Shown here: positions 1 to 64,000 of the stretch, piece after piece
Layout: each line of letters opens with the position of its first letter
How positions within the stretch are numbered: the first letter of the stretch is position 1
Source: Phycisphaerales bacterium
Lineage (GTDB): Bacteria > Planctomycetota > Phycisphaerae > Phycisphaerales > SM1A02
Assembly: GCA_009691805.1 (NCBI GenBank)
Contig: SIAK01000007.1
Span: forward strand, 1 to 64,000
Direction: 5' to 3'
Length of the DNA: 64,000 nt
Notes under the pieces: model-generated
What the model saw: only the letters and a program-made list of their open reading frames with translations
Database searches by the model: none
Told to the model about the DNA's origin: nothing
Translations under genes and position numbers: made by a program

Positions 1-89
1 GATTACGACTGTGCGCACTCGCAAGGCACGTGCTGCAAGACGGGCTCTCACTCTACGGTATCGATGCGCCTGAACGCATGTGATTGCGA

Positions 90-332
90 TTAGGCAGGAG
101 GGGCGATGCTTGTTCGATTACGACGATAGAGCATGCTGTAGTACGCGCCCCACGCGGCAAGCGGAAGCCCGACAAAGATGTTGAAAAGGATTCCGCAACA
201 ACTGCCAAGGGCAATGAACACGACTTCCACTCCCTTGTAATCACTCAGTTGCGCGGCAAAGTTTCCGATTTGACTAGGGATTCCCACGACAAGAGAAACC
301 CCGAGGTAGACCAAACTCACGACGAACAGCAT
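90..332 (-). CDS. small hydrophobic (membrane) protein, unknown
   Basis: 80-aa ORF with hydrophobic stretches (MLFVVSLVYLGVSLVVGI, VVFIALGSCCGILFNIFVGLPL). Confidence 0.4.
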   Translation of the reverse strand: MLFVVSLVYLGVSLVVGIPSQIGNFAAQLSDYKGVEVVFIALGSCCGILFNIFVGLPLAAWGAYYSMLYRRNRTSIAPPA

Positions 333-503
333 CGTCTAGTGTTTCTTGAATGTCTCGACTGGGAGCGAGAATGCTGCTGCGAAACTGAACTCCTGAAGCG
401 TGCGACCGCTGACTACTGCGGGTGCGATCCACGGAGTGACTGAAGGCGCGCCTGAGAATAGTTGCGCAAGCACTTCATCGTCGAATCCGTACACTTCGCG
501 ACT

Positions 504-1151
504 ATGGCGGCACTCGATCCACGACATACCAATGCGCTCGTTTACGACCACCCACTCGTGCAGCACAAGCTCACGCGATTGCGCTCGCGCGACACAAATT
601 ACGCGGATTTCAGGCGTTTACTGAACGAGCTGGCAGGACTCATGGCGTATGAAGTCTGTCGCAATCTTCCAACGCGCGAAGTGGAAATTGAAACACCCGT
701 CGCGCGCGCGAAAGGACGCATGCTCGCGACACCCGTCACCATCGTGCCGATTCTGCGCGCGGGCCTTGGGATGACCGATGGACTCTTGAGTCTCTTTCCT
801 GAAGCGCGAGTTGGACACATTGGCATCTATCGCGATGAGTCAACGGCGAAACCTGTCACCTACTACTCCAAACTTCCAGATGATGTCGCTCATGGTCCGG
901 TGATCTTGGTTGATCCGATGCTCGCCACAGGTGGTAGTGCCGCGCACGCGGTCGACATCTTGCAAGAGCGCGGTGTCCTCAACATTCAACTCGTCTGCCT
1001 CGTCGCCGCGCCTGAAGGATTAACGCTCATGCGCGAGCAACATCCCGAAGTCGTCGTGCACACCGCCGCAATCGACGAACGATTGAACGAACACTACTAC
1101 ATCGTGCCAGGACTCGGCGACGCGGGCGACCGCATCTTTGGGACGCATTAG
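504..1151 (+). CDS. upp: uracil phosphoribosyltransferase
   Basis: [31 protein letters not shown]..., PRPP motif [14 protein letters not shown]; start at 504 rather than the longer ORF start. Confidence 0.93.
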
Positions 1152-1290
1152 TTTTAGCGCTCGCGCAAGATTCTGGCCGCAGCGGCCAAATCTTGCACTC
1201 GCTTTCGACTCAACCGTCGCGAGTGAATCGCGAACGGTTGAATTCTGGCGGGCACTTCAGTCTTTTTGTCCCCTCACCGACTCCGTCGGT
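1152..1290 (+). repeat. dispersed three-hairpin intergenic repeat, copy A
   Basis: Hairpin 1 gcaagatt-c-tggccgc-a-gcggcca-aatcttgc (1165-1196); linker gctttcgac; hairpin 2 tcaaccgt-cgcga-gtgaa-tcgcg-a-acggttga (1210-1241); hairpin 3 accgac-tcc-gtcggt (1276-1290). Same architecture at 43281 and 63511. Confidence 0.8.
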
Positions 1291-1312
1291 AACTGAGTGC
1301 GTGCTTGATAAT

Positions 1313-1885
1313 TCATGCTCGGGTTGATGGGATCCAGGGGATGTCGTTGATGCCTTGGAGGTGGTTTGCGGCGCGTGCCATTGCGAAGAGAAGATCGCTG
1401 AGGCGATTGATGTACTGCAGCGCGCCTGCGCCGACGGCTTCCGTCATGGAGAGTGCGACCATCAAGCGCTCTGCGCGTCGCGACACGGTTCGTGCGATGT
1501 GCAAGCGCGCGGCGAGTTCGCAACCGCTTGGCATCACGAATGCGCGCAGCGGTGGGTTCATCGCATCGAACTCGTCGATCCACCGCTCTGCTTCGGTCAC
1601 ATGTTGTTCCGTGATGCGCATCACACGCTCACTGTGCTTTGCGCCCGCTGGTGTCGCGAGGTCCGCGCCGAGATCGAAGAGTCTCGATTGAATCTGCGCG
1701 AACACTTCGAGCATGCGCGCTTCGACTGGCTCGTTCGCGCGGCACGCGGCTATCACAAGTCCGATGCACGCGTTGGTTTCATCCACCGTGCCGTACGCTT
1801 CAATGCGCGGATCGTGTTTGAGCACGCGCGCGCCTGAGAAGAGACCCGTCGTGCCATCGTCGCCAGTGCGTGTGTAGAGTTTCAT
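1313..1885 (-). CDS. cob(I)yrinic acid a,c-diamide adenosyltransferase (PduO-type)
   Basis: MKLYTRTGDDGTTGLFSGARVLKHDPRIEAYGTVDETNACIG..., RTVSRRAER motif typical of PduO-type ATP:cobalamin adenosyltransferase. Confidence 0.92.
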   Translation of the reverse strand: MKLYTRTGDDGTTGLFSGARVLKHDPRIEAYGTVDETNACIGLVIAACRANEPVEARMLEVFAQIQSRLFDLGADLATPAGAKHSERVMRITEQHVTEAERWIDEFDAMNPPLRAFVMPSGCELAARLHIARTVSRRAERLMVALSMTEAVGAGALQYINRLSDLLFAMARAANHLQGINDIPWIPSTRA

Positions 1886-1930
1886 GGGAGTGTGTGAGGT
1901 GAGCTGCGGCAGTTCTTATACTCTCAGCGT

Positions 1931-2338
1931 ATGCCATCTGCGAACACTTCATTTCGAACCGTTTGCGCGCTTCTCCTAGGCGCGACTGCCTCCGGATGCA
2001 TCGTCACAAGTACGAATACGACGCGCGATGTTGGTCCGCGGATCACCGCTTCGAGCTTGCAAGAGATCCACGCCGGCGTGACGAGTGAAGAATGGCTTAT
2101 CGCAACCTTCGGTGAACCCACGAAGCGCGTGCGCGTCGAAACGGAGGGTGTCGACATCCTCCGCTACGACATCGATCAACGCACGACCGAGGGCTACTAC
2201 GTGTTCTTGGTCATCGCACATGCGTCGAACTCGATCGAGCGACGATCATGGTGGTTTGAAATCAAGGACGGCATCGTCACGCGCTGGTGGCAAGCAGATC
2301 CTGCGACTGAAGCCGCTGCGGACGCAGTCGCGAAGTAA
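1931..2338 (+). CDS. putative lipoprotein, possibly SmpA/OmlA-like
   Basis: N-terminal signal with lipobox-like LLGATASGC; ITASSLQEIHAGVTSEEWLIATFGEPTKR resembles SmpA/OmlA folds. Confidence 0.6.
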   Translation: MPSANTSFRTVCALLLGATASGCIVTSTNTTRDVGPRITASSLQEIHAGVTSEEWLIATFGEPTKRVRVETEGVDILRYDIDQRTTEGYYVFLVIAHASNSIERRSWWFEIKDGIVTRWWQADPATEAAADAVAK

Positions 2339-2364
2339 GCGATTTCCTTTCTCCACAAAAAGCA

Positions 2365-2395
2365 CAGGACCCAAGCAACGATTGCTTGGGTCCTG
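2365..2395. terminator. hairpin between convergent genes
   Basis: Perfect 14-bp stem caggacccaagcaa-cga-ttgcttgggtcctg, between the 1931-2338 (+) and groEL (-) stops. Confidence 0.8.
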
Positions 2396-2447
2396 CGTGT
2401 TCTTGCGTCGCGAGTGCATCAGCCGACTCGCGTCAAAGTTCTTTCGA

Positions 2448-4136
<1,689 letters not shown>

Positions 4137-4346
4137 TCAGCCAATTTCGATCCACGCGACGCGTCCTGCATCAACGAGGAAAATGTGGGAGCCATTCGTG
4201 ATCTTGATGAGCGTGTCGCTCTCCTTTGGAATCAGGAGTGCCTTACGGACGAGCAACGATGGAGCGTGGTCGAATGCCACGCGCACATCGCGCAGTCCGT
4301 TGAGTTCGCTCAAAGCGAGTCGAAGTTGGTCGGTCGTCATCGACAT
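4137..4346 (-). CDS. small protein of unknown function between groES and groEL
   Basis: 69-aa ORF MSMTTDQLRLALSELNGLRDVRVAFDHAPSLLVRKALLIPKESDTLIKITNGSHIFLVDAGRVAWIEIG; same strand, short gaps to both neighbours. Confidence 0.6.
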   Translation of the reverse strand: MSMTTDQLRLALSELNGLRDVRVAFDHAPSLLVRKALLIPKESDTLIKITNGSHIFLVDAGRVAWIEIG

Positions 4347-4383
4347 GAAAGTGCTACAGCGCGTGAGTCAAAGTGAGGTCGAG

Positions 4384-4677
4384 TTAGGCTTCAATCACGC
4401 CGAGAATGTCGTCTTCGCTCATGATGAGGAGCGCGTCGCTGTCGATCTTCACTTCCGTACCCGCGTACGAACTAAAGATGACGCTGTCGCCCTTCTTCAC
4501 CGAGAACGGCGTGAACTTCCCGGTGTCCTTGTGACGAATGCCTTCGCCGAGCGCAATCACTTTGCCCTGCTTAGGCTTGTCCTTCGCGCTCTCTGGAAGA
4601 AAAATACCAGAGTCGGTTTTCGATTGCGCTTCGTCGCGCTTCACAAGGATCTTGTCGCCGAGGGGACGGAACTTCAT
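4384..4677 (-). CDS. groES: co-chaperonin GroES
   Basis: MKFRPLGDKILVKRDEAQSKTDSGIFLPESAKDKPKQGKVIALGEG...IMSEDDILGVIEA; internal start of the 203-aa ORF. Confidence 0.97.
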   Translation of the reverse strand: MKFRPLGDKILVKRDEAQSKTDSGIFLPESAKDKPKQGKVIALGEGIRHKDTGKFTPFSVKKGDSVIFSSYAGTEVKIDSDALLIMSEDDILGVIEA

Positions 4678-4753
4678 AGTGGAACTCCTGTTGAACTGAC
4701 TGAAAAACTGCTGAAAGAAAGGTGAAAGAAGAGAAGTCGAAAGGTTGTCGCGG

Positions 4754-5293
4754 TTACGCGGCGTCCCAGTGATGCGCGTAGTGACGATCCACACAACTAC
4801 GGAGCGCGCGCAAGAGGCGCTCCATGCCGTGCGGACCGGAAGGATCATCCACAACACTGAACACGCCTTCTTGCAAAGCTTCGCGAAGAGTGCGCGCGCT
4901 TTCCGAAGGGTCCGCTTGTGGTGGACGAACGAGAATGAGTGCGGGCGGTTGTGCGAGACGGCGAAGCAATTGAAGCACGCGCGTGCCACCCGCAACCGTG
5001 CGAGAAACGCCTTCGGATGCGGAAGCGCTGCTCGGCGGATACATCGGAATCATGAGATCGATGACCGCGATGTGCACGACAGCCGCGCGCACGAACTCCG
5101 AAACTTCATCCGCCGAACGCGCCGTGAAGCAGTCGATGCCGCGAGGCGAAAGGAGCGGTGGAAGCTGCGAAGAAAACGCGTCGTCTCGCCAGCCACCGTA
5201 AGACAGGAGCAGATTCAACCGCCGCGTAGGCGCCCGATCGCGCGGCGCGTCGGGGAGGGAGGAATCTGGAAGTGGGGAGAAAAACGCGCGCAT
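4754..5293 (-). CDS. receiver-like (degenerate response regulator) protein
   Basis: VHIAVIDLMIPMYPP resembles a receiver phosphoacceptor strand; helical C-terminus. Weak call. Confidence 0.45.
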   Translation of the reverse strand: MRAFFSPLPDSSLPDAPRDRAPTRRLNLLLSYGGWRDDAFSSQLPPLLSPRGIDCFTARSADEVSEFVRAAVVHIAVIDLMIPMYPPSSASASEGVSRTVAGGTRVLQLLRRLAQPPALILVRPPQADPSESARTLREALQEGVFSVVDDPSGPHGMERLLRALRSCVDRHYAHHWDAA

Positions 5294-5549
5294 GTGAAAG
5301 CTTCGGGGGAGGGCACAAAGAGGCAACGCGTATGCCTATCTTGGATAGGTGAATCCCGCGAGGTGATATGCATAAACCGCCGTAACAACACAACTTAGGC
5401 GCGAAGTAGTCCTGTCAGAGTGCTGAGAGAACTTCCCTCAATACGCCAATCTGGCAGGGAGCCGCAACGCCCGAATGCCAAGCGCATGGAGCCCTCGCGG
5501 AGAGCAAGACGCGCGCCGCCGTAGACTCGTCGATTCGCAGGAACTCCCC

Positions 5550-6983
5550 ATGTCAACCCCTATGTCGACCCCTACTCCGATCTCCGTCGCGGCTCTGTTC
5601 AAGCAAGGTCTCCCGCTCGTTGGAACGCACCAGCGCGTCCAGGGTTGGGTTCGCACGCGGCGTGATTCGAAGGCGGGCATTTCGTTCGTCGCGCTCAGTG
5701 ATGGGTCGTGCTTCGACTCTGTGCAAGCGGTCGTTCCGAACACGCTCGCGAACTACGAGAGCGAAGTGCTCAAACTCACGGCGGGTTGCGCGATCGAAAT
5801 TGTTGGCATGGTCGCTGCGAGTCAAGGCAAAGGCCAAGCGGTTGAACTGCATGCAGAATCCGTTCGCGTGCACGGTTGGGTTGAAGACCCTGACACGTAT
5901 CCGATTTCGCCGAAGCAACATTCGTTTGAGTTCCTCCGCGATGTCGCGCATCTTCGCGCGCGCACGAACACATTCGGTGCGATCGGTCGCGTGCGACATT
6001 GCCTCGCGATGGCGGTGCATCGATTCTTCGACGAGCAGGGATTTCTGTGGGTACACACTCCGATCGTGACAGGCAGTGATTGCGAAGGTGCTGGGCAAAT
6101 GTTTCGTGTGTCGACGCTCGATGCGCTGCATCCACCGCGCACACCCGAAGGCAAGGTCGACTACTCGCAAGACTTCTTCGGTCGCGAAACCAATCTCACC
6201 GTGTCAGGACAGTTGAATGTCGAGACGTGGTGCATGGCACTCTCGAAGGTCTACACGTTTGGACCTACGTTTCGAGCCGAAAACTCCAACACCTCGCGCC
6301 ACCTCGCAGAGTTCTGGATGATCGAACCTGAGATCGCATTTGCAGATCTCTTGACAGACGCGAAGCTCGCAGAAGACCTGCTGAAATACATGTTCAAGGC
6401 GCTGCTCGCTGAGCGCATGGATGACATGAAGTTCTTCGCGGACCGCATCGATAAGACTTGCATCGAGCGACTCGAGAAGTTTGTCGAAGCGGACTTCGCG
6501 CGCATGGATTACTCCGACGCGATTGCCGCGCTTGAAGATGCAGTGAAGAAGGGCGTGAAATTCGACTATCCCGTGAAGTGGGGTATCGACATGCAGAGCG
6601 AACATGAACGCTGGCTCACGGAGACATTCATCGGTCGCCCTGTGGCGGTGATGAATTATCCAAGAGACATCAAAGCGTTCTACATGCGACAGAACGACGA
6701 CGGAAAAACTGTCGCCGCGATGGACATCCTCGCGCCAGGCATCGGCGAAATCGTTGGCGGTTCGCAACGCGAAGAGCGACTCGATCGCCTCGACGCGCGC
6801 ATGGACGAAATGGGCTTGCACAAAGCGGATTACTGGTGGTATCGCGACTTGCGCCGCTACGGCACAGTGCCGCACGCAGGCTTCGGCCTTGGCTTCGAGC
6901 GCGCGATCATCTACGCCACAGGCATGGCGAACATCCGCGATGTCATCCCATTTCCACGCGCACCCAAGACCGCGGCCTTCTGA
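5550..6983 (+). CDS. asnS: asparaginyl-tRNA synthetase
   Basis: OB-fold [24 protein letters not shown]; class II motifs [21 protein letters not shown] and [27 protein letters not shown]. Confidence 0.97.
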
Positions 6984-7013
6984 CCGCGTGATGCGCCCTA
7001 CAGTACGCACACT

Positions 7014-7244
7014 ATGACCCTTCCATGCAACATCGATCCAAACGGTACGAAGCTACGCATCGTCGCGGGTGCCCTCGTTGAAGGTATTGGTCTTCTGTTG
7101 TTCGTCATGTGGATGATGAAAATGGGTCCATCGTGGCTCATCTGGCCAGGCGCGATTCTGTGGGTGGGCGGCACTGCGATCATGATGATGGGACTGCTCG
7201 GTTGCTGCCCGCGTCGCGCGGTCGACGCAAAGACCTCCTGCTAA
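7014..7244 (+). CDS. small inner-membrane protein (DUF2892-like)
   Basis: Two hydrophobic segments; N-terminal CNIDPNGTKLRI and C-terminal GCCPRRAVDAKTSC resemble YgaP-TM/DUF2892 proteins. Confidence 0.55.
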   Translation: MTLPCNIDPNGTKLRIVAGALVEGIGLLLFVMWMMKMGPSWLIWPGAILWVGGTAIMMMGLLGCCPRRAVDAKTSC

Positions 7245-7265
7245 CGCCGACGCTCGAGCCACTCC

Positions 7266-9140
7266 TTGTCGGGCGCACCGTCACAACCTCTGAACACGCC
7301 GCCACCTCTGGCGACGATGCGCACTGTGCTGCTGTTTTCTCGCGGCGAACACAGGCGATTTGGTTACGCGGCTCTCGCGATGTTTACGAGCGCCGCGTTG
7401 CTCTATCTTGTTCCGCTCGTTCCTCAGGCGATCTTTGACATTGTTGTGAACGATGGTCGCAACGCGAGTGCTTTCTCGCGCGCCACGATCGAGTGGCTTG
7501 GTGGAAACGAAACTGTGCGCAACGCGTTGTGGCGACCCGCGCTCGTGATGTGCGTGCTCGCGTTCCTTGCGGCCATCGGTGTGCATTTCAAAGCGCGCCT
7601 CGCAATGGGCGCTGCGGAACGCATCGCACGGCGAACACGCGATCGCATGTACGACCATGTGCAGCGACTGCCTGTGGCAACGCTTGATCGCATCCCCTCA
7701 GGCGATCTCATTCAGCGCTGCAGTTCTGACATCGAGACCGCGCGCAATTTCTTCGGCAACCAAGCGCCTGAAATCTTGCGCTCCGTGCTCATGCTGCTCA
7801 TCCCGCTGCCGATCATGGCGATGCTCGATTGGCGGCTGGCGATCGCGTCAATCGTGTGCGTGCCTGTGATGCTCGTTTTCACTGCGGTGCAGTTTCGACG
7901 CATGGGTCCATCCTTCGGCACGAAGGAACTGACTGAAGCGAGCATGACTGCGAACGTCACGGAAAACCTCACGGGGATTCGCACCGTGCGAGCGTTTGGA
8001 CGCGGTGAGTTTGAAAAACAACGCTTCGAGAAATCGTCGGGCGCGTATCGCGATGCAGACGCGAAGCTCTATCGATTGTTCGCGAATTTCTGGTCGGTGT
8101 CGGATCTCTTCTGCTTCGCGCAACAAGTGATCGTCGTCGGCTTAGGCGCATCGTTTCTCGCACAAGGGTCACTCGAACTCGGCGCGTATTTCTACTTCCT
8201 CACCGTCGTCACGATGTTCATCTGGCCGGTGCGCATGCTCGGTCGCATGGTCGTTGAAAGTGGCAAGGCGCTCGCCGCTCTCGCGCGGCTTGATGAGATC
8301 TTGCGTGAACCACTCGAGCGCGATCTTGATCCCAACGCCGCCGACGCGCAGCCGTGTGCGATCACCACGCGTGGCATGCACATCGCGTTTTCCAACGTGA
8401 CGTTCGGATACACGAACGGCGCACCCGTCCTGCACGACATTTCGTTTGACCTTCCCGCAGGCAAGACGCTCGCGCTGGTTGGTCCATCGGGTGCGGGCAA
8501 GTCCACGATCATCCAGCTGCTGTTGCGTTTCTATGCACCAACGAGCGGCAGCATCACGATTGACAACGTTCCGTTGACAAACATTCCGCGCGCGTCGATG
8601 CGTGGCCAGTCGGGTGTTGTGTTGCAGCAACCGTTTCTCTATTCGAAGCAACTAAAAGCAAACCTACTCGCAGGCGTGCGCGCAGCGCCGGCGCATGACG
8701 ACGCGTTGACCGCTGCAACTGCGACCGCGTGCATTCACGACACGATTGTTGGGTTCCCTGAAGGCTACGAAACAGTTGTTGGTGAGAAAGGTCTCACGCT
8801 TTCAGGCGGGCAACGACAACGCGTGGCGATCGCGCGCGCGCTGGTTGCGAATCCGCGACTGCTCGTGCTTGATGACGCGCTGTCGGCTGTGGACATGCAC
8901 ACGGAGGTGAGCATTCTCACTGCGCTCCGCGAACAGAAGACGCGACCAACTCGCATCATCGTCGCGCACCGGCTCTCCGCGGTTGTCGATGCAGATCTCA
9001 TTCTTGTGATCGACGGCGGACGCGTTCTGCAAAGAGGCACGCACGCAACACTCACGCAAGAACCTGGTCTCTATCGCACCCTCTGGCAGATTCAAACCGA
9101 GATTGAAGAGCTGCCCCAAGAAAGCGAGGTCGCGCGATGA
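7266..9140 (+). CDS. ABC transporter, fused permease/ATP-binding subunit
   Basis: ABC_membrane domain; Walker A GPSGAGKS, signature LSGGQRQRVAIARAL, Walker B LLVLDDALSAVD. ORF start is TTG; ATG at 7317 is an alternative. Confidence 0.92.
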   Translation: MSGAPSQPLNTPPPLATMRTVLLFSRGEHRRFGYAALAMFTSAALLYLVPLVPQAIFDIVVNDGRNASAFSRATIEWLGGNETVRNALWRPALVMCVLAFLAAIGVHFKARLAMGAAERIARRTRDRMYDHVQRLPVATLDRIPSGDLIQRCSSDIETARNFFGNQAPEILRSVLMLLIPLPIMAMLDWRLAIASIVCVPVMLVFTAVQFRRMGPSFGTKELTEASMTANVTENLTGIRTVRAFGRGEFEKQRFEKSSGAYRDADAKLYRLFANFWSVSDLFCFAQQVIVVGLGASFLAQGSLELGAYFYFLTVVTMFIWPVRMLGRMVVESGKALAALARLDEILREPLERDLDPNAADAQPCAITTRGMHIAFSNVTFGYTNGAPVLHDISFDLPAGKTLALVGPSGAGKSTIIQLLLRFYAPTSGSITIDNVPLTNIPRASMRGQSGVVLQQPFLYSKQLKANLLAGVRAAPAHDDALTAATATACIHDTIVGFPEGYETVVGEKGLTLSGGQRQRVAIARALVANPRLLVLDDALSAVDMHTEVSILTALREQKTRPTRIIVAHRLSAVVDADLILVIDGGRVLQRGTHATLTQEPGLYRTLWQIQTEIEELPQESEVAR

Positions 9141-10996
9141 GTGAAGTGCATCGCGTTGACGACTCTCACGCACGATTTAGTTTGAGCGTCTGGCGTCCGA
9201 TTCTCGAACGCGCGCGCGCGTCGCCTCGCGCCATCACGGGATTACTCGTCGGCGGCATCGTCGTTGCGGGCATTGAAACTGCGTTGCCGTTGTTCGTCGC
9301 CCGCATCATCGACGAAGCGCGCAAGGGTGACGCCGCAGTCCTCGCGCCCACGCTGATTGCGTATGCGAGTTTGTTCGTGTTCTTCGCGATTGGTGTTTGG
9401 GTCTTCATCGATTCCGCTGGAAAACTCGCAACAAACACCGCGCACCTGCTCCGACGAGATTGCTTCGCGAAGCTGCAAGAACTTGAACAGGCGTACTTCG
9501 ATGTGCGTCCGACTGGCTGGCTGGTGAGTCGACTCACCAGCGATTGCTCGAAAGTTTCAGGACTGCTCCCGTGGTGCCTCCTCGACTTTGCGTGGTGCAC
9601 GTCGATCGTGCTTGCCGTGACGATCACGATGTTTGTGATGAACGCGCAACTTGCGCTGTGGGCGCTCGCTGCGGTTCCTGTCATGACTGTCGTTAGTGCG
9701 GTGTTCCAGCGCTGGCTCATTGGATCTGGTCGACACGCGCGGCGCATCTCAAGCGCGATGACTGCCTCGTATGGCGAGATGCTGCTCGGCGCGCGCACGA
9801 CGAAGGCGCTTGCGCGTGAGGAAGAGAACCTCGCGGAGTTCCAAGAACTTTCGACGTCCATGAATTTCTGGGCGATGCGCGGCGCGATTCTTTCGAGCCT
9901 CTACGTTCCATTGATGACAGCACTCGCAGCCACTGCGGGCGCACTTGTGCTCTGGAAGGGCACGAGTGATGTGCTCACCGCGGAGGGTGTCACGCTCGGC
10001 ACACTCATCGCGTTCATGCAGTTTGCAGCGCTCTACGCGCAACCCGTGCAAGAGCTCGCGCAACGCTTTGCCGATGTGCTGAACGCGTCAAGTGCTGCGG
10101 AGCGCATTCAGTCGTTACTCATGACAGCGCCGCGCATCGCCGACGCGCCGCATGTTGTCGCGCCCGCAAGCGCGCGGATCGACACGTTGCGATTTGAAGC
10201 GGTTGATTTTTCGTATCGCGAAGGCGTGCCGATTCTTGAAAATTTCTCACTCACGGTCACGCGCGGCATGACGGTTGCACTTGTCGGCGCAACCGGCGGT
10301 GGCAAGAGCACCATCGTTGCGCTCGCGAGTCGTTTCTATGAACCAACGGGTGGGCGCGTGACGATCGATGGCGTTGATCTGCGAGATCGGCCGCTCGCGT
10401 GGTTCGCGGATCGCGTCGGTCTTGTGCCACAAGTCGCGCACCTCACCGCAGGAAGTGTGCGCGAGAACATTCGATACGGCCGCTTGAACGCAACCGATGC
10501 GGAGATTGAAGCCGCGGCGCAGCGAGTGCGTGCGCACGATTTCATTCTCGCGCTCGAGCATGGTTACGACACGGATGTCGGCGAAGGTGGCGAACGACTC
10601 TCCACTGGTCAACGCCAGCTCGTTGCACTCGCGCGCGCGGTGCTGCGCGATCCTGAAATTCTCGTGATGGACGAAGCGACGAGTTCTATCGACACCGCAA
10701 CAGAGCAGCTCGTGCAGAGCGGCGTCGATGAAGTCTTGCGCGGGCGCATCGCCCTCGTCGTTGCCCACCGACTGTCGACGATTCGGCGCGCCGATCTCAT
10801 TCTTGTGATCGAGAGAGGTTGCATCGCCGAACAAGGCACGCATCGCGAACTGCTCGCGCGGCGCGAACGCTATTTTGACTTGTATACAAGCCAATTCGCC
10901 GCAGATCGAGAACGGCAAATCCTTCGCACACAGGACGCGCAACAAGAGAAAACGGTTGCGTCATTGATCGGCGAAGACGCGCTTGATGATGCGTAA
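9137..10996 (+). CDS. ABC transporter, fused permease/ATP-binding subunit (partner)
   Basis: Start overlaps the upstream stop (ATGA); Walker A GATGGGKS, signature LSTGQRQLVALARAV, Walker B ILVMDEATSSID. Confidence 0.93.
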   Translation: MSEVHRVDDSHARFSLSVWRPILERARASPRAITGLLVGGIVVAGIETALPLFVARIIDEARKGDAAVLAPTLIAYASLFVFFAIGVWVFIDSAGKLATNTAHLLRRDCFAKLQELEQAYFDVRPTGWLVSRLTSDCSKVSGLLPWCLLDFAWCTSIVLAVTITMFVMNAQLALWALAAVPVMTVVSAVFQRWLIGSGRHARRISSAMTASYGEMLLGARTTKALAREEENLAEFQELSTSMNFWAMRGAILSSLYVPLMTALAATAGALVLWKGTSDVLTAEGVTLGTLIAFMQFAALYAQPVQELAQRFADVLNASSAAERIQSLLMTAPRIADAPHVVAPASARIDTLRFEAVDFSYREGVPILENFSLTVTRGMTVALVGATGGGKSTIVALASRFYEPTGGRVTIDGVDLRDRPLAWFADRVGLVPQVAHLTAGSVRENIRYGRLNATDAEIEAAAQRVRAHDFILALEHGYDTDVGEGGERLSTGQRQLVALARAVLRDPEILVMDEATSSIDTATEQLVQSGVDEVLRGRIALVVAHRLSTIRRADLILVIERGCIAEQGTHRELLARRERYFDLYTSQFAADRERQILRTQDAQQEKTVASLIGEDALDDA

Positions 10997-11084
10997 CGCG
11001 CGCGGTGATACTCATTCCGAGCGCCAGCATCCCACGCGATCGACGCTGGCGGCTCGGGAAGTATCGATGTGAAACGTCGGCGTC

Positions 11085-11999
11085 TTAAGACATGCCGCGC
11101 GCTTCACAGATTCCAATCTCCGCGCCACCTGGATCGCGAAGAATTGCTGCATCGCCTAAGAGCGGATCAAACACAAGCCGTGACGTCACGACTGCGCCAA
11201 GTCCAGTCGCGATCGCGCATGCACTTGGCGCGAGAGGAACTTGAATGAACGGAACCCAGCGATTCGCTCGATCAAACAATGTGTTCGAAGTGTGACGGAA
11301 GGACGCGACACGCGCGCCGCCGTTCAGAAACAGACCGATCGGTTCGCGACCTGTGACGATCCATTCGGTTGTCCAACCAAAGAGTGATGTCCAGAATGTT
11401 GCACTCACGCGTGGATCTTGAGTGTGCAGTTCATCCCAAGAAATTGTGGACTCACCAACCGTGCGACGATCAAGCGTTCCATCCGCGACCACGAGTGATG
11501 CGCCCATCGGATCCACGATCTCCGCGTGTCGATCGAGCCCCGGAATGCCTGCCGCTGCTTTCACAATGCGTCCGCCAAGCGCGCGTGCACGCGTCACGCA
11601 ATCATCGACGTTCGCGACGCGAAGATGCGGACGCCATGTACCTGGATGCAACTGCGGATCCGTGCTGACCGCGACAACACCCGCAACATGCAACGCGCCA
11701 TGCGTGAGCAGCGTGCGACGACCGAGCGTCTTCGAATACCAACCGAACATGTTTCGCAAGAATGCACCGCTCTCCGCCGCATTCGAGGAATACAAATCGT
11801 GCCACACGAAGGACCCGGGCGCGGCGCTGAGTTCGCGTCGAACGCGTCCTATAGGTCGCGACGACGGGTCGGTGGAAACTTGGGTTCGAGTGCGAAATCC
11901 AGTCACGCGTGCGGGAGTGAGTTCGATCAGACGGTCGGCAGAACGCGCGCGATCTGCTCCAGCCTGCGTGTTTCCGAGTGATTCGGTTCCAAAGTCCAT
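11085..11999 (-). CDS. VOC (glyoxalase/bleomycin resistance) family protein, two VOC units
   Basis: FVWHDLYSSNAAESGAFLRNMFGWYSKTL and ISWDELHTQDPRVSATFWTSLFGWTTEW are tandem VOC halves. Confidence 0.85.
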   Translation of the reverse strand: MDFGTESLGNTQAGADRARSADRLIELTPARVTGFRTRTQVSTDPSSRPIGRVRRELSAAPGSFVWHDLYSSNAAESGAFLRNMFGWYSKTLGRRTLLTHGALHVAGVVAVSTDPQLHPGTWRPHLRVANVDDCVTRARALGGRIVKAAAGIPGLDRHAEIVDPMGASLVVADGTLDRRTVGESTISWDELHTQDPRVSATFWTSLFGWTTEWIVTGREPIGLFLNGGARVASFRHTSNTLFDRANRWVPFIQVPLAPSACAIATGLGAVVTSRLVFDPLLGDAAILRDPGGAEIGICEARGMS

Positions 12000-12174
12000 G
12001 GTGCCTCCTGAGGTGGGAGTAACTCTCGTGATTCCGAGCATTGGCGGGTGTAGGGGAGCGCCCGCCAAGCCGGACAAGTCGCACACAACTCGCGCTCTTT
12101 CAGACGTACGAAGAAGCCTCGAGGAGAGTTCCCATTGTCGGGGTAACAACCCACTACAATGTTCGCCTTCCCCT

Positions 12175-12248
12175 CGGGGTATAGCTCAGCTTGGTAGAGC
12201 GTCTGGTTTGGGTCCAGAAGGTCGTCGGTTCAACTCCGGCTGCCCCGA
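12175..12248 (+). tRNA. tRNA-Pro (anticodon TGG)
   Basis: cggggta...tgccccg acceptor; D-arm agctcagcttggtagagc; anticodon arm tctgg-tttgggt-ccaga; T-arm gtcggttcaactccggc. Confidence 0.95.
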
Positions 12249-12261
12249 CTTCGTCGAAGAT

Positions 12262-12298
12262 CACACAAGCCGCAGGCAACTGCGGCTTGTGTGTTTTT
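12262..12298 (+). terminator. Rho-independent terminator of tRNA-Pro
   Basis: Perfect 14-bp stem cacacaagccgcag-gcaa-ctgcggcttgtgtg followed by ttttt. Confidence 0.93.
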
Positions 12299-12391
12299 GG
12301 AAACTCCCTTTCCACGCGGCACTTCCAACACAGCGATTGCGCGATCCACCTTCGCATCATTCGCCTTCCATGGAGCCATTACCCTCTCGCT

Positions 12392-14119
12392 ATGCAACAG
12401 CCTGAAGATTGCGTGTCGCCCGCGACTCGCCGCGAATTCTTCTACACACTCGGCGCGTTGAGCGCGTTCGCATCCACAGCAGCGCTCGCGCAGGAAGGTG
12501 CGAGTGAAGTCGCGCCGACTGCGCTGACCGCGCTTGGCGAAATCACGCCTTCCACGATCGAGGTGTGCGAGCGGCTCGCCGGCATTCAGTTCACTCCGGT
12601 CGAACGCGAACAGATGGCGAAGACGGTCGGTGAGCAAGTCGCGTCGTTCCAATCGCGCGCGAAGTTTGGCGAACTCCCGAACGCACTCGCGCCTGCGCAA
12701 GTCTTTCGCGTGATGCTTCCTGGTGAAGCGATGCGCGCGCCCACGAAATCTGCGGAAGATTTTTTCGCGCGCAAGCAATGCAACGCGCCAGCAAGCAGCG
12801 CAGACTTTGACTTCGCGACGATTGAACAACTGAGCGCGTGGATCGTCAACGGCAAAGTCACCTCGCGCCAACTTGTCGAGCGGTCGCTCGCGCGACTTCG
12901 TGCGGTGAACGCTTCGCACTTCTGTGTCATCACACTTGTAGAAGCGCAAGCGCTGCGTGAGGCAGATGCGCTGGATGCAGAAACGCGAGTTGGGAAATCT
13001 CGCGGACCACTGCACGGCATCCCGTATGGATTGAAAGATCTCTTCGACACCGCAAACATCACAACGACATGGGGCGCGGAACCGTGGCGCGATCGCGTGC
13101 CAACAGATGATGCTGCAATCGTCACGCGCTTGCGCGACGCGGGCGCGGTGCTTGTTGCAAAGACCGCACTCGGCGCGCTTGCGTACGGAGATATATGGTT
13201 CGGTGGAACATGTCGCAATCCTTGGAATCCAACGCAAGGATCCTCAGGATCAAGCGCGGGAAGCGCGTCGGTTGTCGCGAGTGGATGCGTGCCCTTTGCA
13301 ATCGGCACAGAAACACTTGGCTCCATCGTTTCTCCTTGCACGCGCTGCGGAACCACGGGGTTGCGACCGACGTTCGGCAGAGTTTCGCGACATGGTGCGA
13401 TGGCGCTCTGCTGGTCCTGGGACAAAGTTGGACCCATCGCGCGCAGTGTGATTGACACGGGAATCGTGCTTGAAGTTCTCAACGCGCAAGACGATCGCGA
13501 TCCATCAAGCGTTGCTGTCGCGTTCACCGCGCCTCGCATGCCGAACGCGAAGGGTTTTCGCGTTGGATACGACAAGCGCTGGTTTGAAGGGAGCAATGCA
13601 GCATCCAAGGTTTCACTCGACGCATTGACGCAAGGTGGCGCAGTTCTCGTTGAGAAAGAGATCACACCTCCATGTGATCCATCCGTGCTTGTGACTGGTT
13701 TGATGTGCGAGGCCGCCGCATGCTTTGAACAACTCACGCGATCCAATGCGGATGACACGCTCGCGTGGCAAGCAGACGAAGCGTGGCCAAACTCGTTTCG
13801 CCAAACATGGTTTGTGCCTGCGATCGAGTTCGTCCAAGCAGAACGCATACGTCGACGGTTTATGGAATGGATGCGCATCGCGCTCGCCGATTGTGACGCG
13901 CTCGTACTGCCGCCCTTCGCGGGAGGCTTGCTCGTCATCACGAATGCAACCGGTCATCCAACGCTTTGCATGCGCGAAGGATTCGATAGCGCGAATGAAC
14001 CACGTTCGATCACACTCATCGGCCATCCATTTGACGAGGCATCGCTCCTGAAGATCGGCTCCGCGCTCGAAGCGACGCTTGATGTCGCGCGGATGCGACC
14101 AGAATTGCTGCAGATGTAA
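12392..14119 (+). CDS. amidase (amidase signature family), exported
   Basis: GIPYGLKDLFDTANITTTWG, GSSGSSAGSASVVASGCVPFAIGTETLGSIVSP (Ser-Ser-Lys triad region); Tat/Sec-like N-terminus TRREFFYTLGALSAFASTAALAQE. Confidence 0.92.
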   Translation: MQQPEDCVSPATRREFFYTLGALSAFASTAALAQEGASEVAPTALTALGEITPSTIEVCERLAGIQFTPVEREQMAKTVGEQVASFQSRAKFGELPNALAPAQVFRVMLPGEAMRAPTKSAEDFFARKQCNAPASSADFDFATIEQLSAWIVNGKVTSRQLVERSLARLRAVNASHFCVITLVEAQALREADALDAETRVGKSRGPLHGIPYGLKDLFDTANITTTWGAEPWRDRVPTDDAAIVTRLRDAGAVLVAKTALGALAYGDIWFGGTCRNPWNPTQGSSGSSAGSASVVASGCVPFAIGTETLGSIVSPCTRCGTTGLRPTFGRVSRHGAMALCWSWDKVGPIARSVIDTGIVLEVLNAQDDRDPSSVAVAFTAPRMPNAKGFRVGYDKRWFEGSNAASKVSLDALTQGGAVLVEKEITPPCDPSVLVTGLMCEAAACFEQLTRSNADDTLAWQADEAWPNSFRQTWFVPAIEFVQAERIRRRFMEWMRIALADCDALVLPPFAGGLLVITNATGHPTLCMREGFDSANEPRSITLIGHPFDEASLLKIGSALEATLDVARMRPELLQM

Positions 14120-14153
14120 ACGCACCCCGCCCCTGTTAGACTCCCGCCCACCC

Positions 14154-14543
14154 ATGAGCGAGCCCGGCCAACTCATCCAGTACCTACCCGTTGCCGTCGT
14201 CATCGTGATGGCGATCGGATTCGTCGCGATCAACATCATCGCAAGCGCAGTCCTCGGACCGCATGCACCAGGCGCGATCAAGGGGCTCGCGTATGAATCG
14301 GGTATGGATCCAATCGGCAGCACCAAGAAGCGATTCAGCATTCGTTTCTACATGCTCGCGATGACCTTTCTCCTGTTCGACGTTGAAATCATCTTCCTCT
14401 ACCCCTGGGCAGTGACTTATTCGCAACTCGAGCCCGGCAGCGCCGACGCGCGCCTCTACCTCGGCCGCATCCTCTTCTTCATCCTGACGTCGATCGTCGC
14501 CTATATATATGCCTGGAAAAAGGGCGTCTTCCGCTGGGATTGA
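14154..14543 (+). CDS. nuoA: NADH-quinone oxidoreductase subunit A
   Basis: YESGMDPIGSTKKRFSIRFYMLAMTFLLFDVEIIFLYPWAV is diagnostic of NuoA. Confidence 0.95.
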   Translation: MSEPGQLIQYLPVAVVIVMAIGFVAINIIASAVLGPHAPGAIKGLAYESGMDPIGSTKKRFSIRFYMLAMTFLLFDVEIIFLYPWAVTYSQLEPGSADARLYLGRILFFILTSIVAYIYAWKKGVFRWD

Positions 14544-14570
14544 GAGGCGTGAGTAGTTGAGCGCTCGCGT

Positions 14571-15323
14571 TTATCTGGATCGCTTGAAAAGTAGTACGTG
14601 CTGTTGGGGCAACTCGTCAAGGGTTTTCACTGACGTGAAGCCTGCGGCTTCCATCTCTGCTTTTGCTTGCGCCGCGCTCATCTTGTGGCGCAGCTTGATT
14701 GCGACGGTCTCGTCTTCGAGTCGATACTCGACTAGCACCACGATGCCTTCGGGCTTCATCGCGGCGCGCAATGTTCGCATCATCTCTGCGGGATGAGAGA
14801 ACTCGTGATACGCATCCACAAGAAGCGCGAGATCGACGGAGTTCGGCTCAAGACCACAATCATCAATCTTGCCGAGCATCGGCATGACATTCAACATGCC
14901 TTCGTCGCGCGCGCGCTGCTCGAGCACCGCGAGCATCTCCGGCTGAATATCCGTTGCGTAGACGACGCCTTCGGGCACGAGTCGCGCGAGTCGCGTCGTG
15001 AAGTAACCGCTTCCCGCGCCGATGTCCGCGATGGCATCGCTCGCACGAATCGGAAGCATCCGCATCAAGAGATCAGTGCGCTCTTCCTGTTCACGCTCAC
15101 TGCGCTCGAGCCAATCAAGTCCCGTGTGTCCCATGACCTCAGCAATCTCGCGACCCATGTACGTCTTGCCGCTGCCACCGTCGCCAGGTGCACACGTCCC
15201 GTAGACCGATGCGACTTCAAGCGGCACCGCGCTCTCCTTCGCCGCGATATCTGCACGATCGCCACAACTGCACAAACTCAGACTTGTGCATGCAAGTGCG
15301 ATGTGTAGAAAGTTGTACGTCAT
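14571..15323 (-). CDS. class I SAM-dependent methyltransferase with lipoprotein-type signal peptide
   Basis: IADIGAGSGYFTTRLARLVPEGVVYATDI; N-terminus MTYNFLHIALACTSLSLCSCGDRA. Confidence 0.85.
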   Translation of the reverse strand: MTYNFLHIALACTSLSLCSCGDRADIAAKESAVPLEVASVYGTCAPGDGGSGKTYMGREIAEVMGHTGLDWLERSEREQEERTDLLMRMLPIRASDAIADIGAGSGYFTTRLARLVPEGVVYATDIQPEMLAVLEQRARDEGMLNVMPMLGKIDDCGLEPNSVDLALLVDAYHEFSHPAEMMRTLRAAMKPEGIVVLVEYRLEDETVAIKLRHKMSAAQAKAEMEAAGFTSVKTLDELPQQHVLLFKRSR

Positions 15324-17365
15324 CCGCCGCGAGCCTTTCCTGCCTTCATTGTGACGGTGATCGTCATTTCTTTGCCTGCGCGAAGCAATCGAATCTCAAC
15401 CTTGTCGCCAACTTTGCATGCGCGGAGTTTTTCCATCATCACTGCTGTGGATAAGAGTTCGTCACCGTTCCATGCGAGCAACAGATCGCCTTCCTTGATG
15501 CCCGCGTCCGCAGCGCTCGTGCCTTCACTCACGCCTTCAACCTTCACGCCTATTGCACCATCTTCGGCCATGCCTGGTTGCACACCAAGTCGCACGGCCG
15601 CGTATCCGCGATCTTGTCCGCGCGTGGTTCCATCTGCGTTCGTCGCACTTTCAAAGACCAGTCGATCCGTCTCGAGCGCGCGCCACATCGCAATCTTGCC
15701 TGCGAGATCTATGACCTTCTTCGCGCCTTGCGGAGTGACTGTGTATCCCTTGTCTTGCGGCTTGTGATACGAATCATGCACGCCTGTGAAGAAGAAAAGC
15801 ACGGGAATGCCAGCGCCATAGAAGTTCGCGTGATCGCTTGGACCACGGCCACTCGGATCTGCGCGAATCGTGAGGCCACTCGCGACAAAGAATGGACGAA
15901 GGCTCTCAAGGAATCCAGTCGCGCTTCCCACGCCGCCGACTTCAAGATCGTTCGATCGCAATCGTCCAATCATGTCGAGGTTCAGCATGAAGTCGACCTT
16001 GTCGGCGGGAATCGACGGACTCTTGATGAACGCGCGCGAACCGTTGAGTCCAACTTCTTCTGCGCTGAATGCGAGGAAAAGAATGCTGCGCACATTGGCG
16101 TCGTCGCCCATCGCCTCATACGCCTCGCTGAGTTGCTTGGTGAGCAGCAGCATGCCTGATGTGCCCGACGCATTGTCATCTGCGCCAGGATGCAAGACGC
16201 CGCGGTTGTTGGAATCCGCGCCGTAGTAGCCGAACCCAACGTGATCGTAGTGCGCGCCGATGACGATCCACTCATCCGCAAGCGCGCCCTTGCCGAGAAG
16301 GATGCCGCCAATATTTTCCGTGGTCAGTTTGCCGTCATCGAGCGAAGTCGAGAGCGTCGCCGCTGCAGTCTCCGCGAAGTACAGCGTCTTGATCTCGCCT
16401 GCATCCGCAAGCGCGCGCAAGGTTGCAAGTGAGCGGTGCTCGCTATCGGCTGCGCTCAACATCGGTTCCGCAAATGCTGCGTCGACAACAACGCACGGCA
16501 TATCGCGCGCGCCGCCGAGTTGACCGACGGGCAGCGTTTCAAGATTCGACTTCTTTCCCGCGTAATTTGGGGGTTCGACGACCATGATGCCCGCTGCATG
16601 GCGACTCGCGAGCGCGTCGATTTTCTGTCGGAGACTCGAGTCTGCCGTGAATCGTCCATCCTCGCCCCACGCACTCTTGCCATCTTCACGCAACGGTTCA
16701 CCCCGGAACACAACGGCAATGCGCCCTGCAAGATCTTCGCCTTCAGCAAAGCTCGAGTACCCATCCTTGCCGTCAGCAATCGCGTATCCGCAGAACGCGA
16801 GCGGCGCGGTCACCTCTGCACTCGCGCTGCACTTCAACGTTGCGACTTCGCCCTTCGCTGCTTCTGTGCCTTCGAATTTCAACGCGACTGTGAGCTCTTT
16901 CGGTTGCCCGCCGGGCAGTTCGAACTTCTGTCGCCACGCGGTCGCGCCACGATCGGAGGCGTTTTCAAACGCGGGTGTCAGTCCGCGTTGCTCCATCCAG
17001 AACTGAATGTACTGCGCTGCATGCTCGATGCCCTCACTGCCAGGCACACGACCTTCGAACCAAGGGTTTGAAAGCGTTTGCACATGTTGATACCACTCGA
17101 TCGCATCAGGCCCAAGGTCGGTGAGAATCTGCGCAAGCGATGCGTCGTCTGCATTCACACGCACGAATGATTCAGGCGGGCTGTAACTGTACACACTGAC
17201 AGGACCAACAATAATTTCGGGCTTACTCGGAGTCTTAGGCGCGTCTGCATCTTGCGGAAAACCGAAGGCGACATTGCACAAGAGCATGCAAGCAACACCC
17301 GCAATGGAACTGCATGCGAGCGAGAAACTTGGGCGACGGATCGATGTGGTCAATGAAGGCTCCAA
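15320..17365 (-). CDS. M28 family peptidase with PDZ domain, exported
   Basis: VIGAHYDHVGFG, HPGADDNASGTSGMLLL, AFSAEEVGLNGS; C-terminal PDZ GVSEGTSAADAGIKEGDLLLAWNGDEL. Confidence 0.93.
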   Translation of the reverse strand: MEPSLTTSIRRPSFSLACSSIAGVACMLLCNVAFGFPQDADAPKTPSKPEIIVGPVSVYSYSPPESFVRVNADDASLAQILTDLGPDAIEWYQHVQTLSNPWFEGRVPGSEGIEHAAQYIQFWMEQRGLTPAFENASDRGATAWRQKFELPGGQPKELTVALKFEGTEAAKGEVATLKCSASAEVTAPLAFCGYAIADGKDGYSSFAEGEDLAGRIAVVFRGEPLREDGKSAWGEDGRFTADSSLRQKIDALASRHAAGIMVVEPPNYAGKKSNLETLPVGQLGGARDMPCVVVDAAFAEPMLSAADSEHRSLATLRALADAGEIKTLYFAETAAATLSTSLDDGKLTTENIGGILLGKGALADEWIVIGAHYDHVGFGYYGADSNNRGVLHPGADDNASGTSGMLLLTKQLSEAYEAMGDDANVRSILFLAFSAEEVGLNGSRAFIKSPSIPADKVDFMLNLDMIGRLRSNDLEVGGVGSATGFLESLRPFFVASGLTIRADPSGRGPSDHANFYGAGIPVLFFFTGVHDSYHKPQDKGYTVTPQGAKKVIDLAGKIAMWRALETDRLVFESATNADGTTRGQDRGYAAVRLGVQPGMAEDGAIGVKVEGVSEGTSAADAGIKEGDLLLAWNGDELLSTAVMMEKLRACKVGDKVEIRLLRAGKEMTITVTMKAGKARGG

Positions 17366-17517
17366 AAAAGCGGACGCGACGCAAAATCTCGACAGATCCG
17401 CAGTGTACGACTTCGTGGAACCCCACTGAAATGGAAGGGTTCCCTCGATGCGATCGGCTACGCTTTGCGTCCCGCATTCGCAATCGCGACATGAGTACCT
17501 GTTGAGCCGACCCCGTT

Positions 17518-20442
17518 ATGAATACCGTGAAGAACGCACCGACATCGAACTCCTCGCTCTCTCTCCTCGGACCCACCGATACGTTTTTCCATCGGCACGT
17601 CCCGCACACGCAAGAAGATGTCGCGGCAATGCTCGGCGCGTGCGGCTACTCCGATCTCAGCGCGTTTTTGAACCATGCGATTCCAACTTCCATCCGCTCA
17701 ACGCGCCCGATGGAGATTGACGATCCAACGAAGTCGGGCAACTTTGCGGCACGCGGGGAAGCCGAAACACTGACGGCGATCAAGGCACTCGCCTCGAAGA
17801 ACAAGGTGTTCCGTTCCTACATCGGCATGGGATACACCGACACGATTGTGCCTGGCGTGATCCTGCGCAACATCCTCGAAAACCCGGCGTGGTACACGGC
17901 GTACACGCCCTACCAAGCGGAAATCGCGCAAGGTCGATTGGAAGCGCTGCTGAATTTTCAAACGATGATTGCGGAGCTCACAGGCCTGCCGCTCGCTGGT
18001 GCGTCGCTCTTGGATGAAGGCACCGCCGCGGCGGAAGCGATGAACATGTGCTTCGGGATCACGGGCGAAACGCGCACGAAGTTTTTCGTCGCGGAGGATT
18101 GCCATCCACAAACGATCGCTGTCGTCGAGACTCGCGCGAAGTGGCTCGGTCTTGAAATCGTCATTGGCAATCCGCTGACGTTTGAACCAGGCGATGCATT
18201 CTGTGGCGCACTTGTGCAGTACCCGACGACCGATGGTCGCATCGAGTGCTACCAATCGCTCACGACGCGCGTGCATGCATGCGGCGCACTCATGGTTGCT
18301 GCTTGTGATCCGCTCGCACTCGTGGTCTTGGCGCCACCCGCGAGTTGGGGCGCTGACATTGCTGTCGGCAGCGCGCAACGATTCGGCGTGCCGATGGGGT
18401 TTGGTGGCCCGCACGCTGGTTTCATTGCAACCAGCGACGCGTATGTACGCAAGCTTCCAGGTCGCATCATTGGCGTGTCGCGCGATGTGCATGGCAACCG
18501 CGCGCTTCGCATGGCGATTCAAACGCGCGAGCAGCACATTCGCCGAGATAAGGCGACGTCCAACATTTGTACTGCGCAGGTGTTGCTTGCTGTGATGGCG
18601 GGCATGTACGGCACCTATCACGGACCCGAAGGACTTCGCAACATCGCCACGCGAGTGCATCGATTGACGAGCACGCTTGCACGCGCGCTCACCAAGCTTG
18701 GTCACAATTGCGGCGACGGCGCGTTCTTCGACACGCTTCGTGTGAAACTCGGCAACGGCATGATTGCGACGGACGTTCACGCACTCGCGACACAACACAA
18801 GGTGAACCTGCGCAGTTATGGCGATGGCTCCATCGGACTCACGCTTGATGAAGCGACGACGGAAGTCGAACTCACCACACTGCTCAAGATCTTCGTGGGC
18901 ACGCGCGCAGCGTCAACCACACTCACCGCCTGCGACGGTTGCATTCCCGCAGTGTTCACGCGCACTGCTCCGATGATGCAGCACGAAGTGTTCAACCGCT
19001 ATCACGGTGAGCATGAAATGCTTCGCTACATCAATCGCTTGGCGTCGAAAGATCTTTCGATGGTGCATTCGATGATCACGCTCGGCTCGTGCACGATGAA
19101 GCTGAATGCGACGAGCGAAATGATTCCTGTGACGTGGCCAGAGTTTGGACAGATGCATCCATTCGCGCCGCGCGATCAATGGCAGGGTTACGCGGAACTC
19201 TTCCGCACCCTTGAACTGTGGCTCTGCGAAGCGACAGGATTTGCGGCGATGAGTTTGCAGCCCAACGCGGGCTCGCAGGGCGAATACGCTGGTTTACTCG
19301 TCATTCGCGCCTATCACGAACATCGCGGCGACATGCAACGCGATGTTTGTCTCATTCCTGTTTCCGCACACGGCACGAATCCCGCGTCTGCGGTCGTTGC
19401 AGGCATGCGCGTGATTCCGGTGGCGTGCGATAGCGCGGGCAACATTGATCTCGTAGATCTTGCGAAGCGCGCAGAGGAACATTCCGCGCAACTCGGTGCA
19501 TTCATGATGACCTATCCGTCTACGCACGGCGTGTTCGAAGAAGCGGTGAAGGACGCTTGCGCGATCGTCCACAAACACGGTGGTCAGGTGTACATGGACG
19601 GCGCGAACATGAACGCGCAGGTTGGACTCACGAGCCCTGGTCACATCGGCGCGGATGTTTGCCACCTCAACTTGCACAAGACATTCTGCATTCCGCATGG
19701 TGGTGGCGGTCCCGGCATGGGACCCATCGGCGTCGCGGCGCACTTGAAAGATTTCCTTCCTGGCCATCCTGTCATGCGACCTGAATCTGCGGGTCGCCAT
19801 GCGATCGGTCCAGTTTCCTCCGCGCCCTACGGCAGTGCTTCCATCTTGCCGATTCCGTGGATGTACATCGCGATGTTGGGCGCGGACGGATTACGCAAGT
19901 GCACGGAGATGGCGATTCTCAATGCCAACTACATGGCTTCGCGATTGAAGTTGCACTACTCAATCGTCTACGCGAATCAACATGGACTCTGCGCGCACGA
20001 ATTCATCCTCGACTTCCGCCCGTTTGACAAGAGTGCTGGTGTGAAGATCGACGACGTTGCGAAGCGATTGATGGACTACGGATTCCATGCGCCGACGATG
20101 AGTTGGCCCGTACCTGGCACGCTCATGATCGAACCAACCGAGAGTGAAGCGAAGGCGGAACTCGATCGATTCTGCGACGCGCTCATTGCAATTCGAGCGG
20201 AGATTCGTGCGATTGAAGAGGGCAACGCGCCGCGTGATGACAATGTGCTCAAGCACGCGCCACACACAGTTGCGGCAGTGAGCGCAGACACCTGGACGCA
20301 TGCATATTCACGCGAAGTTGCTGCGTATCCAGCGCCGTGGCTCAAGGATTACAAGTTCTGGCCGGCAGTTGGTCGCGTTGACAATCCCTACGGCGATCGC
20401 AATCTCGTGTGCGCGTGTGAACCCATGAGTTCGTATTCCTAA
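17518..20442 (+). CDS. gcvP: glycine dehydrogenase (aminomethyl-transferring), P protein
   Basis: 974 aa; [75 protein letters not shown] (PLP Lys). Confidence 0.98.
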
Positions 20443-20463
20443 ACGCGAATGCGCGAATCGAAA

Positions 20464-21546
20464 CTAGCGCGAGGGTGGCATGCCTTCGAGCGAAGGTGGT
20501 TCAAACTTCAATTGCTGCACTTTCCATGCGGGAAGTCGGAACTCCCACGCCTTGTGCGCGTCGTTCCATGCTGCCCAATCAGGCACTTGAGGATCTCCGC
20601 CGTACTTGTACTTCGCGTTGACTTCGCCGTTGAGTCCCGCGTCGGGCTTGGGTGCACCTTCATGCGGCGTGATTTCGAATCGCACCCACATCCGATCGCC
20701 TTCAGTTACGCCATGCACAACCACGCGCGCGCGCAGTGAATCAAACACGATCGTCTGCGTCGGCGCATCCGCGAGCGGTGTCGTGTGCGCAAGACGAACG
20801 TCATCGAACTCAAGTCGCGAGAGCCAAGAAGGAAGCATGGACTCTGCTTCGTGGATGCGCTCTGGTGTCCACTGCTCCTTCGATGCTTCCGATGCTGTTG
20901 CGGTCCACACTTTGCCGTATGGATCCCGCGTCAACGACAAGCCATCAAACTCTGCGCTATGCACTTCACCATCGGGGAGCGACAAGAGCGTCGTGTCCAT
21001 CCAACGCTGCGGTTCCACATCCACCGAGACCGAGCCTCGGCAACGCCAACACTGCGTCTCGCTCAACATCCGCAGGTACTGCGTTCGCGGCTTCGCGCGC
21101 TCTTGTCCGATGACGTATTCGGCGAACGGTGCGCTTGACGCACTTCCATCCGGCGTGTCAAACAAGCGAACAAGCGCGCCCACGGACGCTTCCGTCGCTG
21201 GCCACGCAAGCGCAAGTTCACCGAATTTCTCGGGTTTCGCAGTCATCGCAGCATCCTTTTCGAGAGATGCGAGACCGTTTACGAGTCCTGCGACCTGTGC
21301 TGTTGATGCGGGATATCCATCACTTGTCGCCAACTTCCATGCCCCAGCGGCATCGCGCGTCAAGATGATCGCATCCGTGCCGCGCTGCACTTCAATGCGC
21401 GAAATCGCGCTGATGCGTTGCGCGAGTTCAGGCGCAAACGCACCTACCGAGTCCGTCGCATCCTTTGTCTGGCTCAGCATCAAGACATAAGCACTCGCCG
21501 TGAGGAGGAGCACCACAAACCCAAGGACAGTAATTTTCCCTTTCAT
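20464..21546 (-). CDS. DUF4340-like exported protein
   Basis: N-terminal TM MKGKITVLGFVVLLLTASAYVLML; ISRIEVQRGTDAIILTRDAAGAWKLATSDGYPA pattern; coupled to the GldG-like gene. Confidence 0.7.
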   Translation of the reverse strand: MKGKITVLGFVVLLLTASAYVLMLSQTKDATDSVGAFAPELAQRISAISRIEVQRGTDAIILTRDAAGAWKLATSDGYPASTAQVAGLVNGLASLEKDAAMTAKPEKFGELALAWPATEASVGALVRLFDTPDGSASSAPFAEYVIGQERAKPRTQYLRMLSETQCWRCRGSVSVDVEPQRWMDTTLLSLPDGEVHSAEFDGLSLTRDPYGKVWTATASEASKEQWTPERIHEAESMLPSWLSRLEFDDVRLAHTTPLADAPTQTIVFDSLRARVVVHGVTEGDRMWVRFEITPHEGAPKPDAGLNGEVNAKYKYGGDPQVPDWAAWNDAHKAWEFRLPAWKVQQLKFEPPSLEGMPPSR

Positions 21547-23438
21547 GCGCCCTTCTCCTGCTGCGTATCTGCATGCATGCGTTCTCGTCGCCAACGCAGC
21601 AGTGACCAAATCGTCAACACCACCGCGACGGCGAGCGGCCACACGACAACATGTAACAACATGAGTCGCCGGCCGAGTTGTTCAATCTCTTCGCGCATGG
21701 AAAATTGCACGTCGCGCAATTCGCGCTTGGCGGTCACCACCTTCACTTCAAGTGCCTTCAATTCCGCTGCTTGTTCAGGCGAAAGCGTAATGACGCTCTG
21801 CGGCGCAAGTTCCACACCTTCGCCTTGAAGTCGCTGCAGGTCGGCAATCTTGAATTCCGTCTTTTGAATGTCGGTGCGTAACGCCTCTTCACGCGTGAGA
21901 TAGCGAGCTTCCGCCTCTTTGCGAATCATCGCGACACGCGTGAATGGTCGACGGAAATCACCGCGCGCTCGCAACTCTGCAAGGGTAGAGGACCCGCCCA
22001 TCTGTTCAAGCATGTTCACCACGAGCGCGCCGTTGTCAGAGACCGTGCGCGTGCCTTGGTCTGAGGATTGCAACCAGGTGCGATCATCAAGGAGATCCGC
22101 ATCCGCAAGCACAATGAGATTCGCCGTGCCCTTCGCGCGCTGCCCATGCGCATCCGCAAACGCGCTCTCGAACGGACCTCGCACGCGCGCGACAAGTGTG
22201 CGCGCAAGATCATCGCTCTTGAAATCGCGAATCAACTGATCCGCCTTGCCAAAGTAGCCCAACTTCATCGCCTGAAGAAGCTGCGAATCCTTCGTTGTGG
22301 AAATGATCGGCTCGAGTGTTGTGGTCGCGCCTTCAAGTACTTCGATCGAACCTGCGCTCATGATGTTCACCGTTGACAACGGCGATGTCACGGGATCTTT
22401 CGTCGAGAGATTCTCTTTGCGCAACGAGAGCCAAACGGGATAGTCGAGATCCATCACGACACCAGTAGGGGTCTGAGATTGGATGCGTGTCGACGTGCCG
22501 CGATCAGCCACCACGAGATGCCCGCCATTGCCTGCATCGACGGGGAATTGCAACCCCCACGACGCAAGCAATGCACCAACATTGAAGTCCGTGCCCTTGC
22601 CTGTGTCGCCAAACTTCTCCGCGTTGGGATCCGTTTCGCACCATGGATCAAGAAACAAAATCGTCGGTTTCCCCGCGAGAATCCATGCATCAAGCGCACG
22701 CAGTGTTGCCTCGCTGAGTTGACGCGGCTGCACGACCACGAGCACACCAAGGTCCTCAGGAATCGCCGTCGCATCTTGCGCGACGGTGACGAAATCAAAG
22801 AGCTGCTTGAGCTGCTGCGTGATGATGGGCTCTCGACCGCCCTGCTCAGGATGACTCGGATCAAAGCGCTGCGCAGGCAACGTTGAAAGCCAACCGATCT
22901 TCGGTTTGGTATCACGACCGACAGTCAAGATGCGACGCGCGAGTTCATACTCAAGAAATGGTTCCTGCTCAGTCGCAAGATATGGAATCACTTCTGTGCG
23001 ATCGGTACTACCACGCACGACGAGACCGAGTGTGAGTGTGCGACCTGTGCCATCCACACTCAACGGCGAGAGCCCACTGGATCGGGCAATCTCTTCCGCT
23101 TCGGAGAATGGCTGCGGATCAATCTCCTTCAATTGCAACTTGCCATCCGACACCGCGCAAACTTCCACCAAGAACTCGCGCACCCGCTGCGCATACGCAC
23201 GAAGTTGCGGTGCATCGGTTCCTTGTTCGGCAGTCCAATACAACTCGAGTTGCACGGGCTCATCCAACTGCTCCGCGATTTTCGCCATGCCTGGAGAGAC
23301 GCTATAGAGTCGCTCTTGCGTCAAGTCGAGACGCGCGAAACGCAGCGTCGACCAGAGCACCATGTTGATCGCCGCAAAGCCAACGACCGCAGCAACAACA
23401 GCGAAGAGGGTGAAAGTTCGTTTATCAGAACGAGCCAT
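21543..23438 (-). CDS. GldG-like ABC transporter auxiliary protein
   Basis: DLTQERLYSVSPGMAKIAEQLDEPVQLELYWT...RVREFLVEVCAVSDGKLQLKEIDP; C-terminal TM. Confidence 0.85.
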   Translation of the reverse strand: MARSDKRTFTLFAVVAAVVGFAAINMVLWSTLRFARLDLTQERLYSVSPGMAKIAEQLDEPVQLELYWTAEQGTDAPQLRAYAQRVREFLVEVCAVSDGKLQLKEIDPQPFSEAEEIARSSGLSPLSVDGTGRTLTLGLVVRGSTDRTEVIPYLATEQEPFLEYELARRILTVGRDTKPKIGWLSTLPAQRFDPSHPEQGGREPIITQQLKQLFDFVTVAQDATAIPEDLGVLVVVQPRQLSEATLRALDAWILAGKPTILFLDPWCETDPNAEKFGDTGKGTDFNVGALLASWGLQFPVDAGNGGHLVVADRGTSTRIQSQTPTGVVMDLDYPVWLSLRKENLSTKDPVTSPLSTVNIMSAGSIEVLEGATTTLEPIISTTKDSQLLQAMKLGYFGKADQLIRDFKSDDLARTLVARVRGPFESAFADAHGQRAKGTANLIVLADADLLDDRTWLQSSDQGTRTVSDNGALVVNMLEQMGGSSTLAELRARGDFRRPFTRVAMIRKEAEARYLTREEALRTDIQKTEFKIADLQRLQGEGVELAPQSVITLSPEQAAELKALEVKVVTAKRELRDVQFSMREEIEQLGRRLMLLHVVVWPLAVAVVLTIWSLLRWRRERMHADTQQEKGA

Positions 23439-23471
23439 GGGAAATCTCAGTAACGCTTTCGAAGCAAAGAC

Positions 23472-24236
23472 TCAGTCGCTCTTCTTCCAATCAATCACGG
23501 CGGTGTTCAACCAGAGAAACACTGCCATGCCGAGGACGAAGTAGAGCACGTCACGCAGATCCACCACGCCGCGCATGAGCGCATCGAAGTGCGTCAACGC
23601 GCTCGTCGAAGCAAGGGATTCAATCACGCCACTCGGCGCAAACGCGCGCACAACATCGAGCGCTGCGGGATAGCCGAGCAGCAAGATGATGAATGACACC
23701 GCAACGCTCAACACAAACGCGATGACTTGATTTTTCGTCCACGCGCTAATGAGCGCGCCGATGGACAGCATGAATCCCGCAAGCAAGATCGTCGCGAGAT
23801 AGCCCGTGCAGAGCGCGCCATGATCAGGATCACCCAGCCACGCGAGCGTGAACCAAAATGGAATCGTCAACAAGATCGCGACCACGGCAAATGCCCACGC
23901 TGCGAAAAACTTCCCGAGCACCAGGTCGCTCAACGCAAACGGCAGCGTGACGAGTAACTCAATCGTGCCCGTGCGGCGCTCTTCCGCCCACAATCGCATT
24001 GAAATCGCGGGAAGAATCAAGAGAAACAGCCAAGGCACAAACTGAAAGAACGGTCGAAGGTCCGCTTGTCCGCGTTCGTAGAGCGAACCAATGTTGAACG
24101 TGAAAAGCCCTGCGAGAAACAGGAAGATCACGAGGAAGACAGCAGCGAGCGGTGTCGCGAAGTACGAGCGGAACTCTCTACGGAAAACGATGTAGACGCG
24201 ACCGCATCGACCGAGCGTGGGTGACTGAACACTCAT
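23472..24236 (-). CDS. GldF-like ABC transporter permease
   Basis: VFRREFRSYFATPLAAVFLVIFLFLAG; six hydrophobic segments. Confidence 0.87.
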   Translation of the reverse strand: MSVQSPTLGRCGRVYIVFRREFRSYFATPLAAVFLVIFLFLAGLFTFNIGSLYERGQADLRPFFQFVPWLFLLILPAISMRLWAEERRTGTIELLVTLPFALSDLVLGKFFAAWAFAVVAILLTIPFWFTLAWLGDPDHGALCTGYLATILLAGFMLSIGALISAWTKNQVIAFVLSVAVSFIILLLGYPAALDVVRAFAPSGVIESLASTSALTHFDALMRGVVDLRDVLYFVLGMAVFLWLNTAVIDWKKSD

Positions 24237-25057
24237 CGCTTGCCTCCCATGCCGCTCTTGCCACCGCGCGCGTTCGAGGTAATGCCCTCACCTGTTGTCA
24301 TCATGCGAAACACATGATCCATGCGGTGTTTCGTCACATGCGCGGGCGCCTTCGATTCCATCTCCGACGGCGTGCCGTCAAACACAACGCTGCCTTGATT
24401 GATGACAATCGCGCGCGTGCACACCGCTTCAACTTCTTCAAGAATGTGCGTGGAAAGCACAACCGCACGATCGCGACCAAGTTCCGTAATCAGCGCGCGC
24501 ACTTCATGCTTCTGGTTGGGATCAAGTCCATCGGTTGGCTCATCGAGAATCAGAATGCGCGGATCATGCATGAGTGCTTGCGCAAGCCCCGTGCGGCGCT
24601 TGTAGCCCTTCGAAAGCGTTTCGAAACTCTTGCGACGCATGCCTTGCAGATGCACGCGATCAATGACGCTCTCGACGCGATCGCGCGCTTCTTTTCCCAC
24701 GTAACCGCGCGCAGCGGCAACGAACGCGAGAAACTCTTCGACGGTCATTTCGGGATATGCAGGCGCGCCCTCGGGCAGATAGCCAAACGTGCGCTTCGCT
24801 TCGATGGGATGCGTCAGAAGATTGATGCCGCAGAGCGAGATCGCGCCGGCAGTCGGCTCAAGGTATCCCGTGATCATGCGCATCGAGGTGCTCTTGCCAG
24901 CACCGTTAGGACCGAGGAATCCAAGGACTTCGCCCGCGCGCACGCGAAGATCGATTCCTCGCACCGCATACGTTGTTCCGAATCGCTTCTCAAGTCCTGT
25001 GGCGATGAGCAACTCTTCAGACGCCGTGGATGAAGTGTGTACTGTAACTTTCGCCAT
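24233..25057 (-). CDS. ABC transporter ATP-binding protein (GldA-like)
   Basis: GPNGAGKSTSMRMITGYLEPTAG, LSKGYKRRTGLAQALMHDPRILILDEPTDGLDP. Confidence 0.93.
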   Translation of the reverse strand: MAKVTVHTSSTASEELLIATGLEKRFGTTYAVRGIDLRVRAGEVLGFLGPNGAGKSTSMRMITGYLEPTAGAISLCGINLLTHPIEAKRTFGYLPEGAPAYPEMTVEEFLAFVAAARGYVGKEARDRVESVIDRVHLQGMRRKSFETLSKGYKRRTGLAQALMHDPRILILDEPTDGLDPNQKHEVRALITELGRDRAVVLSTHILEEVEAVCTRAIVINQGSVVFDGTPSEMESKAPAHVTKHRMDHVFRMMTTGEGITSNARGGKSGMGGKR

Positions 25058-25098
25058 CAGTAGAAATCTTTCTCGACGAACAACGCGCGCGCGAGAAT

Positions 25099-26403
25099 CT
25101 AGCGTGAAACAGAACGCGTTGCCCGCACACCCACCAGCAATCCCACGATTCCAACCGCGATCAGAATACACAAGGGCAACACTTGCTCCGCGAAAGGAGT
25201 GTCGCGCCAGAATGGTCCTTCAATCGCGGAAACCGCCCAGCGAAATGGGCTCGCCATGCTGACCGTCTTGAAAAACGGCGGCATGAGAAACAATGGAATC
25301 GTGCCTCCCCCGATCATCGCCAGCATGAGAAGCGCGCCGCGACCCGCGCCTTGCGCTTGCGCTTCCGTTCGACACGCACCAGCGATCAACATGGAAAGGC
25401 CGCTGAACGCGAACGCGGTGGCGAGGAACGCCACAAGCAGCAGCAGCGGCTGTTGCACACTTGAGCCGAACGCAATGACTGCGAGCGCAAGCAAAACGAC
25501 TTGCACGAGAAACGCCGTCACGAAACAAGCGAGGCCTTTGCCCGCGAGCAATTGACCGCGCGTGATCGGCGCGAGTCGGAGTCGATCGAGCGTCCCGCGC
25601 ATCCGTTCGCTCACGAGTGATGTTGCGAACGCCATTACGCAACCTGCGAGGCCCCACACGATGCCCTGCGGAAAGCTGATATCGAACGCATCGCGCGGGC
25701 CACCCTCGCGCGACGCGAGCTCTTCAATCTTGATCGCAACAGGTGACCAAGGCGCTTCGGCGCTTTCACTCTCGCTCGAATTCGTTTCGCCTTCCTTCAC
25801 ATTGCCTTGCGCAATGGAACTTGAAAATGACTCGCCCGCAGTAATCAGTGCGCTCGCTGCAAGTTTCTGTCCTGGCGAAAGATTCGACGCGCTCGCGAGG
25901 GATTGACGCGCGCCCTTCGCAAGTTGCGCCATCGACTCTGTGTTCGCGAAGACCTTAGAGAGTTGTCGGAACGCGAGCTCGTTCAATTTCCCTTGAATGA
26001 GTCCAACTTCTGCGCGCCGCGATGGATCGACGATCGCTTCAATCGGAATCCCGCCGCCGCCGAAGAGACCCGTGATGCCATCCTGCATCGATGCGGGAAG
26101 CACGATCGCGGCTGTGACTTTGCCCGCGCGCACAAGATCCTCCGCGAGTTCTCGCCGCTCAACTTGCGTGACTTCAAACGACGTGTCCGCGAGCAAATCT
26201 TTCGTGATGCCTTGTGCGAGCGTCGAATCACTTTCAACAACGAGCGCGACATCGATCTTGCTTCCGCCATCTGGTCCACCTCCAAAGATGAATCCGAAGA
26301 ACGTCGCGAGTATCATTGGGAAAAAGAAGGTGAAGAACACCTCGCCCTTATCCCGGAACATAAGGCGCAAATCTTTGGTGGCGATGGCGAGGATGGCGTT
26401 CAT
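25099..26403 (-). CDS. ABC-2 type permease
   Basis: MNAILAIATKDLRLMFRDKGEVFFTFFFPMILATFFGFIFGG; C-terminal ABC-2 membrane block. Confidence 0.88.
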   Translation of the reverse strand: MNAILAIATKDLRLMFRDKGEVFFTFFFPMILATFFGFIFGGGPDGGSKIDVALVVESDSTLAQGITKDLLADTSFEVTQVERRELAEDLVRAGKVTAAIVLPASMQDGITGLFGGGGIPIEAIVDPSRRAEVGLIQGKLNELAFRQLSKVFANTESMAQLAKGARQSLASASNLSPGQKLAASALITAGESFSSSIAQGNVKEGETNSSESESAEAPWSPVAIKIEELASREGGPRDAFDISFPQGIVWGLAGCVMAFATSLVSERMRGTLDRLRLAPITRGQLLAGKGLACFVTAFLVQVVLLALAVIAFGSSVQQPLLLLVAFLATAFAFSGLSMLIAGACRTEAQAQGAGRGALLMLAMIGGGTIPLFLMPPFFKTVSMASPFRWAVSAIEGPFWRDTPFAEQVLPLCILIAVGIVGLLVGVRATRSVSR

Positions 26404-27239
26404 TCGCGCAGGCTCCGACCGGTGAGTTTGAGGAAGACCGCTTCAAGATCAGGTTGCTCGACGCGAATTCCCGTCACGCCACCACTCGAAAGTTGGCGCG
26501 CCACTTCGCCTGCAGGATCGACGGTCACAACGCGCAACTCCGCGTCGCCGCGAATCACAACGACGACGCTCGATCCTCCGTGCCGCGCGATGAGTTCATT
26601 CGGCGTACCTACATCGAGTAAGCGTCCGTGATCGACAATCGCCACGCGATGACAGATGCGCGCGGCTTCTTCCATGTAGTGCGTTGTGTAGACAATCGTC
26701 TTGCCTTGCGCTGCGAGTGTGCGCACGAGTTCGAGAATACGATTACGACTCTGCGGATCGACGCCCGCAGTTGGTTCATCAAGCAGCAGCAACTGCGGAT
26801 CATGCACGAGTGCAGCCGCGAGATTCAAGCGACGCTTCATGCCGCCCGAGAACGTCGAGACGCGACTCTTCGCGCGCGCGTCGAGTTCGACCAACTGCAA
26901 GAGAGAGTCCACACGCGCTGCGGCATTCGCCACGCCGTAGAGTGATGCGAAGAACAGAAGATTTTCGCGTGCGGTGAGTTCGCCGTACAGCGTGATTTCC
27001 TGCGGCGCGAGACCGAGATGCCGCCGCACGGATGCTTGTGAAGGTGAGCCGAGCGAAAGAAGATCCACCACACCGCTCGTCGGAGCGACAAGTCCTGTGG
27101 CGATCGCGATCGTCGTGGACTTCCCTGCGCCGTTGGGACCGAGCAATCCGAAAATCTCGCCAGCGCGCACTTCTAACGACAGCGCATCGACCGCGGTGAT
27201 CGAACCATAGGTCTTGCAAATGTCGCGAAGCGTGAGCAC
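26400..27239 (-). CDS. ABC transporter ATP-binding protein
   Basis: GPNGAGKSTTIAIATGLVAPTSG, FSGGMKRRLNLAAALVHDPQLLLLDEPTAGVDPQ. Confidence 0.95.
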   Translation of the reverse strand: MLTLRDICKTYGSITAVDALSLEVRAGEIFGLLGPNGAGKSTTIAIATGLVAPTSGVVDLLSLGSPSQASVRRHLGLAPQEITLYGELTARENLLFFASLYGVANAAARVDSLLQLVELDARAKSRVSTFSGGMKRRLNLAAALVHDPQLLLLDEPTAGVDPQSRNRILELVRTLAAQGKTIVYTTHYMEEAARICHRVAIVDHGRLLDVGTPNELIARHGGSSVVVVIRGDAELRVVTVDPAGEVARQLSSGGVTGIRVEQPDLEAVFLKLTGRSLRE

Positions 27240-27285
27240 GGACGCGGCAGCGTACCTCAGCCGCTATCCGATATTCTCGCATTCC

Positions 27286-29970
27286 ATGCATCGCTTCACA
27301 ATCTGTCTGCTCCTTGTTCTCTGCGCAACACGCAGTACGCCTGCGCAAGATGCCGTCGGCAAGATCGGCGCGAACTGTTACTACACGCCCGCGAATCAGA
27401 GGCTTTCGCCGACTGGCACGCAGGTTGAACTTCCGGGCATGCGACCGCAAGTGCTCGCGCTCAGTCCGGATGGAACGCGAATCATCACCGCGGGCAAGAC
27501 GCATGAACTTGTTGTGCTCAATCCGAGTACGGGCGCGATTCTCCAACGCGTTCCACTTCCCTCTGAAAAGGAACGATCCGCAACGCCCGAAGCATCCTCT
27601 CCGCGATTTATAAGCCCGGACAAAGAGGGGCAGGTGAGTTTCACGGGACTTGTTTTTTCGCCGGATGGCACACGAGTTTATCTTTCGAATGTCAACGGCA
27701 GCATCAAGGTTTTCGAAGTAGATGCGCAGCGCGGTGTTGTAGGCAAGCATTCGATTCCGCTCCCGAACGCTTCCGCGCCGCGCCGCAAGGAAGAGATCCC
27801 TTCTGGTCTCGCAGTTTCACCAGACGGCGCGCGACTTTACGTGTGCGGCAATCTTTCCAACACGCTCTTGGAAATCGCAACGGACGATGGGCGAGTGTTG
27901 CGAACTTGGGATGTGGGCGTTGCGCCGTTTGATGTCGTGCTGGTTGGAACCACCGCCTATGTCAGCAACTGGGGTGGACGTCGGCCATCGTCGACCGACC
28001 TCGCGGGACCTGCGGGGCGCGGCACACTTGTGCGCGTCGATGCAGTGCGCCACATCGCGAATGAAGGCTCTGTCAGCGTGATCGATCTTGCTGCATCCAC
28101 TGCGCCGATTGAAATTCTGACAGGCCTGCACGCAAGTGCGATGGCTGTTTCGCCCGACAAGCGATGGCTTGTCATTGCGAATGCTGCGTCTGACACACTA
28201 AGCGCGATCGACACGCACTCGAACAAAATCGTCGAAAGCATTTGGACGCGGCAGAGTCCCGCGGATCTCTTTGGCGCGCAGCCCACAGCACTCGCGTTTG
28301 ATTCGACAGGCGAGACGCTCTTCGTCTGCAACGGTGGACAGAACGCGGTCGCTGTGGTGGACTTCGATCCCGGCGAATCGAAGTTGCGCGGACTCATTCC
28401 TGTCGGTTGGTTCCCTGGCGCAATCGTCGTGACCACAGATGGTGTTCGTGAATCGCTGTGGGTCGCGAACATCAAGGGGATCGGTTCCACCAAACACTTC
28501 AACGAAGGCGAAAAAGTCGAACTGCAATCGCGTCAATACTTCGGCACACTTTCGTTTTTCCCCGTGCCTCGCGCGGAAGACTTGCCCGCGATGTCGCAAC
28601 TCGCGCTCGACAACATGCGGTACGGATTGCTTGCGGAAGCGAAGTTACCCGCGCGAGAAAACCAGCCTGCGCGCGCCGTCCCTGAACGTGTGGGCGAACC
28701 GAGCCTCTTTCAACATGTCATCTACATCATCAAAGAGAATCGCACCTACGACCAGGTGTTCGGCGACATCGACGCAGGCAACGGCGATGCGTCGCTCTGT
28801 GTGTTTGGCGAACAAGTCACGCCGAATCTGCACAAGATGGTGAACGACTTCGTCTTGCTCGACAATACGTATTGCTCGGGCATCCTCAGCGCCGACGGAC
28901 ATCAGTGGGCAGACGCGGGCGTCGTCACGGAATATCTCGAGCGTTCATTCGCGGGATTTCCGCGCAGCTATCCCGATGGCATGGAACTCGATGGAGCAGA
29001 CGCGTTGGCGTATTCGCCTGCTGGTTTCATTTGGGACACCGCGCTCGCGCATGGAAAGACCCTGCGCGTGTTCGGTGAATTCGCGATCACGAGTAAGCGT
29101 TGGACGGATCCCAATCGCAAGGACAAAGTGACCGGGCGCGATTGTTGGGCGGACTTCACGAATGGCGCGAACGCGATCACGGTGGAAAGTGTTCCAACGA
29201 TCGAATCGCTGCGCCCGTATCTCAACTCGAAAGCGCCCGGCTGGGATGCGGACATTCCTGATGTCTGGCGCGCGAAAGAATTCATCCACTCGCTGCGTGA
29301 GTTTGAACAGCAAGGCGTGATGCCGAATTTCATCGTGATCTGCCTCCCCAACGATCACACAAGCGGCACTTCCCCGGGATTGCCAACGCCCGCCGCGCAA
29401 GTCGCGGACAACGATCTCGCGTTCGGACAGATCGTCGATGCCGTGAGCCATAGTGCGTTCTGGAAAGACACCTGTATCTTCGCGATCGAAGACGATCCGC
29501 AAGCAGGCTGGGACCATGTCAGTGGCTATCGCACGACAGCCTTTGTCGTGAGCCCGTACACGAAGCGCGGCGCGGTTGTGAGCACGCAGTACAACCAAAC
29601 AAGTCTGCTGCGCACGATGGAATTGATGCTCGGCTTGCCGCCGATGAATCAGTTCGATGCGACAGCGACACCGATGCGCGACTGCTTCACCGACATCGCG
29701 GATCTCACGCCGTACTCCGTGGTTCCCAACAATGTGCCGCTTGATCAAATGAATCCTGATCCGAAGGCGATCACTGATGCACTGCTGCGCGAGCATGCGA
29801 TTGCGTCCGCGCAGCTACCGCTGGAGAAACTCGATCAGTGCCCTGAAGATTTACTGAACCGCATTCTCTGGCATGCGATGAAGGGATCCGCAGCACCGTA
29901 TCCCGTGTGGGCAGTGTCCGCAGATCTTGATGATGATGAAGAAGAGGAAGCGAAACCGGCGACGGATTGA
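27286..29970 (+). CDS. exported YVTN-type beta-propeller plus phosphoesterase protein
   Basis: Repeated SPDGTRVYLSN-type blades; C-terminal phosphoesterase IIKENRTYDQVFGDIDAGNGD..HQWADAGVVTEY. Confidence 0.87.
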   Translation: MHRFTICLLLVLCATRSTPAQDAVGKIGANCYYTPANQRLSPTGTQVELPGMRPQVLALSPDGTRIITAGKTHELVVLNPSTGAILQRVPLPSEKERSATPEASSPRFISPDKEGQVSFTGLVFSPDGTRVYLSNVNGSIKVFEVDAQRGVVGKHSIPLPNASAPRRKEEIPSGLAVSPDGARLYVCGNLSNTLLEIATDDGRVLRTWDVGVAPFDVVLVGTTAYVSNWGGRRPSSTDLAGPAGRGTLVRVDAVRHIANEGSVSVIDLAASTAPIEILTGLHASAMAVSPDKRWLVIANAASDTLSAIDTHSNKIVESIWTRQSPADLFGAQPTALAFDSTGETLFVCNGGQNAVAVVDFDPGESKLRGLIPVGWFPGAIVVTTDGVRESLWVANIKGIGSTKHFNEGEKVELQSRQYFGTLSFFPVPRAEDLPAMSQLALDNMRYGLLAEAKLPARENQPARAVPERVGEPSLFQHVIYIIKENRTYDQVFGDIDAGNGDASLCVFGEQVTPNLHKMVNDFVLLDNTYCSGILSADGHQWADAGVVTEYLERSFAGFPRSYPDGMELDGADALAYSPAGFIWDTALAHGKTLRVFGEFAITSKRWTDPNRKDKVTGRDCWADFTNGANAITVESVPTIESLRPYLNSKAPGWDADIPDVWRAKEFIHSLREFEQQGVMPNFIVICLPNDHTSGTSPGLPTPAAQVADNDLAFGQIVDAVSHSAFWKDTCIFAIEDDPQAGWDHVSGYRTTAFVVSPYTKRGAVVSTQYNQTSLLRTMELMLGLPPMNQFDATATPMRDCFTDIADLTPYSVVPNNVPLDQMNPDPKAITDALLREHAIASAQLPLEKLDQCPEDLLNRILWHAMKGSAAPYPVWAVSADLDDDEEEEAKPATD

Positions 29971-29991
29971 GCGCGAACGCGCGCGTTTCGA

Positions 29992-31512
29992 TTAGAGCCA
30001 CTCAAGCAACACGCGCGCAAGTCCGAGGAAGACGAAGAAACTCACGGAGTCTGTGACCATCGTGAGAAAAATCGTCGAGGCAGTCGCGGGGTCTGCACCA
30101 AATCGGCGCACGATCAGCGGCAATGAAGCACCAACAGTGGTGCCGATCGCGAGTGCGATCGTCATCGAGATACTGACGGTCATGCCGAGAGTCAACGCAT
30201 CGGCATTCTCGTGCATGAAATGTTCCATCAGCGCGACGACCATGCCAATCAACACGCCGCACGTCACGCCATTCAAGAGCCCGACCAACGCTTCACGCCT
30301 CACAATCATGAATGCAGCGCCAGGACGAACTTCGTCGAGCACGATGCCGCGCAGTGTCACGGCGAGCGATTGTTGTCCGGCGTTCCCTGATTGATTCGCG
30401 ATAAGCGGCATCAGCGCGGCGAGAATCGCAACCGACGCAATGAGATCATCAAACTGCAGCACCACGCTCGCGGCGATGGAACTTGTGAAGAGATTGAGAA
30501 TAAGCCACGGAAATCGACCGCGCCACTTCTCTCCCACGGTCGAGAAAACTGCTTCTTCGCTACCTGCACCGACCATCTTCTGCGCGTCTTCCGTGCTCTC
30601 TTGACGGATGATGTCGACGACGTCATCGACCGTGATGATGCCGAGCAAACGATCGTTCGCGTCCACGACAGGCAGCACGAGGTAATCGTATTTTTCAAAC
30701 TCGCGCGCGACATCTTCCTTCGCAAGCTCATGCGGCACCGCGTCAACGGGTCGATCACAAATGTCGATCACCTTCTGCGCGGACTCGGCCAGCAGCAATC
30801 GCTTCATCGTGACGCGACCCTGCAGACGACCGCGCCAGTCGACGACGAATACATAGATCCACTCTTCTTCCGTCTCTGCTCGACGAATCGCTTCGACCGC
30901 TTGCGCAACCGTCATCGAGTCGCGCACGGCGAGGTAGTCCGTCGTCATCATGCCGCCCGCCGACTCTTCGTCGAACGAGAGCAATTCGCGCATTTTTACC
31001 GCTTCTACTTTGCCAAGCGTGCCGAGCAACTTGTCGCGATAGTCGTCCGGTAGATTCTGGAGGAGATCCGTCGCGTCATCGGGTGCCATCTCTTCGATGA
31101 GCTTTCCCGCGTAACTCGGATCCTCTTCAATCAAATCTTCAAGCACACCGACCGCGAGCGATGGATGCATGTGCGCGAGCGCTTCGGCGGCGCTCTCGGT
31201 TTCCATCTCCTCGATAATCTCAGCCGCTTGCACGATTCCGAGACCTTCAAGCGTGTCGGCAGCATCGGGCGCTTCCTGCGCTTCCACCGCATCCGCGAAG
31301 ATCGGCACATCGATAGATTTTTCGAGCAGTTCCGCGACGCGCTCGTCTTCCTCCGTGTCCTCTTGAGGATTCTCGACGCGGCTCTCGCCCCCGTGCGTTG
31401 CGTCGACAACATCCTCCGGCATCGAAGAAAACACCGAGAGAATCGGCGGCTCGCCTTCGGGATGTACATCATGATCTCGCGGCACGTCGCGAGTGTACGA
31501 TCGAACTCTCAT
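29992..31512 (-). CDS. mgtE: magnesium transporter MgtE
   Basis: MgtE N domain, CBS pair (GIITVDDVVDII), TM core ALMPLIANQSGNAGQQSLAVTLRGI. Start could be further in, at 31422. Confidence 0.94.
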   Translation of the reverse strand: MRVRSYTRDVPRDHDVHPEGEPPILSVFSSMPEDVVDATHGGESRVENPQEDTEEDERVAELLEKSIDVPIFADAVEAQEAPDAADTLEGLGIVQAAEIIEEMETESAAEALAHMHPSLAVGVLEDLIEEDPSYAGKLIEEMAPDDATDLLQNLPDDYRDKLLGTLGKVEAVKMRELLSFDEESAGGMMTTDYLAVRDSMTVAQAVEAIRRAETEEEWIYVFVVDWRGRLQGRVTMKRLLLAESAQKVIDICDRPVDAVPHELAKEDVAREFEKYDYLVLPVVDANDRLLGIITVDDVVDIIRQESTEDAQKMVGAGSEEAVFSTVGEKWRGRFPWLILNLFTSSIAASVVLQFDDLIASVAILAALMPLIANQSGNAGQQSLAVTLRGIVLDEVRPGAAFMIVRREALVGLLNGVTCGVLIGMVVALMEHFMHENADALTLGMTVSISMTIALAIGTTVGASLPLIVRRFGADPATASTIFLTMVTDSVSFFVFLGLARVLLEWL

Positions 31513-32347
31513 GTCCTCCACTCCGAGTCCCATCGTCATTGAGCGCGCGGATGATCCGAGGCTCGAAGCCTTTCGCGCGGTGCGCGACCGCGACCTGATC
31601 GCGCGAAAGGGAACCGACCTGCGAGGAGGTCGCTTTCTTGCGGAATCACCACTCGTTGTCGATCGCATTCTCGCGCACACAAGTTGCGTGGAGTCGCTGC
31701 TGTGCGATGTAACGCGCGCGGCGCACTACGCACCGATCGCTGGGGAGTTGCCGGTCTTTTCTGCGACGCACGAACTCATGAATGCCATCACGGGCTTCGA
31801 GTTTCATCGCGGCGTCATCGCTTCCTGCCGCCGCCCCGATCCCGTGCTGCTCACGCTCGACCGAGTCATGCCGACCCATCGCGATGCGCTCACGGTCTTG
31901 CTCATAGATGGCATCAACAACATCGACAACATCGGCCAGCTCTACCGTAACGCCGCTGCGTTCGGCGTCGATGTTGTCGTGCTCAGTCCTGATTGCCACG
32001 ATCACCTCTATCGAAAGACCGTGCGCGTTTCGATGGGGTATTCCGCAGCGCTGCCGACTGTTGTGAGTCAAGATTGGGCCGCTGATCTCACGCGATTGCG
32101 CGAAGAGTTCGGCCTCTTTCTTGTCGCTGCGGATGCGGGAGGTGCATCCGTCTCGCTCGAAAGCGTCATGCCGCACCCTCGCGTCGGCATCATCATGGGC
32201 AATGAATTCAACGGCATTTCCGCCGCCTCCCGCGCTGCGGCACACGCGATTGTTCGTATCCGCATGGCAGAAGGTATCGATAGCCTCAATGTCGCAACTG
32301 CGTCAAGCATCTGTCTGCACCGATTGAGCGCGTCTGTACTGCGATGA
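31511..32347 (+). CDS. TrmH/SpoU family RNA 2'-O-methyltransferase
   Basis: NIGQLYRNAAAFGVDVVVLSPDC, VGIIMGNEFNGIS, VRIRMAEGIDSLNVATASSICLHRL (SPOUT knot motifs). Confidence 0.92.
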   Translation: MSSTPSPIVIERADDPRLEAFRAVRDRDLIARKGTDLRGGRFLAESPLVVDRILAHTSCVESLLCDVTRAAHYAPIAGELPVFSATHELMNAITGFEFHRGVIASCRRPDPVLLTLDRVMPTHRDALTVLLIDGINNIDNIGQLYRNAAAFGVDVVVLSPDCHDHLYRKTVRVSMGYSAALPTVVSQDWAADLTRLREEFGLFLVAADAGGASVSLESVMPHPRVGIIMGNEFNGISAASRAAAHAIVRIRMAEGIDSLNVATASSICLHRLSASVLR

Positions 32348-32454
32348 CGCGAATTTTTGATCCGCGAACGAACTTCTTGCGTGCTTCCATCGCATGCCGT
32401 GACGCGGATCATCTATGTTGACCGTCCCTCTTCCATACACCCACACTTGCACGC

Positions 32455-33636
32455 GTGCCCCTCATGCCTGATTCAACAACTTCACACTCGACGAGTCTCG
32501 ACCAGCGGTTCACGCTGCCGTTCGTGCATCGCGTGCGATTCACGCATCATGTTGCGGCGCTCACCAACCCGACGCTCGCAGATGTTTTTCGCGATGACGC
32601 TTCCGCAGCCTCGCGCCGTGCAGTCCTGGTCATCGACATGGGTCTGCATCATGCAAGACCTGCGCTCGCGCAAGAAATTGTCCGCTACGCGCAAGCGCAC
32701 GCCGCGCAGATGCCTGTGCCGAGCGAAGTGCTCGTCGTGCATGGCGGTGAGCGCGCGAAGTGCGGCATGCAGACGGTAGATGAAGTGCTCGCGCTCATTG
32801 AGCGCGCGAAGATCTGTCGCAAATCCACGGTGTTTGTTGCGGGTGGCGGCGCGGTCATCGACGCTGTGGGCTTTGCGGCAGCGGTCGCGCATCGCGGCGT
32901 TCGTCTCGTGCGCATTCCATCCACGACGCTCGCACAGGATGACGGCGCGATGGGAGTGAAGAACGGCATCAACGCCTTCGGCAAGAAGAACTTCACGGGT
33001 TCCTTCGCTGTGCCGTGGGCTGTGGTGTGCGACGCGGAACTTCTTCGCACGCTTCCCGTCGCAGTGTTTCGGGCGGGATTCAGTGAAGCGGTGAAGATCG
33101 CGCTGCTCAAAGATCCGACCTTCTTCGACAACATTGCCGCCCGCGCATCGCGGATCGCGGCGCACGACCTTGATGCTGCACAACCTGTCATCGAGCGATC
33201 CGCTGCGCTCCATCTCGAACACATCGCGCAGGGTGGCGACCCGTTTGAATTGCACGAAGCGCGCCCGCTCGACTTTGGACATTGGGCTGCGCATCGGCTT
33301 GAAGCACTCAGCGCATATGCGGTTTCGCACGGTCACGCGGTCGCGCTTGGACTGCTGATTGATTGTCGCTATTCGATGCTGAAGGGCTGGCTCTCGCCGC
33401 AAGATTTCGAGCGCATTCAGGCGGTGCTCGCGGCGCTTCATCTTCCGCAGTCGCATCCACTACTCGCCGAAGAAGCCGCGATCCTCGAAGGTCTCGAGCA
33501 ATTCCGCGAGCATCTCGGCGGCACGCTCACCGTCACGATGCTCCGTGGCATTGGCGTTGGTCATGAAGTGCACGAGATCGACACGGATCTGATGCGACAA
33601 GCGATCTCGATGACCGCCGCGTGCGCGATCGCGTGA
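32455..33636 (+). CDS. eboD: 3-dehydroquinate synthase-like protein, EboD-type
   Basis: VFVAGGGAVIDAVGFAAAVAHRGVRLVRIPSTTLAQDDGAMGVKNGINAFGKKNFTGSFAVPWAV; first gene of the ebo-like cluster. Confidence 0.87.
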   Translation: MPLMPDSTTSHSTSLDQRFTLPFVHRVRFTHHVAALTNPTLADVFRDDASAASRRAVLVIDMGLHHARPALAQEIVRYAQAHAAQMPVPSEVLVVHGGERAKCGMQTVDEVLALIERAKICRKSTVFVAGGGAVIDAVGFAAAVAHRGVRLVRIPSTTLAQDDGAMGVKNGINAFGKKNFTGSFAVPWAVVCDAELLRTLPVAVFRAGFSEAVKIALLKDPTFFDNIAARASRIAAHDLDAAQPVIERSAALHLEHIAQGGDPFELHEARPLDFGHWAAHRLEALSAYAVSHGHAVALGLLIDCRYSMLKGWLSPQDFERIQAVLAALHLPQSHPLLAEEAAILEGLEQFREHLGGTLTVTMLRGIGVGHEVHEIDTDLMRQAISMTAACAIA

Positions 33637-33667
33637 AAGACGGCGCACAAGGTTAGAATCGAGCACC

Positions 33668-33973
33668 ATGGCTCACGCACCAGTGCTCCTCTCCAAACGC
33701 GCGCTCATCGATCGATCGTATCTTGAACATCGCGCGAAAGTGCTTGATCTTGCCGCATTCATCGATCGTGTAGAACGCGCAAGCGGCGAAGACGGCGATG
33801 ACTTTCGCATGCGCGCACTGCAAGCGTGCTGCGCGCTTCTCCTCGATGGAAAGCCACATCGCGCACAACGCGTGCTCGAGTTACTTTCCGATCAAACGCT
33901 CGACCCCATCGCGAAGGCTGGATCCAAAGGGGCAACCGGCGCAGTGCCGCCCGTCGCAGGCGGAGCACGCTGA
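33668..33973 (+). CDS. small protein in the EboA position of the ebo-like operon
   Basis: 101 aa, helical (RMRALQACCALLLDGKPHRAQRVLELLSDQTLDP); stop overlaps next start (TGATG at 33971-33975). Confidence 0.65.
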   Translation: MAHAPVLLSKRALIDRSYLEHRAKVLDLAAFIDRVERASGEDGDDFRMRALQACCALLLDGKPHRAQRVLELLSDQTLDPIAKAGSKGATGAVPPVAGGAR

Positions 33974-34773
33974 TGTACATCGATCCGCACATTCACATGG
34001 TCAGTCGCACGACCGACGACTATCAGCGCATGGCGCTCGCGGGTTGCGTTGCGATTACCGAGCCAGCCTTCTGGGCGGGCTACGACCGATCGTCGCCGCA
34101 AGGGTTTCACGATTACTTTCGTCAACTCACCGACACGGAACCCAAGCGCGCGGCGCAGTACGGCATCCGCCATCACACCTGGCTCTGCATCAATCCGAAA
34201 GAAGCGGAGGATCCTGTCTTCGCGCGCGAAGTGATCGCACTCATTCCGAGTTTTCTCAAGTGTGAGAGCGTGCTCGGCATCGGCGAGATTGGACTCAACA
34301 AGAACTCGCGCAATGAAGTGGAGATCCTTGAAGCGCATCTCGATCTTGCAGCAGCGCACGATCTCATGGTGCTTGTGCACACGCCGCATCTTGAAGACAA
34401 GTTGAAGGGCACGCGTCTCATCATGGATGCGATCAAAAATCAGGGGAGACTCGATCCTTCGCGCGTGCTCATCGATCATGTGGAAGAACACACGGTGGGC
34501 ATCGTGCTTGAACGTGGATTCTGGGCGGGCATGACGCTGTATCCCGATACGAAATGCACGCCGCAGCGAGCGGTCGACATTTTCGAAATGCACGGCACCG
34601 AGCGATTGTGGATCAATTCCGCAGGCGATTGGGGTCAAAGCGATCCGCTTGCAGTTCCGAAAGCGCAACTCGAAATGCGCGCAAGAGGTCACACAGAAGC
34701 GGCGATCCGCAAGGTGAGTTTCGACAACCCTATGACGTTCCTTTCCCAATCTGGTCGATTCAAGATCGCGTGA
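33973..34773 (+). CDS. eboB: TatD-like metal-dependent hydrolase, EboB-type
   Basis: MYIDPHIHMVSRTTDDYQRMALAGCVAITEPAFWAGYDRSS, VLGIGEIGLNKNSRNEVE, VLVHTPH, VLIDHVEEHTV. Confidence 0.88.
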   Translation: MYIDPHIHMVSRTTDDYQRMALAGCVAITEPAFWAGYDRSSPQGFHDYFRQLTDTEPKRAAQYGIRHHTWLCINPKEAEDPVFAREVIALIPSFLKCESVLGIGEIGLNKNSRNEVEILEAHLDLAAAHDLMVLVHTPHLEDKLKGTRLIMDAIKNQGRLDPSRVLIDHVEEHTVGIVLERGFWAGMTLYPDTKCTPQRAVDIFEMHGTERLWINSAGDWGQSDPLAVPKAQLEMRARGHTEAAIRKVSFDNPMTFLSQSGRFKIA

Positions 34774-34780
34774 TGCATGC

Positions 34781-36304
34781 ATGACGATCTCGACTCCACA
34801 TCCCAAGCGCGCACTCGCGCTCGTCGCGATGACGGGCTCGCTCTCGATGATCATGCTCGACGTGACTGTGATGGGCGTCGCGTTGCCGACCCTGCGCGAG
34901 TCGCTCAACATGAGTGCCACGCAGACGCAATGGGCAGTGAATGGCTACGTGCTTGCGCTCGCAAGTTCTGTCGCGCTGCTTGGAAAGTTCGGCGACGTGA
35001 TTGGACGCACGCGCGCGTTTCTCATCGGCGTCGTCGTCTTTGCTATGGCGTCCGCCATGACGGGCGCGGCGACTTCTGCAGAGACACTCATTCTCTGGCG
35101 CGTCGTGCAAGGACTTGGTGCCGCGTGCATGCAGCCCGCATCCGCGGCGATGGTCACGAGTCTCTATCGCGATGGAGAACGCGGGCGCGCGATGGGAATC
35201 TATGTCGGGATCTCGATGGCATTTCTCGCCATCGGTCCTGTGCTCGGTGGTCTCATCGTGCAGTGGTTGAGTTGGCGCTGGTGCTTCTATCTCAATCTTC
35301 CGATCGCCGCTGCAGCCATTGCGCTGACGCTCATCGCGAAACCACCGAAGTTTCCGCGACAAACACTCTCGATCGATCTCGTCGGTGCCGCGTTGTTGTT
35401 GCTTGGACTTCCGACCTTTGTCGCGGGCGTGCAACTTGTTTCGTCGCGCGGTTGGAATGATGCACTTGTTGTTCCCATGGTGCTCGGTGGTGGCGCGCTC
35501 GCCACAATGTTTGTCTTCTGGGAGCTCCGCCACGCAACGCCACTCATTCGAGTGGGACTTCTGCGCGACCGAGGTTTTCTTTCCGACGCGCTCGTGCTTC
35601 TTGTCATCCAGTTCGCCATGACAGGACTGATCATTCAGCAATCGCTCTACGCACAAACAGTCCTTGGCTATTCACCATCGAGAGCCGGCGCGTCGCTCAT
35701 GCCGATGATGATTCCGATCTTGCTGATCGTGCCGCGTGCGGGCAAGCTCTACGACAAGGTCGGCGTGCGCATGCCATCCATCGCAGGGCTCGCGATCGCT
35801 TCGCTCGGTATGGCAACGATGACACTGGGTCTCTGGCTTCGAATGTATCCAGTGCTCGCCATCGGCATGGCGCTCTTCGGTGCTGGAATCGGGCTCACGA
35901 TGAGCCCTACGAATACGGACGCGCTCTCACGAGTGAGCATCGAACAGCGCGGCGAAGCGAGCGGCGTGATTCAAACATTTCGCCAGGTGGGCGGCACGAC
36001 AGGGTTGGCTGTCCTCATGACTGTCTCGACGATCGCGATGCAGACCTGCCCGCTTCCTTCAGAAATCGCTGCAAACCAAGAGCTTTCCACGCTCGTCGTC
36101 GCGGCTGCGCAAGGCGATGATCAGGCGCTCGACGCAATCACGAACTACGGCGCACTCACTGCCCCTGCGAAGGCGAGCGTGCATGATCTCATGGTGCGCG
36201 GCACCACGATTTCTGGAGTCGTCGCAACTGGGTGCTGCCTGCTTGCACTTGGCATCGCGTGTCTTTGGAGTCAACCGCCTGCTCGGCGCGATGAACCTGT
36301 CTGA
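34781..36304 (+). CDS. MFS transporter, DHA2 (EmrB/QacA-like) drug:H+ antiporter family
   Basis: MIMLDVTVMGVALPTLRESLNMSATQTQWAVNGYVLALASSVALLGKFGDVIGR; about 14 hydrophobic segments. Confidence 0.93.
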   Translation: MTISTPHPKRALALVAMTGSLSMIMLDVTVMGVALPTLRESLNMSATQTQWAVNGYVLALASSVALLGKFGDVIGRTRAFLIGVVVFAMASAMTGAATSAETLILWRVVQGLGAACMQPASAAMVTSLYRDGERGRAMGIYVGISMAFLAIGPVLGGLIVQWLSWRWCFYLNLPIAAAAIALTLIAKPPKFPRQTLSIDLVGAALLLLGLPTFVAGVQLVSSRGWNDALVVPMVLGGGALATMFVFWELRHATPLIRVGLLRDRGFLSDALVLLVIQFAMTGLIIQQSLYAQTVLGYSPSRAGASLMPMMIPILLIVPRAGKLYDKVGVRMPSIAGLAIASLGMATMTLGLWLRMYPVLAIGMALFGAGIGLTMSPTNTDALSRVSIEQRGEASGVIQTFRQVGGTTGLAVLMTVSTIAMQTCPLPSEIAANQELSTLVVAAAQGDDQALDAITNYGALTAPAKASVHDLMVRGTTISGVVATGCCLLALGIACLWSQPPARRDEPV

Positions 36305-36320
36305 GTTGGAGTGAACTTTC

Positions 36321-36977
36321 ATGCCTCGACCTTTCATTGGACTCAGCGCAGACTTCGTCGATGGATACGCCCGCTTGCGGCGCACGTATCTCGATGTCGT
36401 CACCGCAGCGGGCGGCATTCCGATCATCCTTCCACCATCGCATGCACTTCGTCGCGAAATGCTCGCGCGCATGGATGCCATCATCCTCACGGGCGGCGAT
36501 GACATCGATGTTTCAACGCGCGGCATTCCACTCCATCCGCAGGCGTCGTGCATGCATGCGGAACGACAAGCTGCTGAGTTTGCGCTGCTCGAAGAGCTCG
36601 ACGCGCGCCCAGATGTTCCTGTGTTGGGCATCTGTCTTGGCATGCAGATGATGGGAGTCCATCGCGGAGGCACGCTCATTCAACACCTTGGCGATGTGAT
36701 TCCGAACGCCGATCGTCATCGCAATGACGCAATACATGACGTTGCATCCGACGCGCATGCGGGGATTGGCTCGGGGGCAGTCCGTTCCTGGCATCACCAA
36801 GCGCTCGCCGATGCCGCAGATTTCGAAATCGTCTCGCGTTCCGACGATGGTGTGATTGAAGGCATTCTTGATCCGACACGTCGCTTCTATATAGGCGTGC
36901 AATGGCATCCCGAACGAACCGAAGCACACGCGACGGGTCTCGATGTCGTGCGCGCGCTCGTGGACGCAGCGCGCTGA
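36321..36977 (+). CDS. gamma-glutamyl-gamma-aminobutyrate hydrolase family (peptidase C26) protein
   Basis: AIILTGGDDIDVSTRG, nucleophile elbow VLGICLGMQMM, YIGVQWHPERTE. Confidence 0.9.
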   Translation: MPRPFIGLSADFVDGYARLRRTYLDVVTAAGGIPIILPPSHALRREMLARMDAIILTGGDDIDVSTRGIPLHPQASCMHAERQAAEFALLEELDARPDVPVLGICLGMQMMGVHRGGTLIQHLGDVIPNADRHRNDAIHDVASDAHAGIGSGAVRSWHHQALADAADFEIVSRSDDGVIEGILDPTRRFYIGVQWHPERTEAHATGLDVVRALVDAAR

Positions 36978-36998
36978 CGAGTCTGCGAGAATGCGATC

Positions 36999-38162
36999 GT
37001 GACCTCCACCGCTTCTGTCCTCCATCCGCCCGCGCAACTTGCGTACTGCACGAATGTGCATCCAGGCGAGACGCTTGCCCGTTCACTCGCGATGCTTGAA
37101 CAGCACGCAACGCGCGTGCGGGATTTCATCGCACCTCACGGAAGCCTCGCGCTTGGGCTCTGGCTCTCTGCACAGAGTGCGCGTGAAGTGATGACCCAAA
37201 CGAATGGCGTCGCGCATCTTCGCGCGTGGATGGACGCGCATCACTTTGAAGTGGTCACGCTCAACGGTTTTCCGTACGGCGACTTCCATCAACAGATCGT
37301 GAAGACGCTCGTGTACAAACCAAACTGGACCGACTCCCTGCGCCTTGAGTACACGATGGATCTCGCGCACATCCTCGCGGGACTTCTCCCTGATCGATGC
37401 AGCACAGGTTCCATTTCCACACTCCCGATCGGTTGGCGCGCGGATCTGATCGGCGACGATTCGTCAACGCGAGCCGCCGAACAACTTCAATCGCTCGCGA
37501 GGCAACTCGCGCACATCGAAGCCGCAACACACAAGCGCATCACTGTCGATCTTGAGCCTGAACCAGGATGCGTGCTCGATACGGCACCACTCGCGTGTGC
37601 CTTCTTCGAAACGCATGTGCAGAGCGCTATCACGCGCAGATACATCGGCGTCTGCCACGACACCTGTCACAGTGCGGTGATGTTTGAACCGCAAGAAGAC
37701 GCGTTCGCGAGCTACGCCAAGCACGGCGTGCGCGTCGGGAAGGTGCAGATTTCGAGCGCGCTCGCGTGCAATGGCGCGCCGAAGGAACTCGCTGAACTCG
37801 CGCAGTTTGCGGAAGGTCGCTACCTCCATCAGACCTCCGTGCTTGTCGGAAGTGGCACACCGCGCTTCTATGAAGACCTCGACGCGGCGCTGGATGAGAA
37901 TCTCGATGGCATCTGGCGCACGCACTTTCATGTGCCTGTTTTTCTCGATGAAATCGGACGACTCTCGACAACACAACGCGAGATCCCGAACGCTCTCACT
38001 GCCACTTGCAAAGTCGATCCTCCGATCTTTGAAGTTGAGACGTATGCGTGGGGAGTGCTTCCTCCACATCTTCGAGAGCGCGATCTCGCGGGTGGCATCG
38101 CGAAAGAATTATTGTGGGCGCGAGCGGAACTCATCCATGCTGGTTACGAGGTGCACACTTGA
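36999..38162 (+). CDS. eboE: xylose-isomerase-like TIM barrel protein, EboE-type
   Basis: LAYCTNVHPGETLARSLAMLEQHATRVRDFIAPHGSLALGLWLSAQSARE; ITVDLEPEPGCVLDT; GTG start. Confidence 0.87.
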   Translation: MTSTASVLHPPAQLAYCTNVHPGETLARSLAMLEQHATRVRDFIAPHGSLALGLWLSAQSAREVMTQTNGVAHLRAWMDAHHFEVVTLNGFPYGDFHQQIVKTLVYKPNWTDSLRLEYTMDLAHILAGLLPDRCSTGSISTLPIGWRADLIGDDSSTRAAEQLQSLARQLAHIEAATHKRITVDLEPEPGCVLDTAPLACAFFETHVQSAITRRYIGVCHDTCHSAVMFEPQEDAFASYAKHGVRVGKVQISSALACNGAPKELAELAQFAEGRYLHQTSVLVGSGTPRFYEDLDAALDENLDGIWRTHFHVPVFLDEIGRLSTTQREIPNALTATCKVDPPIFEVETYAWGVLPPHLRERDLAGGIAKELLWARAELIHAGYEVHT

Positions 38163-38920
38163 AAGCGTGCAAGGCTTGGCTCGAACTCGCGCGCATCTCG
38201 AATCTCCCGACGGTGATCTCGAATGTGATCGCGGGCGCAGTGGTTGGCGCAATCTGTTTTCATCTCACCGCGGCCGAAGCGACGAACGCGCTCTTCACGC
38301 CGTCCCTTGCCTGGCTGTCGCTCAGCATTCCTTGCATCGTCTACAGCGCCGGCATGATGCTCAACGACGCCTGCGATGCGAACATCGACGCGAAAGAGCG
38401 TCCACATCGACCGATCCCAAGCGCTCGCGTCACGCGAACGACTGTCTTCGTCGTCGGTTTCGCGCTGCTCGCGCTCGCCATCGCGCTTGCCCTACTCACG
38501 CGAAGCCCTCATGTCTTGAACGCCACGATCGCACTCGTGATCATCGTTCTGCTCTACGACTTTCTGCACGCGCTGCACTGGTCAAGCGTGATCCTTCTCG
38601 CCATCGCGCGCGCACTTGCTTCACTCATTCCGATGCTCGCGTTCGCGCAATCGGAATCGAGCTCCATCTTTACAAGTGCCGCGATCGCACTTCCCATCGC
38701 GCTCGCCGCATGGACACTCGCGCTTTCGATCCTCGCGCGCACAGAAGTCTCCGCAACGCGCATGCTCGCCCAACCTCGCACGATTGGATGGTTGATCGCC
38801 TGCTTCGCGCTCATTGACATGACGGCGATGAGAATCGTCAGCGCATGGATTCCCGCAGTTCTGTGCGCTGCACTCTTCTTTCTCACACGCGCAAGTCAGC
38901 GTGTGATTGCAGGATCCTGA
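38159..38920 (+). CDS. eboC: UbiA-like prenyltransferase, EboC-type
   Basis: WLELARISNLPTVISNVIAGAVVG, NDACDANIDAKERPHRPIPSARV; TTG start overlapping the eboE stop (TTGA). Confidence 0.88.
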   Translation: MKACKAWLELARISNLPTVISNVIAGAVVGAICFHLTAAEATNALFTPSLAWLSLSIPCIVYSAGMMLNDACDANIDAKERPHRPIPSARVTRTTVFVVGFALLALAIALALLTRSPHVLNATIALVIIVLLYDFLHALHWSSVILLAIARALASLIPMLAFAQSESSSIFTSAAIALPIALAAWTLALSILARTEVSATRMLAQPRTIGWLIACFALIDMTAMRIVSAWIPAVLCAALFFLTRASQRVIAGS

Positions 38921-38941
38921 AGGCGTTATCTTTGCAGCACT

Positions 38942-40339
38942 GTGCAGCGAGTCGCGCTCATCAACATCGTCGGACTTTCACCGAATCTTCTCGGCGCGCA
39001 CACGCCGAGGCTTCGCGAATTCGCGCGTAGCACGGGCGGCGTGCGCACACTTCGTCCGCCACTTCCTGCAGTGACCTGCACGGCACAGTCCACGATGCTC
39101 ACCGGTCTCGCGCCTGATCATCACGGCATTGTGGGCAACGGTTGGCATGATCGCGCGCTTGGTGAAGTGCAATTCTGGAAACAATCGAATGCGCTGGTTG
39201 CGGGCGAGAAGATTTGGGAGACAGCGAAGCGCCGTGATGCAAACTTCACCTGCGCGAATGTGTGCTGGTGGTACGCGATGCACGCGTCGACGGATATCTT
39301 CATCACGCCGCGTCCTGTCTATAAAGCGGATGGTCGCAAGCTTGAAGATTGCCTCACGCATCCGCCAACGCTGCGCGACGCGTTGCAACAGAAGCACGGT
39401 CCATTTCCCCTGTTCAATTTCTGGGGACCGCGCGCGAACATCGTTTCTTCCGATTGGATCGCCGCCGCAGCGCTCCACACCATGCGCGAGTTCAAGCCAA
39501 CACTCACGCTCATCTACCTGCCGCACTTAGATTATTGCTTGCAGCGCGTTGGGCCTGCGCATGCGTCTATCCATGCGGAGCTGCGCGAAGTCGATCGCGT
39601 GTTTGGCGCGCTTCTCGAACATTGTGAGCGCGAAAACATTCGCCCGCTTGTCGTGAGTGAATACGGCATCGTGCCAGTCACCGATGCAGTGTGGATTAAC
39701 CGTGCGCTGCGCGAAGTTGGACTCTTGAAAGTCCGCCTCGAAGATGGTCGCGAAGTCCTTGATCTCCAAGAGTCAGAGGCATTCGCCGTCGTCGATCATC
39801 AACTCGCACACGTTTCGTTGAAAAATCCAGCGCGCGCGAGCGAGGTTGCGCAATTGCTCGAGCGCGTTGCGGGCGTTGCGCGAGTGCTGCATGGCGAGTC
39901 GCGCCGCGCTGCGCATCTTGATCACGCACGCAGCGGTGATGTCGTTTGTTTGAGCGCGCCTGACCGTTGGTTCTCCTATGGATGGTGGATGGACGACGCG
40001 AAAGCGCCCGACTTCGCGCGCACCGTCGACATCTTCAAGAAGCCAGGCTACGACCCGTGCGAACTCTTGCTTGATCCAGCGAGACCACTGCTCGCCGCAC
40101 GCATCGCGATGAAGCTCATGCTTCGAAAACTGGGCGTGCGCGTCCTTCTCGATCCAACGCCGCTCGATGCATCACTCATTCGTGGCTCGCACGGACTCGC
40201 CGAAGTGCCGCGCGGATTTGATCCGGTGTTGTTGGGCGAATTGCCCGATCCGTTCAGCGAAGCAGAACTGCCGATGAGCGCGGTGCGCGACGCAACACTC
40301 GCAGCACTCGGTCTTCTCCACACGAGCGCGGGCGCATGA
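38942..40339 (+). CDS. eboF: alkaline phosphatase/nucleotide pyrophosphatase family protein, EboF-type
   Basis: RVALINIVGLSPNLLG..PAVTCTAQSTMLTGLAPDHHGIVGNGWHDR, LIYLPHLDYCLQRVGP; GTG start. Confidence 0.88.
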   Translation: MQRVALINIVGLSPNLLGAHTPRLREFARSTGGVRTLRPPLPAVTCTAQSTMLTGLAPDHHGIVGNGWHDRALGEVQFWKQSNALVAGEKIWETAKRRDANFTCANVCWWYAMHASTDIFITPRPVYKADGRKLEDCLTHPPTLRDALQQKHGPFPLFNFWGPRANIVSSDWIAAAALHTMREFKPTLTLIYLPHLDYCLQRVGPAHASIHAELREVDRVFGALLEHCERENIRPLVVSEYGIVPVTDAVWINRALREVGLLKVRLEDGREVLDLQESEAFAVVDHQLAHVSLKNPARASEVAQLLERVAGVARVLHGESRRAAHLDHARSGDVVCLSAPDRWFSYGWWMDDAKAPDFARTVDIFKKPGYDPCELLLDPARPLLAARIAMKLMLRKLGVRVLLDPTPLDASLIRGSHGLAEVPRGFDPVLLGELPDPFSEAELPMSAVRDATLAALGLLHTSAGA

Positions 40340-41016
40340 AATTTCTTTGGGCGTTCGTGCTCGCGCTCGTTGCTCTCGCCGCTGTGTTTTTCTTCTCCTC
40401 AAATACGAAGCACCCAATCGTCAGCGCGCAAGACGCAATTCCAAACGAACCCATCGCGATTCCTGCAGCAATGACTGCACCAGCCATTGCACCAATCGCC
40501 GCAGTCGCCGAAGTACCCCAAGCAACCGCGACGAAAACTGTTGCGAGCAATGCGGTCGAACTTGTCCGCCGCATCGATGCACGCACAATCGAACTCGCAG
40601 GCAAGTATCGAGTCACAGGCAACGGCACCGAAGCAGATCCATATCGTGTGAGTTGGGAACTCTTGATGAGCGCGTCGCAAACAGTGGACGCGAGTAAAGG
40701 TGCGCTGCAACCGCCGAAGTGGATCGAACTGCTCGACGGCATGTGGATTGAAATCTCCGCGTACTACTCCACAGTCGTGCGCGCCGAGTCGGTCGATGAA
40801 CTCCTGCTCACCTTCAATCGTTGGGATGGTTGCTGCATCGGACTTCCTCCCACACCGTTTGATTCCATCGAAGCGAAACTCTCGCAACCGATGCGCATGA
40901 CCGGTCTGCATCTCACGCGCTACGGCACATTCCGCGGCAAACTCGCCGTGAGTCCGTTTGCGACGGCCGGCTTCCTGCTCGGCTTCTATCGCCTTGACGC
41001 CGTCAGCCAGATGTAG
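40336..41016 (+). CDS. membrane-anchored DUF3299-like protein
   Basis: N-terminal TM; WIELLDGMWIEISAYYS ... LLTFNRWDGCCIGLPPTPFDSIEAKL resembles DUF3299 (CCxGxPP); start overlaps the eboF stop (ATGA). Confidence 0.7.
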   Translation: MKFLWAFVLALVALAAVFFFSSNTKHPIVSAQDAIPNEPIAIPAAMTAPAIAPIAAVAEVPQATATKTVASNAVELVRRIDARTIELAGKYRVTGNGTEADPYRVSWELLMSASQTVDASKGALQPPKWIELLDGMWIEISAYYSTVVRAESVDELLLTFNRWDGCCIGLPPTPFDSIEAKLSQPMRMTGLHLTRYGTFRGKLAVSPFATAGFLLGFYRLDAVSQM

Positions 41017-41046
41017 CACCTCGAACATCATCGAGGCAACGCGAGT

Positions 41047-42177
41047 GTGAGAAATTGCAACAGCGAATCGCACTGCAGTTCGCATACGCTTGGCGCTGTG
41101 CTTCGCATTGGACCTGTGCAACTCGACTCGCCGCTCTTTCTTGCGCCTATCGCAGGGCAGACGGACCTCGCCATGCGCATTCTTTGTCGCGAACAGGGTG
41201 GCGTTGGCATTGCGTTCACTGATCTCTTGAACTCGCGCGCGATTCTCAAAGGCGCGGCGCGCACGCTTGAGCTCGCGTCCACAAATGGACTCGATCAACC
41301 GTGTGGGATGCAGCTCTACGGCAACTCGGAAGACCCGCTTCCCGAAGCTGCAATCTGGGCGATCGAACACGGCGCGCGCGTCATCGACATCAACATGGGT
41401 TGCCCTGTCGACAAAGTCGCGAAGAAACACGGTGGAAGTCTGCTCTTACGCGATTGCGCGAACACGATGCGATTGGCTGAAAGGCTCGTGAAAACGATCG
41501 ATCGTCATTCCGCGGGGCGTGTACCGATGACCGCAAAGATGCGACTCGGTTGGGATCGCGAACATCGCGTTGCGCCGCAACTCGCGCGCGATCTTGAGTC
41601 TGTCGGCGTCGCGCTCGTCACGGTGCACGGCCGCTACACCGTGCAGTTTTTCTCGGGAACTGCAGACTGGAACGCCATCGGTGAAGTCGTCGCCGCGGTG
41701 CGATCCATTCCTGTGATTGGCAACGGAGATGTGACGGAACCGCAGCACGTCACGGAACTCATGCGTGTTTCGGGCTGCAATGGTGTGATGATCGGACGCG
41801 CCGCGTTGCGCACGCCGTGGCTTTTCAAGCAAGCGCTCACACTGCTGCAAACAGGCGAAGCGAGCCCCGAGCCAAGTGTCAATCACAAACTCCGTCTCAT
41901 ACTTCGCCACCTCGAACTCATCGAACGGCATGTGGGAACTGAACGCGCGGTCGGTGAAATGCGCCAGCGCATCGCGTGGTACGGAAAGACGCTTGGCCAC
42001 GTGAAGCCGCTCAAGGAGGCGATTCGAACTGCCACGGACACGCAAATTATGCGAGACGCGCTCCATGAGTGGATGCGCCCGGAGTACGAACTCTGCTCTC
42101 GAGTGGAACGGATGGGGTTCAACGCAGAGTTGCAGGGCTTCTGTAAAGACAATTCTGATGGTTCTCGGAGTACGTGA
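41047..42177 (+). CDS. tRNA-dihydrouridine synthase
   Basis: FLAPIAGQTDLAMRILCREQGG, GARVIDINMGCPVDKVAKKHGGSLLL, VTVHGRYTVQFFSGTADW; true start may be about 50 nt downstream. Confidence 0.93.
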   Translation: MRNCNSESHCSSHTLGAVLRIGPVQLDSPLFLAPIAGQTDLAMRILCREQGGVGIAFTDLLNSRAILKGAARTLELASTNGLDQPCGMQLYGNSEDPLPEAAIWAIEHGARVIDINMGCPVDKVAKKHGGSLLLRDCANTMRLAERLVKTIDRHSAGRVPMTAKMRLGWDREHRVAPQLARDLESVGVALVTVHGRYTVQFFSGTADWNAIGEVVAAVRSIPVIGNGDVTEPQHVTELMRVSGCNGVMIGRAALRTPWLFKQALTLLQTGEASPEPSVNHKLRLILRHLELIERHVGTERAVGEMRQRIAWYGKTLGHVKPLKEAIRTATDTQIMRDALHEWMRPEYELCSRVERMGFNAELQGFCKDNSDGSRST

Positions 42178-42262
42178 AACCCGCAATTCGTGCGATTCTC
42201 GTCAATCACGACAAGTCATTTGCCTCACCTCATTTCCGAGCTACCTTCAGATCGTTAAAGGG

Positions 42263-42373
42263 GACTGCTCTTTGTGGAGCGGTCATGCAGTGGCTGTGTT
42301 AGGAGGTTTGAGACTTCACCGGGCGAGAACCCAGTGAAGTTCGAGGGACAAGGGATCTGTTGATTCAGATCCC
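42263..42373 (+). promoter_or_regulatory. structured leader with three consecutive hairpins upstream of the PEP-CTERM-like gene
   Basis: gactgctc-tttgtg-gagcggtc (42263-42284); acttcac-c-ggg-cgagaa-ccc-a-gtgaagt (42313-42340); gggatctg-ttgatt-cagatccc (42352-42373). Confidence 0.6.
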
Positions 42374-42391
42374 GTAATAGAAGGGCTTGTT

Positions 42392-43195
42392 ATGGACCGC
42401 ATGTTGCGTGCTGTCCGCTCATGGCTATGTCATGATCGGGCTGCATCAGTAGCGACCGTGGCTGTTTTTTGCCTTGGCGTTGCTGTTACACAATCTGCTT
42501 CGGCAGATGCACCAGTTCTCACGTTGCTTGTCGACTCTGGGATGTTTGGGAAGCAGGTCCAACTGACCCCGAACTCGGTCTCGAGTTCAGGCACAGGAAC
42601 CTATTACGGTTCTGTCATTGGCCCAAGCGATGTCTGGAGTCTTGACTACAACCTCCTCGCAAATGGTGGACCTACCACAGCTTGGAACCAAGGTTCTTTC
42701 ACCTTCCGAAACTTGGCCGAGACCGTTCTTGATTTTCATATCACGCTCGTGATGCCGCTCAGTTCGACCGGCGCGATGAACGGCTTCTACAACGGTTCAC
42801 TCGGCGGCGCACTCATCGCTAACGCAAATGGTGGGCAGTTCACTTCGCTCGCGGGATTGCCGCTTTATCAGAGCAGCGCGAATGGAAACAGTGTTGCGGC
42901 ACTCTTCAACAGCCCACTTTCGATCACACGGCTGACGGCAGGCTCGTCATCTATCGGATACCAGTCATTCGGCGGAACTTCACCGACGCTGCCTGGTCCC
43001 GAGTTCATGACGAACATCAGCTATCAGCTTCATTTCAGCCTCACAGGAGGGGATACGGTCGTCTTTACGGCGGCCCTCGGAGGTCTTGGAACACCTGTTC
43101 CCGCGCCAGGCGCATTTGCGCTGCTCGGAGTTGCAGCCGTCACCGGTCTCGGTCGACGGCGCCGCGCAACTAAAACAATTCCAAGACGGACGTGA
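42392..43195 (+). CDS. exported protein with PEP-CTERM-like sorting signal
   Basis: N-terminal signal peptide; C-terminus VPAPGAFALLGVAAVTGLGRRRRATK. Confidence 0.85.
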   Translation: MDRMLRAVRSWLCHDRAASVATVAVFCLGVAVTQSASADAPVLTLLVDSGMFGKQVQLTPNSVSSSGTGTYYGSVIGPSDVWSLDYNLLANGGPTTAWNQGSFTFRNLAETVLDFHITLVMPLSSTGAMNGFYNGSLGGALIANANGGQFTSLAGLPLYQSSANGNSVAALFNSPLSITRLTAGSSSIGYQSFGGTSPTLPGPEFMTNISYQLHFSLTGGDTVVFTAALGGLGTPVPAPGAFALLGVAAVTGLGRRRRATKTIPRRT

Positions 43196-43245
43196 GCAAG
43201 GTTGTAGTTACCACTCACTCGCCGCCATCTGGTCCCTTTCCGCCC

Positions 43246-43283
43246 GTCGCTCGGCTCCTCGTGAGTCCGAGCGACGATTTTTT
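43246..43283 (+). terminator. Rho-independent terminator
   Basis: gtcgctcgg-N12-ccgagcgac followed by gatttttt. Confidence 0.85.
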
Positions 43284-43418
43284 AGCGCAAGCGATGGAAT
43301 TCTGCCCGCAGCGGGCAAATTCCATCGCTTGCTTTCGACTCAGGCGCTGCGAGTAATCGCAGACGCCTGAATTCGTGTGTCCACTTCAGTCTTTGATCCC
43401 CTCACCGACTCTGTCGGT
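43281..43418 (+). repeat. dispersed three-hairpin intergenic repeat, copy B
   Basis: Hairpin 1 gcaagcgatggaatt-c-tgcccgc-a-gcgggca-aattccatcgcttgc (43287-43332, 22 bp); hairpin 2 tcaggcg-c-tgcga-gtaa-tcgca-ga-cgcctga (43340-43370); hairpin 3 accgac-tct-gtcggt (43404-43418). Confidence 0.82.
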
Positions 43419-43466
43419 GGTGGGTGTGTTGCTGATATAGTCTCCGACCCCCGTCCGAGCACCACT

Positions 43467-43874
43467 ATGGCAACTTCACTGCGCTGCACTGTCGTCACAC
43501 CGTCCGCATCCATCCTCGAAGTGGACGCGACCTATGTCGCCTTCCCCGCGTGGGATGGATCGAAGGGTGTGCAAGCTGGTGCCGCTGCGTTTCTCGCGAA
43601 GCTTGGCGAGGGGGTGCTCCGTGTGGACGGTGTTGGTGGATCGAAGCGATTCGTGATTGATGGTGGCTTCGCTCAGATGCAAGGCGAGACGCTGACGATT
43701 CTCGCGGACTCCGCAACTCCCATTGATCAGGTTGACGCAGCGAAGGCAAGCCAAGAACTCGACGCGGCCAACGCTGATGTGAATAAGCGCGGAACGATTG
43801 CCGAGCGTGCGACGATCGAGCGCCGTCAACGCGCCGCACGCGCGAAACTCGCTGTTGCGCGTCCGATTCGCTGA
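43467..43874 (+). CDS. atpC: F0F1 ATP synthase epsilon subunit
   Basis: LRCTVVTPSASILEVDATYVAFPAWDGSKGVQAGAAAFLAKLGEGVLRV...FVIDGGFAQMQGETLTILAD. Confidence 0.87.
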   Translation: MATSLRCTVVTPSASILEVDATYVAFPAWDGSKGVQAGAAAFLAKLGEGVLRVDGVGGSKRFVIDGGFAQMQGETLTILADSATPIDQVDAAKASQELDAANADVNKRGTIAERATIERRQRAARAKLAVARPIR

Positions 43875-43886
43875 TACCCTCTCGAA

Positions 43887-44630
43887 ATGCACATCCGCGA
43901 CACGGAAGTCGTGACCGACGAAACTTCGCCCGCGCAAGAAAGCGCAGCGGTTGAAGTGACCTCCATTGATTCCGCCACAACCTCCACGACGACGAAGGCG
44001 CTCCTCTTTGAAGGTGGCGACCTGCCTTGTGGTGACCTTTCACTCACGGCGCGCGTTGAAGCAGCGATTCTTCTCTCGGATCGACCGATCTCCGAAGCAC
44101 GTCTAGCGGAAGTGTTGGGATTCGTTCCGATGAAAGATTGCGAGAACGATGCCGAAGATGGTGCGGCGACTGCAAAGGATTCGAAGGCTATCGCCTCACG
44201 ACGCAAGGCTGCAGTCGATGCGATTCGCACTGCGATTGATGAACTCAATCAGACGTACGCGCAAACCAATCGCGCCTTCCGCATTGAAAGTGTTTCGGGC
44301 GGTCGACAAATGATCACGCTGCCCGCATATGGCGCAATCGTCGCTCGATTGCGCGGCGTCAAGGCGCAAACTCGGCTCTCGCAAGCTGCCGTGGAAACGC
44401 TTTCTATCGTCGCGTATCGGCAACCGATCATGCGCGCGCAACTCGAAGCGATTCGCGGTGTCGCGTGTGGTGAAGTCCTAAAGAGTTTGATGGAACGCCG
44501 ACTCGTGAAGATCACAGGTCGCGCGGAAGAACTCGGTCGACCGATGCTGTACGGCACGACACCTGAGTTCTTGCGCGTGTTCGGCATCGCGTCCATCAGC
44601 GATCTGCCTGAAGCAAAAGATTTGCGCTGA
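43887..44630 (+). CDS. scpB: SMC-Scp complex subunit ScpB
   Basis: VEAAILLSDRPISEARLAEVLG; RLSQAAVETLSIVAYRQPIMRAQLEAIRGVACGEVLKSLMERRLVKITGRAEELGRPMLYGTTPEFLRVFGI. Confidence 0.95.
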   Translation: MHIRDTEVVTDETSPAQESAAVEVTSIDSATTSTTTKALLFEGGDLPCGDLSLTARVEAAILLSDRPISEARLAEVLGFVPMKDCENDAEDGAATAKDSKAIASRRKAAVDAIRTAIDELNQTYAQTNRAFRIESVSGGRQMITLPAYGAIVARLRGVKAQTRLSQAAVETLSIVAYRQPIMRAQLEAIRGVACGEVLKSLMERRLVKITGRAEELGRPMLYGTTPEFLRVFGIASISDLPEAKDLR

Positions 44631-44642
44631 CGATTTCGTGCG

Positions 44643-45167
44643 TTACGTCGGCACGCCGTACAAGACGAGCGCGGAGTTTCGCCAGCGCGCGTCGGTTGTG
44701 ACTTCACGCACAATGAGTGGCGCAATCCATGATGGGATATCAATCGATTCGGATGCGCTGTGCAATTCGATTTCTGCCAACACGAGTGGCAGTGCATGAA
44801 ACTCATCAATCTCCCACACGTGTGCACCAGTCTGCACACGGTGGCGAGTTTTTGAAAGTCGGCGCCCTGCAGTGAGTGGCCATAGCGCGTCAAACTCTTC
44901 TGCAGAAATCACCCGCTCCGTTTCTTGCCGCACAAGTCCACTGCCCTGCTTCACGGTGTGAAAATATTTTCGCGCGCCTGCTGGCGTGGTGACGCATCGC
45001 AATCGACCTTCTGGATACGCGCGCGCTGCGAGTTGCGACTCCGTCATCGAACGATCGAAGTAGCCCTGCTCGATCTTCCAGATCTCAGCGCCGATGGGAA
45101 TCGTCGGCAGCGCCCGCAGCACGAAGACGCGCTCAATCTCTTCGGCGCAACTCACGCGATCGACCAC
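44643..45167 (-). CDS. CYTH domain protein (triphosphate tunnel metalloenzyme family)
   Basis: N-terminal EIERVFVL (ExExK-like), VRQETERVISAEEFDALWPLT, WEIDEFHALPLVLAEIEL. Confidence 0.82.
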   Translation of the reverse strand: MVDRVSCAEEIERVFVLRALPTIPIGAEIWKIEQGYFDRSMTESQLAARAYPEGRLRCVTTPAGARKYFHTVKQGSGLVRQETERVISAEEFDALWPLTAGRRLSKTRHRVQTGAHVWEIDEFHALPLVLAEIELHSASESIDIPSWIAPLIVREVTTDARWRNSALVLYGVPT

Positions 45168-46291
45168 TGCGCGACGAGATTCGCAAGAAGCTGTTTAAGA
45201 TTCACGTTCGCGTGCAGTTCACTCTCTGCTCGTGCGAGAAGATCCGTGCGGCGCACGCAAGCATCGAGCATGTCGACTTCATTCGATTGCGCTGCACGTG
45301 CCATCGCGTCGCGCAATCGGCGCGCAAGCAGGAGCGCGAGCATGCGAAAACCTTGCCTATTTGCCGCTTCTTTCGAGGTCTTCGGATTCTCCTTCACCAT
45401 CGCCTCGGCAATCTCATCGACACGTAACGCAAACTGCTCGCCAACACTCGCGTCGAACCGTCCACGCTCAAGCGCATCGAGTTTCGCGCCGAGGTCATCC
45501 GACCAACTCTGCAGTCCATACTTCGCTGCGAGGATCGCAACACCAGGCGATCCGTCTGCGAAATTGCGAATCCACTCCGCATGCTCACCTGCGATTGCTC
45601 CGCGTTCCATCCATTGATGCATGCTCTCGCGATCGAGCGGCGAGAATCCAACGCGCTGGCATCGCGAACGAATCGTGGGCAACAAGCGATCCTCTTGGGT
45701 GGTGCACAGCACGATGTACGTTCCCGGAGGCGGCTCTTCGAGTGTCTTCAACAACGCGTTCTGTCCGTTCGCGTCGAGCAACTCTGCCTCATCGATGATG
45801 AACATCTTTCCGTGCCCAAGATAAGCCGTCTTCCACACAGGGCTCTCGAGACTCTTGCCATCGCCAATGGGGCCGCCGAGCATGAGTTCGCGCAGAAGAT
45901 CAAGTGGAATGTTCGTCTGCTTGCGCTCGCGCACTTCGCGAATCGATGACGACTCCACAAGCTCCTTGCGAATCACATGCAAGTCTGGATGCGCTCCCAC
46001 GTCGATGAGCGACGACGCGCGCGTTCCTCGCGGCGCTTTGAACTCCGCGATGTGCGCGGGCGTGGTCTCCGCATCAAGCAGCAATCGCGCAAGCTCCGTC
46101 GCGGCTAGAAATTTTCCCGTGCCCGCCGGACCATGAAAAATCCACGCGTGTGGAAAGTGCGCGCCACGCAATGCTGTTGTGAGTGCTCGCACCGCAGCGT
46201 CCTGTCCAAGCACGACGGGACCATGAAACACACGTATCGCTTCACGCTCAGCGGGAGCAGCATCAAGTCGAGTTCGTCGTTCACGCGCCAT
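45152..46291 (-). CDS. holB: DNA polymerase III subunit delta'
   Basis: HAWIFHGPAGTGKFLAATELARLLL; MFIIDEAELLDANGQNALLKTLEEPPPGTYIVLCTTQEDRLLPTIRSRCQ. Confidence 0.93.
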   Translation of the reverse strand: MARERRTRLDAAPAEREAIRVFHGPVVLGQDAAVRALTTALRGAHFPHAWIFHGPAGTGKFLAATELARLLLDAETTPAHIAEFKAPRGTRASSLIDVGAHPDLHVIRKELVESSSIREVRERKQTNIPLDLLRELMLGGPIGDGKSLESPVWKTAYLGHGKMFIIDEAELLDANGQNALLKTLEEPPPGTYIVLCTTQEDRLLPTIRSRCQRVGFSPLDRESMHQWMERGAIAGEHAEWIRNFADGSPGVAILAAKYGLQSWSDDLGAKLDALERGRFDASVGEQFALRVDEIAEAMVKENPKTSKEAANRQGFRMLALLLARRLRDAMARAAQSNEVDMLDACVRRTDLLARAESELHANVNLKQLLANLVAQWSIA

Positions 46292-46330
46292 ATCGAGAGC
46301 ATCCTACGCGCGTGTTGCGCCACACCATCG

Positions 46331-47347
46331 TCACGGAACTTCTACAAGTCGCGGCGCTTGCGGTCTCCGTGAATTCGGCGCATCGCCGGCCTTGAATTGA
46401 ATCTCCACAGGCTCGCCGTTCACAAGATGCGCTGGATACTTGTCGAACAACACTTCGACTTCTGGTGCGAAGAGCGTGCTGCGCGAGTCATAGGCGCTCG
46501 AATCGAAGTGCCCGATTGTCACGACGCTCGTCTCGCTGTCTTCGTCGTGATGGAACCACGCTTCTTCACGTTGTGCCCGCAATCGCGCGGCGAATTGCTC
46601 CGCGGACGCTTTGCACTGCTCGTACTTGATGCTCGCATCACCGAATGTGCTCCACGCGGCAAGTTGCAGTGTGTAGAGCGGCTTAGTGTTGGGGAAACGC
46701 GCGCGCAGCGTTCGCAAGTCATACGGCGCGGGTGGACCAACATCGCCCGACGAAATCCGTACGAGCATCGCGGATTGAAACGCGCGGCGACCATTCGAGT
46801 GAATCGTCTTCACCTTCTTGAACGCTTCCTTTGCTGCGGGATCACTCGGCGATGGGTATCGCCCTGTGACAATCGCAGAACCTTTGCCCACGCGTTCAAC
46901 GCGCACATCTTGAAGGTCAGGCAACTGCGCGGTGATGCCAGCGATCGCACTGCGAGCCATCTCCGCATGCGATTCTCCTGTGAAGCTCAGAAGCAAGATC
47001 GCCCAGCGAAGATCACTCTCTGGATTGGTCGTGGTCGTCTTCGATCCGGACTTCGGCGCGCTCGGAGTTTTCCCACGCGCGAGCGGATCGGCTCGCGAGA
47101 GATTGTCCGTCGTGCGAAACGACGCTGGATCATCAAGCACAACATCGCCGTCACTCACAAGCGCGCTCGAACTGCCCTGCTTCGAACTCGCACTCGGCAT
47201 GCTTGGAAACGCTCCGCTCGACGACGTCTTCTTCTTTCCATCATCGCAACCAATCACACTGAGCGCGACCATCGCGAACGCGAGACACAAGTAAGCGCTC
47301 GCCGTAGCGGTGATAAAAATCGGGTTTGCGAGCGAGAGATTTTTCAT
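46331..47347 (-). CDS. lipoprotein of unknown function with SPOR-like C-terminal segment
   Basis: Lipobox AMVALSVIGCDDGKKK; YTLQLAAWSTFGDASIKYEQCKASAEQFAARLRAQREEAWFHHDEDSETSVVTIGHF. Confidence 0.6.
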   Translation of the reverse strand: MKNLSLANPIFITATASAYLCLAFAMVALSVIGCDDGKKKTSSSGAFPSMPSASSKQGSSSALVSDGDVVLDDPASFRTTDNLSRADPLARGKTPSAPKSGSKTTTTNPESDLRWAILLLSFTGESHAEMARSAIAGITAQLPDLQDVRVERVGKGSAIVTGRYPSPSDPAAKEAFKKVKTIHSNGRRAFQSAMLVRISSGDVGPPAPYDLRTLRARFPNTKPLYTLQLAAWSTFGDASIKYEQCKASAEQFAARLRAQREEAWFHHDEDSETSVVTIGHFDSSAYDSRSTLFAPEVEVLFDKYPAHLVNGEPVEIQFKAGDAPNSRRPQAPRLVEVP

Positions 47348-47586
47348 AGGTTGAAGAGACTCGATGGCTAAGAACTGCCGCCCTCTCATCGCGCTGAAGC
47401 GGATTTTTCAGCCTCCCGTGCGCGCGCAAATCATGCGGGTACTCGGGTCGATTTGGCTCACTTTCATAACCCTAGTCTTGAGCAAATCTTGTGGTTTTGG
47501 TGGATTGACTGCACTACGGAGTGTGGATCGTAGCAATCCTTCAAGTCGTGCGGGTCATTCCGACGATGACTCAGCGGGCAGGATGG

Positions 47587-47673
47587 GAAGCCAGCTCGCG
47601 TGGACTGGCTTCTTCCCCAGTTCGAGAACCATGGATGGTTATTCTCGATCCGGCAGCCGAGGAAAAAACCTCG
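47587..47673 (+). promoter_or_regulatory. structured leader with three consecutive hairpins upstream of the flgM-like gene
   Basis: gaagccag-N10-ctggcttc (47587-47612); cgag-aacca-tgga-tggtt-att-ctcg (47623-47647); cgagg-aaaaaa-cctcg (47658-47673); aaggag at about 47680, ATG 47692. Confidence 0.55.
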
Positions 47674-47691
47674 TCTCCCAAGGAGTTTGCA

Positions 47692-48006
47692 ATGCCCCAT
47701 GTAGGCAACGTCAGTAGTGTTGGTTTGAGTTCGAACCCTGCAATCACCGCGGCAACTGCCGCGCGACGATTTGCAGGAACGAACGCGACAGAGCGAACAG
47801 CGAGTGCGCCGTCAGAGTCAGTGATTCGTGGTGAAGACCGAGTTGAGGTCTCCGACACGGCACGCTGGATGTCCGAACTCCGCAGTATGCCGGACGTTCG
47901 TGCTGACAAGGTGGCCGCAGCGCGTGAAGCAATTGCACGCGGCGACTTCGATACCGACGAGCGTTTAGCCGTCGCGATCGAGCGCATAATCGAAGATCTC
48001 GATTGA
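47692..48006 (+). CDS. flgM: FlgM-like anti-sigma-28 factor
   Basis: VEVSDTARWMSELRSMPDVRADKVAAAREAIARGDFDTDERLAVAIERIIEDLD matches the FlgM core. Confidence 0.8.
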   Translation: MPHVGNVSSVGLSSNPAITAATAARRFAGTNATERTASAPSESVIRGEDRVEVSDTARWMSELRSMPDVRADKVAAAREAIARGDFDTDERLAVAIERIIEDLD

Positions 48007-48154
48007 AACATCGTCGCGGTCACTCCGCGGCGAGGCGACAATTTCAAGATGACGAAGCAACCACTGCCTGAGCCGGCGGTGGTCGTTTCGTTTTTGCGGA
48101 TGCTTCTCGCTGTTCGCAAGCAACGCGACGGGCACAAGTCGTTAGTTTAAGCCT

Positions 48155-51100
48155 ATGTCACGACCCGCCCTGCTCGCGCGAGCTGTCGCGCCGTTCGCCC
48201 TGTCGTCTATCACAACTCTGGCGGGCGTGATGTGCATGCCCACAACCAGTGCGCTCGCTGCGCCGCAAGCGGCGCCTGTTGTCGGCTTGCGCGCGGCGGA
48301 TCCATCGCGACACGCGATCGTTGGTGCGACCGTGACCACGAAGCCAGGCACGACGATCGAGCACGCGACGATTCTCATTCGCGATGGCGTGATTGAAGCT
48401 GTCGGCGCCGACCTCGCGATCCCTGCGGGTTACCGCGTGTGGGACGCGAAGGATCGCGTCATCCTTCCTGCGTTCATCGAATCAGCGCTCTGCGTGGACA
48501 GCGCCGAACTCGCGAAGTCGTACGCGAGACTTCCGGGCGCGCATTGGAGCGAACACGTCACTCCGCAACTTGAAGGCGAACAACTCACATTGCCCGATGC
48601 GACGGCGGAAGAACTTCGCAAACTTGGATTCGCAATCGCGCGGGTCTTGCCGAAGGATGGAATTTTTCGCGGCACTAGCGACACGCGCTTGCTCGTCGGT
48701 GCTGCATCGACAACGACTACGGCCTCTACGCGCGCGCTCGAACTTGCTGCGGACGAAGTGCTCTTCGTTGGTGCGAAGCCGAGGCGTTCGTTTGATCCAG
48801 GCAGCATGATGCCTGGTGTTGGAACTCCTGGCATCGCAACTCCCGCGCGGCCAACAGGCGCGGAAGAAGAATGGACGAACTATCCGTCTTCGCTCATGGG
48901 TTCGATCGCGGTGCTGCGTCAAGGATTTCTCGATGGTCAATGGCGCGACGCAACACTCGATGCATTCGCGAACGCCGATGGCACTGGCTCGCTGCCTCCA
49001 CTCGAAGCAGATGCGCTTGATGCGCTCGTCGATTGCGTGCGCGGCAAGCAGCGCGTGATGTTCGACGCGAGTGATGAGCTCGATGTGCTTCGCTTTGCAT
49101 CGCTCGCGCGCGAACTTCAACTGAACGCGACGATGCTCACAAGTGGGCTCGAGTTCCGTTCGGAAGTCGATGTGCTCGCAACAAAGTTGCCGCTCATCGT
49201 TGCACTCGACTTCCCCACCGCGCCCGATCTCACCTCGCCAACTGCATCCGAAGGTGTGTCGCTCGCGGAACTTCTCACGTGGCGTTACGCGCCGACAAAT
49301 CCCAAACGCATGCTCAACGGCGGTGCGACGATCGCGATCACCACGAATCGACTCACGGATCGCGCGGTGTTCCGCAAGCGTCTCGCAGAAGCGCTTCGTC
49401 ATGGACTCACGAAAGATGAAGCGCTCGCGGCACTCACAACAACGCCCTCTGCAATGCTGGGCATCAGCGCACGCGCAGGCACGCTTGAGCCTGGCAAGAT
49501 TGCTAACTTCATCGTGAGTAAGGGCGATCCGTTCGTCGCGGACTCTGAGTTCGAGAGTCTGTGGATCGCGGGTGCGCCTACGCGGCTTCCCGAACCACAA
49601 CCGTCGTTGAAGCCGGGGCTCTATCGCGCAGTCAACGGAACGCAACAGTTTGAAATGGACCTCGCGAAGAGTCGCATCAGTGCTGTGCTCGCCGAAGGAA
49701 AGACACTGAAGGCGAAGAAAGTGAAAGTCGATCGCGAACGATTCTCGTTCACCTGTGACGCAACATTCTTTGGCGATGCAACTGCGACGGGCACGCTACG
49801 CGTGAGCGGCGCTGGTTCAGGCGAAGGTTGTGATCTCACGATCGAAACTTCAACAGGTCAACGCGCTGTCGTCGCACTCCTGCGTGAAGGCGATCTTCCA
49901 CCGAGCGATCCATCGAAGACACGCGATGTGGCGAATGTGCAGGCGGACGCAGCACCACCGGTCGATGCTCCGCAAGAAAACTCGACAACGGAAGTCGCCG
50001 CAGCCACCGACGCAACAGCGCCGAAAACTCCGCCGAAAGAAGATCTCTCGCGACTCGCGAAGGAAGTGCTTCCATCCCCACTCGGTGCATTCGGTCGCAC
50101 GCGTGCACCGCTGCAGGGAACAATCTTTCTCAATGACGCAACGGTGTGGACGCTCGCGTCCAACGGCACACTCGCGCAAGGCGATGTGCTCATCGTCGAT
50201 GGAAAAATCGCAGCCGTCGGCGCAGAACTCACGCCACCCGAAGGCGCTGTTGTCCTTGAAGCGAAAGGCAAACATCTCACGCCAGGACTCATCGATTGCC
50301 ACAGCCACACGGGCATTTCTGGCGGCGTCAATGAAGGTGGACAGGCGTGCACCGCGGAAGTGTGGATCGGTGATGTCATTGATCCCAACGACATCAATTG
50401 GTATCGCCAACTTTCGGGCGGACTCGTTGCGGTCAATCAATTGCACGGCAGCGCGAACCCGATGGGCGGACGCAATTCTGTCGTGAAGATCCGTTGGGGA
50501 ACGAATGCAGAACACTTCCGCATGCAAGGCGCGCCATTGGGCATCAAGTTCGCGCTCGGCGAAAACGTCGTGCGCAGCAAGCGTCGCTATCCATCGAGTC
50601 GCATGGGTGTCGTGACCTTTATGGAAGATCAATTTCTCGCCGCGCAGGAATATCGCGCCGCGCATGTGCGCTTTGCAGCGCTCGATCCAGAAACACAAGC
50701 GCGCACGATGCCGCCGCGCCCGGATCTCGAATTGCAAACGCTCGCGGAAGTGCTCGATGGCACGCGACTCGTGCATTGCCACAGTTACCGTCAAGATGAA
50801 ATCTTGCAGATGCTGCGTACTGCGGATCGGTTTGGTTTCAAGATCGGAACGCTCCAACACATCCTTGAGGGATACAAAGTCGCCGACGAAATTGCGAAGC
50901 ATGGTGCGGGCGCGTCGAGTTTCAGCGATTGGTGGGCGTACAAGGAAGAAGTGATGGACGCGATTCCGTGGAATGGTGCGATGCTGCAGAACGCTGGCGT
51001 TCTCGTGAGTTTCAACAGTGACTCCGATGAACTCGCCCGTCACATGAATACCGAAGCCGCGAAGGCGGTGCGCTACGGACAACTTTCTCCCGAAGATGCA

Positions 51101-51589
51101 CTCAAGCTCGTCACACTCAATCCTGCGAAGCAGCTCCACATTGATGCGCGCACGGGTTCGATTGAAGTTGGCAAAGATGCGGATCTTGCGTTGTGGAACG
51201 GCGATCCACTCAGCGCATTCACCCGTTGTGAAATGACTTTCGTCGATGGCGTTCGTCGATTCGATATCAGAGAAGATCAGGCACTGTGGGCAGAAGCAAC
51301 TGCGCGACGCGGTGAACTTCTCTCTGCCGCTGTCGCAGCCTCGGAAGATGCTCCGTCTGCGAGCGGCGGTCGCGAAGGTGGCGGAGGCGAAGGGCGCATG
51401 GGCAGAGGACGCGGACGACCGACGTCATTGCTCGAACGATTGCTTGATGAACGCGAGGATCTCTTGTGGGCACGCGTCGCGCGTGGACTCGACGCATTCC
51501 CTCGCAATGCGGGCGATTGCGGCTGCGAAGAAAACGACACGTCGATGAACAACGCGCAATCGGAAACAGAAGTTGGAGCCGCACGATGA
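48155..51589 (+). CDS. exported amidohydrolase, two amidohydrolase modules (N-terminal one lacks HxH)
   Basis: C-terminal module LTPGLIDCHSHTGISGGVNEG; N-terminal module ILPAFIESALCVDSAE without HxH; KIANFIVSKGDPF and KDADLALWNGDPL composite-domain ends. Confidence 0.87.
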   Translation: MSRPALLARAVAPFALSSITTLAGVMCMPTTSALAAPQAAPVVGLRAADPSRHAIVGATVTTKPGTTIEHATILIRDGVIEAVGADLAIPAGYRVWDAKDRVILPAFIESALCVDSAELAKSYARLPGAHWSEHVTPQLEGEQLTLPDATAEELRKLGFAIARVLPKDGIFRGTSDTRLLVGAASTTTTASTRALELAADEVLFVGAKPRRSFDPGSMMPGVGTPGIATPARPTGAEEEWTNYPSSLMGSIAVLRQGFLDGQWRDATLDAFANADGTGSLPPLEADALDALVDCVRGKQRVMFDASDELDVLRFASLARELQLNATMLTSGLEFRSEVDVLATKLPLIVALDFPTAPDLTSPTASEGVSLAELLTWRYAPTNPKRMLNGGATIAITTNRLTDRAVFRKRLAEALRHGLTKDEALAALTTTPSAMLGISARAGTLEPGKIANFIVSKGDPFVADSEFESLWIAGAPTRLPEPQPSLKPGLYRAVNGTQQFEMDLAKSRISAVLAEGKTLKAKKVKVDRERFSFTCDATFFGDATATGTLRVSGAGSGEGCDLTIETSTGQRAVVALLREGDLPPSDPSKTRDVANVQADAAPPVDAPQENSTTEVAAATDATAPKTPPKEDLSRLAKEVLPSPLGAFGRTRAPLQGTIFLNDATVWTLASNGTLAQGDVLIVDGKIAAVGAELTPPEGAVVLEAKGKHLTPGLIDCHSHTGISGGVNEGGQACTAEVWIGDVIDPNDINWYRQLSGGLVAVNQLHGSANPMGGRNSVVKIRWGTNAEHFRMQGAPLGIKFALGENVVRSKRRYPSSRMGVVTFMEDQFLAAQEYRAAHVRFAALDPETQARTMPPRPDLELQTLAEVLDGTRLVHCHSYRQDEILQMLRTADRFGFKIGTLQHILEGYKVADEIAKHGAGASSFSDWWAYKEEVMDAIPWNGAMLQNAGVLVSFNSDSDELARHMNTEAAKAVRYGQLSPEDALKLVTLNPAKQLHIDARTGSIEVGKDADLALWNGDPLSAFTRCEMTFVDGVRRFDIREDQALWAEATARRGELLSAAVAASEDAPSASGGREGGGGEGRMGRGRGRPTSLLERLLDEREDLLWARVARGLDAFPRNAGDCGCEENDTSMNNAQSETEVGAAR

Positions 51590-52932
51590 TGCACACACCA
51601 TTCGCAAGACTTGTCGGAAAAACCGTCCGTCGCGCGTACACGCTCGCGCCCACTGCAACGCTCGCGTTGGGCGGCGCGGTCTACGCACAAAACTCAACAG
51701 TGCCTTCGAAAGCACAATCGAAACCAATCGCGATCGTGAATGCGATCGTGCATACAGCGACGACGACGCAGCCGATCATCGAACATGGTTGGGTCCTCAT
51801 CGACAACGGCAAAGTGTTGAGCGTGGGCGTGACGCCTGCGGAACTTCCTTCCGGCGTTGACATCGTCGACGCGCAAGGCATGCACCTCTCGCCAGGTTTC
51901 ATGGCGAGCGCGACGCAGCTCGGCCTCATCGAGACGATGCAGGTGGAAGCAACGGATGATCGCACGGAGTACGGAGAGTTTCATCCAGAGTCTGTGCCGG
52001 CGCTCGCGATCAATCCTGATAGCGATTTGCTCGGTGTCGCGCGCAATGCGGGCGTCTTGCTCGCGCTCGTCATGCCACTCGGCGGAAGCGTCAGCGGTAG
52101 CGCGAGTGTCATCAAACTGAATGGTTGGAATGTCGAAGACATCACCGTCGATGCGCGCGTCGGCATCGTCGTGCAGTGGCCACTCGTGGAGGCGAGTAAG
52201 CAATGGTGGACACGCCGGTCGCCGGAAGATCAGAAGAAGCGTCTCACCGAAACGCGCGCAAGGATCGATCGATTCTTTGATGACGCGAAGGCGTGGGTCG
52301 CTGCGAAGTCTGCAGATCCCACCGTCGCGCACGATGAGCGCTTCGAAGCGATGCGTGCGGTGCTTGAAGGTCGCGACAACGTTTTCATGACGGTGGGCAG
52401 CGCCTCGCAAGTTGAAACCGCTGTGCTCTGGGCGAAGGAGCGCGGGCTCCATCCGGTGCTCGTCGGTTCCAATGGTATCTTGGACGAGGCGGATTTCCTC
52501 CGCAATCACGGCGTCCCTGTGATCGTGACGGGCACGCATCAACTTCCCGCGTCCGAAGCGCTCCATCCAAACGCGCCGTATGCAGTGCCTGCCATGCTTT
52601 CGAAAGTCGGCATCCAATTCGCCCTTGCTTCGGGCGATGAACCTGCGCACGAGCGCAATCTTCCGCATAACGCGGCGACTGCGGTTGCATTCGGACTCGA
52701 TCCTGAAGCCGCGCTGCGCAGCATCACCATCGCGCCCGCGCAACTCGCAGGGATCGCGGATCGTTACGGTTCGATTGAACCCGGCAAGAGCGCGACGTTG
52801 ATTCTGACGCGCGGACATCCATTGGAAGTCACTTCAGGAGTCGCGCAAGCGTGGATCGATGGATCTGAACTCAATCTCACCAACCGCCAAACACGCATGA
52901 AGGCGAAGTACGATGAGAAGCCTCGTGATTGA
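51586..52932 (+). CDS. exported amidohydrolase-like protein lacking the HxH motif
   Basis: LSPGFMASATQLGLIET in place of PGLIDxHxH; C-terminal RSITIAPAQLAGIADRYGSIEPGKSATLILTRGHPLE; start overlaps the upstream stop (ATGATG). Confidence 0.8.
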   Translation: MMHTPFARLVGKTVRRAYTLAPTATLALGGAVYAQNSTVPSKAQSKPIAIVNAIVHTATTTQPIIEHGWVLIDNGKVLSVGVTPAELPSGVDIVDAQGMHLSPGFMASATQLGLIETMQVEATDDRTEYGEFHPESVPALAINPDSDLLGVARNAGVLLALVMPLGGSVSGSASVIKLNGWNVEDITVDARVGIVVQWPLVEASKQWWTRRSPEDQKKRLTETRARIDRFFDDAKAWVAAKSADPTVAHDERFEAMRAVLEGRDNVFMTVGSASQVETAVLWAKERGLHPVLVGSNGILDEADFLRNHGVPVIVTGTHQLPASEALHPNAPYAVPAMLSKVGIQFALASGDEPAHERNLPHNAATAVAFGLDPEAALRSITIAPAQLAGIADRYGSIEPGKSATLILTRGHPLEVTSGVAQAWIDGSELNLTNRQTRMKAKYDEKPRD

Positions 52933-52954
52933 TGCTTTTCCTCAACCGTCCACC

Positions 52955-53494
52955 ATGTTCATGCGCACGATTTCCTCCATCTCGCTCTGCCTGCTGCTGA
53001 CTTCCATCGTGGCGTGCGCGCCTTCGATGAAGGATCCGAAGCGTCAGCTCATCAAGCCCATTTCCGCCGACAATCCCGCGACAACAATCGTTGCGCCCGT
53101 TGCGATCGTTCCCCCCGCCTCAACTGCACTCACGTTTTCGGCGACGAAGATCTCGATCTCCGTGCTCTCGCAAATTGACTTCCGCGCGACGCCGCCAAGC
53201 GTGGACGTACGCATCGAATGTCGAGATCAACTCGGTGACTTCTGCAAGGTCGTGGGTGTCTTGAGGATGACCGCGACGGGATCGCTCGCCTCACAAAGCG
53301 CGTACTCGTTTGAAGTTCCACTCACGACACTCAAGGAACAATCCGGGCGCTGGGAAGCCGTGACATCAACCTACGTGGCGCGACTCGCACCACCTTGGGC
53401 AAGTTCCATCGTCGCGGAAAATGTTGTTCAAATCACAGCGACAGTCGACTGCGCCGATGGATCACAGTTGCACGTTTCTGGCGAGATTCGCTAG
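52955..53494 (+). CDS. putative lipoprotein, unknown function
   Basis: Signal/lipobox ISLCLLLTSIVACAPSMK. Confidence 0.65.
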   Translation: MFMRTISSISLCLLLTSIVACAPSMKDPKRQLIKPISADNPATTIVAPVAIVPPASTALTFSATKISISVLSQIDFRATPPSVDVRIECRDQLGDFCKVVGVLRMTATGSLASQSAYSFEVPLTTLKEQSGRWEAVTSTYVARLAPPWASSIVAENVVQITATVDCADGSQLHVSGEIR

Positions 53495-53505
53495 CACGCG
53501 CGCGC

Positions 53506-53757
53506 TCAACTACACGCTTCGACGACCGAGTACTGATCGAGATTGAGCGAGACGAGTTCGCCGTCGTCCTTCTCCAACTCCAATCGATCAAGCCACAAAC
53601 GGTCGCCCTTCGCGTGCGCGAACCAAGATCCGGTCTGCGCCTGTCGATAGCGCACGACGACGCCTTCGACGGCGGTACTCCAGACAGTGTGTGTCTGTGG
53701 GAGTTGCTGCGTGACGCGAACGCGAGTTCCTGGAGCGATGGCAACGAGTTCAACCAT
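53506..53757 (-). CDS. hypothetical protein, 83 aa
   Basis: ORF MVELVAIAPGTRVRVTQQLPQTHTVWSTAVEGVVVRYRQAQTGSWFAHAKGDRLWLDRLELEKDDGELVSLNLDQYSVVEA; beta-rich. Confidence 0.6.
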   Translation of the reverse strand: MVELVAIAPGTRVRVTQQLPQTHTVWSTAVEGVVVRYRQAQTGSWFAHAKGDRLWLDRLELEKDDGELVSLNLDQYSVVEACS

Positions 53758-53816
53758 GGGATGCGGAGTATAGGTTTGAGCGCGTGTCAGCGCCCGAATT
53801 CAATCGTCCCGCGCGA

Positions 53817-55136
53817 TTACGCGCTCGCCGTAACAGGAGCACCCCGGAGGGAGACGATTTCTGTTGGTCCATTCTGAATTGCGCCCTTGGGATCAAGCGG
53901 TTCACGCCCGATCGAGCAAAGCGTCATTGTCGAACGCCACTGCGCGCTCATCCGTCGCGCGATGAAGTCGTTCATGCCTTCGAGAGTTTGCGACGCCACT
54001 TCCGCACCAATCTCTTGCAGTGAACGACAGCGGCCGAGGCGGTGGAAATCTCCCGCAATTCCGCCTGCGCGGCTCCCCGTGCTTTCACCCGCCATGATCA
54101 GCCGACACTCGAGCCCTGTTTTCGCGCGGCGCAACTCATCCGCCGTCACGCCATGCTCAAACTTCGACACCACATCCATGATGCAATCAAGCGTCGCCTG
54201 CGCACGCTCGGGCGTACTTCCCGCATAAATCGTGCACATGCCGCGATGCAAACCGCCCGCGTATCCGGCGGCGATGGAATAGCAAAGTCCGCGACGCTCA
54301 CGCACTTCAACGAACAATCGACTCGAGGTTCCACTGCCAAGAATGTCTGTCGCGAGTCGCGCGCGAATCGTGTCGGGATCGCCTTCGGTCGGTGCATCGA
54401 ATGCCATCGCAACGTGCGTCTGATTCGACTCGTCGCGCTCGTGTCGCATGCCACCGAGGCGCGCGCCCACAGGTACTGGATTTGGACCAACCCCGCGCCA
54501 ACCCTTCAGTAGTCGATCGAGATCGCGCGCAAGTTCATCCGCATTGACTGCACCCGCAGCAGCGAAAATCGAACCAACAGGCCGCGCCCGCGCGTACCAC
54601 GCATCTCGCAACTCTTCGATCTTCGCATCGCGAATCGAGGCGATCTCGCCATACCCCGTGCGGTTGAAAGGCTCAGGCATGTGCAGACTACGCAACCGAA
54701 TGCCCACGAGATGCTGCGGGTCATCGGTGAGCGATTCAAGATTCTGCAACGCCAGACTCTGCACCGCGCCCAGTGCCTCTTCAGGCATCCGCGGATCGCG
54801 AATCATCGATGCAACAAGTTCCAGTGAATCCGCAAGGCGATCGCCGAGCGAAAGCCCTGTGAACACGATGTGCGAAGCAGCGGAAGTCACCGCGCGCTGC
54901 TCACCAACACGATCAAGTGCATCGGAAAGTTGCTTGCTATCAAGCTGCCCCGCGCCACGCTGAATGAGTTCCGCAAGCATCGCGGAGTGACCCAATGCGG
55001 TCGGTGCATCTGTCGCGTGACCAGCTGGAATCAGCCAATTTACCGCCACAGTGCGCACGCTCGGCATGGGCTCGACACACAGAGTCATGCCGCATTCAAG
55101 CGTTCGGACGACGATGGCGGGTTCAACATCTGGCAT
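53817..55136 (-). CDS. M16 family (insulinase-like) protein, probably non-catalytic
   Basis: GTSSRLFVEVRERRGLCYSIAAGYAG and M16 fold; HxxEH replaced by HSAMLAE. Confidence 0.87.
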   Translation of the reverse strand: MPDVEPAIVVRTLECGMTLCVEPMPSVRTVAVNWLIPAGHATDAPTALGHSAMLAELIQRGAGQLDSKQLSDALDRVGEQRAVTSAASHIVFTGLSLGDRLADSLELVASMIRDPRMPEEALGAVQSLALQNLESLTDDPQHLVGIRLRSLHMPEPFNRTGYGEIASIRDAKIEELRDAWYARARPVGSIFAAAGAVNADELARDLDRLLKGWRGVGPNPVPVGARLGGMRHERDESNQTHVAMAFDAPTEGDPDTIRARLATDILGSGTSSRLFVEVRERRGLCYSIAAGYAGGLHRGMCTIYAGSTPERAQATLDCIMDVVSKFEHGVTADELRRAKTGLECRLIMAGESTGSRAGGIAGDFHRLGRCRSLQEIGAEVASQTLEGMNDFIARRMSAQWRSTMTLCSIGREPLDPKGAIQNGPTEIVSLRGAPVTASA

Positions 55137-55272
55137 CCCGCAGACTGTACAGGTTCTGCCCGCGGCGGCTCTGCGCGCCCGCTACAGATCCACCGCGCGG
55201 CACATCCGACGAAAGTTGCGCGCGCGTCATTGCATTCTGTTTGCACATCGCACTTTCACAATGAACTCTTGA

Positions 55273-55797
55273 ATGTTCAAGTTTGCTGACGAAGCAGAGC
55301 CCGTGGGAGGCGATCCACGGCGCACCATCTTTATGAAACCGCTGCACATCGCCTTCGACATCGCATTGCTCGCATCACTCGCGGCCGTTGGCTTAGGCAC
55401 CCTCGGATGGTGGCGCGATCAGGAAGATGTGCAACTTCGCATGCTCGCGACCGAGGCAGCGGTTCGCACGATTCAAGCGCACATTGCGATAGAAGCAACG
55501 CTCGGCGGCGAACAACTCAACTCCGACGGCTTCCCATCATCCATTGACCCTCGCTGGTTTGAAGGCGGCACGCCACTCAATCGACTTGCCCCCGAAGGCG
55601 CGCCGTGGGTTGAACTTGCTGCGCGTGATGAACTTGAGCGCGATCACCCGAAGCAGATGTCCTTCACAGGCGGTCGACACGCAATGTTTTGGTACAACCC
55701 GACCAGGGGCATCATTCGAGCGCGCGTGCCGGAGCAAGCGAGCGATTTTCGGATGCAAGAGACCTACAGCGCCGCGAATGGAATCTCGCCAGAGTAG
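55273..55797 (+). CDS. membrane-anchored hypothetical protein
   Basis: One N-terminal TM (IAFDIALLASLAAVGLGTLGWW) then a soluble, pilin-like domain; start uncertain. Confidence 0.6.
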   Translation: MFKFADEAEPVGGDPRRTIFMKPLHIAFDIALLASLAAVGLGTLGWWRDQEDVQLRMLATEAAVRTIQAHIAIEATLGGEQLNSDGFPSSIDPRWFEGGTPLNRLAPEGAPWVELAARDELERDHPKQMSFTGGRHAMFWYNPTRGIIRARVPEQASDFRMQETYSAANGISPE

Positions 55798-55799
55798 GG

Positions 55800-56537
55800 C
55801 TACAGACTCGCGCCAATGCCCAGCGAAGCTTCGATCGAATAGAACGCGGGTGCGCGGTTTTTGAGCCACTTTGCCGCACGAATCGCGCCCGCGGCGAAAA
55901 GATCACGCGAGACAGCGTCATGGGTAATCGTGATGCGTTCGAACGGACCCGCGAGGCGAATTTCGTGTTCACCAACAGTGTCGCCCGCACGAATTGCATG
56001 GATGCGATTCGACGGCACCGACATGCCGCCTTCATGAAGACTCGCAGCGATCGCAAGCGCCGTGCCAGAGGGCGCATCAACCTTGCGATCGTGGTGCGTC
56101 TCCACGATGTCAACCGTCCACCCCGCACTCGCAAGTACACGCGCCGCTTCGCGAGCGAGATGACGCGTCACCGCGACTCCAAGACTCGTGTTTGCGCACA
56201 TCATCACTGCTGCGCGCGTGGCATATTCGCGCAGAAGATCCTGTGAAACTGCAGAAAGCGCCGTGGTTCCAACCAGCAACGAAGCGTTGTGCCGCGTTGC
56301 GATGTTGATCGCATCTCGACATCCTTCATCACTTGAGAAATCGATCACAACATCGACCTTTGCACCATCATCAAGCGGTACTTCTTGACGATCAAAGCGT
56401 GCAATGACGACTGCTTCAGCGTCGAGTTCGATGAGTGCAGCAATGCGTGCGCCCATCCGACCGCACGCTCCGACGATCGCGATGTGACAACGACCCTCGG
56501 AGACTGTTTTAGGAATATGCAAAAAGTTTTCTGTCAA
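55800..56537 (-). CDS. dapB: 4-hydroxy-tetrahydrodipicolinate reductase
   Basis: IAIVGACGRMGARIAALI, VVIDFSSDEGCRDAI, TALSAVSQDLL, VDIVETHHDRKVDAPSGTALAIA. Confidence 0.93.
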   Translation of the reverse strand: MTENFLHIPKTVSEGRCHIAIVGACGRMGARIAALIELDAEAVVIARFDRQEVPLDDGAKVDVVIDFSSDEGCRDAINIATRHNASLLVGTTALSAVSQDLLREYATRAAVMMCANTSLGVAVTRHLAREAARVLASAGWTVDIVETHHDRKVDAPSGTALAIAASLHEGGMSVPSNRIHAIRAGDTVGEHEIRLAGPFERITITHDAVSRDLFAAGAIRAAKWLKNRAPAFYSIEASLGIGASL

Positions 56538-56654
56538 GAGACTTTCCTCAAGCGACCGATGTGTGTATAACTCAAGAGGAGTCAGCTCACAGCTACGCCA
56601 GCTGCCTCCACCTCCGACACAAAGAGCGTAGCGATTTTACAAGGGAGTCTCCCA

Positions 56655-56738
56655 ATGGCTGCAAAGAAGAAGACCGCGAAGAAGGCTGCAAAGAAGACCG
56701 CGAAGAAGACTGCAAAGAAGGCTGCAAAGAAGAAGTAA
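56655..56738 (+). CDS. 27-aa Lys/Ala-repeat peptide (histone H1-tail-like)
   Basis: atggctgcaaagaagaag... = MAAKKKTAKKAAKKTAKKTAKKAAKKK*; SD-like aaggga at about 56641; terminator 21 nt after the stop. Below the ORF-track size cutoff. Confidence 0.65.
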   Translation: MAAKKKTAKKAAKKTAKKTAKKAAKKK

Positions 56739-56759
56739 TCTTCTGCACGTCGAATGATT

Positions 56760-56797
56760 GCCAAAGGTCGCACATGAGTGCGGCCTTTGGCGTTTTT
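56760..56797 (+). terminator. Rho-independent terminator of the Lys/Ala mini-gene
   Basis: gccaaagg-t-cgcac-atga-gtgcg-g-cctttggc then gttttt. Confidence 0.92.
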
Positions 56798-56939
56798 GGT
56801 AGGTACCTCTTTCGCGCGCCTCGCGCCGCATACGCGAATTGTCCGACAAAAATAGCGATTCTGAATGATTGCGGCAGAGCCACTTGAGTGCACGCTCGCT
56901 GCCGATACCATGCCTCGCCCTGTCTTCGAAGGAACTCTT

Positions 56940-57200
56940 ATGGCGCACGTGATTGCTGAACCTTGCATCGGAACCAAAGACGCTTCATGCGTTGATGTCT
57001 GTCCTGTTGATTGCATTCATCCAGTGAAGAAAGCGAGCGATCACGCGACAGCGGAGCAGCTCTACATCGACCCTGACACGTGCATCGACTGTGGTCTCTG
57101 CGTTGACGAATGTCCCGTGCAAGCGATCTTCCCCGCTGATGATTTGCCCGAAGAGTGGAAAAAATATATTCAAATCAACCTCGACCACTTTAAAAAGTAG
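56940..57200 (+). CDS. ferredoxin (7Fe/8Fe type)
   Basis: EPCIGTKDASCVDVCPVDCIHP; DPDTCIDCGLCVDECPVQAIFPADDLPEEWKKYIQIN. Confidence 0.95.
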   Translation: MAHVIAEPCIGTKDASCVDVCPVDCIHPVKKASDHATAEQLYIDPDTCIDCGLCVDECPVQAIFPADDLPEEWKKYIQINLDHFKK

Positions 57201-57289
57201 GTCGGGCTGAACCGGCTCTTTCGGTGCCGATGACCCCTCGTGGGTCACCCTTCCGAAGGGCCATTCGCTCAACTTGAGGAACCAAAAAC

Positions 57290-57318
57290 AATCACGGCAC
57301 CCAATTTGGGTGCCGTGA
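57290..57318 (-). terminator. Rho-independent terminator for the minus-strand gene
   Basis: atcacggcaccca-att-tgggtgccgtgat; the ccaaaaaca tract on its left gives a T-run on the minus strand. Confidence 0.85.
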
Positions 57319-57359
57319 TGCTCTCTCCCGACAGTTGTGGTTCACGAACGAGCGATCAA

Positions 57360-57800
57360 TTACGCCGCGTCGCGATCTTCTTCTTCCCATGCCTTGGGTT
57401 TGCTGACGGCAGCAGGCGCATCGGCGCGCTCAAGCCAGTCTTCAACCCTTCCGCCGAGGTTCAGTTCGGTGGGCATCGTCTTTCGATATCCAAGTTTGCG
57501 AACGACCTCGAGGACGTCCGTCCAACTTGGGAAACTTTTGCCATTCACACGCTTGAAGGTGTCAATCGCCATGAGGAACATGAACTGTTCCGGCGAAGTC
57601 TGACCCTCTTCAGCATCGCGCACGAAATCACTGAGTCGTCGACCAGGGCCGCGACGACGCTCGAGATTGGTGGGCGTTGTTTCGCCTGCGAGCAAGCGAC
57701 GATCAATGCCAAGTCGTCGATCAACAACGCCTCCGCCGCTTCCTGCGTTCGATGGTTGCTGCGTGCTTGCGTCTGAGTTCGATTCTTTAGACTTCTTCAT
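57360..57800 (-). CDS. hypothetical protein
   Basis: 146 aa from MKKSKESNSDAS; basic segment VVDRRLGIDRRLLAG...RRRGPGRR; FVRDAEEGQTSPEQFMFLMAIDTFKRVNGKSFPSWTDVLEVVRKLGYRKT. Confidence 0.7.
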   Translation of the reverse strand: MKKSKESNSDASTQQPSNAGSGGGVVDRRLGIDRRLLAGETTPTNLERRRGPGRRLSDFVRDAEEGQTSPEQFMFLMAIDTFKRVNGKSFPSWTDVLEVVRKLGYRKTMPTELNLGGRVEDWLERADAPAAVSKPKAWEEEDRDAA

Positions 57801-57931
57801 GAGGCAAGCTCCTGCATCGCAGTTGAGGGGGAACGAGAAGCGACCCGCCGCGCCGCTACACTGCGGACTTCCCTCGCATCGACAGATCCGAGGCGCTGAT
57901 TGACGTCCGTTCAAGAACTCTGTGAAGATTC

Positions 57932-58426
57932 ATGTCTGACACGCCGCTACAGCCCTTTCGTGCCTCATTCGCCCTCCTCGGATGGCTCCTGCCCGGTCTC
58001 GGGCAATGGGCAACGGGCGCCCGCCTCCGTGGCGTTTTCGCAGGCATTGGTGTGCTCGGACTCCTGTTCTCTGGCCTCCTTGTCGGCGGAGTCGACTGCG
58101 TCGATCGCAACGAAGATCCTTTGTGGTTCATCGGACAAGTTTGCGCAGGACCACTGGTCATCGCAGCCGATGTCGCGAACACACAACTGTTGAAGAGCGG
58201 TCGCGCCGCACCACTCATCGCAGCCGCGGTGCCTTACGGTGCGGCGATGAATCCTGCGGATGTTCCAAAGATCTCAAGCTTCAAAGGCCTCGCGCATTCA
58301 AACGAGTTCGGCACACTGCTGGTGTTTCTCGCAGGCTTGATGAATCTCGTCGTGCTGCTTGATGCGAGCATTCGACCGAGTAATCGTCTCACGCGACGCA
58401 CAGCGGATGCAGGAACACGCGCATGA
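57932..58426 (+). CDS. membrane protein (DUF6677-like)
   Basis: SFALLGWLLPGLGQWATGARLRGVFAGIGVLGLLFSGLLVGG; C-terminal TM. Confidence 0.65.
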   Translation: MSDTPLQPFRASFALLGWLLPGLGQWATGARLRGVFAGIGVLGLLFSGLLVGGVDCVDRNEDPLWFIGQVCAGPLVIAADVANTQLLKSGRAAPLIAAAVPYGAAMNPADVPKISSFKGLAHSNEFGTLLVFLAGLMNLVVLLDASIRPSNRLTRRTADAGTRA

Positions 58427-58689
58427 CAACGACACTCTGCATGTCCATTCTCGCCTGGACGCCGTTCCTCGAACCCGCACCGGCCATCGCACTTTGGTGG
58501 TGGGCGCTTGCGATTCCGATGGCGCTCTTTGTCGCGATGGCATACAAGGCCACGCGCGTCAAAGAGATGACGGACTTCTGGCGCGCCACGATCAAGATGA
58601 CAGTGCAGATCCTCGCGGCGATGATTGGAATTGCCGTCGGACTTGCGCTCTTGATTCAGGTGCTGCTGCCGATGCTTCCTGCAGAGTGA
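58423..58689 (+). CDS. small membrane protein
   Basis: 88 aa, two to three TM segments; start overlaps the upstream stop (ATGA). Confidence 0.65.
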   Translation: MTTTLCMSILAWTPFLEPAPAIALWWWALAIPMALFVAMAYKATRVKEMTDFWRATIKMTVQILAAMIGIAVGLALLIQVLLPMLPAE

Positions 58690-59273
58690 CTGCGCAACTT
58701 CCGCAAGATAAGTTCAATCGACAAGCGGTAGACCATGGTCAACGCAATGGCTGCGATGAAGAAGCCCGTGGAAAGTAATCTCCACGTCGGCGTCGGCCCT
58801 GGTCGCACCTCTCGCACAACCTCGCACGCATTCGGCAAACTCGTATCTTGATCATCAAGCTCCGCGAACGGCGGGAAAAGTGCTTTGGGACCGCTTGATT
58901 CGAATGTCCACAGGATCCACGGCGAAGGCCATCCGATCGCGAGCTTGCCGATGCGCAGAGGCTCATCATTTTGCGGCGCAGATGTCGGTTCTGCCCAGCG
59001 CGGAAGATCACCATCGACAAGATCTTTAGAACGCAGCGCAGCGGCTGGCTGCAGGTTCACCCAGTGCGCGCCGAACACTTCGTCCTGTGCAACAAACCAT
59101 TGGTAGCCGCAACGAATGACGCTCGCCACTTGCGCGCCGTTGCCTCGCCACAACGTTTCTAACCGCCAGATCGTGAACAAGCCCATACTCACGAACGCGA
59201 GAAAAATCGCGAGCGCGAGGATCGCAACTTGCTTGAGCGCTCGCGAACTTGAGCGCTCGCGCACACCAATCAC
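58656..59273 (-). CDS. membrane protein with N- and C-terminal TM, unknown
   Basis: VAILALAIFLAFVSMGLFTIWRLETLW; GTG start overlapping the helicase stop. Confidence 0.65.
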   Translation of the reverse strand: MIGVRERSSSRALKQVAILALAIFLAFVSMGLFTIWRLETLWRGNGAQVASVIRCGYQWFVAQDEVFGAHWVNLQPAAALRSKDLVDGDLPRWAEPTSAPQNDEPLRIGKLAIGWPSPWILWTFESSGPKALFPPFAELDDQDTSLPNACEVVREVRPGPTPTWRLLSTGFFIAAIALTMVYRLSIELILRKLRSHSAGSIGSST

Positions 59274-60742
59274 GATGCACTCCGACCGATCTTCTTCACG
59301 CCTGTACCTGTCTTCTCGCCCTTTGTGATCTTCGAGGACGCCTTCGTGCCCCGCCATTTCTTCGACTCAAATCGCGAGACACTCCGCGGGGGTTTCGCGG
59401 CCTTCTGCTCATCAAGCGTTGCCTTCGCTTCGCGTGCTGCGCTCGCCTTGTGTCGCTCGGATTTTTCAAGATCCACTTTGCGTGCGAACTTCTCGAGCGC
59501 TGGCAATTTGCGCGCGGTCACTTCAGGATGCGCGAGCGCAATGATGCGATCCCACGCTTCGATGTCGTGCGCCGCGATAAATGTGATGCTCGCCGCGTCG
59601 GACTCTGAAGAGGGGTTCGACAATTGCGAACCGTGGCCTGCGCGACCAACGCGATGCAACCACTCTTGTGGTTCTGTTGGCACGTCATAATTGATGACGG
59701 TTTTCAACCGAGGAATATGCAATCCGCGCGCCGCAACATCGGTGGCGATGAGCACGCGAGACTTTCCTGTGGCGAAGGACTCCAACGCTTTCTGTCGCTG
59801 CAATGTCGATCGCTCACCGTGAAACTCTGCGGTCTCCACGCCGTGCCGACGCAGCGCCCCAACAACCCATCCAACACGCCGGCGCGTTCGGCAATACACG
59901 ACAAATGCGCTCATGCCCTGCTCGACTGCGAGCTGCAGTAGAAGTCCCGTCTTGAGCTCCTCGCTCACGAGATAGCGACTGTGGGTGAGATGCGTTGCTG
60001 CGGTGTTTCGTTTGCCTGTCTCGATGCGTTGATGATCGTTCAACATGCGCGCCGCGAGCGCTTCCACTTCCCGCGGAAGCGTTGCGGAAAGCAGCAATTT
60101 CTGACGACCCGGAGGCGTGCGCTCAAGCATCCACTCGACTTGCGGAAGGAATCCCATGTCGAGCATGCGATCCGCTTCGTCGACAACGATGCACTTCAGA
60201 TACGCAAGCGTGAGCGCGCCGATGTCGAGCAATTCGCGGATACGACCTGGCGTGCCGACGACGATGTCGACGCCAGACTTCACCGCTTCACGCTGCGGCG
60301 CGAGGGCGACCTTGCCGAACACACTAACGACGCGCAGCAACGAACCCTTGACGAGCTCTTGAATCTCTTTACCGACTTGCTGCGCGAGTTCGCGCGTAGG
60401 CACGACGACAATCGCGCGTAGCCGTTGATTCGGATCGGGCCGCTTGCGCGCCGTGTCTACTGGCTTGTCGCGCAAGAGCACGTCCGCGAGCGTGATTCCA
60501 TACGCAAGCGTCTTGCCCGTGCCAGTTGGCGCGAGACCAATCGCATCCTTGCCCGTCTTCGCAACAGGAATGAGTGCGCGCTGGATCTCGGTCGGTGCTG
60601 TGTAGCCGAGGCGCGTGATGCCGCGACGCACGAGTGGGTGGAGGTCGAGGTCGTCGAATCCATCGCTGACGGGTGTCAGAGACTTTGCGGGCGGCGTTGG
60701 ATTTGGGATGGGACGCGATAGCGCGGGCTTGTCAGACTTCAC
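59270..60742 (-). CDS. DEAD/DEAH-box RNA helicase
   Basis: APTGTGKT, VDEADRMLDMGF, SATLP, FVVYCRTRRR, ATDVAARGLHIP, HRVGRAGH. Confidence 0.96.
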   Translation of the reverse strand: MKSDKPALSRPIPNPTPPAKSLTPVSDGFDDLDLHPLVRRGITRLGYTAPTEIQRALIPVAKTGKDAIGLAPTGTGKTLAYGITLADVLLRDKPVDTARKRPDPNQRLRAIVVVPTRELAQQVGKEIQELVKGSLLRVVSVFGKVALAPQREAVKSGVDIVVGTPGRIRELLDIGALTLAYLKCIVVDEADRMLDMGFLPQVEWMLERTPPGRQKLLLSATLPREVEALAARMLNDHQRIETGKRNTAATHLTHSRYLVSEELKTGLLLQLAVEQGMSAFVVYCRTRRRVGWVVGALRRHGVETAEFHGERSTLQRQKALESFATGKSRVLIATDVAARGLHIPRLKTVINYDVPTEPQEWLHRVGRAGHGSQLSNPSSESDAASITFIAAHDIEAWDRIIALAHPEVTARKLPALEKFARKVDLEKSERHKASAAREAKATLDEQKAAKPPRSVSRFESKKWRGTKASSKITKGEKTGTGVKKIGRSAS

Positions 60743-60883
60743 GCGGAGAGGGTAACCGCAGCCGCTTCAGGCTTTAGTTGCACAATTCAGGTTCTGGTGG
60801 AGCGGCAAGTCGGGAGTCTCGAGAGAGCCGAAAGAGTCGCGCAGTGGTGCAGTGATGCAAACAATCCCCAAAATCGAAACCGG

Positions 60884-61019
60884 CTCGACTCTCGCGAGTC
60901 GAGGCGGAATGGATCGCACAGATGCCGGCTCGATCGGCACAACCATCACGGCTTCAGTTGGGCAAACTGCCCAGAACACCCTAAAGCCTCATTGCTCGTG
61001 CGGTCTGCGGTGCCGATCG
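60884..61019. other. unassigned structured intergenic region (candidate ncRNA)
   Basis: Hairpin ctcgactc-tcgc-gagtcgag (60884-60903) and long-range pairing cgatcggcac (60931-60940) with gtgccgatcg (61010-61019); no convincing ORF. Confidence 0.3.
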
Positions 61020-61236
61020 GCCGCAGCGCACGCCCCAGCGAAAGACCCAACAGAGAGACGCACTCTCCACTTACATGCGTAAAGCGCACACTGTCGAATC
61101 AGGCTTTGAGGAGAATTCTTAAATATGTTTCGTTGGCAGCGGGCAGGTCAGGTGCACGAAAACGCCGGCAATCGCGCGCCCTGTTGTACCGAGTTACGCG
61201 ATTGGCTGACGATTCAAGTCCCGTATTCACCGCGCG

Positions 61237-61935
61237 TTACGCAGCCGCTGTACGCGAAAGATTCCGCTGCCGCGCGCGCCGCGAGACGCGAGTCTCCATC
61301 CGGAACTGAAGCGCACGACATTCGTACGCATATCGACGCGCGAGTCGATTCCGAACCGCTCGCATCCCTGCGACGGTCATCGAGTTCTGTTGGAACGCTG
61401 CAAAGAGCGCGAAGTCCAAGATCGCCGAGCGCACCCAATCGACATCCTGACGGAAGCCTGACACGGAAACAACGCCCGTCGCATCAATGAATCGTCGTAA
61501 CCGTCGCCGAGTGATGTCGATCGTCTGGCAGCTTCCGAAATGAATGATCCGGCCTTCACATCGACCCTCGAGCAACTTCTCCAAGTCGTCAAGTGTGAGG
61601 TGCGCATCGCGACGCCGCTGATCACCAAAGTGCAGTTCCCCGCTCAATCCATGGAACGCCATGTAGAGAATCGGATGATCATCTTGCGCGCGTTGCGCCC
61701 ATTTCGTGAGGTAGTACCGCATCGAATCTCGCGTCGCGACATTGCGATGGATGAATGGCACGCCGAGCGGACAACTTCGAAGAAGCTCAAGCATCGGCTG
61801 CACTGAGAGCGCGGTCTTGACGTCCGCCCAATCCGTTTCGAGGCAAAAAACTCCGCGTGTTGGTGACGTGGCATGTGGAAGCGTGAATTCGCAGTCAAGC
61901 ATGGCAAACCTCGGCTTTCGGTGTTCTTCCCTCAA
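61237..61935 (-). CDS. caspase-fold-like (CHAT/C14-type; DUF6642-like) protein
   Basis: GVFCLETDW..., PILYMAFHGLSGELHFG (His), GRIIHFGSCQTIDI (Cys), FIDATGVVSVSGFRQDVDW. Confidence 0.72.
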   Translation of the reverse strand: MREEHRKPRFAMLDCEFTLPHATSPTRGVFCLETDWADVKTALSVQPMLELLRSCPLGVPFIHRNVATRDSMRYYLTKWAQRAQDDHPILYMAFHGLSGELHFGDQRRRDAHLTLDDLEKLLEGRCEGRIIHFGSCQTIDITRRRLRRFIDATGVVSVSGFRQDVDWVRSAILDFALFAAFQQNSMTVAGMRAVRNRLARRYAYECRALQFRMETRVSRRARQRNLSRTAAA

Positions 61936-62365
61936 TCATTAATGCGTAACGATCGCGCGATTGTTGCCCCATTTCGACACTAAAACACGATTCTCTTCCA
62001 AAGTTCTTGCACCTGCGCCTAGTCCAGTAATGAGCGCCATTTGCGGGCAAAAACGATGGGTGTTTCGCAGCGGAAATCCCCTGAATCGGCGCTCTAGGAA
62101 ACGCGCCGGTCGCGCAGGGGATACTGAGGCAAACTCCACGTGAAAAGCCTCTTCATCGAGCCCGATTCCTCGAGGGTCGAAACTGCTCCGATTCGAGAGT
62201 TTTTCCTCTTCATCCGCTTTTACTATTGCACTCGCGTGAAATCCGACAGAAACTTCATTGATCATCCAAGCAGCGCTTCCGTACATTCACTTCTTGAGCG
62301 GCTTGTGATTCACCATGCACATCCTTGATGCGCATCTCCTCTGAACAGCTCGACGGAACAACCGA

Positions 62366-63499
62366 ATGACCAACCAAACTTCCCAAAGTCACGCGCGGCG
62401 TTCATTCTCTTCGCGTGCGTTCACCATCGTCGAGTTGCTCGTTGTCGTTTCGATCATCGCACTGCTGATTGCACTTCTCCTCCCCGCGATTCAGAAGGGT
62501 CGTGACAAGGCGCTCATCATGCAGTCGGTGTCCAACTTGAAGAACCTCGCAAGCGCATGCGAAACATACGCGGGTGATTGGGCGGATCGACAGTTCACCG
62601 TGACGCCTGATGATGCGGGACTCGTGACAAGTTGCAGCGCGTACCTCACACAAATCGCATGTCCTCCACAACAAATGCTCGGATGGGATATCAACGGCGC
62701 GATCTGGGGCTACTTCATCGGAAACACTGGAAAATGCGCGCAATACGGCTGGCCAGAAGCTTGCTACAACTGGATCGTCTTCACGCCGTTTCAGTTTGGC
62801 ACCGCGGGAAATCCTGGTGGCGGAACAGGATTTGGTTCCTTCCGAATCCCTGGTGTGAAAGCGTTTCACACGTACGTTGGTAATCGTTTCTACGATCCAA
62901 CTTTCTACGCGCCCAAGGACGTGGTCGCGCTGAGCAAGATTGAAAAGTACTTCATGAGTGCTGCAGAGTTCACGTACGACAATGTGAACTACGAAGACAG
63001 TTCGTACTGCTTCTCGCCCGCAGCGATGTACGACCCGCGCGTGTTTGGTGCAGGACTTTCGAACTCGCCCGCGATGAACGCTGCGGACTGGTCGAATCCT
63101 GCAAGCGGAACGCTTCCCGCTTCGTATAAGTCGCCCTCCAATGCACGCTGCAAGTATCCCACGCTCAAGACTCGCATGATCGAGCACAACTGGTTGCAGA
63201 ACACGCCCGACTCGCTCGTGAATCCAGGCTTCTCCGGAGGCTCAACCCCGTGGTTCTTCAACCACGGCTACAACAGCGCCCCAGCTTCCATGTTCTTCGA
63301 CGGTCACATCGAACTCGTGCAATGCCTGCGTGCACAGCAAGCGGAGCAGCGCGCAGGCAAGCTCTGGTCGCGCCTCACACCGATGGGTTCGAGCGGCTAC
63401 TACGGCGCGCAATCCTACGACTTCCTCGTCGATACAAGCTTCCACATCTTGACACGCTTCGGCATCGAAGGACGCGATGTCCTCGGCGCGGAAGGTTGA
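62366..63499 (+). CDS. prepilin-type N-terminal cleavage/methylation domain protein
   Basis: SSRAFTIVELLVVVSIIALLIALLLPAIQKGRDKA; C-terminal FFDGHIELVQ typical of planctomycete pseudopilins. Confidence 0.93.
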   Translation: MTNQTSQSHARRSFSSRAFTIVELLVVVSIIALLIALLLPAIQKGRDKALIMQSVSNLKNLASACETYAGDWADRQFTVTPDDAGLVTSCSAYLTQIACPPQQMLGWDINGAIWGYFIGNTGKCAQYGWPEACYNWIVFTPFQFGTAGNPGGGTGFGSFRIPGVKAFHTYVGNRFYDPTFYAPKDVVALSKIEKYFMSAAEFTYDNVNYEDSSYCFSPAAMYDPRVFGAGLSNSPAMNAADWSNPASGTLPASYKSPSNARCKYPTLKTRMIEHNWLQNTPDSLVNPGFSGGSTPWFFNHGYNSAPASMFFDGHIELVQCLRAQQAEQRAGKLWSRLTPMGSSGYYGAQSYDFLVDTSFHILTRFGIEGRDVLGAEG

Positions 63500-63510
63500 A
63501 TTGCGAAGCT

Positions 63511-63712
63511 TGAGCGCAAGCGCGGAATTTGCCGCGCAGCGCGGACAAATTCCGTCGCTCGCTTTCGACTCAACCGTCGTAGTTGAGCGCTCATGCGGGT
63601 TTCTCGCCGCAGCGGCGAAAACACTGCAATCGCTTTCGACTCAACCGTCGCGAGTGAATCGCGAACGGTTGAATTCGTGCGTGCACTTCAGCCCCTCACC
63701 GACTCCGTCGGT
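63511..63712 (+). repeat. dispersed three-hairpin intergenic repeat, copy C (compound; two hairpin-1 units)
   Basis: Unit 1 cggaattt-g-ccgcgc-a-gcgcgg-ac-aaattccg (63523-63554), linker gctttcgac, short tcaac/gttga; unit 2 tcgccgc-a-gcggcga (63604-63618), linker, hairpin 2 (63641-63672), hairpin 3 (63698-63712). Confidence 0.8.
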
Positions 63713-64000
63713 AGGTGAGAGTTGAGGGCTTGCGCGCCGTTTGCCGTGTAAGTCTGGGTTTTGACGAGAGATCTGGCCATTTCGCGGGGCGGGTTTTTGT
63801 TTCGGCGAGAAGGATTGGGAGGAAGAATCTCTAACTTGATCGAGAAATTGGAACCTTCGCTTCTCGGGACCCGCAAGTGGGGTTAGACTTTGCTTGGCGG
63901 AAGCGAACGGACTGCAATCCGTTTAACCAACTTAGCGAGGCTCCGCTCCACGTCTTGCCTCGCTCACATCTCAAGGAACGATGCGAGTTTGCTGAATTTC

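Follow-up and report, generated by a model that had tools for sequence, protein, structure and literature searches.

Dispersed REP-like hairpin elements behind genes in a genus of Planctomycetota, a candidate new family of mobile palindromes

Element copies in the window and across the genome

The stretch of DNA analyzed here (the window) comprises positions 1 to 64,000 of contig SIAK01000007.1 (C3) from an assembly of a Phycisphaerales bacterium (G000; 2.6 Mb in 92 contigs, 94.6% complete). Near its start, the + strand gene upp, encoding uracil phosphoribosyltransferase (504 to 1151; Pfam UPRTase, E = 1.8e-75), ends with a TAG stop codon at 1149 to 1151, and 1 nt later begins copy A of a structured repeat (1153 to 1290, + strand; 151.9 bits with covariance model R1, which was built from 29 copies). 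Copy A is one complete unit of an element of 100 to 140 bp, in which the border TTGAGCG is followed by a hairpin (H1), the linker CTTTCGACT, a second hairpin (H2) with a bulged A and a GTGAA loop, and then a tail with a third hairpin (H3). The tail with H3 occurs only in the species represented by G000, as the H3 block was not found in three congeners at up to one mismatch.

All parts of copy A can be placed on the + strand. The 5' border reads TTTAGCG (1153 to 1159; consensus, TTGAGCG) and forms a left edge that is conserved across four species. H1 (1165 to 1196), identified from the sequence and with RNAfold, has the form GCAAGATT-c-TGGCCGC-A-GCGGCCA-AATCTTGC. The constant linker CTTTCGACTCA (1202 to 1212) runs into H2 (1210 to 1241), whose arms TCAACCG/CGGTTGA and CGCGA/TCGCG enclose the GTGAA loop at 1223 to 1227, with the bulged A near 1233; H2 is defined by genus-wide covariation and by the bulge and loop counts given below. 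The species-specific tail (..CACTTCAG..CCCCTC; 1250 to 1275), delimited in alignment A1, leads to H3, ACCGAC-TCC-GTCGGT (1276 to 1290), after which there is no run of T residues.

Two further + strand occurrences lie in the window. Copy B (43281 to 43418; 147.4 bits with R1) is complete and directly follows a hairpin, read in the sequence, that resembles the intrinsic terminator of the upstream gene (GTCGCTCGG..CCGAGCGAC plus T6; 43246 to 43283, + strand) and whose T run overlaps the 5' border of the copy. The genes around copy B are at 42392 to 43195 and 43887 to 44630; the upstream gene encodes a 267-amino-acid protein with no Pfam match and a C terminus resembling a PEP-CTERM tail, and the downstream gene encodes a homolog of ScpB. 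Copy C consists of a first unit with H1, the linker, and a broken H2 (63510 to 63579), recognized from its sequence, and a second, complete H1-H2-H3 unit with a shortened tail (63583 to 63712), which was also placed in alignment A1. A preliminary description of this DNA had reported the three-hairpin order at 1152, 43281, and 63511, always in + orientation after a + strand gene. The parts are present at these places and on this strand; the orientation holds in the window but not as an absolute rule, as a further copy beyond the window on the same contig (65309 to 65446) is on the - strand; it is the upstream gene that sets the reference for orientation.

Within the window, the exact linker CTTTCGACTCA is found four times, each time inside an element unit, but the linker word alone is not rare there (4 matches at up to one mismatch versus 2.1 expected). 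The H3 block CCCCTCACCGACTCNGTCGGT occurs 3 times versus 0.01 expected. Across G000 there are 60 exact matches to the linker and 41 matches to the H3 block at up to one mismatch, bearing out the earlier proposal of a dispersed family with further genomic copies. Counted locus by locus, the H1-H2 units number about 67 and are spread over about 45 loci, either as singles or in tandem arrays with a period of about 100 or 140 bp. Two exact linker matches lack H1 and look like chance (L095 and L109:2101). Ten of the 45 loci are within 500 bp of a contig end, compared with 1.6 expected, as happens when near-identical repeats interrupt an assembly, so the copy count is probably a lower bound. At three loci (L094, L100, and L114), the 12-mer GTAGTTGAGCGC and degenerate variants of it are tandemly repeated over a short stretch just 5' of H1.

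Conserved fold and paired stem variation

Four features of the strand-asymmetric element are constant across the genus: the TTGAGCG border, the linker CTTTNGACT, the loop of H2, and one bulged base in the 3' arm of that hairpin; the stem sequences vary between copies, but the loop and linker do not. The loop is GTGAA or ATGAA in 36 of 40 distinct H2 sequences, and among the 35 sequences that allow a single bulge to be placed, 30 have A as the bulged base. The stem pairs quoted in the preliminary description for different copies are correct and differ on both sides at once. In an alignment of the 40 distinct H2 sequences (A3), whose rows were prefiltered for at least 8 of 12 pairs and whose cells are not independent events, 95.2% of cells are paired and 10 of the 12 pairs have changes on both sides. 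Two-sided changes fill 83 cells of this alignment and one-sided changes fill 2, with shuffles giving 22 two-sided cells, which upholds the compensatory changes that had been proposed. The covariation score of H2 is 0.496, compared with 0.120 for shuffled alignments and at most 0.083 when the partner is slid. The non-Watson-Crick cells are few, with 4 G-U and 7 A-C; G-U is not above A-C, whereas selection at the RNA level predicts that wobble pairs are favored, and the counts thus lend no support to such selection.

The other hairpins vary as well. G000 contains at least six core types of H1 and at least five of H2, which combine freely between copies, and H3 has a two-sided variant, ACCGGC/GCCGGT, at L092. 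RNAalifold missed H1 in alignment A1 because the H1 types are offset by one base; H1 was judged by folding alone (median z of about -2.4 to -2.8).

Position behind genes, taxonomic range, and insertion

The element is interspersed and extragenic and lies mostly 3' of genes. With our own gene calls, the upstream neighbor is on the strand of the element at 31 of 38 judged loci in G000. After stricter filtering, 21 of 31 loci have a stop codon of the same strand no more than 25 nt upstream (mean of 10.0 and maximum of 17 in 10,000 draws from a simple placement model, which served as the null for position). The same bias is found in the sister species G003 (14 of 26 loci; null, 3.1; maximum, 11) and is not seen in G002 (1 of 9 loci). 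The border (GCGTAG)TTGAGCG often provides the stop codon itself, with TGA inside TTGAG in about ten genes and TAG in others. Copies also lie behind genes for tRNA-Arg (L091) and tRNA-Gly (L182); together with the terminator-like hairpin before copy B, these indicate that the common factor is the 3' end of a gene and not translation. In G003, an element on the - strand (L141, around 2172 to 2230) directly follows a sequence resembling the 3' end of a tRNA or tmRNA, GGGGGTTCGAATCCCCCCGGCTCCA, at which ARAGORN and Rfam call no gene.

Searching 120 relatives with R1, with up to 27 candidates scored per genome, identified at least 22 to 27 copies in every species of the genus, four in all (G000 and its sister species G001, G002, and G003, with one assembly per species), no copy in the other genera of the family, and no convincing copy outside the genus. 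One match in a member of the same order (G109; E = 0.008) was set aside as apparently due to chance, being single, weak, without the linker, and similar in sequence to a coding repeat. A pattern scan of GTDB, in which single matches in unrelated genomes were treated as chance, found multiple copies only in SXUI, SXUJ, and QWPV, which match the sister species G003, G002, and G001, respectively. QWPV is the Lake Zurich metagenome-assembled genome ZH-13MAY13-plancto70, listed among Phycisphaerae genomes (CL500-3, "Nemodlikiaceae") in a study in which the term "palindrom" is absent (PMC6461901). Literature searches found no description of this element family, and viral contigs contained no element matches that would point to carriage by phage. 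As far as searched, the family appears to be restricted to one genus of Planctomycetota.

Orthologous sites in the sister species reveal how the copies arose. In all three, only a short spacer separates upp from the next gene, and the element is absent. C-terminal peptides combined into one composite query served to look for the sites of eleven more copies, and those of L092, L105, L115, L121, and L122 are likewise empty in all three sisters. At the six sites empty in every sister, the coding end is preserved, give or take a few codons. The two sister loci readable for each of L094 and L108 lack the element, as does the single sister locus recovered for L100; for L111, two sisters have an empty site and G001 has a different repeat. 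G002 and G003 carry an element at L118, where G001 has none. At L113, the three sister loci contain no unit of the element type, and G001 has another repeat there. The empty orthologous sites show that the element spreads by insertion, as read from these sequence comparisons. No constant target-site duplication was found at them, and in addition to the TTGAG-like sequence before H1, 19 of 34 copies have one after H3. Some regions appear to have been occupied repeatedly or since before speciation: the orthologous regions of L093, L107, L110, L112, L116, and L120 contain elements or remnants in another species, of that species' own subtype. In all, seven examined loci are occupied in another species too, which can mean old inherited copies, insertion hot spots, or a selected role.

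Relation to known elements and interpretation

The closest known system is the GTAG family of REPs, with BIMEs and REPINs, which is associated with RAYT transposases. Both consist of interspersed palindromes that are strand asymmetric and contain a bulge, lie at the 3' ends of genes, often supply a TAG stop, and form tandem or inverted clusters; both are specific to a genus or species. In G003, two H1-H2 units face each other in inverted orientation across a short spacer at five loci (L142, L143, L146, L154, and L155), forming a compound palindrome with a layout like that of a REPIN or BIME. In G001, a further repeat (TTTTAGCGTTCGCGACTGACCGCGCGTTG...CGGTTTCGCTC...TACGGCTCGGCGAG) with an apparently element-related layout is found at gene 3' ends (L170, L279, and L281). 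Unlike GTAG REPs, the element combines two or three hairpins joined by constant linkers, and its stems differ on both sides between copies while loop and linker are unchanged. Like MITEs, it is short, nonautonomous, and dispersed; unlike MITEs, it has no demonstrated terminal inverted repeats or target-site duplication, with TTGAG-like direct repeats flanking many copies. In the double-hairpin elements of Allomyces, several hairpins make up one mobile unit. Such organellar elements, as generally described, are mitochondrial and differ in sequence, and the likeness would lie in the number of hairpins per unit. CGTC-tagged REPs are extragenic palindromes reported without a dedicated transposase (PMC3733652), as here, but have another sequence and architecture; a 5' flank of [GA]TCC[CT] in 15 of the 23 G-type units of G003, some with CGTC, bears a weak resemblance to them.

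No mobilizing enzyme of the RAYT type was found in most of the genus. G000 has no match to PF01797 (Y1_Tnp), and a RAYT-like protein of G001 used as query found none in G000, G002 (100% complete), or G003 (99% complete), so the RAYT partner suggested in the preliminary description was not borne out for this genome or for two of its three sisters. G001 contains five RAYT-like genes of the Y1 type encoding proteins of about 390 amino acids and found in no other member of the genus (L298 to L301 and L303 to L307); four of the proteins are 45 to 57% identical to the query copy, and 3-kb stretches around four of the five genes contain no element. Known structured families did not account for the repeat either. 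Rfam returned only a tRNA in the window and no element match at E ≤ 0.1 at seven loci, in keeping with the earlier statement that it belongs to no named family. A scan for intrinsic terminators found none at 1100 to 1400 and, with the 12-nt loop of the hairpin at 43246 to 43283 exceeding the scan's loop limit, none at 43150 to 43450; H3 lacks the T run of a terminator. The preliminary description had named as grounds against itself a lack of further copies, a lack of covariation, or a terminator, IS end, or attC family that explained the repeat; more copies and strong covariation were found, and none of these explanations fits.

The reading that we favor, at a probability of about two in three, is a new family of nonautonomous REP-like extragenic palindromic elements that probably move via folded single-stranded DNA (ssDNA) and occur, so far, in one genus of Planctomycetota. 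Insertion, the bias in orientation and position, the conserved fold with two-sided stem changes, the strand asymmetry, and the absence of RAYT are the observations behind it. Each unit (TTGAGCG-H1-linker-H2, with the H3 tail in the G000 species) would insert just 3' of a gene and in its orientation, often supplying the stop codon, and would amplify locally into tandem arrays. The mobile form would be the folded single-stranded DNA of one strand, and a putative enzyme would recognize it by its bulges, loops, and borders and not by the sequence of its stems. TnpA-REP and the IS200/IS605 transposases act on folded ssDNA in this way, reading bulge, loop, and border (PMC8266576). Stems may stay paired as they drift through copying from arm to arm (hairpin template switching, which has been published as a source of compensatory changes at several bases [PMC8794818]) or through exchange of whole stems between copies. 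A stronger form of this proposal, in which the hairpin element moves without any Y1/RAYT enzyme, its stems are rewritten arm to arm, and only the geometry of the fold (bulge, loop, and borders) is inherited as stem sequence drifts freely, is tentative and may well be wrong.

The preliminary description had left the choice between a structure-based REP- or MITE-like ssDNA element and a 3'-untranslated-region (3'-UTR) RNA; REP/MITE-like behavior held up, but the evidence did not support an element that is primarily a 3'-UTR RNA. On that alternative, which we consider unlikely, transcribed hairpins would block exonucleases, act as attenuators, or stall ribosomes, and the paired changes would result from selection on the structure of the RNA. 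The strong covariation, the location of copies behind genes and in gene orientation, and the occupation of several sites in more than one species are all consistent with such a function, and an effect on translation has been reported for REPs of E. coli that are at most 15 nt from a stop codon (PMC12306157). A functional RNA sits poorly, however, with six examined sites that are empty in every sister species, with copies behind tRNA genes and behind the terminator-like hairpin at 43246 to 43283, with the near lack of one-sided (wobble) intermediates and of any excess of G-U over A-C, and with an element found in no taxon outside the genus. Given the empty sites, the terminator-like hairpin, the copies after tRNA genes, and the lack of wobble preference, the ssDNA element fits better than the 3'-UTR RNA. 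A secondary effect on host mRNA 3' ends is plausible, possibly as a by-product.

Less probable still is a classical GTAG REP/REPIN system whose RAYT (TnpA-REP) is missing from the assembly or was recently lost. GTAG directly precedes TTGAG in 24 of the 53 C-type units of G000 and TAG does so in 33, and the inverted pairs of G003 are also as expected of such a system. GTAG REPs are located downstream of genes, in the gaps between open reading frames that run in one direction or converge, form dimers, and often supply the TAG stop of flanking frames (PMC3733652), and TnpA-REP of E. coli requires GTAG and the bulge but leaves much of the stem flexible (PMC8266576). Against this, Y1_Tnp is missing from G000 and from the essentially complete G002 and G003, most Y1-like genes of G001 have no element around them, and the tag is only partly conserved: it stands at the 5' base of 0 of 10 C-type units in G002 and of 2 of 9 C-type and 0 of 23 G-type units in G003. 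REP palindromes measure 20 to 40 bp and have a bulge or mismatch; the bulged A of H2 is conserved, but the unit has two or three hairpins and, at 100 to 140 bp, exceeds a REP in length three- to fivefold. The element appears to act like a REP, but membership in the RAYT-linked GTAG family is not shown. Highly improbable is an origin as attC sites of a dispersed chromosomal integron, which likewise lie behind genes, are structured and strand asymmetric, and have variable stems. In H2 of the CAACCG type, the RYYYAAC...GTTRRRY core (ACTCAAC...GTTGAAT) happens to be present, but the motif is missing from the other H2 types, TIGR02249 found no integron integrase over its cutoff in the four genomes (only XerC/D-like matches), and the copies are scattered genome-wide rather than in cassette arrays.

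Returning to the family of REP-like ssDNA elements, these results carry the warning that strong covariation alone is no proof of a functional RNA. If true, arm-to-arm copying of the stems would make the family a natural record of compensatory change without selection at the RNA level. Lake Planctomycetota have compact genomes, with a median intergenic spacer of 43.5 nt in "Nemodlikiaceae" (PMC6461901), to which a structured mobile family would now be added. Its dozens of copies let two-sided stem changes be followed, and the source of paired substitutions in hairpins, whether RNA selection or DNA template switching, thereby becomes testable.
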